From positions 1-35,125 of the IMG/VR virus record IMGVR_UViG_3300030329_004722: a stretch of DNA of 35,125 nucleotides; one strand, 5' to 3'. The position numbers and the translations under genes are program-made. Below the pieces are notes generated by a model. It did no database searches, had not been told where the DNA came from, and saw nothing but the letters and a program-made list of their open reading frames with translations. This document shows, in pieces, positions 1-35,125 of this stretch. Source of the DNA: a virus. Numbering within the stretch: the first letter of the stretch is position 1; each line of letters starts with the position of its first letter.

Positions 1-44
1 CTTTACGTGTGCGAAACCTTCCCAATGATTTTGGGGGGGGTGGG

Positions 45-575
45 TCATGCCAAGGCCAAATATGGAGCCGCTGCTGCCTCTGCTTCTACCTCTGTTGTGG
101 CTGCAAGCACTGCATCGATGTAACCTTGCGCCATCGCTCTCTCTGTCAACACAGCCGCGCTCACCGCTGCCACAGCCTGAGTAAGATCCGTTGCATCAAC
201 AAGATCATGGTGTTCTCTTTCATCATAGCAGAACACGCGGAATGGATACGCCACAAGTCCTCTTTCATCAAGAGTCACAAGGCTTGCCCAATCAGACTGG
301 GACTGTTGCCCACAGCGCCACAGCTTGCCCGAGCCTGGTGGATACTCAGCGAGCACCTGTTGCTCAAGCCTGTCCTTGTCTCGCTTTGTGCGTATCTGCA
401 CCACCAGACTGTCCTGAAGAGCTGTGAGAGTTGTGGGCATCATATCCGCATTGACAACCCGTTCTGATATGGAGTGATCCGGATGGACCACCAGATGGTC
501 TGACATGCCCCCACTGTCTCCGATGTCGAACACTGCCCCACAGCTGCAAAGGAAAAGCATTTGTGTCTCATCCAT
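45..575 (-). CDS. Hypothetical protein downstream of tail fibre genes
   Basis: A 176-residue protein I do not recognise. I start it at the ATG at 575 because GAGGG sits about 8 nt upstream and the codon lies just after the stop of the preceding fibre gene; the longer frame to 608 would begin with GTG without a ribosome site. Near the N-terminus there is a CSCG pair followed by HLVVHPDH, which could bind metal. The C-terminal third is alanine-rich and helical (AAVSAAVLTERAMAQGYIDA). It is the last gene of the fibre cluster, where phages often encode fibre-assembly chaperones or small tip proteins, but nothing in the sequence proves such a role. If the molecule is circular it is the gene directly upstream of the terminase small subunit. 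Confidence 0.7.
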   Translation of the reverse strand: MDETQMLFLCSCGAVFDIGDSGGMSDHLVVHPDHSISERVVNADMMPTTLTALQDSLVVQIRTKRDKDRLEQQVLAEYPPGSGKLWRCGQQSQSDWASLVTLDERGLVAYPFRVFCYDEREHHDLVDATDLTQAVAAVSAAVLTERAMAQGYIDAVLAATTEVEAEAAAAPYLALA

Positions 576-577
576 GC

Positions 578-2014
578 CTATGCCCTCAAGTACTGTAAAG
601 AGATCCACATCCGGTTTGCGATCCCGTTGGCGCTGCCGTTGGTCCCCGTCGAATCAGCAATCAGGCGCACGATGTCGTTGACTGCCAGCTCGACGAAGAA
701 TGTGCAGGCTGTGTTGCTGGTGTCGTCTGTCTGATTCCTCGCATAGCTGGACGCTCGACTCGGCACAATCTCAGAATATGACACACCGCTATTAACACTC
801 CGGTCGACCCAGCAGTCCACCGTCCGTCTGGCATTAGCATTGGTGTCGAAATAGACGGAATACGAAATCGAATATACGCCCGCTGTGAGGATCGTTATCA
901 ACTCGCTATTGCGACTGTAGTTAGCGTCCTCGAAGTTGCTCACATCAAATATGATCGGCGAGGCGGTTGTCGATATCAGTTGATTCGAGGAGCGCAAATA
1001 CTGCGCTATATTGGCTCCCGAGCTGCCTCCCCCAGGAATATTGATCTCCGCAACTCCGCCCCCGGAATCGCTCGCCGTCACCCCAGCGCCGGTGAAATTG
1101 AGCGTCGAATGAGGCGTGTTGGGGATATTACTCCCGCCATCCTGCACGTTAACAGTGGACCCACTTCCCGGCGGCCCCTGCGGCCCGGTGGCACCGCTCG
1201 CTCCATCCTTGCCAATCGTTTGAATTGATAGCCGCAGCGAGTCGGCCAGTGTGTTGATTTGATCCGACCCGTCAACGACTTGGCCACGAACTCGCAGCAC
1301 GTCCGTCGCATCCAATTCGAGAATGGCAAATGAGGCGTTGCCGCCCTCCTCCTCTCCCGAATCGTGAAACCACCGCGCCCGCGTGCCGCCGACCTCTGCG
1401 AATCCCCCGCCCGAGTCTAGCTCTAGCCAGATCTCTACCGTGTTGTCGTCCGTCTCGCTCTCGTTCGACGAACAACCAAAATCCACTCGATAAGTCGAAG
1501 CGGTGTTGATCGTCAACTCGTTAGACGCGAGCGTGAACGCCGCATCGGTTATGCGTGCAGTGTTGAAAGGCAACGTCGAGGCGGTTGTTGTGATCCCGGC
1601 GTAAGCAGTGTCATGGTAGTAATTGGCGAAGGCCGCCCCACCTGTGTACTCCACATCTGCGGTCCCGCCGCCTGAATCAGTCGCTGATAGCCCGATAAAA
1701 TTGAGTTTAGAAAACGCAGACCCGACAGCAACACCGCCCTCATCTACCGCTATAGCAATAGAGCCCGGAGTCTCTATGAACGTATCCATCGCCGTCAGGC
1801 TCTCAGCCTGTGTGAGCGTCACCCCATCGACTTCAAGCAGCACATCCCCTGCCGTTATGTGGGCCAGAAGCTCCGCATCGTCCTGAATCTCTGAGACGCT
1901 TGCAAACTCAGTCAGCGTAACAGACCCCGATGCCGGTATCTCGTTGTCCGGAACTGGGAGCTGTGTCAACGCTAGAGCGCCGGCCGTCTGATTGGAAGCT
2001 ATGATGACACTCAA
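578..2014 (-). CDS. Tail fibre tip/adhesin with collagen-like linker
   Basis: About 478 residues. A TTG start at 2014 is favoured because GGAGGG lies 5-6 nt upstream and the TTG overlaps the upstream stop as TTGA; a GTG at 2026 is possible but has no ribosome site. The protein has two beta-rich modules resembling C1q/TNF-like jelly rolls, one in the middle and one C-terminal, separated by a short collagen-type stretch (GKDGASGATGPQGPPGSG). A Gly-rich segment ending in LNF-G and SDSGGG/TDSGGG appears before each module, so the protein looks built from a duplicated unit. Such trimeric tip proteins bind host surface glycans or proteins. Placement directly downstream of the long fibre gene supports a receptor-binding role. 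The fold assignments are by eye. Confidence 0.8.
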   Translation of the reverse strand: MSVIIASNQTAGALALTQLPVPDNEIPASGSVTLTEFASVSEIQDDAELLAHITAGDVLLEVDGVTLTQAESLTAMDTFIETPGSIAIAVDEGGVAVGSAFSKLNFIGLSATDSGGGTADVEYTGGAAFANYYHDTAYAGITTTASTLPFNTARITDAAFTLASNELTINTASTYRVDFGCSSNESETDDNTVEIWLELDSGGGFAEVGGTRARWFHDSGEEEGGNASFAILELDATDVLRVRGQVVDGSDQINTLADSLRLSIQTIGKDGASGATGPQGPPGSGSTVNVQDGGSNIPNTPHSTLNFTGAGVTASDSGGGVAEINIPGGGSSGANIAQYLRSSNQLISTTASPIIFDVSNFEDANYSRNSELITILTAGVYSISYSVYFDTNANARRTVDCWVDRSVNSGVSYSEIVPSRASSYARNQTDDTSNTACTFFVELAVNDIVRLIADSTGTNGSANGIANRMWISLQYLRA

Positions 2015-4782
2015 GGCGCCCTCCACTTGATTCTGACCGTGCCGATGACGTGACGAGAAGCATTCGGACCAGCGTTTCGGACTGCTAGGATGTCTCCCGC
2101 ACTAAATGTGCCATTTGCGTTAGTGGTCTCGCCACTGGTCGATGTGCTTGCAAGCGTGACGATCGTGCTACCTGATGCCACCACTTGAAATGCCGCTGCA
2201 TCCACGTCCTGCCTTGTATACGTGAGAGAAACTATGGTTCCGTCCCACTCTGCATTTCTGCCCAGTGTCGCACTCATGGCCCGATTGCCAGCTCGGTAAT
2301 ATGCCCCGCTTCCCGTGTTACCGTTTCGGTTGAATTGCAACTCAGAAGTCTCGACACTAAGCCAGGCACTTCTCGTTGCATCGTACTCCATCAGCATTTC
2401 GAGCACTGTGTTGTAGTATATATCCCCACCCGCTGGAGCTGGGAGCGTCGGATCGGCTGCAAGCACTCCATAGTGACGCTGGCCGCTGATGTCCACAGTC
2501 CCCGTGATAGCAAGCTCGGTGCCGCTCCATGTCAGATCTGCTGAGCCGCCGAAAGAGCCCGCACTATTGAACTGCACGGAGTTTAGCGGAGCCCCAGGAG
2601 CTCCACCGGCCGGCGTTGCCCACGTCGCATCACCTCGCAAGAATAGGCTCTCTTGACCAGCTGTTGGCTTTAAGACAAGCCCGTCAAGGCCGTCACTTAC
2701 CGCCGTGCATCCGACAAATTCGCTGATGGGGTCGACTCCAGTGCTCAGATGGCTGGAGCCATGTCCCAACGGAGTTTGTGCGTCTCCAAGCAGCCCAGAA
2801 AGGCCCGTGACGTCGATCTCATCTCCACCCCCATTCTCATGGCTGGCTGCATGTGACAAGGGAGTCTGGGCATCTGCCAACAATCCGGAAAGACCAAGGA
2901 CTGATATCTCATCCCCTCCACCGGACTCATGACTTGCGGCATGAGATGTTGGAGTCTGGGCATCGGCCAGCAGTCCAGACAAACCCGTGACGTCGATCTC
3001 GTCCAAGCCTCCATTCTCATGGCTGGATGCATGCGCCGTTGGGGTCTGTGGGTCTCCAAGCAGTCCCGATAGGCCTGTGACGTCGATCTCATCTCCACCC
3101 CCATTCTGGTGGCTCGTGGCATGAGATGTTGGGGTCTGAGCATCGGCCAGAAGACCTGAGAGACCCGCCACACTGATCTGGTCACTGCCCCCATTCTCAT
3201 GGCTGGCTGCATGTGCGCTTGGGGTCGTGGTCGCTTGAGAGACAAGCGTAGCGCCGGATCGGACCAACACTTCGCCATCGGCAACGGCACCAATAACAAG
3301 CTGAGTCGGTCCGCTTGTCTCGGTTATTGCTGCCACCGTGGGATCTGGCATCGTGCCGGCCAAGTCCCCGCCGACCTCCGTATAGAAATTCTCGCCGGCG
3401 ATCAGAAGAGTCCCGAGATTGTTCAGAGGTGTGGTGCCTAACCAGCGCGTGGAGAGGTTCACGTAACAAGTCGCCCCGACCGAAATGCTAAGGCCGATCA
3501 CACCCTGGCATTTGCAGTCTTGAAGCTCAGCCTGCCCCGCTGTCACAGAAATCCCAACTAGGCCTGAGCACAAGCAGTCTCGGGCAATAAAAAATCCCGT
3601 TGTGGACGATATAAGACCGTTAGCGAGCCCAACCCCGCGACAGTCCACCATGTCCAACGTAACCCAATTCTGGGCTGAGACTCCGCTGCCGAGCACCGAA
3701 ACCGCGTTGACGCTGCCGCTCAGGCCCGTTAGCAGCAAATTGCGTCCGACACTGGTGCTGGATGTCGTACCCGGAAACGAGACAAGCGTTCTCCCAGAGG
3801 AAGTCCCGGCTTCGATCGTCAGATTCTCGAGACTAGAGCTATCACCCATCGTGACAACGGTGGACGCCGTGAGCACTGTGGACGATATCACGCACCGTAG
3901 CCGGTCAATCCCAGCGAGCGTCACACCCGTTGGCAGTACAAGCCCGGTCTCGTCATATGTTCCAGGGAGCACATACACAAGATCACCACTCACAGCCACA
4001 GCAAGAGCGGCGCCGATGGTCAGAAACGGTAGGTCAAGACGGCCTGTCGTGCCTGTCCCGTCGTTGCCAGCTGGCGATACCCAGATCACATTGTCTGTGT
4101 CTACATTGGAGCTCGGAAGCGGAGACCAAGTGCCATCTCCCAGCAGTATGTGACCTTGTTGCCCAGCTGCCGGAGGAGGCACCAAACCGTCCGTTCCCGG
4201 CGCCACGCCTGTCGCTCCGCCCATGAGAGCAATGGGATCGCTTCCGCTGCTCAGATGGCTGGCTGCATGGGTCGTGCTGGCTGCACTTAGATTGGCCCTG
4301 GCGTCGGTCGCATTGGTGGCACCCGTGCCACCCTCGCTCACAGGGATTGGAAATCCTACGGCGGAATCTGCAAGGAGCTGGCCCGTCGTGCCGTCCCAGA
4401 TTGCTATGGCTTCATCCGTACTACTGCCCGGACCGACAACATCCCCAGCACCTGCCGAGCTCCAAGTACCGTCTCCAGTCAATACCAGGTTCTGCTCTCC
4501 AATGGCAGGCGCTGGCACAAGACCCGAATCGCCAGCCGTTAAAGCACTGGCCCCGATCATCAGTGGCACATCAAGATTCGCCAAAGGAATCGGAAACCCA
4601 ACCCCGCTGCTTTTGATACACTTGCCCGTGGAGCCGTCCCAAATGACGATATCTTCATCCACAACTGGCGGGAATGGACCCTTGACGTCTCCCGTTCCAC
4701 CGTGGCCAAGTCGCACAATGTATACCGATTCAGTCAGCCTGACCGTGTACTCATTGACATCTATTTGAACCACTGTGCTCAC
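2011..4782 (-). CDS. Long tail fibre with beta-helix and 30-residue repeats
   Basis: A 923-residue fibre. The start is GTG in a GTGA overlap with the upstream gene. The N-terminal ~220 residues contain repeated Gly-rich fibre motifs (GDVVGP, IWDGTTG, SEGGTGAT) typical of tail-fibre shafts. Residues ~235-480 begin with WVSPAGNDGTGT and run through short beta-rungs, as in right-handed parallel beta-helix (pectate-lyase-like) fibres that bind or cut polysaccharide. Residues ~515-680 carry a tandem 30-residue unit (GLSGLL.D.QTP.SHA.SH..GG.DEI). The C-terminus is a Gly/Ser/Thr-rich tip. The protein presumably trimerises and mediates adsorption. Whether the beta-helix is enzymatically active cannot be judged. 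Confidence 0.88.
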   Translation of the reverse strand: MSTVVQIDVNEYTVRLTESVYIVRLGHGGTGDVKGPFPPVVDEDIVIWDGSTGKCIKSSGVGFPIPLANLDVPLMIGASALTAGDSGLVPAPAIGEQNLVLTGDGTWSSAGAGDVVGPGSSTDEAIAIWDGTTGQLLADSAVGFPIPVSEGGTGATNATDARANLSAASTTHAASHLSSGSDPIALMGGATGVAPGTDGLVPPPAAGQQGHILLGDGTWSPLPSSNVDTDNVIWVSPAGNDGTGTTGRLDLPFLTIGAALAVAVSGDLVYVLPGTYDETGLVLPTGVTLAGIDRLRCVISSTVLTASTVVTMGDSSSLENLTIEAGTSSGRTLVSFPGTTSSTSVGRNLLLTGLSGSVNAVSVLGSGVSAQNWVTLDMVDCRGVGLANGLISSTTGFFIARDCLCSGLVGISVTAGQAELQDCKCQGVIGLSISVGATCYVNLSTRWLGTTPLNNLGTLLIAGENFYTEVGGDLAGTMPDPTVAAITETSGPTQLVIGAVADGEVLVRSGATLVSQATTTPSAHAASHENGGSDQISVAGLSGLLADAQTPTSHATSHQNGGGDEIDVTGLSGLLGDPQTPTAHASSHENGGLDEIDVTGLSGLLADAQTPTSHAASHESGGGDEISVLGLSGLLADAQTPLSHAASHENGGGDEIDVTGLSGLLGDAQTPLGHGSSHLSTGVDPISEFVGCTAVSDGLDGLVLKPTAGQESLFLRGDATWATPAGGAPGAPLNSVQFNSAGSFGGSADLTWSGTELAITGTVDISGQRHYGVLAADPTLPAPAGGDIYYNTVLEMLMEYDATRSAWLSVETSELQFNRNGNTGSGAYYRAGNRAMSATLGRNAEWDGTIVSLTYTRQDVDAAAFQVVASGSTIVTLASTSTSGETTNANGTFSAGDILAVRNAGPNASRHVIGTVRIKWRAP
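2740..3232 (-). repeat. 90-bp tandem coding repeats in the fibre gene
   Basis: Copies of a 90-bp unit lie end to end; the conserved SH..GG element recurs at about 2743, 2833, 2923, 3013, 3103 and 3193. Each encodes a 30-residue shaft module with HA.SH, GG.DEI and GLSGLL. The nucleotide copies are close enough to recombine, so fibre length may vary. The outermost copies are the most diverged. Confidence 0.85.
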
Positions 4783-5129
4783 AGCTCGGTCACTCCCTCA
4801 CTGAGTCTACACAAGCCCTCAATCACCCTCGTGGAAACACCCGTCGGAAAGGTGACCACCAAGTCATATTGAGCCGTATCAAAGTCCAACGCGCTGGTTT
4901 GCACAGCAGTAAGCTCTAGCGTCATCTCCCCTGTCAACGGGGTTGGGATGGTGATCTCCCCTCCAGCTGTAGACAGCGTCTCCAGAAGAGTGCCCTCTGG
5001 GCTAGACCGGATCTCCATCTTGGCCGTGGCCGCTGTTAGGTCAACAGGAGAGCCCGCGGGATCCTGTATCGTCAGACCGAATTGCCACGTGCTGAACTGC
5101 TCGATTGTCAGATTGATGTTCCCGGCCAT
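4779..5129 (-). CDS. Small baseplate/fibre-attachment protein (BppU N-terminal-like)
   Basis: A 116-residue beta-rich protein. The pattern of a hydrophobic opening strand, QDPAGSPVDLTAATAKMEIR, a Gly-rich turn, GEMTLELTA and a closing strand resembles the immunoglobulin-like N-terminal domains of baseplate upper proteins and small fibre-adaptor proteins that occur beside phage fibres. GGAG lies 5 nt before the ATG. The stop overlaps the GTG start of the 923-residue fibre by 4 bp, so the two are probably translationally coupled. A role in docking the fibre on the tail tip is an inference. Confidence 0.75.
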   Translation of the reverse strand: MAGNINLTIEQFSTWQFGLTIQDPAGSPVDLTAATAKMEIRSSPEGTLLETLSTAGGEITIPTPLTGEMTLELTAVQTSALDFDTAQYDLVVTFPTGVSTRVIEGLCRLSEGVTEL

Positions 5130-5130
5130 A

Positions 5131-5982
5131 TCAACTCCAGTTTACACCCCAAACTCGGCCCGACTCTTTCCACGGTGGCGTGGAGCTTACTTCCTCGATG
5201 GTATACATCCGCAAGAGCTCATCGCCGAAGGATGTGGAGCCCTTGACCAACCCGCCCTCGTATTGAAAGTGCCACCACTCGGCGCCACCATTGTTGCTCT
5301 CAGATGCAAAGAAGCTAGTTCGAGCTCGGATCCTCTCAAAGCCATGACGCCTAAAGACCTCAGTGAGGTTGATGAACTTCCCACGCACCATCTCGATCTT
5401 TCGACCCCTGTAGACGTATCCACCGAGCGCCATCTCCTCACCCTCTTTTGCTCTCGCATAGACCACCCAGCAGCGATCTTCTGTGATGTCCGGAACAACA
5501 ACATAAGGGTCTTTTTCTGGGTCCACCATACCCGAATATACGAAGAGATCAAGAGCTCGGCCCACGTAGTGCAGACTTGTGGCACTGCGATTCGAACCCA
5601 CTTTAGCATTCAGACTCCGCTTGGATCCGGAGCTTGTAAGCTCGGCGCCGGCCTCTCGGCACTCATCCAACACCAACATGTATTGCTCTGCAACGTCTTC
5701 CCGCAGCTGGTGTGATGAATACCCTTCACCGTACTTATCCGCCGGCACTTTGACCCATGGCAATAAGAGCTCGTCATGACCTCGGCGAAGCTCAGCCCAT
5801 GTCCTGCTTCCAATGATCCCGTCGTCATACAGAGCCCTGGCCAACTGAAATGATATCGTGGCCGCTTCGGTCTTGGGTCCGAAAATACCGTCCACACGGA
5901 GATTGCACAGAAGCTCTGACTCATTGAGCAAAGCCTGGGCATCACGCACAGCCTGACCTTTACTCCCCAATTTCAATATCAT
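5131..5982 (-). CDS. Endolysin: peptidoglycan-binding domain plus M15-type peptidase
   Basis: A 283-residue lytic enzyme. Residues ~1-68 form a PG_binding_1-type domain (LKLGSKGQAVRDAQALLN, VDGIFGPKTEAA, DGIIGSRTW). The catalytic part matches zinc D-Ala-D-Ala peptidases of family M15: SLHYVGRALDLF fits the S-x-H-x-x-G-x-A-x-D ligand motif, and EWWHFQ near residue 235 supplies the catalytic Glu and third His ligand. No signal peptide is visible, so export would need a holin. The holin and spanin candidates lie some 8 kb away at 13089-14305, so the lysis genes are split. The start overlaps the resolvase gene by 23 bp and AGGG precedes the ATG. Confidence 0.92.
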   Translation of the reverse strand: MILKLGSKGQAVRDAQALLNESELLCNLRVDGIFGPKTEAATISFQLARALYDDGIIGSRTWAELRRGHDELLLPWVKVPADKYGEGYSSHQLREDVAEQYMLVLDECREAGAELTSSGSKRSLNAKVGSNRSATSLHYVGRALDLFVYSGMVDPEKDPYVVVPDITEDRCWVVYARAKEGEEMALGGYVYRGRKIEMVRGKFINLTEVFRRHGFERIRARTSFFASESNNGGAEWWHFQYEGGLVKGSTSFGDELLRMYTIEEVSSTPPWKESGRVWGVNWS

Positions 5983-6304
5983 CGCGCCCTGCCCTGGCTA
6001 ACAAATCCTGGAATGTCTTCCAATCCATGGTCACCATCGGATCTTGCCGGTCTCGCTTCAAGACCAGGAAGTGGTTATCACCAAGCCAGTCTTCAAGCAC
6101 CCTGAAGCCCTCGCCGTTCTTCCTCGCCTTGACCTCAACCTTGTACACATGCTCCCCGGCTTCAATGCGGACGTCTCCGCTCCACTTCCCTCCAAGCGCT
6201 CCGCTCAAAGGAGTCTTCCACGCCACCAAGCCATTGTCCTGGAGTTGGTTTACTACCCAACGCTCTACTCGGCTCCCTTTCCGCTTGGCAGATCTTCCGC
6301 TCAT
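5960..6304 (-). CDS. Hjc-like Holliday-junction resolvase (PD-(D/E)XK nuclease)
   Basis: A 114-residue nuclease. The ATG at 6304 is preceded by AGGGGGG at good spacing, which rejects the longer frame that would overlap the initiator gene. The sequence follows archaeal Hjc-type resolvases: KRKGSRVERWVVNQL (conserved Glu in helix 1), a KTPLSGAL turn, SGDV with the metal-binding Asp, and VEVKAR as the E-x-K core. The gene lies directly downstream of the replication initiator and shares its operon, so a role in resolving replication or recombination intermediates or branched DNA before packaging is likely. An operator-like dyad (6312-6338) lies just upstream of the ribosome site. Confidence 0.88.
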   Translation of the reverse strand: MSGRSAKRKGSRVERWVVNQLQDNGLVAWKTPLSGALGGKWSGDVRIEAGEHVYKVEVKARKNGEGFRVLEDWLGDNHFLVLKRDRQDPMVTMDWKTFQDLLARAGRDDIEIGE

Positions 6305-6311
6305 CAGACCC

Positions 6312-6338
6312 CCTATTGCGAAACCGTTTCGGAATTGT
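6312..6338. promoter_or_regulatory. 27-bp operator-like dyad, site 1
   Basis: The arms CCTATTGCGAAAC and GTTTCGGAATTGT flank a single central base. The core CGAAAC/GTTTCG is perfectly symmetric and the outer parts are imperfect. It overlaps the stop codon of the initiator gene and lies next to the ribosome site of the resolvase gene. It shares the pattern TATTnCGAAAnnnTTTCGnAAT with sites at 9292 and 31652. Confidence 0.7.
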
Positions 6339-7077
6339 AACAACTCTCTCCCGAGCCGTCCAGGACCACACGACATGGCCAAGGCACCCGGCTCCGATAT
6401 CTGTCCTCAAACCAAGCTTGGTCAAAAGGGTCTCGTGTGGACAAGATCATCACGTCCTTGTCTCTCCCTATAAACCGATACGTGCCACCGCTGCCAAATA
6501 GCTTTTCGTACTCCGAGAACCTGTCCCGGAGTTGTTGCTCTTCTTGCTGCTCCATCTTCAAGATTTTGGGAGATTCCTCGCGCGCGCTCCCGCGCAGGCG
6601 CGTAAGGTTAGTTCTAGTTTTAATTCTATTCTTTGTATTAATAGGATCGCGCGAGACAGATTTGTCGCACTTTTCGACAGATTTGTCGCAAGTCTCGACA
6701 GATTTGTCGTACTCTCCGACAGATTTGTCCGACAGATTTGTCGTACCTGGTTCGGTCAATCGGTAGGCTGGTTTTCCATTGACCTTTGTGAAGACAATGT
6801 AGCCATGCTCTGCAAGCAACTGGATAGCTCTTTCCACACTCCTGGTGTGTAGTCCGCAAGCATGAGCGATCGTCTTCAGCTTGTGAAACGGTGGACAGTT
6901 GGCTTTGTAGTTGTGTCGGTCCATCAGGAAGCAAAACACCGGCAAAGCCTTTCTGATCCTCTTGTCCCCATATGCCTTGGAAAACAAGGCCCGGTGAGCT
7001 GCCTTCTGTTTGGATATCTGAGATGATGTTCGCGTCTTTTTTGGATAGCTATCAAGAATTTGCGCACCCGTGCCCAT
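6313..7077 (-). CDS. Lambda-O-like replication initiator
   Basis: A 254-residue protein whose ATG has GGAGG upstream. Residues ~63-107 form a winged helix (FHKLKTIAHACGLHTRSVERA, then LAEHGYIVF), like the origin-binding domain of phage O-type initiators. Residues 117-141 contain DKSV four times with a 7-residue period, encoded by the iterons; the next part (~146-162, INTKNRIKTRTNLTR) is encoded by an AT-rich stretch. The C-terminal part (~175-250) may contact a helicase or loader. The order DNA-binding domain, origin-encoded linker, C-terminal domain is that of lambda O, whose gene also contains its own origin. It follows parB on the same strand. There is no clear sequence identity to O, so the call rests on architecture. 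Confidence 0.8.
   Translation of the reverse strand: MGTGAQILDSYPKKTRTSSQISKQKAAHRALFSKAYGDKRIRKALPVFCFLMDRHNYKANCPPFHKLKTIAHACGLHTRSVERAIQLLAEHGYIVFTKVNGKPAYRLTEPGTTNLSDKSVGEYDKSVETCDKSVEKCDKSVSRDPINTKNRIKTRTNLTRLRGSAREESPKILKMEQQEEQQLRDRFSEYEKLFGSGGTYRFIGRDKDVMILSTRDPFDQAWFEDRYRSRVPWPCRVVLDGSGESCYNSETVSQ
6607..6743. other. Putative replication origin: five iterons plus AT-rich element
   Basis: The 13-bp sequence GACAGATTTGTCG occurs at 6655, 6676, 6697 and 6731, and a 12-bp version (last base changed) at 6718. The first four are exactly 21 bp apart (two helical turns); the fifth is 13 bp further. Each copy is itself a CGACA/TGTCG-type dyad. Beside them, 6607-6643 is about 81% A+T and could be the unwinding element. 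Reading along the initiator gene, iterons come before the AT-rich part, as in lambda ori inside gene O. The fifth iteron is in another reading frame (encoding TTNLS rather than DKSV), which argues that the DNA and not the peptide is selected. Confidence 0.82.
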
Positions 7078-7086
7078 AAAACGCCT

Positions 7087-7095
7087 CCTATTGCG
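7087..7095. promoter_or_regulatory. Half-site of the dyad motif over the initiator ribosome site
   Basis: CCTATTGCG matches the left arm of the dyads at 6312 and 9292 exactly. Its complement supplies part of the AGGAGG ribosome site of the initiator gene. It lacks the second arm, so it may be chance or a weak site. Confidence 0.3.
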
Positions 7096-7169
7096 TTTAA
7101 AGGTTGACCAAACGGCTCTGGGGTGGCAGGCTCAGGTTGTTGCAAGAACCGGCCTTCCATAGCCTATAT

Positions 7170-7200
7170 CGACCCTGTTGGCGCAGGGTCGTTTTTTTTT
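7170..7200 (+). terminator. Rightward Rho-independent terminator
   Basis: A perfect 8-bp stem CGACCCTG/CAGGGTCG closes a 6-nt loop (TTGGCG) and is followed by nine T. It is oriented rightward, yet the genes on both sides (initiator and parB) are read leftward, and the leftward strand has no T-run after the stem. It therefore ends a transcript that is antisense to the initiator leader or gene. Confidence 0.85.
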
Positions 7201-7233
7201 ATGCTCTGATTGCTCTATCCCTGCAAGGACTTT

Positions 7234-8538
7234 CTACCACTTACCCTGAGCGCCCCTCTGAGCCCTGGCAAGAACCGACTTGTCTCGACTCATTGCGTGG
7301 ACTGCAAATCCCTGCTTCTTTCCCCTGCTTGCAATCGCTCCGCATTGATGATCCCGAAGGTGTGGGTCCAGCAAGGACCGGCGCTCCCCTCTCGGTATCT
7401 CCGCTAGGAACTCATCCCAGAAATCCCATACCCCGCGGTAAGTGAGATGCTTCTTGTGATGTGTTGGGATCCGCTCTGGGTTTGGACTCCATGCGACCAT
7501 AATCCGAATGATTGCTGGCTGTCTGAGCTCACCAACAGACAGTACATCAACCAGGTGAAACTCCCGCAGAAACACGCGCAGCGCTTCCGAGAGCTGTGGC
7601 CGTGACAGCAGCGTATACACAATTCCCGTCTCTGGATTCAGACAGTGTTTGGAGAACTCTGAGAGCTGGCCCCAGTAGCCTTCTCCGTCTTCGTCTGGCA
7701 TCGGTCCTTCCGATGCGATCATGTCTATGGAGCCGGCCGGGATTGTGTCCTTGCCTGAGTATCTCCAGTCGGAGTTGTGCCATGTAATTGAACCCGCTTC
7801 AGCCCGCGCAGCTTTCCACTCTGCAACCCGTTCTTTGATATACTTTTTCGCCTCTCCCACTTTCATGTGGTCAAGCATGCTCAGCTCTTCTGAGATGGTC
7901 GTCTGATCATCTTCCTCCAATCGGCTGATCTCAATCAAAAGAGTGGTCGATTTGGCATAGGGCGTTTCTTTGAGAGTCTCCTTGGCATCGCGGCACAGCT
8001 TCTGTCCTACTTGCCTGAACTGCTCATATTTGCGCCGGGTCATTCTGACTTGTCGGGCAAGGTCCATGGTCGTCACCACCTCGCCTTCATCATCTGCTTT
8101 GAAGTTTGGATTCCCGCGGCCCCGCTTGGCTTGTCCGTCTCTGTAAATGATGGTTTCCCTGAGCGCTATTTGCTCGGCCTTCTGGAGTGCGGAGAGCTCC
8201 AGCCGTCTCAGGTTTGCATCGATCTCTAGAAGCTGCGCTTTTTCCTCTCCGAGATCCCGAAAGACAACCGCTTTGACTTTGTCCCATCCGAGCTTGTCCA
8301 CCGCTGCCAACCGGTGAGCACCGTCGACCAGCACAAAAGAGCCGTCCACCCTTCGGTTGACCACAATGGCCTGGAGCTGCGTGTTGCGCTCAATACTCTC
8401 TAGAAGCTCGTAGACAGCATCTTGATTGACCTCTCTGAGCCTGTCCTCTGGTACGTGAATATCATCTACCTCCAACCACCGAACGTCGCTTGATACATCT
8501 CCGAGAGCGTCAAGTGGGTTAGACTGCAACCCTGTCAT
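7234..8538 (-). CDS. parB: ParB-like partition protein fused to a degenerate methyltransferase-like domain
   Basis: 434 residues. Residues ~20-135 are a ParB/sulfiredoxin-type domain: VDGAHRLAAVDKLGW contains the G-x-H-R box and EIDANLRRLELSALQKAEQI matches the second conserved ParB box. Residues ~155-245 are helical with an HTH-like part (DLARQVRMTRRKYEQFRQV). Residues ~250-430 follow the order of permuted DNA amino-methyltransferases, but the catalytic DPPY position reads SEGP (IDMIASEGPMP, ~271-281) and the SAM-binding DPFxGSGT position reads DPHLRDHQ (~391-398). The fold may therefore be kept without catalysis. The ATG overlaps the parA stop as ATGA. The likely job is centromere binding for segregation of an extrachromosomal prophage; regulation of parA is also possible. 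Confidence 0.85.
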   Translation of the reverse strand: MTGLQSNPLDALGDVSSDVRWLEVDDIHVPEDRLREVNQDAVYELLESIERNTQLQAIVVNRRVDGSFVLVDGAHRLAAVDKLGWDKVKAVVFRDLGEEKAQLLEIDANLRRLELSALQKAEQIALRETIIYRDGQAKRGRGNPNFKADDEGEVVTTMDLARQVRMTRRKYEQFRQVGQKLCRDAKETLKETPYAKSTTLLIEISRLEEDDQTTISEELSMLDHMKVGEAKKYIKERVAEWKAARAEAGSITWHNSDWRYSGKDTIPAGSIDMIASEGPMPDEDGEGYWGQLSEFSKHCLNPETGIVYTLLSRPQLSEALRVFLREFHLVDVLSVGELRQPAIIRIMVAWSPNPERIPTHHKKHLTYRGVWDFWDEFLAEIPRGERRSLLDPHLRDHQCGAIASRGKKQGFAVHAMSRDKSVLARAQRGAQGKW

Positions 8539-9203
8539 TTTATCACCTCTTGGCTTAGAGCACCGTAGGCCAGCCCCCCGCTGGATTTTGGTGCATACAT
8601 GTGAATCGGCAAACCGGACCCTGGAGCTTCTGCGAGCCGGACATTTTCAGGTATTTTTCCCAGCACTCGGAAGCGCTGAGATATGGCGTGGATCGCATCG
8701 GACGTTAGCTTGCTCCGAAGTATCCGGCACACAACAACCCCAAGTAGATCGAGAGATGAGTTTTGGTGCTGCGCCATTTGTATGGAGTGCGACAAGTCGG
8801 CCAGACCACTCAGCGGCATGGTCTTAGGCTCCACGGGAACAATCACATCCACCGCGCTTCTCATTATCGCGTTGACCACCGGCCCAAATGTGGCTGGGGA
8901 GTCATAGAGCACGACGTCATAACCCTCCGGAGCTGGGAGCGTCTCTGGCTGTGCGAAGTACATCTGCTTGGAACCACCGATGATATCAATACCATGCCGC
9001 GTTTCCGGGACTGGCGTCTCTCCTGCTAACATCGCTTCGATCCCGCGCCCCTCTGCCCGCAACCACTGACTGGCGTTGCACTGTCCATCGCAGTCTATAA
9101 TCAAGACTCTCATTCCGCGCTGCACAAAACAGCCGGCGAGAGACACAACTGTGGTCGTTTTTCCCACTCCGCCCTTCTGATTTATTACCGCCAAACGTCG
9201 CAT
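8535..9203 (-). CDS. parA: ParA-family partition ATPase
   Basis: 222 residues from the ATG at 9203, chosen because GGAGGG lies upstream and the deviant Walker A box then falls at the N-terminus, as is usual; an ATG at 9233 has no ribosome site. KGGVGKTT is the deviant Walker A motif, IIDCDGQ is the Walker A' Asp region, and VVLYDSPATFG corresponds to Walker B. The length and lack of an N-terminal HTH fit small chromosomal/type Ib-like ParA proteins, which do not bind DNA specifically by themselves. It is the first gene of the leftward operon and is coupled to parB by a 4-bp overlap. It should move ParB-bound DNA along the nucleoid. Confidence 0.93.
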   Translation of the reverse strand: MRRLAVINQKGGVGKTTTVVSLAGCFVQRGMRVLIIDCDGQCNASQWLRAEGRGIEAMLAGETPVPETRHGIDIIGGSKQMYFAQPETLPAPEGYDVVLYDSPATFGPVVNAIMRSAVDVIVPVEPKTMPLSGLADLSHSIQMAQHQNSSLDLLGVVVCRILRSKLTSDAIHAISQRFRVLGKIPENVRLAEAPGSGLPIHMYAPKSSGGLAYGALSQEVIK

Positions 9204-9409
9204 CGTGTCGCCCTCCGTCACATTTATACGCATTCGTCGTGAATTTTACAAAATATATTTGCGCCAAGATCCAATAGTTTGCTAGAGTCTCCCTATTGCG
9301 AAACGATTTCGTAATAGGTGAGCCCAAAAAAAAGCGGTAACGGTTTGGCAAATGGTCCGAAAACTATTCGGGACAATTGTTGGACTGTTGAGATGTAGGG
9401 GGGAATGCC
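9204..9409. other. Divergent control region between parA and the early operon
   Basis: This 206-bp gap separates the leftward parA unit from the rightward early operon. It contains the dyad at 9292-9318, an AT-rich tract at 9240-9261 in the parA leader, an A9 run at 9325-9333, and a weaker bulged repeat near 9355-9373 (GTCCGAA ... TTCGGGAC). I could not identify confident -35/-10 pairs on either strand. Confidence 0.6.
9292..9318. promoter_or_regulatory. 27-bp operator-like dyad, site 2
   Basis: CCTATTGCGAAAC and ATTTCGTAATAGG flank a central G; 11 of 13 base pairs of the dyad match, making it the most symmetric of the three sites over its full length. It sits between the divergent parA and early operons, so a protein bound here could control both, or it could be a partition site next to parAB. 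Confidence 0.8.
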
Positions 9410-9586
9410 GTGAATGAGCAATTACTGATCGAGAGACTAGAGCAAGAAATCCGAAAGAATGAGAGCTTGGAAAACGGACTGCTGGAGTTGCAAAGCTGTA
9501 TCTACCGTTTCTTAAAAGAGCTGGAAGACATCGTGGAGACTTTGCCAGATGAGCACACTATTACTAACACCAGACGAGACAGCTGA
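9410..9586 (+). CDS. Small coiled-coil protein, first gene of the early operon
   Basis: A 58-residue protein starting with GTG, with AGGGGGG 6 nt upstream, which is the strongest ribosome site of the region. The composition (MNEQLLIERLEQEIRKNESLE..., heptad-like Leu/Ile spacing, many Glu/Lys) predicts a single long helix or coiled coil. The 3' end overlaps the following HTH gene by 38 bp. I know no family for it. It may be a small regulator or an anti-repressor-type partner, but its function is unknown. Confidence 0.65.
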   Translation: MNEQLLIERLEQEIRKNESLENGLLELQSCIYRFLKELEDIVETLPDEHTITNTRRDS

Positions 9587-9821
9587 GATTCTCCAAATAT
9601 CTAGACGCACATTAGAACGCTGGCGAAGCGTTGGTATGGGTCCGCCGTTTGTCCGAATGGGGCAGGGGGGCAAGTACTCAGTGATTAGATATAGAATGGA
9701 AGATCTCAACAAATACCTTTCCCATAAGACGGAGATTCCGGAGCATGAAAACAACACTTGCAGCCAAGATGGCAACGATAATGGGGGAGCTGTCCAGGCT
9801 TCCAAAGACCGGCCGGAATGA
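9549..9821 (+). CDS. Excisionase/AlpA-type helix-turn-helix protein
   Basis: 90 residues. LLTPDETAEILQISRRTLERWRSVGMGPPFVRMG...VIRYRMEDLNKYL is a typical HTH_17 (MerR-like winged helix) as found in excisionases and AlpA-like activators. The C-terminal ~25 residues are hydrophilic and lie over the start of the ERF gene (77-bp overlap). It closely resembles the 63-residue HTH protein at 31823. With no integrase present it is unlikely to act in excision, so transcriptional control of phage operons, perhaps through the nearby dyad, is more plausible. Confidence 0.82.
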   Translation: MSTLLLTPDETAEILQISRRTLERWRSVGMGPPFVRMGQGGKYSVIRYRMEDLNKYLSHKTEIPEHENNTCSQDGNDNGGAVQASKDRPE

Positions 9822-10440
9822 CTTCCACAAGTATGACTTCTTAGAAGAGAGTGTGCTGGTGGATGCCGTCCGGCCACTGTTGGCAAAGCATGGAATCGGC
9901 GTATCCCAGCAGATCTTGGAGTACAGCCAAGACGGGAATCACTCTGTCGTTCACCTCAAGATCATCTACAGGGATGGTGAAAGTGGTGAAGAGATGTTTA
10001 GCACCGGCATTGGTGAAGGCGTGGACAAGTCCGACAAAGGACTGCCCAAGGCCACAACCAGCGCTTTCAAGTATGCCCTCAAGAACACCTTCCTGATCTC
10101 ATCTGGTGACGATGTGGAAAAGGAGGAGGTGGAGGCCAATCCCGGCCGGAAGTACAAGATGAAGCCCAAGAGCGATGAAGGAAAAGAAGCGGAAGAACGC
10201 GCCAAACTAACCGGACGGATCTTTGAGCTCTTCGGCTCCACTGGACTCCCGAAACCCGAACAGGACCGCGCCCGATCGAATTACCTGGGCAAGACTTATA
10301 GAGCCCGCGGACTTGGCCAGCTGACACGTGAACAGCTCATCGAGTTTGGGAAGATGTTCAAGGCACTATCGATGACACCGAAAGAAAAAGACGCGCCGGC
10401 GCCGCGGGTTGAGTGGGTGAGAAGATGGGCAGACATTTGA
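9745..10440 (+). CDS. ERF-family single-strand annealing protein
   Basis: 231 residues. The N-terminal ~130 residues match the ERF recombinase pattern: a helical opening, GRNDFHKYDFLEESVLVDAVRPLL, KHGIGVSQQ, then DGESGEEMFSTGIGEG and KGLPKATTSAFKYALKNTFLI, which contains the conserved K..TSA..YA.K segment. The C-terminal part is charged and resembles the variable tail that contacts SSB or other partners in such proteins. It should anneal complementary single strands during phage recombination. The exonuclease gene follows with a 16-bp overlap, giving the usual annealase-exonuclease pair. Confidence 0.92.
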   Translation: MKTTLAAKMATIMGELSRLPKTGRNDFHKYDFLEESVLVDAVRPLLAKHGIGVSQQILEYSQDGNHSVVHLKIIYRDGESGEEMFSTGIGEGVDKSDKGLPKATTSAFKYALKNTFLISSGDDVEKEEVEANPGRKYKMKPKSDEGKEAEERAKLTGRIFELFGSTGLPKPEQDRARSNYLGKTYRARGLGQLTREQLIEFGKMFKALSMTPKEKDAPAPRVEWVRRWADI

Positions 10441-11222
10441 AGACTGGCCGCAATGACGGCATACCCGATGAGCTCTATCATAACGACTCAGCCATTTCCA
10501 AGCACCGGCTTGACCTGGTTGCCAAGTCGATCTTGCATTATCTGGCCGGCTCTTCCTTTGACTCCAAAGCGTTGAGACTAGGAAGGGCAACACACACAGC
10601 CGTCTTGGAGCCTCACTTGTTGGATGAGTCTGTGGAAGTAGTGGAGACATCGAGCGAGCGCACCAAAGTCTTCACTAGCGCTGTGGCCGATAACCCAAAC
10701 AAGTTGGTTTTGGTCAAGAAAGACTTCGACACTGTGCAACGTATGAGAGATGCAGTCTATTCACATCCCACAGCGGCCGAGCTGCTTGACTTCTCCCGTG
10801 GTTCTGCCGAGGTCTCATACTGCTGGCAAGACCCCAAGCACAATCTGCGCTGCAAGTGTCGCGTGGATTACGTTGGAGAAGATGGAACGCTCATCGACCT
10901 CAAGACCACAAGAGATGCTGGACCCTTGTTCTCTAAGTCTTCCTATACCTACCGCTACCCACACCAGGCTGCTTGGTATACCAAGGGAGTGAAGCTCTCA
11001 GATCCTGGTATATATCCGCGCCGCTTCTTGATCGTGGCAGTGGAGAAGGTGGCCCCGTATCTGGTCAGCGTGTATGAGTTTGACCAAGAGTTTCTTGCAC
11101 TTGGAGAGCGTGAGATCAATGCCAATCTGGACACTCTTGCGCGGTATATCAAAGAGCCCAAGTCCGTTTGGACCGGGTATCCAACTGGAGTCCAGAAGCT
11201 CCAAAAGCCGGGATGGCTATGA
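10425..11222 (+). CDS. RecE-like PD-(D/E)XK exonuclease
   Basis: 265 residues from the ATG at 10425 (GGGTGAG upstream; a GTG at 10413 is an alternative). LGRATHTAVLEP near residue 52 is the conserved G-x-x-x-H helix, CRVDYV (Asp148) and LIDLKTT (Asp158, Lys160) form the D...(D/E)xK metal site, and HQAAWY (~180-185) is the Q-x-x-x-Y motif of RecB/lambda-exonuclease-like nucleases. The overall arrangement matches exodeoxyribonuclease VIII C-terminal and DUF3799-type phage exonucleases. It should resect DNA ends to give 3' overhangs for the ERF protein encoded just upstream. Confidence 0.9.
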   Translation: MGRHLKTGRNDGIPDELYHNDSAISKHRLDLVAKSILHYLAGSSFDSKALRLGRATHTAVLEPHLLDESVEVVETSSERTKVFTSAVADNPNKLVLVKKDFDTVQRMRDAVYSHPTAAELLDFSRGSAEVSYCWQDPKHNLRCKCRVDYVGEDGTLIDLKTTRDAGPLFSKSSYTYRYPHQAAWYTKGVKLSDPGIYPRRFLIVAVEKVAPYLVSVYEFDQEFLALGEREINANLDTLARYIKEPKSVWTGYPTGVQKLQKPGWL

Positions 11223-11238
11223 CGAAGGAGAACACCTA

Positions 11239-12168
11239 ATGAACAAAGACCACTTCAAGGCCGAATTCCTCCGCCTGACCGACTTCAGCGAAGAAGCCAT
11301 CAGTGAAGGCATGGCCGCTATCGACGCAGAGAATGTGGCCAAGAAGCGGCACCAGGCAGTCGCCGACTTTGCAAGTAGAATCCAGCAGGAGCTTGATGAT
11401 AACGGCGCCGATGAAGCCATCGCATTACTTCAGGGCGGGCTGAAAGGTGTCGAAGAGATTGCGAGCGTTGAACTCCCAAAACCGTGTCTCATCGAAGAGT
11501 TCTACGCAGCCCTCGAGTCAACGCCCGAGGGATTCGAGACCGGATTCAAGATTGGCGACTCAACGGTTACCCTTCCAGTGGGCCTGACTCTACTCATTGG
11601 CGGTATGGTCCAAGGGAAAACCACCTTTATGCTGTCCATGCTTCGAGACGTTGTCGAGCGCTACCCCGATCGGCGCCACTATTTTCTATCGTACGAAGAG
11701 AGAAGTGAGCTGACCGCTTTGAAGATCATCGCAGGCTGGAGCGGTCAAAGAGATCTGAAGCTCATCAAGAAAGCTGTTTTAGAATACTGCAAAGGAAAAG
11801 GTGGTGGGATCTTGAAAGACCATCCGATTTTAAAAAGTGCCATTGATAAATTCCAAACCCTCACAGATACAGAAGCTCTCATAATTGCGCGCCAATACCA
11901 GCGTATTGACTGGACATGTGGTGGTGCTCGAATGGGACTCGCAAGAATGATAATGGAGCTTGGGAAAAATAGAGACACTGGTGTGGTGTTCATCGATGAG
12001 ATTGAAGAAGCCGCGATGTTGCAAGAGGTAGCCCAAGACAAGGGGATGACGATTGTTGCAACCACCAAAAACAGAACCCTGGCAGAAGATGCGGCCCTGG
12101 CTTTGGGGCTTGAGCTCATCGGGTATGCCGAGATGAATTGTACAGTGATAAAGGAGAACACCCAATGA
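11239..12168 (+). CDS. RecA-fold ATPase, probably DnaB-like helicase or loader
   Basis: 309 residues from the ATG at 11239, which has GAAGGAG 8 nt upstream; the longer open frame overlaps the exonuclease and is rejected. Residues 1-100 are helical and without recognised motif. Residues ~112-300 are a RecA-like domain: GGMVQGKTT (~121-129) is Walker A, YFLSYEERSELTALKIIAG resembles the S-x-E helix region of DnaB-type helicases, and GVVFIDEIEEA (~248-258) is Walker B. It lacks the full length of a replicative DnaB, so it may be a compact helicase, a helicase loader or a KaiC-like ATPase. Position between recombination genes and SSB supports a replication role. Confidence 0.78.
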   Translation: MNKDHFKAEFLRLTDFSEEAISEGMAAIDAENVAKKRHQAVADFASRIQQELDDNGADEAIALLQGGLKGVEEIASVELPKPCLIEEFYAALESTPEGFETGFKIGDSTVTLPVGLTLLIGGMVQGKTTFMLSMLRDVVERYPDRRHYFLSYEERSELTALKIIAGWSGQRDLKLIKKAVLEYCKGKGGGILKDHPILKSAIDKFQTLTDTEALIIARQYQRIDWTCGGARMGLARMIMELGKNRDTGVVFIDEIEEAAMLQEVAQDKGMTIVATTKNRTLAEDAALALGLELIGYAEMNCTVIKENTQ

Positions 12169-12503
12169 ACAAAGTGACACTATATGGAAACCTAGGAGCT
12201 AAGCCGGAGATGAGATACACAGACTCTGGGAAGTGCGTGGCATCCTTTAGCTTGGCCACCCGTGAGTACAAGGATGAGACCGAGTGGCACAAGATCGAAT
12301 GCTGGGAGAAGACCGCGGAGATTGCCGGGGAGTTTCTCGACAAGGGGAGCGCTGTGATTGTGGAAGGTCGCATCCGCTCCAACCAGTGGACCGATCAGGA
12401 AGGAGCAAAGCGCAAGACCTGGAAGATAGTCTGCGACCGCCTTTATCTCACCGGCTCCAAGCCCAAGGCCAAGACATTTTCTGACGAAGAGATCCCATTC
12501 TAG
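12165..12503 (+). CDS. ssb: Single-stranded DNA-binding protein
   Basis: 112 residues, starting in an ATGA overlap with the ATPase gene. MNKVTLYGNLGAKPEMRYTDSG, SFSLATRE, WHKIECWEKTAEIAGEFLDKG and VEGRIRSNQW follow the OB-fold of bacterial SSB. The C-terminus is the acidic tip DEEIPF, which is used for recruiting partner proteins. It is shorter than host SSB because the linker is nearly absent, as is usual in phages. It should coat single strands during phage replication and ERF-mediated annealing. Confidence 0.96.
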   Translation: MNKVTLYGNLGAKPEMRYTDSGKCVASFSLATREYKDETEWHKIECWEKTAEIAGEFLDKGSAVIVEGRIRSNQWTDQEGAKRKTWKIVCDRLYLTGSKPKAKTFSDEEIPF

Positions 12504-12517
12504 GACGGAGAGAAGAC

Positions 12518-12709
12518 ATGCAAGACGCACGTGATGTGATGAGAGATGGAGCGTTCCACGCTTACGCCAGCCGCCTGAGCCCGGAAGACCGGGAAGCATT
12601 CTTGGAAGCCATGGCCAAGCCGTGGTCACACTGGGCCAAAATGCTAGGCTGGAGTTTGGGTCTGGGTCTGTGTGCTTTGATTCTGCTGCTTTTCGCGCTG
12701 GTAATGTAG
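12518..12709 (+). CDS. Small C-terminally anchored membrane protein
   Basis: 63 residues with GGAG upstream. The first 40 residues are hydrophilic and helical (MQDARDVMRDGAF, LSPEDREAFLEAM). The C-terminal 22 residues (LGWSLGLGLCALILLLFALVM) are a single transmembrane segment, giving a tail-anchored topology. It ends just before the terminator. The function is unknown; early phage proteins of this shape may act on host membrane processes or on superinfection, but nothing specific can be shown. Confidence 0.72.
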   Translation: MQDARDVMRDGAFHAYASRLSPEDREAFLEAMAKPWSHWAKMLGWSLGLGLCALILLLFALVM

Positions 12710-12720
12710 TCCAGCCGGAG

Positions 12721-12800
12721 AAAGCCGGTGGTTATAGAGCAAGAGCTTTGTTTCAGACGATGTGCCCTGCGTAGCGCAGAGTCGCCACCGGCTTTTTATT
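12721..12800 (+). terminator. Branched terminator-like RNA structure
   Basis: AAAGCCGGTGG (12721-12731) pairs perfectly with CCACCGGCTTT (12785-12795), and the 3' arm runs into TTTTTATT. The 53-nt interior contains a perfect hairpin CTGCG-TAG-CGCAG (12767-12779). The element can act as a terminator of the early operon, but the large structured loop is unlike a simple terminator and could be a small RNA or protein-binding leader. Confidence 0.7.
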
Positions 12801-12879
12801 GAATGCATTGGTGTCGGGTATCTCATCAACCGAACCACAAAACATGATGAAGAACACCTGACACCAATGGATTCAATAA
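12796..12879 (+). repeat. 20-bp inverted repeat ahead of the last early gene
   Basis: TTATTGAATGCATTGGTGTC (12796-12815) is matched in inverse by GACACCAATGGATTCAATAA (12860-12879), 19 of 20 pairs, around a 44-nt loop. The left arm begins inside the T-tract of the preceding terminator and the right arm ends directly before the GGGGGA ribosome site of the next gene. It could serve as an attenuator, a processing site or a dyad recognised in DNA. Confidence 0.8.
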
Positions 12880-12888
12880 GGGGGAAGA

Positions 12889-13092
12889 ATGGAGAAGATC
12901 ATTTGTGATGCGCTGGACTATGACGGGGAGACCTGGCGCCTATATCTCATTGACGGCTTTGATCCTGGCATCAGACTGCAAAGACAACACGGGTCAGCCT
13001 GGATTGATTGCCCCATCTCCAAAGACTCCAAACGCTACCAGGATGTGATGGCCCACATTCTCCAGAAGGTCTTTCTCAATAGGTTTGGCTAG
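12889..13092 (+). CDS. Hypothetical small early protein
   Basis: 67 residues with GGGGGAAGA as ribosome site. It is mixed alpha/beta in appearance (KIICDALDYDGETWRLYLIDGFDPGIRLQRQ, then SAWIDCPIS, then a helix to LNRFG) and has no membrane segment. No family is recognised. It is the last gene of the rightward unit and its stop overlaps, tail to tail, the stop of the leftward lysis gene by 4 bp, leaving no space for a terminator between the converging units. Its separate inverted-repeat leader suggests special control. Confidence 0.68.
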   Translation: MEKIICDALDYDGETWRLYLIDGFDPGIRLQRQHGSAWIDCPISKDSKRYQDVMAHILQKVFLNRFG

Positions 13093-13484
13093 TCCATCAG
13101 CTCCCAAGCAATTACTCCACCCACCGGCAAAGCAATCCCAATACCGAGCCAGATCCAAGCCGACCATCGGCTTTCAAGCTCATCTTGTAGACCGTGGTTC
13201 TTTGCTTTCAGGTCTACGATCTCAAGACTCTTGGCTCTGAGCTGGATCTCAATCTGGTCTCTCCGCCCTAGACACAGGTCTCGCTCGCTGCGTATTAGAT
13301 GAGATTTCTTGACGCACTCTCTTGCGTTTCGGATTGCGTTGTCTAGCTGATCGGCTGCTTGCATAAGCTCCAATCTAGGTACACACACCTTGTCTTCAGC
13401 GCTTGCTGTACTTTGACAGCAGACGACGAAAAGAATTGCTGCTGCCGTTCTCAGCGATGTCCGCTTCAATTTCGTCAAGTCCAT
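13089..13484 (-). CDS. Spanin-like protein: signal peptide, coiled coil, C-terminal membrane anchor
   Basis: 131 residues. The start is well supported by GAGGAG about 8 nt upstream although it lies inside the preceding gene. Residues 1-29 are a signal peptide with an A-S-A cleavage site (a VVCC pair at 21-23 is a poor lipobox). Residues ~35-105 are a helical, coiled-coil-like periplasmic part with four cysteines (residues 34, 57, 72 and nearby), and residues ~107-128 (WSAWIWLGIGIALPVGGVIAWEL) form a transmembrane segment. Exported N-terminus, coiled coil and C-terminal anchor is the topology of unimolecular spanins such as T1 gp11, though those are lipoproteins. A role in outer-membrane disruption is inferred from topology and neighbours. 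Confidence 0.75.
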   Translation of the reverse strand: MDLTKLKRTSLRTAAAILFVVCCQSTASAEDKVCVPRLELMQAADQLDNAIRNARECVKKSHLIRSERDLCLGRRDQIEIQLRAKSLEIVDLKAKNHGLQDELESRWSAWIWLGIGIALPVGGVIAWELMD

Positions 13485-13608
13485 CTTCAGTCTCCTCGAT
13501 AACGTCGTCGGGGGGAGGTGGCGGGGCAGGGCGCTTGCGTTGCAGCCAATGATCCAGTCCGGTAGCTCCCAACATGCACAGCAAAACGACTAGGATCACT
13601 TCTGTCAT
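13396..13608 (-). CDS. Small N-terminally anchored lysis-module protein
   Basis: 70 residues from the ATG at 13608, which forms an ATGA overlap with the upstream gene; the longer frame to 13734 is rejected. MTEVILVVLLCMLGATGLDHW is one membrane segment, followed by RKR, a run of five prolines and an acidic tail (DDVIEETEDGLDEIEADIAENG). The last ~30 codons overlap the next gene by 89 bp in another frame. It may pair with the neighbouring proteins in the lysis system, for instance as inner-membrane partner or antiholin. The function is not proven. Confidence 0.7.
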   Translation of the reverse strand: MTEVILVVLLCMLGATGLDHWLQRKRPAPPPPPDDVIEETEDGLDEIEADIAENGSSNSFRRLLSKYSKR

Positions 13609-13991
13609 TTGATGTCCTCCATCGTGTCCAAGAATTGTCGTTCCCTCGAAGTTAGCCGGTTGCGACCGTCTGTGATTTGTCTGTCCCACTCCTCCTTGAG
13701 TCGTCTTTCCAGTTCTATCAGTTCCTCTTTGCACTGGTGCCGCTCGTCTTCAAGCGCTTGTCGCATGCGGGATTCTGCGGAATCGACCTTCTCATATAGC
13801 TTGTCTATCCTCTCGTCCTTGGCCTTGATTTCTTCCAAATGCCGCTGCACATTTGCATCAAATGCTTTCATGAACTCCCTCTCCAGCTCGCTCCCAACCT
13901 TTTGTCGGACAGAGAAATACGTGGTCAGGGCAGATATAAGTCCACCACCGCCAACGGCTCCAAGGAGTTCCGGCAAATTGTCGATCACCAT
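13605..13991 (-). CDS. Membrane-anchored coiled-coil protein of the lysis module
   Basis: 128 residues starting at the ATG at 13991, which shares one base with the holin stop (TGATG). The N-terminal ~28 residues (LPELLGAVGGGGLISALTTYFSV) form one weak membrane segment. The remainder is a continuous charged helix (REFMKAFDANVQRHLEEIKAKDERID ... ERRLKEEWDRQI), a strong coiled coil. This shape fits an inner-membrane spanin (Rz-like) or another lysis accessory protein. It is coupled on both sides by 4-bp or 1-bp overlaps. Confidence 0.75.
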   Translation of the reverse strand: MVIDNLPELLGAVGGGGLISALTTYFSVRQKVGSELEREFMKAFDANVQRHLEEIKAKDERIDKLYEKVDSAESRMRQALEDERHQCKEELIELERRLKEEWDRQITDGRNRLTSRERQFLDTMEDIK

Positions 13992-14305
13992 CAGTCTCCA
14001 TCCTTGGAGGCCTTCTTGACTGCGTGTTTCACCAGCCCATATACCCAACTGCTACTGGAGCCAGCTCCGGCCCCGAACAGGATTATAGCACCAACCGGCA
14101 TATCTGTCTCTAGACCCAGCCTCGCCCACACTTCGGGCGCCATTGCGAACCCTGAGCCCATGCCAACAAGCAAGGGCAGAAGCAAGACGACCCGCTTGTA
14201 GGTAGACGCGGAAAGACCCAGAGCCCGCAGTGCTTTTTTGATGCCTTGGACTGCACCGTAAATAGAGACACACCAAGCCGCGCAAAGGATGGTCAACTCA
14301 TTCAT
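13991..14305 (-). CDS. Holin candidate with three membrane segments
   Basis: 104 residues. Three hydrophobic stretches can be seen: LTILCAAWCVSIYGAVQGI, YKRVVLLLPLLVGMGSGFAM and VGAIILFGAGAG...WVYGLV. The C-terminus is basic (KHAVKKASKDGD). Size, three membrane segments and charged C-terminus are those of class I holins. The neighbours on the lysis side are spanin-like, which supports the call. The start overlaps the preceding gene as ATGA. No sequence family is recognised. Confidence 0.75.
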   Translation of the reverse strand: MNELTILCAAWCVSIYGAVQGIKKALRALGLSASTYKRVVLLLPLLVGMGSGFAMAPEVWARLGLETDMPVGAIILFGAGAGSSSSWVYGLVKHAVKKASKDGD

Positions 14306-14502
14306 GGCTCGTACTCTTCTTCTTCCGGAGCTGCTAGAATGGATTGCATCTCGTCAAAGAATTGGTCAGCGTGTTGACGGTGGCTGTCATCTCCAGCGCA
14401 AAGCCCTTGTGTGTGTGCTGCCCAAGCGATGAGAGCTCGGCCGAATGCTTCGCCGGTCTGAGCGCCCATGGCTTCAAATGTCCCTTTTAATTCGTCAAGC
14501 AT
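14302..14502 (-). CDS. Small hypothetical protein between tail and lysis genes
   Basis: 66 residues; GAGGTAA precedes the ATG. It is a soluble helical protein with an acidic C-terminus (AAPEEEEYEP) and the internal segment ALIAWAAHTQGLCAGDDSHRQHADQFFDEMQSIL. No family is recognised. It is coupled to the holin candidate by a 4-bp overlap, so it may belong to lysis timing or may be the last structural gene. Confidence 0.7.
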   Translation of the reverse strand: MLDELKGTFEAMGAQTGEAFGRALIAWAAHTQGLCAGDDSHRQHADQFFDEMQSILAAPEEEEYEP

Positions 14503-14512
14503 GTTGGTTACC

Positions 14513-15430
14513 TCAGAATGGCGGCGTTGTTGTCAGATCCCATGGGATGACTTGAGCTGTATTGGTGGCAGTGGATCGAACGCGTACCCAGGCATCTGTT
14601 GCGGATTGGTCTTGCACTCCTGGCAGCTGAATCGCGCCCGGATCCCCTGCAAATAGAAGATACTTTGTGTACCCAATCAAAGCGTCTCCAGCCCCATCAG
14701 TCTGGTTGAGTACAACACCACAAGGCCTCATTCTTCTTTTGTCATCAATCCGACCATCCGCAGGACTGACGCCAACACATGTTGGCACAAACCAAAGGTC
14801 TTCAGCGCCGCGGGCAATGCAGCGAGTATTGAGTCCTGTGCATAAAAGACTATTGTTTCCGCTTGTACCATAAACAGTCAGCCCGCCCAGAATCCCAAGA
14901 CCGTCAGCATAATGATCCCCTTGACCGTCTCCGCTCCCGACTTCATTAGAAAAATGGGGCACATAGACTTTTCCCGCGTGAACCGTGATGGGGTTAAACG
15001 TGGGAGTCCCTCCGGTATCGATGTGGACAAGGAAGAGAGCATCATCAAGCTCAATCAAGATAAGCTGATCTCCCGTGGCCGCCGCCGTGGGTACAGCCAG
15101 ATCCCAAGCCGTGGTCTCTCCGCTTGCTTTCGTGCTGGCCCCGGTGGGTGTTGTGCTGGTGTCTCCCGGATCTGTTATCGATGCGCCTGGGTCTATCATA
15201 AGGGCTGCTTCTGTTGCATTGAGCCGCCGGAAGTTCAGCTGCCAATACTGATTGGCCGCATCCACTGGCGTCAAAATGAAGCCTTCATTTGTGGGAGTGG
15301 GTCCGCCGTTGTACGTGAATTTTGTACTAGCACCCGTGGAAAAATGGTTCTCCAAAACTTCAAAATAATCAGACATGGCAGTCCCGGACAATCCCGAGAA
15401 CACTGTGATTTGTGGGTCTATGACTGGCAT
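14513..15430 (-). CDS. Tail-tip/minor structural protein, unknown
   Basis: 305 residues with AGGAGA upstream. The protein is beta-rich, Gly/Thr-rich and lacks membrane segments (for example FSGLSGTAMSDYFEVLENHF at the N-terminus and HAGKVYVPHFSN in the middle). Six cysteines lie in the second half. Composition and position after the tail genes suggest a virion protein such as a decoration or tip protein, but I recognise no family. Confidence 0.7.
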   Translation of the reverse strand: MPVIDPQITVFSGLSGTAMSDYFEVLENHFSTGASTKFTYNGGPTPTNEGFILTPVDAANQYWQLNFRRLNATEAALMIDPGASITDPGDTSTTPTGASTKASGETTAWDLAVPTAAATGDQLILIELDDALFLVHIDTGGTPTFNPITVHAGKVYVPHFSNEVGSGDGQGDHYADGLGILGGLTVYGTSGNNSLLCTGLNTRCIARGAEDLWFVPTCVGVSPADGRIDDKRRMRPCGVVLNQTDGAGDALIGYTKYLLFAGDPGAIQLPGVQDQSATDAWVRVRSTATNTAQVIPWDLTTTPPF

Positions 15431-15441
15431 TTCTCAATCTC

Positions 15442-15636
15442 CTATGGTGTAACCGTGTAATCGTCTCCAAGCTCAATCGTCTGCGTAGGTGGAAGCGGCA
15501 CAATTTCTACAGCTTGATTCTTCAGAACCATCTGGTAATTGCTGCCCATCTCAAGCTGGCTCGGAGCCACTGTGCAAACACACGGCCCCGAAGACTCCAC
15601 CAACAGCCCGCGCTTTAGGATATGCAAATCCGCCAC
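15442..15636 (-). CDS. Small hypothetical tail-module protein
   Basis: 64 residues starting with GTG; AGGGGGAG is the ribosome site. The sequence is mostly predicted strands (ILKRGLLVES, YQMVLKNQAVEIVPL, TIELGDDYTVTP). Its C-terminal part resembles small beta-domains that accompany phage structural proteins. No function can be assigned. Confidence 0.65.
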   Translation of the reverse strand: MADLHILKRGLLVESSGPCVCTVAPSQLEMGSNYQMVLKNQAVEIVPLPPTQTIELGDDYTVTP

Positions 15637-15645
15637 ATCTCCCCC

Positions 15646-16029
15646 CTATTTCAAGCAGAATGAAACATCAACAAGACCGCCCGGACTGGATCCTTGCTTT
15701 AGTTGAATCTTCATCTGAGAGCCCCGAGCGTTTCCATTGTAGATCGTGGTCGCTTGGCTGGTTGTGACATCGGCCTCAGCCACCAGCTCAATCCAAGCCG
15801 CTTCCCTTGAGGCTCTTTCCATCACCCGGATCTTGGCATCCTGAACAGTGGCAATGGCCTGAACTTGCAGACTGATATAGGTCGCCGTGTCAAATGCCGG
15901 CCCCGTTGGATCTCCGCTCTCGTCTTCAAATTGGACGTCCACAAAAGCCGCCGTCGTGGGAGCCGCTGCAAGATAGCCCGATATGTAAGAGCCAGAAACG
16001 CGCTCCCCATTTGCCTGAGTAACACTCAT
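15646..16029 (-). CDS. Hypothetical tail-module protein
   Basis: 127 residues, beginning in an ATGA overlap with the LamG-like gene. It is alternating strands with little charge (YLAAAPTTAAFVDVQFEDESG, TYISLQVQAIATVQDAKIRVMERAS, TIYNGNARGSQMKIQLKQGS), compatible with a jelly-roll or immunoglobulin-like virion protein. No family is recognised. Confidence 0.72.
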   Translation of the reverse strand: MSVTQANGERVSGSYISGYLAAAPTTAAFVDVQFEDESGDPTGPAFDTATYISLQVQAIATVQDAKIRVMERASREAAWIELVAEADVTTSQATTIYNGNARGSQMKIQLKQGSSPGGLVDVSFCLK

Positions 16030-17321
16030 GATTCCTCCGTGATTTTCAGTGCATATGTGCTGATATTTGATACTGACTTTCTGTGTTGAACAAACCGCGC
16101 AACATCCACCGCGGCCGTAGTGACCAACATCCTACCAAGCCGGCCTGAGTAGAAGTTGGTGGTGCCGTCCACAGACCCACCGAAGAAACGCCCGCTGGCA
16201 TCTGCCCATGTCAATCCTGGGATGGCTGCTGTGATTGAATATTCCCCGTCGACATAAAGCCACATGTATTGGCCATCATAGGCGCCGACGATATCGTGAG
16301 CATTTGAATCAGCTGGCCTGGCTCTTGTCAGTGTCTGAAGTCCAGCGCTGGAATTCCACCGCAATGTCATCTGCCCACCGGTGAAAAAAATCTCAAGACT
16401 GGGCGTTGGTCCCTTCGAAACAAGGTGCTCTGTTGATGCACTGGTCGGACTGTCCGCGGCATATGTCACAGCCACCAGCCACGTAGTCTCACCGTTCATG
16501 TCAACGTTGTTGGTCTGGCACCACTCGGCCCCATTGAATTCAAATGCTGAAAACCGGGTATCGAAGAAGTCCACATCAGCCACCGGCGCCGCTCCACCGG
16601 CTCCGAAGAATAGCTGGGCATCATCCTGATCCCATCGGACCATTGTTGAACCAGTGACGAAGAGGCCAAGCCAAGGAGCTCCATAGGTCACCAGCTCAGC
16701 CAGATAACTGGACTGGTTGATGTAGTTGACCTCAGTGACTTGGACGGTGAAGAGCTCGCCCGAAGCGGCCCCACTGATCGCAGCTGTGACCCGGATTTGA
16801 TAGGCTTCTGGGATTCCACTCGATGTGATGTCAAGCTCCGGCATCACGTAAGCTCTGACGATCTCTCTTGAGCCCGTTGGACAGTCAAGGTTGAGCGTTG
16901 TCAGTGGCGTTCCAAGTGAGTCAGCCGGGAGACCATTGCGCGCTGCATCGAAGGTGATCTTGTAGATGTCCACAACCACATCCAGATTGGTGGCTTCCAC
17001 CAGGATTTCCAAGGCGTGGTACTGAAGCGTTGCCGTTGCATCCCAGATGGTGGAGTCCACTTCCGGCCGGCTTGGACGAAGGACCACCGGAATTGAATCC
17101 AAGTCTCTGTATGGCTGGGTGTTGGTCGCCGTGGCCACTGCGCTGGTGGTAGTCCACTGTCTGATTGTGCCATCATAGGCAAGGCCAGCCCTGGCCCCCA
17201 TGTTGGCCCATAGCCAATGAGCCGCACCTGCAACACGCTGAAGATCTTGCGCTTCAATGTAGTCATTGACCAAGTATTCAGCGACCGGCACTGACTCGAA
17301 CTCTAACGGCAGAAACTTCAT
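16026..17321 (-). CDS. Tail-tip protein with LamG-like carbohydrate-binding domain
   Basis: 431 residues. The ATG at 17321 forms the usual ATGA overlap; the longer frame would begin with TTG. Residues ~260-415 follow the concanavalin/LamG pattern: FNGAEWCQT, TTWLVAVTY, EHLVSKG, LEIFFTGGQMTLRWNS, HDIVGAYDGQYMWLYVDGE and GRFFGGSVDGTTNFYSGRLGRMLV. Such domains bind glycans in phage fibres and tips. The N-terminal 250 residues are beta-rich and may attach the domain to the tail. Likely an accessory receptor binder. Confidence 0.82.
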   Translation of the reverse strand: MKFLPLEFESVPVAEYLVNDYIEAQDLQRVAGAAHWLWANMGARAGLAYDGTIRQWTTTSAVATATNTQPYRDLDSIPVVLRPSRPEVDSTIWDATATLQYHALEILVEATNLDVVVDIYKITFDAARNGLPADSLGTPLTTLNLDCPTGSREIVRAYVMPELDITSSGIPEAYQIRVTAAISGAASGELFTVQVTEVNYINQSSYLAELVTYGAPWLGLFVTGSTMVRWDQDDAQLFFGAGGAAPVADVDFFDTRFSAFEFNGAEWCQTNNVDMNGETTWLVAVTYAADSPTSASTEHLVSKGPTPSLEIFFTGGQMTLRWNSSAGLQTLTRARPADSNAHDIVGAYDGQYMWLYVDGEYSITAAIPGLTWADASGRFFGGSVDGTTNFYSGRLGRMLVTTAAVDVARFVQHRKSVSNISTYALKITEES

Positions 17322-18124
17322 TGTGTACACCAAGCAGAAAAGCCGATGATGTCAATCCGGCAATCGTCCACATCCACAGAATCATCCACTCCGGACCCTG
17401 GCCCTGGAGCAGGGTAGGCCGGTGGGCCTGCAACGGTTTGTTGCTCCATCGTGAAGACAAGGTGAAACGGCTGGCTTCTGTCAAAGCTGCCGGTAACATC
17501 GGCCGAGAGCTTCCAGGTCTTTATCAACTGAACGTCGTGGCCGTTGCCCATGTCGATGTCCATCCACCCTTCGCGCATCATCAGATCAGCGCCGCTTGCC
17601 ACGTTGTTCTGGATGCCCACATGGAGCAGAAATGGTGGAATGAATGAATAGAGTTGCGGCCAATAGGTGGTAGGCACATCGGAGAAAGAAGCGCTTCCAA
17701 CCGATACTCCACCCTGCTGGATATCAATCGAGTAATTGACCAGTCCATCGACCAGCCAGTTGTTCAGGTCAACGTCTCCAGTCCTGAGAAAGGTATCGGC
17801 CGAGCTCGTCCTCTTGGCATGGCTTGCCACATACATGATGACGGCTTCCACCCGTGGATTGACATACTTTGTGTGGCACGTTGTCAGGTAGGAGCGTGGA
17901 CCGGCTCCCACAATCCAGGGATTTAAGAATGGATATTCCCGATCACCCCATGGATTGGACATGGTGCCTGTGTTGTCCAGCATTGTGGACAGTCCAATGG
18001 ATACACATTCCCGCCTGGAATAGAGCGTGTTGGAGTTGGTGGCCTGCTCTCCTGCTGCAACTGCTCCGGCTTCCCGCTCACTCTTTACCCGAGCATCATC
18101 GACGTTCACAAACTTGTTGCTCAT
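17318..18124 (-). CDS. Hypothetical tail-tip protein
   Basis: 268 residues, in an ATGA overlap with the gene before it. The centre is beta-rich (YSIDIQQGGVSVGSASF, PFLLHVGIQNN, WMDIDMGNG, VTGSFDRSQPFHLVFTMEQQ) and the C-terminus reads DDCRIDIIGFSAW. It shares with the neighbouring 302-residue protein the style of a beta-sandwich structural protein, and the two may be paralogues. No family is recognised. Confidence 0.75.
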   Translation of the reverse strand: MSNKFVNVDDARVKSEREAGAVAAGEQATNSNTLYSRRECVSIGLSTMLDNTGTMSNPWGDREYPFLNPWIVGAGPRSYLTTCHTKYVNPRVEAVIMYVASHAKRTSSADTFLRTGDVDLNNWLVDGLVNYSIDIQQGGVSVGSASFSDVPTTYWPQLYSFIPPFLLHVGIQNNVASGADLMMREGWMDIDMGNGHDVQLIKTWKLSADVTGSFDRSQPFHLVFTMEQQTVAGPPAYPAPGPGSGVDDSVDVDDCRIDIIGFSAWCTQ

Positions 18125-19029
18125 GGTGCGAACCTCGTTTCAACTTCGATGGATCGGATCTGGATGTAGGGCACCCACCTCAGATTGGCAGTAACACTTG
18201 GAATGCTGCTCCAATCCGGTCGTGGATATAGGACGCAAGTGGAGCCGGCTGGAGCGTTGGGCATCTGGAAAACGTGGTCGTGAAAAGTGGAGAGCTGAAA
18301 GGCGTTGATATCGTTGATCTCAGTGCATGTTAGCCAAGTGCTATCTGGTTCCGGAGAGTTGACCGCGGCATCATTAGCAAACCAAGTATTGGGGGCAATG
18401 TTGGCTGCCCAGTCACTCATATCAGCGCCGGAAAACGGCCCCGAAACTCCAGCCCCTGGAACCAGAAAGCGCAGATCCGGAGACGCTTTAATCTCAAGCG
18501 TCAGCATATCCAGCCGGCTTTCTAGGATGTCATCCCGAATGGCCGTGGTGTTTAGCTCTTGATCAATGTGTGTCCAATCAGATCCACCAGTCCCGGAATT
18601 TACCAGCGGAAGAAAAGCCCCGATTGACTCCAACCCAGAGAAGGGTAGGGACACCCGAGATTCCACAAAGAGCCCGCTCAAGATCGTTGGATCCAGCTCC
18701 AGATCGTTCTTTCCATGCCCTAGCCGATAGTGCCACCGGACTGTGATAGCCTCCACCCCGGCTTCCAGATAGAACGGAATTCTGAAGTATGATTGGAACC
18801 TCTCATTGACTGAAGCATATGGCCTGTTGTGGACCGTGTTGGCTGTACCGTCTGTGCCATATCCGGAGCCACCGAGCCCATGAGAGACGTGAGAGCCCCG
18901 ATTGATGCAGACCCATCGCTGGTCATTGTTGACCTCATTGAGAGTCCAAGTGTCGTATGGCCTGCGCCCAGCCGGCTGCTGATACAACCGGGAGTCAATT
19001 GGTCTAAAATCGTCTCCATCGTATGCCAT
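18121..19029 (-). CDS. Hypothetical tail-tip protein
   Basis: 302 residues from the ATG at 19029, which shares one base with the upstream stop (TGATG). The sequence is rich in aromatic and beta-prone segments (FQSYFRIPFYLEAGVEAITVRWHYRLGHG, LRWVPYIQIRSIEVETRF). It lies between the tail hub and LamG-like genes and is likely to be a tip or baseplate component. No family is recognised. Confidence 0.75.
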   Translation of the reverse strand: MAYDGDDFRPIDSRLYQQPAGRRPYDTWTLNEVNNDQRWVCINRGSHVSHGLGGSGYGTDGTANTVHNRPYASVNERFQSYFRIPFYLEAGVEAITVRWHYRLGHGKNDLELDPTILSGLFVESRVSLPFSGLESIGAFLPLVNSGTGGSDWTHIDQELNTTAIRDDILESRLDMLTLEIKASPDLRFLVPGAGVSGPFSGADMSDWAANIAPNTWFANDAAVNSPEPDSTWLTCTEINDINAFQLSTFHDHVFQMPNAPAGSTCVLYPRPDWSSIPSVTANLRWVPYIQIRSIEVETRFAP

Positions 19030-21431
19030 CAATCCAACCCATATACATCACCGGTCACAGCCGGTGGGCCTACTTGCTGGCTAGAATCGGCCGCATAAGC
19101 GTAGCGCCTTGAAGCGAAAGCAGCAGGGATGAGACCGTTGGCCCAGCCCGCATTGGAAAAAGCGTTTACATCGGAGAGCCGAAGCACAACACCTGCCGGT
19201 GGATTGCCGGCTGTATAGTTCACGGCCCCAATGTAGATGCGGTTCAAAGCCGTATCGATGGTGGTGATCTCTTTGACCTCATCACCTTCCCACCGGACCA
19301 TCCCATCCAGATAATGGACGGCAATCTCGTCACCCACTTCAAAGCCCACCGACCCGTCAATTGATGGGAGCTCCGCTGGATCAAATTCAAAGTAGAACTC
19401 TCCAAGGTCAAAGCCATAAGAGAGCACCACAGCGTTGGGAGAGATGAGCCGAGGTACATTCAATTGTCTCCAGCTCAGAAGAACCTCGAGCGTTTTGGTG
19501 TACTGGTTCAGATCCATCCGGACACCAGTGATCAAGCCGGTCAAGACAATCCAATTGTCCTCTGAGTTGGGGTCAATCCTGGTCCCATCTGGACCAATGA
19601 GAGTGATCTCTGAGATCCCCGAAAAGATCCTGATCCACTTCCCAAGCGCTGGCACTTCTCCACCAGTGACACCACCAACGGTCTCTTCATGGGTCCAGTA
19701 ATATGTGGCACTCATGACCGGCGGATTGTCCGCTCGCATCTTGGCCTTGTTGGCCAGGTTGATGATGACTTGCTCAAAGTTTTGTTGGAGCACCGTGGAG
19801 AAATCAAAGCTGGTTCCGCGGCCGTTGGAGATAAGCCGGTCTGATCTGGTGTTACCACTGACCGATGTGGAGAACTCCTGGCCTGGTGAGAATGGAGACT
19901 GACCCACCGTGGCTGAAACAGTCCGGACGGCTGAGCTTTGGCGCAGATCCAAACCGATGTCCATTGGTATCAAGATTGAGTTGTCCAATGCCAGCATTCT
20001 GGAGATTGCCTGGACTCCGAAGAGCTCCAGCTTTCTAGCAGCCAGACGGCCCTGGTCATCTTGTGCCAAGAAGAAATTGTATGGCCGCAAGAGCTTGTCT
20101 CTTACGATGTCCAGCAAAGAGAGCTCACCGGAGTCACCAAGAATGAGCTGGTCAATCTTGAGATCTGCTGTCTCTTCAATCAAGTCCACAAAGGATGCAA
20201 CGTCAATCCGGTCTCTTGGAAAGCCGAGCCCCAAGTCATGAGCCAAGATATCATAGTTGAGAAAGCCTGGCCCCGCTGGGTCTGGCAAGTTGTTCTGATC
20301 TGTTCCCGTGGATGCCAGAAAGCACAGCGCGATTGATAGTGGATGCCATGGACTTGGAATGGGAGAGAATGTGTTCTCGTCCAGATCTCGTCTTGCAAAG
20401 ATAATTTCTCGGAATGAGCTCCCGCTCTGAACTCTCCATGTATCAAGCGGCCCATCGTAGATCTCACCGTCCCTTGTGATTGGACCACCAAGCAAGACCG
20501 GCGTGTTTCCGGTCATCTGGTAATTACCACCCCCAAGGTCAATGATCTGACCAACTCTCAAGCCCTCAAGACCGGGGAAGTAGATGCCTTTGAATATGTA
20601 GGTTGCTCCCTCAATCTCTCCCATCACATATGCAAATGAGTAGTTTGGCAAGACCCTCACATGGCCCACCGGTACACTGAGAGCGCCACCGATTGACTCC
20701 CCGTTATAGTTGCTTTCAAGGTCTCTTGTCCCGCGTTGGAACATCCGGCTTTCTGTGTTCCCGCTGGCAGTTGTGAGTTGTCGCAAGAGCTCCACACAGA
20801 CCAGCTTCAAGATCGTTTGCGTAGAGTCTGTCTGGACGTTGTCCAAGACTCCGGCCCAGATCACCACCGGCGCCGCCTCATCAAACATGCGGAAGAGTTT
20901 GACCACTCGGCCCCGCATATATGGCGGCTTGCTGTAGACCTCCACCCCCGCCGCATGGTCTGCTTCGTCACTCTCACAGACTTGGCGGACCACAATCCAC
21001 TGGTCACTATCTGCCGTAGTGCCGAGCAATGCAGACAAGCGGATGGTCTCATCTTCTACCCATACCAGATCACCCGCTGCAAATTGACCCGGTGGAGTGG
21101 TAAACATGGAAGCCGAGCCGCTTGGAAGAGCCGTAAAGAGAGACCCTGGCGCAATGCGCTGGATCGGTATCAACCGAGCAATCACATCTGGAGTGGCTTG
21201 AAGCTCGAAGGTGAAAGCCGAAAGATCGAAGTCACCGGTGAACGGATCCACTCGTGACGATATGGAAGCCGGCACAGCTGCCAAGACGGCCGTCCACTCA
21301 TAGTTATGGAGCGGCGTTGCTGGGTTCGAGATGGGAGAAGTGGAGAACATGGTGCCGAGCAAAGTCTGCAAGCCGGAAGTGTCTCCAATCCCTTCTATCT
21401 GAATCCCCAATGTGATGCGCTGATAGGCCAT
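19029..21431 (-). CDS. Large tail-hub/minor tail protein
   Basis: 800 residues. It opens with YQRITLGIQIEGIGDTSGLQTLLGTMF and continues with long beta-rich regions, VWAGVLDNVQ, LRQLTTASGN, LSLLDIVRDKLLRPYNFFLAQDDQGRL (as in hub proteins where a domain contacts the tail axis) and a C-terminal HYLDGMVRWEGDEV. Length and position, two genes after the tape measure, correspond to the hub or tip protein of siphoviruses. The assignment rests on gene order rather than a recognised motif. Confidence 0.78.
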   Translation of the reverse strand: MAYQRITLGIQIEGIGDTSGLQTLLGTMFSTSPISNPATPLHNYEWTAVLAAVPASISSRVDPFTGDFDLSAFTFELQATPDVIARLIPIQRIAPGSLFTALPSGSASMFTTPPGQFAAGDLVWVEDETIRLSALLGTTADSDQWIVVRQVCESDEADHAAGVEVYSKPPYMRGRVVKLFRMFDEAAPVVIWAGVLDNVQTDSTQTILKLVCVELLRQLTTASGNTESRMFQRGTRDLESNYNGESIGGALSVPVGHVRVLPNYSFAYVMGEIEGATYIFKGIYFPGLEGLRVGQIIDLGGGNYQMTGNTPVLLGGPITRDGEIYDGPLDTWRVQSGSSFREIIFARRDLDENTFSPIPSPWHPLSIALCFLASTGTDQNNLPDPAGPGFLNYDILAHDLGLGFPRDRIDVASFVDLIEETADLKIDQLILGDSGELSLLDIVRDKLLRPYNFFLAQDDQGRLAARKLELFGVQAISRMLALDNSILIPMDIGLDLRQSSAVRTVSATVGQSPFSPGQEFSTSVSGNTRSDRLISNGRGTSFDFSTVLQQNFEQVIINLANKAKMRADNPPVMSATYYWTHEETVGGVTGGEVPALGKWIRIFSGISEITLIGPDGTRIDPNSEDNWIVLTGLITGVRMDLNQYTKTLEVLLSWRQLNVPRLISPNAVVLSYGFDLGEFYFEFDPAELPSIDGSVGFEVGDEIAVHYLDGMVRWEGDEVKEITTIDTALNRIYIGAVNYTAGNPPAGVVLRLSDVNAFSNAGWANGLIPAAFASRRYAYAADSSQQVGPPAVTGDVYGLD

Positions 21432-21437
21432 GAGAGC

Positions 21438-22361
21438 TCAAAATGTGTAGGTTGATGACGTCTTACGATACAAGAGAAGGTCAATTGAATAGTACTCGCC
21501 TGCCATCCTTTGGATGGAGACCACATTGTTGAAGTCATCCGCGGCATTCTTGGCGCCCCATACCCGAACCACATCATAGGGATCCGTGACATCAGCCGCC
21601 GTGTCACCACCTTCCTGTTGGATGAAGACGTCAACATACTTGGACAACCCATCTGACCAGATATCTTGGAAAGCATTTCCAGCATCGAACTGCGCCAAGC
21701 CTTCTGAGCTTGCCACATAGTCCAGGTAGTCACATCTGTTGGGCTTCACGTGAGCTGCTGGCACGTACTCATAGCGCTGGTGTCTGATTGACTTTGTGAA
21801 CCATCTATTCTCCACCGTGGAGTCTTCGAGCCCTTTGGATCTTGCTTGGATGTTGACTGGCCGTCTGTCTTTGCGGATGGCCCCGCTAGGACTCGTCCAG
21901 ATCCCTGAGCATGTATACTCACCGGCCAAGACTTGTAGACCAACCGGTCCTGTGGAGCTCTTGTCCACGGTCTCCGCTCGCTTGAATCCAAGCAGAACAG
22001 AATCAAAATTGAACGTCCCTGAACTGAAGAGATAGGTAAACTGCAGCAAACCACCGCCGGTGGCCGTGAGACTCACCGAAGACAGCTTCCCAAAAGTGGA
22101 GATCGTTGGGTCTGCATGGGCCACCGTATATACCGCGCCATTGGGACTGCCAGCCGTGAATTGGCTCGCGAGCTCGGCATACAATGAAGAGTATCCAGCA
22201 GGAGCTGGGTCTGCGAAGCAGTAATAAACACCAGCCGGTATTGTTACCGTGAAGTTGGAGACTACCGGCCCCGGTAAGACCTCTCTTGCTTCAATGACGT
22301 CATTGACACCGGTGGTGATTGTCACCGGCGCAAACCATCGATCTGTTGAAAAGAGTGGCAT
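21438..22361 (-). CDS. Minor tail protein (distal-tail-like by position)
   Basis: 307 residues directly after the tape measure gene. It begins MPLFSTDRWFAPVTITTGVND and is a beta-rich protein with a C-terminal segment SIDLLLYRKTSSTYTF. In siphoviruses the gene between tape measure and hub commonly encodes the distal tail protein or an equivalent; no motif proves it. No membrane segment is present. Confidence 0.75.
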   Translation of the reverse strand: MPLFSTDRWFAPVTITTGVNDVIEAREVLPGPVVSNFTVTIPAGVYYCFADPAPAGYSSLYAELASQFTAGSPNGAVYTVAHADPTISTFGKLSSVSLTATGGGLLQFTYLFSSGTFNFDSVLLGFKRAETVDKSSTGPVGLQVLAGEYTCSGIWTSPSGAIRKDRRPVNIQARSKGLEDSTVENRWFTKSIRHQRYEYVPAAHVKPNRCDYLDYVASSEGLAQFDAGNAFQDIWSDGLSKYVDVFIQQEGGDTAADVTDPYDVVRVWGAKNAADDFNNVVSIQRMAGEYYSIDLLLYRKTSSTYTF

Positions 22362-22364
22362 TCG

Positions 22365-24311
22365 TCAACTCGTCCTAATCTGGTTGGTCTGTGCTGACTC
22401 CACCGCCGTGGCAATGCGCCGCGCTGTGGATTGGCTATCTTCCAAGGTCACCGCCTGCCCCATGTCAATGTTGATCTGGATTGGTCTGGAGACGTCTTGG
22501 ATGTTGGCCAACTCTTCTGCAAATATCCTAGCATTTTCACGGCCGCTGGTCTGCACTCCTGCCGGTGATGAGATACTTGGAGCGCCACCACCTCCACCGG
22601 CACCGCCTCCACCACCACCAGCACCACCGGCAATGGCTGCAAACTGAGCCGCGGCCACTCCGTGCTGAATCATGCCGACTGGGTCTGGGTATGCAGCAGC
22701 CGCTTGTGCCGTTTCAAAGAGAGCTTTGATTCCAGCCACTGCCCGATCCGATTCAATCACTGTGTCTGCGAGGGTAATCGCCCCAGATACTCCCGCCATC
22801 ACGGCCGCGTTCTGTTGCTGCTGTGCTAGCTTTAGCGCTTCTGCCTGCGCCTTTCTGCGGTTCGCCGCTTTCTCGCTGGACTTCTTTGAGCGCTCTGATG
22901 TCTTGCGGTCAATGTCGTCCATCTTGGACTTGGCTGCTTGGAGAGCTTTTTCAATCTCCAGCCGCTTTTCCATTGTGGAGAGATCTTGCTGGTCAATGTC
23001 AGCAAGCTGCATCTTCAGCTCTAGCCGGACCCTCTCTGCATCGTTGGTCTCTCTCAAGATCTCCAGCTCTTTCTGGGCGCGCTCTTCTCTCTGCCGTGGC
23101 TCCTCGAACTCAGTCCGGAACACATCGGAGATCTCATCCTTTCGGCTTGGACCTGTCGGAGCCAATGCGAGCAATTGTTCACTGAGAGATGGACCCCTGG
23201 CCCCGGTAGGCTTTCCGAGTTGGCTCTTGTCAAACTCCGGCCCGAAGGTCAGAAAGTCACCGGCGCCTGGTGCAGCTGCTTTTGGTTTTGGTGCTTTTCT
23301 TTGTCTTTCTGCGATCTCTCTGAGTCTCTTATCTATTGCGCTGCCTGGTTCCCAAATGCCGGCCCATTGGGCAATCATCCCTGGAGCCGATCTCTTTGCA
23401 ACTTCTAACATCCAGTCTGACGCCATCTCTGCAGCTGAAGCGTTCCTGGCATATGTGAGCAGATTGTCCGAAGCTGTTGTCAGTGTGTCCGCAAACTCTC
23501 CCAAAGCAGTTTGTCCGCTTTCTGTAGTCTTTCCAAAGCCGACCATCGCCAGGGTGGCTTCACCCAGATTCACCGTTAACTGCCCAAATGCTCCTAGGAG
23601 TTTGTCGGCATCTGCCTCCAGTCGTTTTGCGCTCTTTGTTGTTTCGTCGATCGAATCCCTGGCGCCGTCCAGCTTTGGCTTCAGATGTTCGAGCGCTCTC
23701 TCCCACCGGACAGTTGAGTTGGTGATTGTGTTGAAATGCTTGATCTGTTCTGCGGTCAAAAGACCCATCTCTTTGAGCGGTCCGAGGTCTCCTGTAAAAG
23801 CTTCTGAGAGACCCTTTGCGGCATCACTTAGATCTTTTCCGGTCCTGGTGGCCCCGTCCATTGCAAGATCCAAGAGCCCCATGGACTCTTCCAGATCTCC
23901 TGTGGTGCGCAGGATGACATCAAAAGCCCTTGATTGCTCTTCAACTGAGAAGAGAGTTTTTCTGGCACTGTCCTCAAAAGCTATATTGAGCTCTTGAACT
24001 TTCCGCTTGGCTTTGTCCGCACTGAGACCCATCGACTCAAGCCCAAAGGTCAGCCGCTTCTGAACTCGCTGCATGTCAATATAGGACTGTCGCACCTTCT
24101 GGATCGCGCCTGACATCTTGCCGAAAAGATCTTTCCCCACAACAAGAGCATCGTGCATCTTTCTGAGCGACGCGCCGGTTTTATCGCTTCCTTGTTCCAG
24201 CTTTTTAAGCTCTTTTCGAGCCTTCTTAGTCTCAGTGGTGAGAACCTTGAAACCCTTTTCAGCGTCTCCGGTGAGAACCAGTTTGATTCTATGTTCTCGG
24301 TCTTGCGCCAT
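22365..24311 (-). CDS. Tail tape measure protein
   Basis: 648 residues with extended helices and coiled coils over most of its length (KKARKELKKLEQGSDKTG, EEPRQREERAQKELEILRE, KRLEIEKALQAAKSK). Near residues ~520-560 there is a hydrophobic part (VMAGVSGAITLADTV, AQAAAAYPDPVGMIQHGVAAAQFAAIAGGAGG) followed by a Gly-rich run, as in many tape measures whose hydrophobic part crosses membranes on injection. From the known relation of about 0.15 nm per residue, the tail would be near 100 nm, a siphovirus value. It follows the tail chaperone gene by one base. Confidence 0.92.
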   Translation of the reverse strand: MAQDREHRIKLVLTGDAEKGFKVLTTETKKARKELKKLEQGSDKTGASLRKMHDALVVGKDLFGKMSGAIQKVRQSYIDMQRVQKRLTFGLESMGLSADKAKRKVQELNIAFEDSARKTLFSVEEQSRAFDVILRTTGDLEESMGLLDLAMDGATRTGKDLSDAAKGLSEAFTGDLGPLKEMGLLTAEQIKHFNTITNSTVRWERALEHLKPKLDGARDSIDETTKSAKRLEADADKLLGAFGQLTVNLGEATLAMVGFGKTTESGQTALGEFADTLTTASDNLLTYARNASAAEMASDWMLEVAKRSAPGMIAQWAGIWEPGSAIDKRLREIAERQRKAPKPKAAAPGAGDFLTFGPEFDKSQLGKPTGARGPSLSEQLLALAPTGPSRKDEISDVFRTEFEEPRQREERAQKELEILRETNDAERVRLELKMQLADIDQQDLSTMEKRLEIEKALQAAKSKMDDIDRKTSERSKKSSEKAANRRKAQAEALKLAQQQQNAAVMAGVSGAITLADTVIESDRAVAGIKALFETAQAAAAYPDPVGMIQHGVAAAQFAAIAGGAGGGGGGAGGGGGAPSISSPAGVQTSGRENARIFAEELANIQDVSRPIQINIDMGQAVTLEDSQSTARRIATAVESAQTNQIRTS

Positions 24312-24312
24312 G

Positions 24313-24960
24313 TTACCAGCTCACGTTTCCAAGGATATTTTTCCTGATCTCTTTGGCTCTCTCTTGGCCTCTCCGCTCCCTCTCCGCTCCCTGTCTTGCT
24401 CCGGCCATCCCAAGCGCCACAGCTTCATCAAGCTGCACTCTGAGTTGATAGAGCCACCATGGAGCATCCAAGAGCTCTGGACTTTCGGCCAGCCGTCTGA
24501 GCCCCACCAGCGTCATTGCGAACGGTGGCACCCCAGCGAATAAGCAGCGCTCATCTGTGTCTGCTTTACCAGTGCATGCAAGACACTCACATGGACGCTC
24601 GGCCAATTCTGAGTCATAGTCAGTGGCCTTTGTGGATACTTGCAAAGCCTGCCTGACTCCGGTCAGCACATCCGGCGCAAGGCTTGCCGATTGGACAACG
24701 GCGTTTCCCATGTCAACTAGGTGTTCTGTCTCGAAGCTTTGCAAGAGCTCAGTCGCTTCCCACCCGTCCGCATAATTCGAGAGCCAGCGCGCCATAGCCG
24801 CCACCGCAGCTGGTGAGAGAGCGCCGTCATGTACAGCCGGCCCACAGATCTCGACACTCCACACAAGGACTTCTCTGGTCGTTTGCGGGATGAAGAAAAA
24901 GATCTCCTGGTCATTGACCTCAAGCCTCTTATGTAAACACGATTGAGACTTCATCATCAC
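24313..24960 (-). CDS. Tail assembly chaperone candidate
   Basis: 215 residues between tail tube and tape measure genes, the usual place for the tape-measure chaperone. The start region reads GTG-ATG-ATG-AAG; all starts overlap the tail-tube gene. The middle carries CECLACTGKADTDERC, four cysteines that could bind metal, and the C-terminus is charged (GAERERRGQERAKEIRKN). A slippery heptamer for a G/GT-type frameshift is not convincing. The call depends on position. Confidence 0.75.
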   Translation of the reverse strand: MMMKSQSCLHKRLEVNDQEIFFFIPQTTREVLVWSVEICGPAVHDGALSPAAVAAMARWLSNYADGWEATELLQSFETEHLVDMGNAVVQSASLAPDVLTGVRQALQVSTKATDYDSELAERPCECLACTGKADTDERCLFAGVPPFAMTLVGLRRLAESPELLDAPWWLYQLRVQLDEAVALGMAGARQGAERERRGQERAKEIRKNILGNVSW

Positions 24961-25975
24961 CCGTTAAGCTGCTGTAACCATTGAGAAAGAAAGGAATGTC
25001 CCAAGCTCTCAATCCGCCAACATCAGCCGGCCCTGGTCTGCCCACCTGCATCTTCTGGATCGTGAATGTGATCGTGTCAGTGGTGTTGGTAAACACTAGG
25101 CTTGCTGCCATCTCTCCCGATGACTGCCAGTCAGCCAAAGCGTCACTGTATGCCGTGTCACCGTCAACCAATTGGAAGGTTCCATTTGGCCTTGAAGCCG
25201 CGGCCCTGGTCAAGAGAACCTTGGATGTGGTGGGACTGCCAAGCATCACCTGCACTGGTGACATAGACCAAGCCATGTCCAAAGACAGACTGGCTATTGG
25301 ATAGCTATTCCCGCCGATTGTGACGGTGGCATTCTGGCAGATCAACCGGTCCTTGTCTGGATAGCTTGCCGTGTTGGCGCCACCGGTGGCCCCTCCGGAG
25401 TAGTCAAGCGCCGGCGTTCCATCCGCTGCAAAGTAAGACCTCGCCGCCGTGAAGTCATCGAAGGAAGCGCTCATTCCATCCCATGTCAGCGTTGCCTCTG
25501 TTGAGATGGCAAAGTCAAAAGACATCGAGCCGCGGCATCCAAATGCTCTGATCGCCCGATAGTCTCCGGACTCAAGCTCTCTCTCGTACTTCCAGAAGGA
25601 AGCGCCGGCCACTGCTGCCGTTGATGGTGCATAGGTCACCGACACACCCGGAGATACCGTCTCTGAGAAGTTAGCCGCTTTGAGCAGTGGCGCCCAGTTG
25701 GGAGCCGTTCCAGCCGCTCCAGACTTTCCACGCATGGGAGATGTGACCGCCACTGTATTGTGGTTTGGGATCTGTGTGTGTCGGATGCCAGAAGCTGAAC
25801 CTCTGAGCTGGTCCGGCTCATACTGCTCGGCAACTGGTGTGATATCCAGCGTTGTGAATGGCTGATAAACAAAAGCCGCGCCACCTGCCACGATGTCTGC
25901 GTTGATCTGGTCGGTCCCATAGACGGACTCTTCTTCACAAATCGCAATCCCATATCTTGAAGATAAGATGCTCAT
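24929..25975 (-). CDS. Major tail tube protein
   Basis: 348 residues; AAGGAGAACC gives a strong ribosome site, fitting high expression. It starts SSRYGIAICEEESVYGTDQIN, then FTTLDITPVAEQYEPDQLRG, a typical start of phage tail-tube proteins, and continues with beta-rich halves containing PNHNTVAVTSPMRG and FWKYERELESGDYRAIRAFGCRGSMSFD. The C-terminal GYSSLTGDDEVSIVFT is also a tube-protein-like close. It polymerises as hexamer rings around the tape measure. Confidence 0.87.
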   Translation of the reverse strand: MSILSSRYGIAICEEESVYGTDQINADIVAGGAAFVYQPFTTLDITPVAEQYEPDQLRGSASGIRHTQIPNHNTVAVTSPMRGKSGAAGTAPNWAPLLKAANFSETVSPGVSVTYAPSTAAVAGASFWKYERELESGDYRAIRAFGCRGSMSFDFAISTEATLTWDGMSASFDDFTAARSYFAADGTPALDYSGGATGGANTASYPDKDRLICQNATVTIGGNSYPIASLSLDMAWSMSPVQVMLGSPTTSKVLLTRAAASRPNGTFQLVDGDTAYSDALADWQSSGEMAASLVFTNTTDTITFTIQKMQVGRPGPADVGGLRAWDIPFFLNGYSSLTGDDEVSIVFT

Positions 25976-25987
25976 TCTCGGTTCTCC

Positions 25988-26566
25988 TTACGGTACCGCG
26001 CCGATCTGCGGCACTGGTAGTCTTGTATCTTGTGTCATTGTCCATGAACTGTATGCAATTCCACCGAGCTCTCGCCCTTCGATGAAAGAGACCGCTCCTT
26101 GTTCTTCTTCCAGAATCAGATCGTTGATATCATCCGGATTGATTCCGTACTTGAGAAGCGTCTCAATCACCCCGGCGTTGTAATAGTGCGCCCGAAGCTG
26201 CATGATCTCAGCCGTCGTGATTGTCTTGTCGAAGTACTGAAAGACGTCCTGTGGCGCCATCCTGAAAGCCACAACCACAGCGACCCCAACCTCTGTTGTG
26301 GAGCCGTATTCCGTTGGACCCTGGAGCCGTCTTTGGATCGTCCTGCGGATGGTGGAAGGGTAGACATAGACAGCCGTGTTGTGGACCATTGGCTCATCTA
26401 GCCGCGCTTCTTCAGGGATTGAGAAATAAGCATGGTTAGCAGGGGAGGGTAGGTAAAGCTGGACCGGCGCACCAATCGCTGCGAGCTCTGTTTCAAGCTT
26501 CGCTTGGAGCACAGTGATCACCCGCTCAATAATGCGCGGGGTTGCTGTTGCCAGGCTCTTACTCAT
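25988..26566 (-). CDS. Tail terminator/minor tail protein
   Basis: 192 residues. It opens with a helix (RIIERVITVLQAKLETELAAIG), then has VYVYPSTIRRTIQRRLQG and EVGVAVVVAFRMAPQ, giving an alpha/beta mix like tail-terminator proteins that cap the tube. Its place just before the tail tube and after the completion protein agrees. It overlaps the upstream 47-residue gene by 8 bp. Confidence 0.75.
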   Translation of the reverse strand: MSKSLATATPRIIERVITVLQAKLETELAAIGAPVQLYLPSPANHAYFSIPEEARLDEPMVHNTAVYVYPSTIRRTIQRRLQGPTEYGSTTEVGVAVVVAFRMAPQDVFQYFDKTITTAEIMQLRAHYYNAGVIETLLKYGINPDDINDLILEEEQGAVSFIEGRELGGIAYSSWTMTQDTRLPVPQIGAVP

Positions 26567-26702
26567 CGTCTCCGCTTGTCAGCTGCTTTGCGTAGGGCGC
26601 AAAGGCTTCCCATTCCTGCTTCTTGATCTTGATCTTGTCTCCTCTCCGGAGCTCTTTGCCTTTGTACAAGATCGTCGTGTTGGCTGTGATCTCAATCTTC
26701 AT
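26559..26702 (-). CDS. Small head-tail module protein
   Basis: 47 residues. The ATG at 26702 forms an ATGA overlap with the preceding gene; a longer in-frame start would lie deep inside that gene and is rejected. MKIEITANTTILYKGKELRRGDKIKIKKQEWEAF (shown here in part) reads as a small SH3-like beta barrel with a short helix. Small proteins of this style accompany head-completion genes. Its function is unknown. Confidence 0.7.
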   Translation of the reverse strand: MKIEITANTTILYKGKELRRGDKIKIKKQEWEAFAPYAKQLTSGDDE

Positions 26703-27085
26703 GTCGTCCCGTCCAAGATATAGTCCGCCATCTTTTTCCCGACTTTCTTCCTGAAAGATGGCATTGCTCGGAAGTGGCTTTTCATGCCCTTTGACTTTCT
26801 CCAAGCTCTGTATGGGTAAGAGTACTTCAACTTGGTCCCAATCGTGAAGACATAGCCGGCACCCACCCGTTGACTCTGAAAAATATGATCCGGATGGTTA
26901 ACGTCTATGAGACTTGGCCCCAATCGGTTCATCTCTCCAACCGGTTTTCTGCGCATTTGTTTCTTTAGTGTTTCGGCCATCATCCGATCCACTTCTGGAC
27001 CGATCTTTTGGGGGGCCGAAGATCTCCGACTCCAACCATTTACGCGCTCTTGAATCCTGTCCATTGCTGAAATGTCCATTTCCAT
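26699..27085 (-). CDS. Head-tail/tail completion protein (gp10- or virion-morphogenesis-like)
   Basis: 128 basic residues with GAGGTG before the ATG. The sequence has an N-terminal helix, a central VFTIGTKLKYSYPYRAW segment and the basic C-terminal KKVGKKMADYILDGT. The pattern of helix, GTxxxYA-type strand and final helix is shared by HK97 gp10 and Mu virion-morphogenesis proteins that complete the head-tail junction. The gene order supports it. Confidence 0.78.
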   Translation of the reverse strand: MEMDISAMDRIQERVNGWSRRSSAPQKIGPEVDRMMAETLKKQMRRKPVGEMNRLGPSLIDVNHPDHIFQSQRVGAGYVFTIGTKLKYSYPYRAWRKSKGMKSHFRAMPSFRKKVGKKMADYILDGTT

Positions 27086-27093
27086 GTTGCACC

Positions 27094-27525
27094 TCAGAAT
27101 TGAAAGTTGATTCCGGAGAACTTCGCGGGAATCTTGTTCGTGCTCGTGTCAATGTTGCTGGTGGCCTTAACACCTCTTGCCGGGATAATGCTCGGCCGGT
27201 CTCCAAACCACTTGAGAGCCGAGTCCCACTGCTCTCTGGCCTGGTCCAAGAGTGGCCCAGTTTGTCCGATCTTGAGCAGACTTCTCATGACACAATAGTT
27301 GATGATCGCGCTTTGCATCTGCTGCTTCGAGTCATCATCAAGAGCTGTCTGGTCAATGCCGGCTTTGTCCAACATGCCGGTGATGGTGGCGTTGGCTTCC
27401 GGTATGAAATAGTTGTCAATGTCCGCAGTGGACAAAGGCTTGGATGTGGGTGAGATCTGAGAGCTATCAAATGGCAAATGTTCGACCACTTGCGCGCTTG
27501 TCACTCCATAGTCAATGACCGCCAT
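27094..27525 (-). CDS. Head-tail adaptor (Mu gp36-like)
   Basis: 143 residues with GGAGGG upstream. The start (YGVTSAQVVEHLPF), the DIDNYFIPEANATITGMLDKAGI helix and a second helix (QQMQSAIINYCVMRSLLKIG) resemble DUF1320/gp36-type connector proteins that bind below the portal. The C-terminus is strand-like. It overlaps the SAP-domain gene by 14 bp. Confidence 0.75.
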   Translation of the reverse strand: MAVIDYGVTSAQVVEHLPFDSSQISPTSKPLSTADIDNYFIPEANATITGMLDKAGIDQTALDDDSKQQMQSAIINYCVMRSLLKIGQTGPLLDQAREQWDSALKWFGDRPSIIPARGVKATSNIDTSTNKIPAKFSGINFQF

Positions 27526-27955
27526 CGGATCCCTCCAGACGTCGGATCACATCGGCCTTGGCACCGTAGATGGGCAAGCCCCGATCCTTGCACAAGTCGC
27601 GCAGATCACGGAGCTTGAGCCCATCATACTTTGATGGCGCCGCCGGCTCACTCCGGCCAATCCCTGGTAGAGATGAGCCGACTATTTTTGTAAAGACTTC
27701 TCTTAGATCTGTTGCTCTCTTGGCCGGATGGCCGTCCCTAGTCCACTTGCACCAAGCGTGCATCACAGCCTCTGGAGCTCCTTTGACGACTTCCAGATAT
27801 TCCTCTGGACGCAAGAGCCTAGCACTGAGACCCGGCCGCTTGACCAAGTTTTCCGGTGAGATGTCCACCGCTTCAAAAGGATAAGCCAAGATCCATTCAC
27901 CAGAAGAAGAATGAACTCGGATTGGCCGCACTCCACACCAAATATGGATGCCCAT
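27512..27955 (-). CDS. SAP-domain head protein
   Basis: 147 residues with GGAGAAG upstream. The N-terminal half has strands with a possible gp35-like shape (IHIWCGVRPIRVHSSSGEWILAYPF). The last ~35 residues (YDGLKLRDLRDLCKDRGLP, then GAKADVIRRLEG) form a SAP motif, a two-helix nucleic-acid-binding element that is common at the C-terminus of small phage head proteins next to the capsid gene. It may contact packaged DNA or simply join the capsid. Confidence 0.85.
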   Translation of the reverse strand: MGIHIWCGVRPIRVHSSSGEWILAYPFEAVDISPENLVKRPGLSARLLRPEEYLEVVKGAPEAVMHAWCKWTRDGHPAKRATDLREVFTKIVGSSLPGIGRSEPAAPSKYDGLKLRDLRDLCKDRGLPIYGAKADVIRRLEGSDGGH

Positions 27956-27972
27956 TTCGTTCTTCTCCTAGT

Positions 27973-28857
27973 TTAGATTACACCGGTAAGTACAACCGCC
28001 ATCTCTTGATGGGGTCTGACGATATCAACCCGGCGCGTGAATCGAATCTCTTCAATTTCGCTGCGCATATCGCGCTGGCTTTCGCTTGTACCGCTTCCCA
28101 TCTCTGCCATTATAAGATCGGATTTGTGTCCGACCCATGCTGTACCATCGAACTGGTAAGCGAGAGTAACAGCCGCAGCAGGGTTGGCGCTATTGTAGAG
28201 CCGGCCACCGATGACAATGTTGGTAAAGTTGGGCCAGATACCCCGAAGAGCCATCCCAAGCTCACCTTCACTGATGGCGCCTCCAGAATAATTGGAGAAC
28301 CGCGCCGTGAAGTCTGGATGCTCCTGGAGAGCGAAACCAACATCATTGCCAAGACAAATGGTATCACCGAAACCACAAGTGCGGACTGCGGTTTGGATAT
28401 CGTCAAGCGGAGTGGAAGCCGGGTTGGTCCACACACCACCACCGACTGCTACAGCAGTGTTAAGCGCTGCACTGGTGAGCACCGTATTGAGAGCGGCATC
28501 AATTCCCGCTCCAGCCTGCTGCCGGCATCGTCTAGCGATGACTTCGAGAGCGCTATAATTCATAGCCTCCAGGCTCATCCGGACCCCGTCAGCCACTCCT
28601 CCCACGCCCACAAAACGCAGGGTGGAATAGGTCGTGCTGGAAAAGTCCATGATCTCAACGGGTGGCTGGGCGCCTTCGGCGATTCCGCCGCGAAGCTGTG
28701 CCAGGCTGTTGATGGATGGAGCTGTTGGAAGAACTCCAGCAATGTCAGCCACCTCAATCCGGCTGGCCAATTCGTCTGCAAGACTAGTTGTCTCGCTCTC
28801 AAGTCCCCGGAAGGTCTCATCCAAGACCAACTGCGGGATGTTTGCAGTGTTGAACAT
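27973..28857 (-). CDS. Major capsid protein
   Basis: 294 residues; AAGGAGAATGAGAA precedes the ATG, giving a very strong ribosome site. It lies directly after the protease/scaffold and decoration genes, where the capsid gene is expected. FSSTTYSTLRFVGVGGVADGVRMSLEAMNYSALEVIARRC and the C-terminal HKSDLIMAEMG...EIRFTRRVDIVRPHQEMAVVLTGV fit an HK97-fold protein of the Mu T type, with an A-domain-like end. No other candidate of suitable size exists in the head module. Confidence 0.87.
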   Translation of the reverse strand: MFNTANIPQLVLDETFRGLESETTSLADELASRIEVADIAGVLPTAPSINSLAQLRGGIAEGAQPPVEIMDFSSTTYSTLRFVGVGGVADGVRMSLEAMNYSALEVIARRCRQQAGAGIDAALNTVLTSAALNTAVAVGGGVWTNPASTPLDDIQTAVRTCGFGDTICLGNDVGFALQEHPDFTARFSNYSGGAISEGELGMALRGIWPNFTNIVIGGRLYNSANPAAAVTLAYQFDGTAWVGHKSDLIMAEMGSGTSESQRDMRSEIEEIRFTRRVDIVRPHQEMAVVLTGVI

Positions 28858-28882
28858 TTCTCATTCTCCTTAGTTGGTCTGA

Positions 28883-29245
28883 TTAGGTTTCTTTGGTTCC
28901 CTGAGTCCACAACAAGCTATCGACGTAATCACCCGCGGTTCCGGCCTCAAGAGCCAAGCCCACGATGTAATTACCAACGGTTCCGTCGTGGTCCTCGACC
29001 GTGCCGTTCGTAGAGGCCATCAGCAACGATCCAGCCGTGACCGTCCCACCTGCGATTAGGTAAGTGCGGCCGAACGTTCTGCAACTAGTGTGATCCCCGT
29101 TTGCATAGGAGTCTTCCACGTTTCCGATGGGAAGAACCGTTGGCCCCGTGGTCTCCACAAGAGCTCCGCCAGACACTGAGCACAGTGCGTAGCGATCCAA
29201 AGCTGCTCCGGCGAGAAATGCGCCGGTGGTATGATTCTGACTCAT
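28883..29245 (-). CDS. Capsid decoration protein (DUF2190-like)
   Basis: 120 residues with GGAGAGG upstream. The sequence (GAFLAGAALDRYALCSVSGGALVET, GRTYLIAGGTVTAGSLLMAST, GLALEAGTAGDYVDSLLW) is a small beta-barrel typical of DUF2190 decoration proteins, which sit next to capsid genes and stabilise the shell. It shows the repeated G-x-A-L-x-x-Y/G pattern of that family. Confidence 0.82.
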   Translation of the reverse strand: MSQNHTTGAFLAGAALDRYALCSVSGGALVETTGPTVLPIGNVEDSYANGDHTSCRTFGRTYLIAGGTVTAGSLLMASTNGTVEDHDGTVGNYIVGLALEAGTAGDYVDSLLWTQGTKET

Positions 29246-29260
29246 ATCTTCCTCTCCTTG

Positions 29261-29734
29261 TTATTGCAGAAGGCTCGGCGCATTCTGCTGAATCCATTTG
29301 ATTGTTTCTGGTCCCGGTTTGCATCCTGCCTTGGCTGCTCGCTGTCTGGCTTCTCCCATGGAGATGGAGCCCACAGCCGCTTCACCAATGGTTCCGATCT
29401 CTCGGCCGCGGCGGTTCTTGGATGCTTCCGAAAGCAGCTTGGCCTGACGCTTGTACATCTCAGGCTTGTCCAGCATGAGCTCTGCCAAGTCCCGTGTTGT
29501 TTGGTCGTCCAAGCCGTAGGCTGACTTGACAGTGTTGATGGCGTTGGCCTCTGCAAGCTGTCTTTCCAGCTGAGTAACCCGGTCGCTCATCGCGATCTCT
29601 TCGTTGACCTCCTCTTCAGTCATAGCCTGCTCTGCAAGCCATTCCTCAATTTTGGAAATCCGGTCCTCGATGAGGGCCATTCGATCCACCTCTTCCTCGT
29701 TCTCTACGAGGAGCTCCTGCTGTTCTTCTGACAT
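29261..29734 (-). CDS. Possible internal scaffold start (Z-like)
   Basis: Residues 206-362 of the protease frame, starting at ATG 29734 behind GAGGGATTGAA. They comprise only the coiled-coil scaffold part (EEQQELLVENEEEV ... WLAEQAMTEEEVNEEIAM). Mu and other phages make their scaffold from such an internal start. Whether it is used here is unproven. Confidence 0.35.
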   Translation of the reverse strand: MSEEQQELLVENEEEVDRMALIEDRISKIEEWLAEQAMTEEEVNEEIAMSDRVTQLERQLAEANAINTVKSAYGLDDQTTRDLAELMLDKPEMYKRQAKLLSEASKNRRGREIGTIGEAAVGSISMGEARQRAAKAGCKPGPETIKWIQQNAPSLLQ

Positions 29735-30349
29735 TTCAATCCCTCGTTGGATTAGTCCGTTCTCTGACATGGTGTAGTGTTGCTGTGGTGGCTGTAGGTT
29801 CTTCAGGTGTGGCACTGAGACCCACGATACTTCTCGCAAAAAATTGGAGAGCATCCGGCCGCTGTGCGTATCTTCAAACTCTTCAAAGAAAGACGGGGAG
29901 ACATTGCGCCGCTTGCCTTGCTCGACTTCTGCCAGCACTCCCTCTGCAAGCTCCAGGTCAGCAAACAAGCCGCCATCCTTTGCAAAGAGCCGCTTGACTA
30001 TGCCCAATACACAGCCGTCTGAGTTGTGCTCTTGGAGAACCGGTGGATAGTATCCACGCTCGGCCATCAGCTCAAAGCTCTCGAGCATCAGCTTGCAGAA
30101 CTCATCATCAACCACGAAGTCACCGACCGGATGAGATACATGGCCAGGCGCAAAGATCTGGACGGCTTCCAAGATGTCTTGCTCTGCTAAGTCTTTGACT
30201 GCTGAGTAGGCTGTCTTCATCGCTTCGCCCTCATCACCGGTCTTCTTCAATACTGATTGAAATACTTGGATCCACTGGCGCCGCTTCTGGAGCGGCATCC
30301 TCTGGACTGCCGGCGGGAGACTCTGGTCCATCGGTCCTGTGTATGGCAT
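29261..30349 (-). CDS. Prohead protease/scaffold with N-terminal ChaB-like segment
   Basis: 362 residues. Residues ~9-54 (SLPPAVQRMPLQ, RRQWIQVFQSVL, AMKTAYSAVKDL) resemble ChaB domains. Residues ~100-190 match the Mu I protease: EHNSDGCVLGIVKRL (His108) and RRNVSPSFFEEF (Ser151), then VSWVSVPHLKNLQP. The C-terminal half is a helical scaffold rich in Glu. An in-frame ATG at 29734 with AGGG upstream could make a 157-residue scaffold alone, as gene Z does inside I in Mu. The first 116 bp overlap the portal gene in another frame. Confidence 0.85.
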   Translation of the reverse strand: MPYTGPMDQSLPPAVQRMPLQKRRQWIQVFQSVLKKTGDEGEAMKTAYSAVKDLAEQDILEAVQIFAPGHVSHPVGDFVVDDEFCKLMLESFELMAERGYYPPVLQEHNSDGCVLGIVKRLFAKDGGLFADLELAEGVLAEVEQGKRRNVSPSFFEEFEDTHSGRMLSNFLREVSWVSVPHLKNLQPPQQHYTMSENGLIQRGIEMSEEQQELLVENEEEVDRMALIEDRISKIEEWLAEQAMTEEEVNEEIAMSDRVTQLERQLAEANAINTVKSAYGLDDQTTRDLAELMLDKPEMYKRQAKLLSEASKNRRGREIGTIGEAAVGSISMGEARQRAAKAGCKPGPETIKWIQQNAPSLLQ

Positions 30350-31649
30350 TTTCTATTCCCAATTCCTTGTAGACAGCCTCCTGAAATGGGGCTGGCCACT
30401 GTGTCAACGGCATATTGGGGAAGAGCTTGGCCAGGTCATCGATGAAGCGGCCCTTGTCTCTGAGACCGTCAAAGCGAAAGACCAGCTTTGGATAGTAGTC
30501 AAGCTCTCCGAACTCTTCTATTGCGAGTTGTCGCAACAGGTTGCTGATGGGTTCCGCTATCCGCCGAGCATAGGCCGGGATGGTGCGCAGTGTCTCACGC
30601 TCTTTGACCTCTCCCAAGGCGTATGAACCCACCGCGCTTGACAAGCCCAAAAGGCCGCCCTCGTTGCTATATACAGCTGCAATCTGTTCGTCCACGTAGC
30701 GAATGAGATCCAGAAGATCTGGCATCTGCCCCGGTGGTGCTTGAATCTCTGCAATCACTCCGTCCGGCAATTCAAAGACCCCAAGCTCTGCGGCCCTCAT
30801 TGAGGTCATTGCCCGAGTGGTGCTGGAGATGTCCCCATCATCCGGAGCAAAGCCAGGCATCTTGTCTAGGAAGTCTTTATCCGTGCGGATGTAGGTGATA
30901 GGGCATCCATACTTCTCAGCCGCGGCGCCTGCACACTGTACCAATATCTGCTTGAGTTGGATGTATCTGACCACCGCTCTCAGTGGTGGGACGCCTTCAT
31001 AGTTGAGCCCACGGGAAGCAATGTTGTTCAAGAGCAGCTTGGACTTCGGAATGGTGTAGTTCTTGGCATACTGGCCACCGGCTTCAAACCGGACACCCAT
31101 CAGATCCCGGCCATCTTCCACGATCCAGCCTGATACGGTGGATTGCTCCCGGAATGCCAGCTTCTCAATGTATGCTCGACCATCATCAGCGCCCCAGACA
31201 ATCTCGTGGAGAGCAAAGCCGAAGATAAGAAAGGAAGATGCGGAGTCAATGAAAGCCGGCCAGCCTCCATGAATGTTCATAAGCTTTCGCTCATGCCACT
31301 TGGCAAAGGCCTTCAGCGCAGTTGGTGCTTCGCTTGGAACATGGACTTCCCAATGCCCCTCTGCAAGCAGCTCCTGGTAGGAGCTCACACTGTCTCTGAC
31401 TAAAGGCTCTGAGCGCCACAGCTCTTCATACAGCCCTGGATTGGAGGACATCCCACGCACAGCGTAGGGACCGAGCTCCGAATTGTACTCAGACCGGTCA
31501 GTCTCCCACCCGAATCTGGTCCCAGGGATACCAATCTCAGCCATGTTGATGGCGAGCTCTTCCGGCTCAAGGGGTGTATACGTTGCACAGTCAACCGGCT
31601 CTTGGAAGGAGATGCCGAACTGCGCCGCCAACTTGTTCAAAGTCTGCAT
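30234..31649 (-). CDS. Portal protein (DUF935/Mu gp29-like)
   Basis: 471 residues. ELWRSEPLVRDSVSSYQELL, FLIFGFALHEIVWGADDG, EKLAFREQSTVSGW, PPLRAVVRYIQLKQILVQCAGAAAEKYGCPITYI and ETLRTIPAYARRIAEPISNLLRQLA follow the DUF935 portal pattern: an N-terminal wing, crown-forming helices and the Y-G-x-P segment. The C-terminal ~35 residues are low-complexity and overlap the protease start. The ATG at 31649 has no clear Shine-Dalgarno; the operator-like dyad fills the leader, so the transcript may have a very short leader. The portal joins head to tail and is the packaging ring. Confidence 0.9.
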   Translation of the reverse strand: MQTLNKLAAQFGISFQEPVDCATYTPLEPEELAINMAEIGIPGTRFGWETDRSEYNSELGPYAVRGMSSNPGLYEELWRSEPLVRDSVSSYQELLAEGHWEVHVPSEAPTALKAFAKWHERKLMNIHGGWPAFIDSASSFLIFGFALHEIVWGADDGRAYIEKLAFREQSTVSGWIVEDGRDLMGVRFEAGGQYAKNYTIPKSKLLLNNIASRGLNYEGVPPLRAVVRYIQLKQILVQCAGAAAEKYGCPITYIRTDKDFLDKMPGFAPDDGDISSTTRAMTSMRAAELGVFELPDGVIAEIQAPPGQMPDLLDLIRYVDEQIAAVYSNEGGLLGLSSAVGSYALGEVKERETLRTIPAYARRIAEPISNLLRQLAIEEFGELDYYPKLVFRFDGLRDKGRFIDDLAKLFPNMPLTQWPAPFQEAVYKELGIENAIHRTDGPESPAGSPEDAAPEAAPVDPSISISIEEDR

Positions 31650-31651
31650 GC

Positions 31652-31678
31652 GCTATTCCGAAATGGTTTCGGAATTGA
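31652..31678. promoter_or_regulatory. 27-bp operator-like dyad, site 3
   Basis: The core ATTCCGAAA-TGG-TTTCGGAAT (31655-31675) is a perfect 9+9 dyad with a 3-bp centre. It lies within the leader of the portal gene and covers the likely transcription start. It shares its pattern with sites at 6312 and 9292. Confidence 0.82.
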
Positions 31679-31705
31679 GTGTATACAATCAGACCATTAT
31701 GTCAA
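31678..31705 (-). promoter_or_regulatory. Leftward sigma-70-like promoter for the portal operon
   Basis: On the minus strand TTGACA (31705-31700) is followed after 16 bp by TACACT (31683-31678). The start of transcription would fall near 31671, inside the dyad, so a protein at the dyad would block initiation. The 10-bp sequence ATACAATCAG (plus strand) occurs at 31683 and 31713, 30 bp apart, flanking the -35. Confidence 0.65.
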
Positions 31706-31761
31706 ATAGACGATACAATCAGTTTCCAACTATATGTCACAATAAGACAATGAGAAACGTA

Positions 31762-31789
31762 TTGACCCAGATCTAGCAATTGATAGCAT
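31762..31789 (+). promoter_or_regulatory. Rightward promoter candidate for the HTH-lipoprotein cassette
   Basis: TTGACC (31762-31767) and TAGCAT (31784-31789) are 16 bp apart. Following it is a perfect hairpin, GGTGTC-GCCT-GACACC (31790-31805), and then GGAGG and the GTG start at 31823. The -10 match is modest. Confidence 0.5.
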
Positions 31790-31822
31790 GGTGTCGCCTG
31801 ACACCGACACGGAGGTCAAACA

Positions 31823-32014
31823 GTGAAAACTAGATTGCTTACGACTGCCGAAGCGGCGGAACACCTCACTCTGTCCTGCAAGCAATTGGAGCGCTGGAGG
31901 ACCGATGGGGGAGGGCCGGCATTCGTACAACTGAGCGCGAAGATCATCAGGTATCGATTGTGTGATCTTGAGAGCTTCATTAAATCCAACATAATGCAAG
32001 GGGGACAACGGTGA
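31823..32014 (+). CDS. Small HTH protein, paralogue of the early HTH
   Basis: 63 residues with GTG start and GGAGG 7 nt upstream. LLTTAEAAEHLTLSCKQLERWRTDGGGPAFVQLS..IIRYRLCDLESFI is an HTH_17/AlpA-type winged helix, strongly similar to the protein at 9549 (shared LERWR, G.GP.FV, IRY...DL). It lies divergently from the portal gene and its dyad site. Its GTGA overlap couples it to the lipoprotein gene. It may regulate the cassette and the portal promoter. Confidence 0.85.
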   Translation: MKTRLLTTAEAAEHLTLSCKQLERWRTDGGGPAFVQLSAKIIRYRLCDLESFIKSNIMQGGQR

Positions 32015-33132
32015 GAGTGATTCTATTTTTGTTATCTGTTTCGATGCTTACAAGTTGCGTACATCGCAAGATTGACAAGTGCAACGTGCCAGACCCGCAT
32101 CCGGAGTGTCCGAAGTGCTTGGCAGATGAACCAGATCCCAGCTGCCCCAATTATGTAGCTCCGATGGATATGGCGGCTGATATGATGTTGCCCAATGAGA
32201 TGGACACAGGCCCAGACGCCGATATGACAACACCGGAAGATATAGGCTTGGACAAAGGTCCGGATGTGGACCCGAATGCCTGTGACCCGGCTTGCGAGGA
32301 TCCCACGGCGGTTTGTGATGAGGGTGTTTGCGTGGAGTGCATACTAGATGACGATTGCCCAGACGGCGTTTGCACAGACCAGAACGTTTGCGTGGAGTGC
32401 ATAGACGCTTGTGACTCTGGACACTGTTTTGAGAACGTGTGTGTAGAGTGCTATCAACAAAATCATTGCGGCCAGCAAAGGTGTCTTGTCGATCAAAACA
32501 TCTGTGTCGATTGCTTGGTTTCAGAAGACTGCATAAGCCCGGACGCTAGCGTCTGCGGACCGGCGAATGCTTGCGAGGCCTGTGTGGATGATGCGGGGTG
32601 TTTGGGCGTTGACAACCGATGTGATGAGGGTGTGTGCGTGGAGTGTACGATCGCAACCGAGGCCACCGACTGCGGAGGCAAGTCCTGCGACCCGGCGACG
32701 AATGAGTGCACGACGACCGACGTGGGAACGGTCGGAGTGTGTGAAGCGTGTGTCGCGGATAGTGAGTGTGGCATGAATGCGCGGTGTATCAAACTAAAGT
32801 TCCAGTCAATGACTGACCTCGGCGGATACTGCTTCAACACGTTCACATCGGGGTGCTCTCGGCCGTATGCATCGCGGTACAACTCCCCATCCGTTTCGGG
32901 AGCGCCGGCCGAGGACTATTGCGGGATTGATGTAACCCGAACAACGTGCGAGGCAATCGCTGACATGATTTCAGACACCTCGTGCACCTCTCCGGATGAC
33001 TGCGGAGTAATGGGTATCGAGGACGGGTTGTGCGAGACCGTGTCTGGCTTGAGCAACCGATGCACATATCGTTGTGTCAACGAGGCAGAGTGCAATCAGA
33101 ACCGGATCTGCACCGGGGGATATTGCCAGTAG
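32011..33132 (+). CDS. Cysteine-rich secreted lipoprotein (moron)
   Basis: 373 residues from GTG in a GTGA overlap. The N-terminus VRVILFLLSVSMLTSC ends in a good lipobox (L-T-S-C, Cys16), so the protein should be a lipoprotein. After an acidic linker (~45-85) come repeated Cys modules (CDEGVCVEC, CTDQNVCVEC, CFENVCVEC, CDEGVCVEC); 49 cysteines are present in all. The C-terminal third has a different cysteine spacing and more Ser/Thr. Proteins of this style are common on Myxococcota/Bradymonadia-type cells. As a phage gene with its own promoter on the opposite strand it suggests lysogenic conversion, perhaps surface exclusion, though receptor or virion roles are possible. Confidence 0.85.
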   Translation: MRVILFLLSVSMLTSCVHRKIDKCNVPDPHPECPKCLADEPDPSCPNYVAPMDMAADMMLPNEMDTGPDADMTTPEDIGLDKGPDVDPNACDPACEDPTAVCDEGVCVECILDDDCPDGVCTDQNVCVECIDACDSGHCFENVCVECYQQNHCGQQRCLVDQNICVDCLVSEDCISPDASVCGPANACEACVDDAGCLGVDNRCDEGVCVECTIATEATDCGGKSCDPATNECTTTDVGTVGVCEACVADSECGMNARCIKLKFQSMTDLGGYCFNTFTSGCSRPYASRYNSPSVSGAPAEDYCGIDVTRTTCEAIADMISDTSCTSPDDCGVMGIEDGLCETVSGLSNRCTYRCVNEAECNQNRICTGGYCQ

Positions 33133-33187
33133 TTTACATAAAATATCTTATCGGACCCTGAATTGCTGAGTAGTTTCAAGCACTTAA

Positions 33188-34591
33188 CTAAGCTCGCCTA
33201 TGTGCCCTGGCCTTTGTGATGCGCCGTCTTCCGTCTCCACGTGCTACATAGTAGGCCAGAAGCGCAGCCCAGTAGGCGTCACCGTGGCCGGTCTTGGAGC
33301 GATGTGAATCAAACGTGAGACCGGTGGACAGCATCTTCTTGTGGACCGTCCCAAAGTCCTTTTCAAGGATTGCACGGTGACTAGGAAGAAAGCAGCTCTT
33401 CACGAAGCTCTTGGGGTTCTGAATGTCCACCGTGCCATTTAGCAACCGCTTCGCTGCGTGACTGGAGTACACAAAGTCTTTGGCGTGCTCTAGTTTCACG
33501 GAGCCGTCTTGCAATGCTAGCTTGAGCCGTGGGACCCACTGCGCTTTGAACTCTTGTGTAAAGACATGGGCGTGGATGGCCCGCTCTCCACACAGCTGGC
33601 GAAGCAAGGCCAGCACTTCAGATGCCTCGGTTGTGCAGTCCATGACAACCATCGCTGGATTGTGATGCTCAATCAGTGCATGCAGCACCCTCTCTTGACC
33701 GAGAGTCTTGTTGACCGAGTTGGTCTTGTATCCCAGACCCTGCAACTCATAAGTCTCACCCAACACCATCATCCCGTTGGCGAATTGTCGCAAGACCACC
33801 ACAGCCGTGTTGTCAACCACACTGGCAATGTCAATACCCAAGACAACTCTGGAGCTCCCGGACGGTCTCTCAATCCTTGCGTCTCTCAAGAGCTCGGCTG
33901 GGTGGTAGTCCTGGCCGGCGCCAATGAACTGACATTCAAACTCTTGAGCAAACTGCTCTGAAGTGTAGCGCTTCCGGAGCTCTTCAACGTTGACCGGCAT
34001 GCCGTCCGCCACTGCCCTGTGAATGTCGATGTGGTGCCTAGAGTAATGGCCGAAGGTCTCCTCGTCGCTCCAGATCTCCCAGAAGCGATTGTTGAAAGTC
34101 CCGTTTGGAGTACTCACACAAGTTAGTCGCAAGTTGGGATTGGACTCGATGGCCGGCGTTGCACTTGTCATGATCTCGTCAGCATAGCGCTGGAATGCCA
34201 GCTCATCCATCACCAAGTGAGCCGTCTTTCCACGGCCGGCTTCCGGGTTCTGGGTTGCGGCTTCCACCCTGTATCCAGTGGCCTCAAACTGCAAAGCCCT
34301 CTCATTGTTCTTGGACATGCGGAGCCGCTGGGCCAAGCGCTTGTCCAGACACAAGATCTCCCGCCATCGCTTCGCCTTGTCGATTACGTCCCGTGCATCA
34401 CGGTCGGTCTTCGAGATGATGAGCACATTGTGTGTGTACCCATGCAAACCCGCCGCAATCAAGACCGCCTCCAGCGCCATCAGTGTGGAGATCCCACATT
34501 GACGACTCTTGAGAATGATCCGGTAACGGCTCATGTCTTCCAGAATCGCTCTCTGGAATGGCCTCAGATATTCTTCCAGACCCGGGATCAC
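33188..34591 (-). CDS. terL: Terminase large subunit
   Basis: 467 residues from GTG in a GTGA overlap with terS; GAGGTGG is the ribosome site. The ATPase has KSRQCGIST as Walker A (R-x-x-G-x-S/T type), HLVMDELAF as Walker B and CVSTPNG as the coupling motif. The nuclease has GIDIASVVDNTAVVVL with the first Asp, VVMDCTTEAS as second and GHGDAYWAALLAY with the last Asp. The sequence resembles Mu gp28-type large terminases. It translocates DNA into the head through the portal. Confidence 0.95.
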   Translation of the reverse strand: MIPGLEEYLRPFQRAILEDMSRYRIILKSRQCGISTLMALEAVLIAAGLHGYTHNVLIISKTDRDARDVIDKAKRWREILCLDKRLAQRLRMSKNNERALQFEATGYRVEAATQNPEAGRGKTAHLVMDELAFQRYADEIMTSATPAIESNPNLRLTCVSTPNGTFNNRFWEIWSDEETFGHYSRHHIDIHRAVADGMPVNVEELRKRYTSEQFAQEFECQFIGAGQDYHPAELLRDARIERPSGSSRVVLGIDIASVVDNTAVVVLRQFANGMMVLGETYELQGLGYKTNSVNKTLGQERVLHALIEHHNPAMVVMDCTTEASEVLALLRQLCGERAIHAHVFTQEFKAQWVPRLKLALQDGSVKLEHAKDFVYSSHAAKRLLNGTVDIQNPKSFVKSCFLPSHRAILEKDFGTVHKKMLSTGLTFDSHRSKTGHGDAYWAALLAYYVARGDGRRRITKARAHRRA

Positions 34592-35076
34592 GTTCCCACC
34601 TCGACTTTGATACCAAGAAGAGTCTGCGTATAAATTCGGAGCTCTTCCGGATCCCGGTCAACCCATTCCTCACGGTCTCGATCTGAGTTGTATTGCTTCA
34701 GCATGGTCTTCATAGCATCAACCCGAGTTGAAGTTGTGATTGTGTCGTCTCTTGCAATGCTGCTCAAAACTCCCATGATCTGTTCAACCGAAAGAACGTC
34801 TCCATAATCCAGATTGGCCTTGGCTTTTCTCTTGGCGAGTGGACCACCCCCGGACTTGACCAACCCAGTATCCCCACGGATCTCTTCGATGTATTTGTCC
34901 AGCGCTGTATCAATGTACCTGCCCTCTCGATCCTTGCGCAGAAGCTGACTTCCGATCGCTGCGTGAGAGCTGGGCGTGTTGCCATAACCGGCCAGCCGAG
35001 CAGCTTCCGTTCCGCCCTTCCCTGATACAATCAACTCAGCAAACTTCTTCTTCTTCTTTGTTAGTCTTTGTGGCAT
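34588..35076 (-). CDS. terS: Terminase small subunit
   Basis: 162 residues. The N-terminal part has RLTKKKKKFAELIVSGKGGTEAARLAGYGN, an HTH of Terminase_2 type that recognises the packaging site, and the rest is helical (VLSVEQIMGVLSSIARDDT, VDAMKTMLKQYNSDRDREEW). Fusion-free order and coupling to terL confirm the assignment. No clear ribosome site is seen upstream of the ATG; the leader is AT-rich. Confidence 0.9.
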   Translation of the reverse strand: MPQRLTKKKKKFAELIVSGKGGTEAARLAGYGNTPSSHAAIGSQLLRKDREGRYIDTALDKYIEEIRGDTGLVKSGGGPLAKRKAKANLDYGDVLSVEQIMGVLSSIARDDTITTSTRVDAMKTMLKQYNSDRDREEWVDRDPEELRIYTQTLLGIKVEVGT

Positions 35077-35125
35077 AGAGCTAAGTCGTTCTATTTAAAG
35101 GCTTTTTTACAAAAAAGAAAAAAAG
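35077..35125. other. AT-rich end of the window
   Basis: The last 49 bp are terS leader with T6 and A-rich runs around 35102-35117 (CTTTTTTACAAAAAAG). Together with the 44 non-coding bp at the left end this would form a gap of about 93 bp if the molecule is circular. No terminal repeat or cos-type overhang can be recognised. Confidence 0.5.

Follow-up and report, generated by a model that had tools for sequence, protein, structure and literature searches.

We describe a ParB-like protein from the parAB operon of a probable phage-plasmid, whose last ~185 residues appear to derive from a permuted beta-class DNA methyltransferase that has lost its DPPY motif and SAM loop and replaces the canonical ParB C-terminal domain. 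We place the probability of this reading at about 0.5. The protein is encoded in a 35,125-base stretch of DNA (IMG/VR virus record IMGVR_UViG_3300030329_004722), the whole of which is referred to here as the window. A preliminary description had proposed a ParB joined to a methyltransferase-like domain in which both signature motifs are lost, and this proposal is now backed by profile searches, profile-profile comparison and a modelled fold. Fusions of ParB to methyltransferases are common in phages, and why a partition/CTPase fold should be tied to DNA methylation is a standing question. A fusion without catalysis but with a ParA partner, whether gained or kept, would show that the methyltransferase scaffold serves ParB beyond methylation.

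A ParA-linked ParB in a tailed phage

The window is a tailed-phage contig with genes for a terminase, a portal, a major head protein, a scaffold and a tape-measure protein. The window ORFs scanned included no recognizable integrase or CI-type repressor. The simplest reading is that it is probably a phage living as a plasmid. The parB gene (positions 7234-8538, 434 aa) lies on the minus strand, which the preliminary description had left unstated, and runs from an ATG start with zero internal stops. It is directly downstream of parA (8535-9233, minus strand), the parA stop and the parB ATG overlapping as ATGA. The 232-residue product of parA is a partition ATPase (phrog_164, 3e-37; AAA_31/CbiA) with an intact KGGVGKTT Walker motif. 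Its nearest relatives are all 30-34% identical, which is too distant to lead to a sister operon.

The N-terminal part of the protein is recognizably ParB. Residues 22-104 (8227-8475, minus strand) match ParB_N, the ParB-CTPase fold (PF02195, 3e-7; 30.8 bits against a cut-off of 26.3), and Box II, which reads GAHRLAA, keeps the P-motif arginine R76, invariant in the alignment. A central region follows at residues ~110-225 (7864-8211, minus strand), delimited by PHROG ParB families and alignments; these families reach residues 235-240, with phrog_3264 matching at 3e-26 over residues 19-235. A putative helix-turn-helix (TTMDLARQVRMTRRKYEQF) lies in this region, where a Pfam search returned no helix-turn-helix match. 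The canonical family TIGR00180 matches at 4.9e-11, which is under its cut-off. Beyond ParB_N, the Pfam matches consist of a sub-threshold DUF3322 alone, and a canonical C-terminal dimerization domain of the PF23552 type is absent from that search. The basic, ParA-stimulating peptide usual at the N-terminus of ParB is missing by eye. The closest N-terminal relatives are ParB proteins of Mu-like phages (~275-300 aa), with 26-33% identity over residues ~20-240, and they stop where the extra domain of the window protein starts.

Downstream of parB lies a gene for a replication-initiator-like protein (6313-7077, minus strand; HTH_36, 4e-10; phrog_270, 1.4e-6). Five near-palindromic iterons, CGACAGATTTGTCG, mostly at 21-bp spacing, were found as a repeat family within this rep ORF (6654-6746) and form a candidate origin; translated in the rep frame, they also appear as a DKSV repeat of the Rep protein. 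A separate 21-bp palindrome, ATTNCGAAANNNTTTCGNAAT, occurs in three exact copies in the window against 0.10 expected: upstream of parA (9295-9315, ATTGCGAAACGATTTCGTAAT), at the 3' end of rep (6315-6335) and beside the portal gene start (31655-31675). Each copy stands beside a gene start. We regard the three palindromes as candidate parS sites or candidate (repressor) operators. The palindrome is absent from a sister contig whose TerL is 91% identical and which spans TerL to the tail genes only, without the ParB region; between its terminase and portal genes, this contig has an Xre-like regulator in its place. In the phage-plasmid N15, SopAB works with several dispersed palindromic centromere sites, IR1-4 (PMC7205306). 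The window resembles N15 as a phage-plasmid with ParAB and few palindromic sites, here the three dispersed candidates. N15 SopB is not known to have a methyltransferase-like domain.

Ancestry of the C-terminal domain

The methyltransferase-derived domain was assigned to residues 250-434 (7237-7791, minus strand), its first half by sequence and the whole by a model, its fold and a column-by-column alignment. Residues ~240-434 gave no sequence match in Pfam, PHROG, NCBIfam or the PDB except at sub-threshold or chance level; against Pfam, the C-terminus returned nothing at E values up to 10, and the PF01555 profile was also silent in the window. Intact fusions were therefore collected: gp52 of Methanoculleus virus L4768, IMG/VR loci (L226-L230 and L255-L263) and bacterial loci (L212-L224). 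A consensus-like methyltransferase query for the family served as a search probe only, and our conclusions use the natural sequences retrieved.

A profile was built from the methyltransferase domains of 12 intact ParB-linked methyltransferases, with the window protein left out. Residues 240-360 scored 23.6 bits against it (E 1.6e-5 in 10,001 sequences), and the best of 10,000 shuffles reached 9.4. For the whole C-terminus the score was 20.8 bits, with a best of 9.8 in 10,000 shuffles. Profile-profile alignment by hhalign gave a probability of 91% (E 1e-6); with the sequence reversed the value fell to 0.2%, and ParA, as a second control, reached 0.1%. BLASTP against gp52 produced a co-linear alignment of residues 45-327 (E 0.004) that spans the ParB domain and the linker and extends into the methyltransferase. 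Judged by these alignments, residues 255-355 are homologous to ParB-linked methyltransferases.

The order of elements in the C-terminus is that of the permuted beta class. This order had been proposed for residues ~250-430; it stands by sequence for residues 255-355, and for the second half it draws on position and a guided model. Residues 356-434 alone gave no match with a local HMM and 0.1% with hhalign. A possible explanation is that the protein kept only the first methyltransferase half, the second being lost or swapped for unrelated sequence, and that the remnant is a tail or a dimer interface with no complete dead fold. The low model confidence and the weaker codon score in this half would fit such a history. 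We nevertheless consider it unlikely, though the most serious of the alternatives, since a global PSSM alignment of residues 356-434 gave a z of 2.0 and beat 241 of 250 shuffles (the other nine were equally good), H361, F377, G384, P392, A403 and G410 coincide with positions conserved in the family, the length suits a permuted methyltransferase, and the model puts the expected strands and helices in place.

That model, made with nine aligned sequences, has a pTM of 0.69 and a mean pLDDT of 65, with values of about 72-88 across most of the first half and about 40-68 in the second. Its best structural matches are M.MboIIA (1g60, Z 16.0), M.BceJIV (15.4), CcrM (15.1) and M.RsrI (14.5), and Foldseek gave 1.7e-8. 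The modelled fold is not independent evidence, because its alignment holds active enzymes, which pull the model toward their fold. Structure prediction guided by the alignment gave this methyltransferase-like model; prediction from the single sequence failed (pLDDT 35). Position and the alignment-guided model suggest that the second half may keep a Rossmann-like fold.

Both signature motifs appear to be gone. The DPPY position had been read as SEGP, and the alignment agrees, placing SEGPM (residues 276-280; 7699-7713, minus strand) opposite the TDPPY of the family, so that DPPY is replaced by EGPM. The DPFxGSGT position had been read as DPHLRDHQ; residues 391-398 (7345-7368, minus strand) do stand opposite [DE]PFxGSGT and contain no GxG, in an alignment that is positional and not significant alone. 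At these positions the window protein matches neither the motif IV pattern [DNS]PP[YFW] nor the SAM-loop pattern [DE]PFxGSGT. A frameshift concealing an intact motif was ruled out, DPFxGSGT being absent from the other reading frames. The protein retains 19 of 44 strongly conserved family columns, mostly structural or scaffold residues. Those changed include three residues of DPPY (D, P and Y), every one of the four FxGxGT residues tested and the acidic motif-II residue, now His 414. Met stands in for the motif IV aromatic against which a flipped base is held, and the stretch joining the halves lacks ~25 residues that relatives have. On the evidence of the alignment, the C-terminal domain of this ParB has lost both its catalytic motif, DPPY, and the glycine loop for SAM binding.

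Comparison with known ParB proteins and fusions

According to a 2025 survey (PMC12704722), fusion to N6/N4 methyltransferases is frequent among the ParB folds of phages, and among all ParB fusions only those with DUF3850 consistently adjoin parA. In Paracoccus phages, many ParB-methyltransferases lie upstream of terminase genes, and enzymes of the ParB-Tls locus are among them (PMC6536676). The phage fusions that we examined (PF01555; phrog_498; L226, L227, L228, L230 and L255-L263) share with the window protein a ParB_N domain, a helical linker, a permuted beta-class methyltransferase and a similar length, with homology detectable in the first half of the domain. They differ in two respects: the fusions keep DPPY and [DE]PFxGSGT and stand in loci without parA, whereas the window protein shows the opposite on both counts. 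Recognizable motifs were present in all 88 distinct fusion ORFs collected, and none had lost both; two that escaped a strict regular expression proved to be mild variants (DSFLGSGS in one, DFPY with DPTCGSGA in the other). No ParA match was found in the 32 fusion loci checked, several of which have short flanks.

Canonical ParABS ParB proteins (TIGR00180) have in common with the window protein the parA-parB operon and a ParB_N with the Box II arginine. They consist of ParB_N, a helix-turn-helix and a C-terminal dimerization domain, and it is this third part that the degenerate methyltransferase domain replaces. The nearest N-terminal kin, the orphan Mu-like ParB proteins of Thiobacimonas phage P1 and Sinorhizobium phage Aussie (phrog_3264), lack the methyltransferase-like domain and lie beside transposase genes, whereas the window parB lies beside parA. 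Judged by its motifs the window protein is not an N6_N4_Mtase, and judged by its C-terminus it is not a canonical ParB.

Neither the full-length protein nor its C-terminus, used directly as a query, retrieved a relative with this C-terminus from IMG/VR or from phage, plasmid and genome contig sequences. An N-terminal profile scan yielded 80 ParB loci, none with the methyltransferase-like domain of the window protein. In a sample of 398 genomes, 26 proteins matched ParB; most were of the Mu-like or coiled-coil type, and the domain was absent from all of them. Active ParB-methyltransferase fusions are known orphan phage proteins, and the new part is the dead, ParA-coupled version, known from one sequence. 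A separate observation concerns the collected fusions themselves, in which one ParB-type N-terminus (IPPLxxEExxxLE...DGHNRYEI) recurs in different phages (L226-L263, L242, L244) with a modular swap of partners, among them beta-class, MT-A70-like and other methyltransferase-like domains.

Possible roles of the dead domain

Beta-class methyltransferases often dimerize and bind duplex DNA, so the most parsimonious hypothesis is that the domain was reused for dimerization and DNA contact. ParB would bind NTP through its N-terminal domain and the centromere, perhaps the three 21-bp palindromes, through its central helix-turn-helix. The dead methyltransferase domain would stand in for the missing C-terminal domain, joining two subunits, gripping duplex DNA, or both, with no methylation. 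The pairing of a partition protein with an inactivated enzyme domain suggests that a dead enzyme was recruited into the partition machine, either as a structural element or to grip DNA. For a ParB coupled to ParA, a C-terminal module for dimerization and DNA binding is the simpler interpretation. The window protein offers a simple test protein for the role of the domain in dimerization, DNA loading and partition.

Retention of the domain for DNA recognition, also raised in the preliminary description, is a plausible possibility. Its companion proposal, sensing of methylation at a partition site, found no support: the scan of window ORFs recognized no methyltransferase that could write the mark, and the domain has lost the residues for base flipping and for SAM binding. 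Dead subunits of the methyltransferase family are known to act as nucleic-acid platforms, as in METTL14, and the model resembles DNA-bound CcrM and M.BceJIV, so that a degenerate, non-catalytic module giving site- or methylation-dependent binding at the partition site has precedents. We nonetheless judge such a recognition or reading module improbable, given that no mark-writing enzyme was recognized in the ORFs scanned, and given the Met in place of the aromatic that holds a flipped base, and the shortening of the inter-half segment, which is the usual place of target recognition in these enzymes.

Relaxed decay, in which a former ParB-methyltransferase anti-restriction protein no longer needs its methyltransferase part and lets it drift, seems very improbable: the second half is very divergent and selection on the domain is not measurable from a single sequence, but the ORF is intact with in-frame codon usage, structural residues are retained where catalytic ones are lost, and simulated decayed copies are rarely free of stops. 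For codon usage, the annotated frame was the best of six in both halves, with a lower score in the second. When unconstrained substitution was simulated until 40% of residues had changed, only 0.75% of copies were stop-free, and an intact ORF is therefore unlikely under unconstrained decay. Codon usage and the stop simulation argue for constraint; they are no substitute for a comparison of relatives, of which none were found.

A broader proposal can be made tentatively, as a possibility that we hold to be on the unlikely side: the protein may represent a class of ParABS centromere-binding proteins descended from the ParB-methyltransferase fusions of phages, which lost catalysis and captured ParA, its pseudo-methyltransferase having taken over dimerization and DNA clamping from the canonical ParB C-terminal domain in a phage-plasmid.

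Three further features of the window were recorded. Between the terminase and portal genes, a Cys-rich ORF (32011-33132, plus strand) with repeated CVxC-like units has no Pfam, PHROG or NCBIfam match. A phage protein encoded at 16026-17333 carries a laminin-G/concanavalin-like domain (PF13385, 3.5e-6) and is possibly a receptor or glycan binder. Four copies of a direct repeat, spaced at 90 bp, lie at 2749-3226 within a tail-fiber-like ORF (2011-4782).
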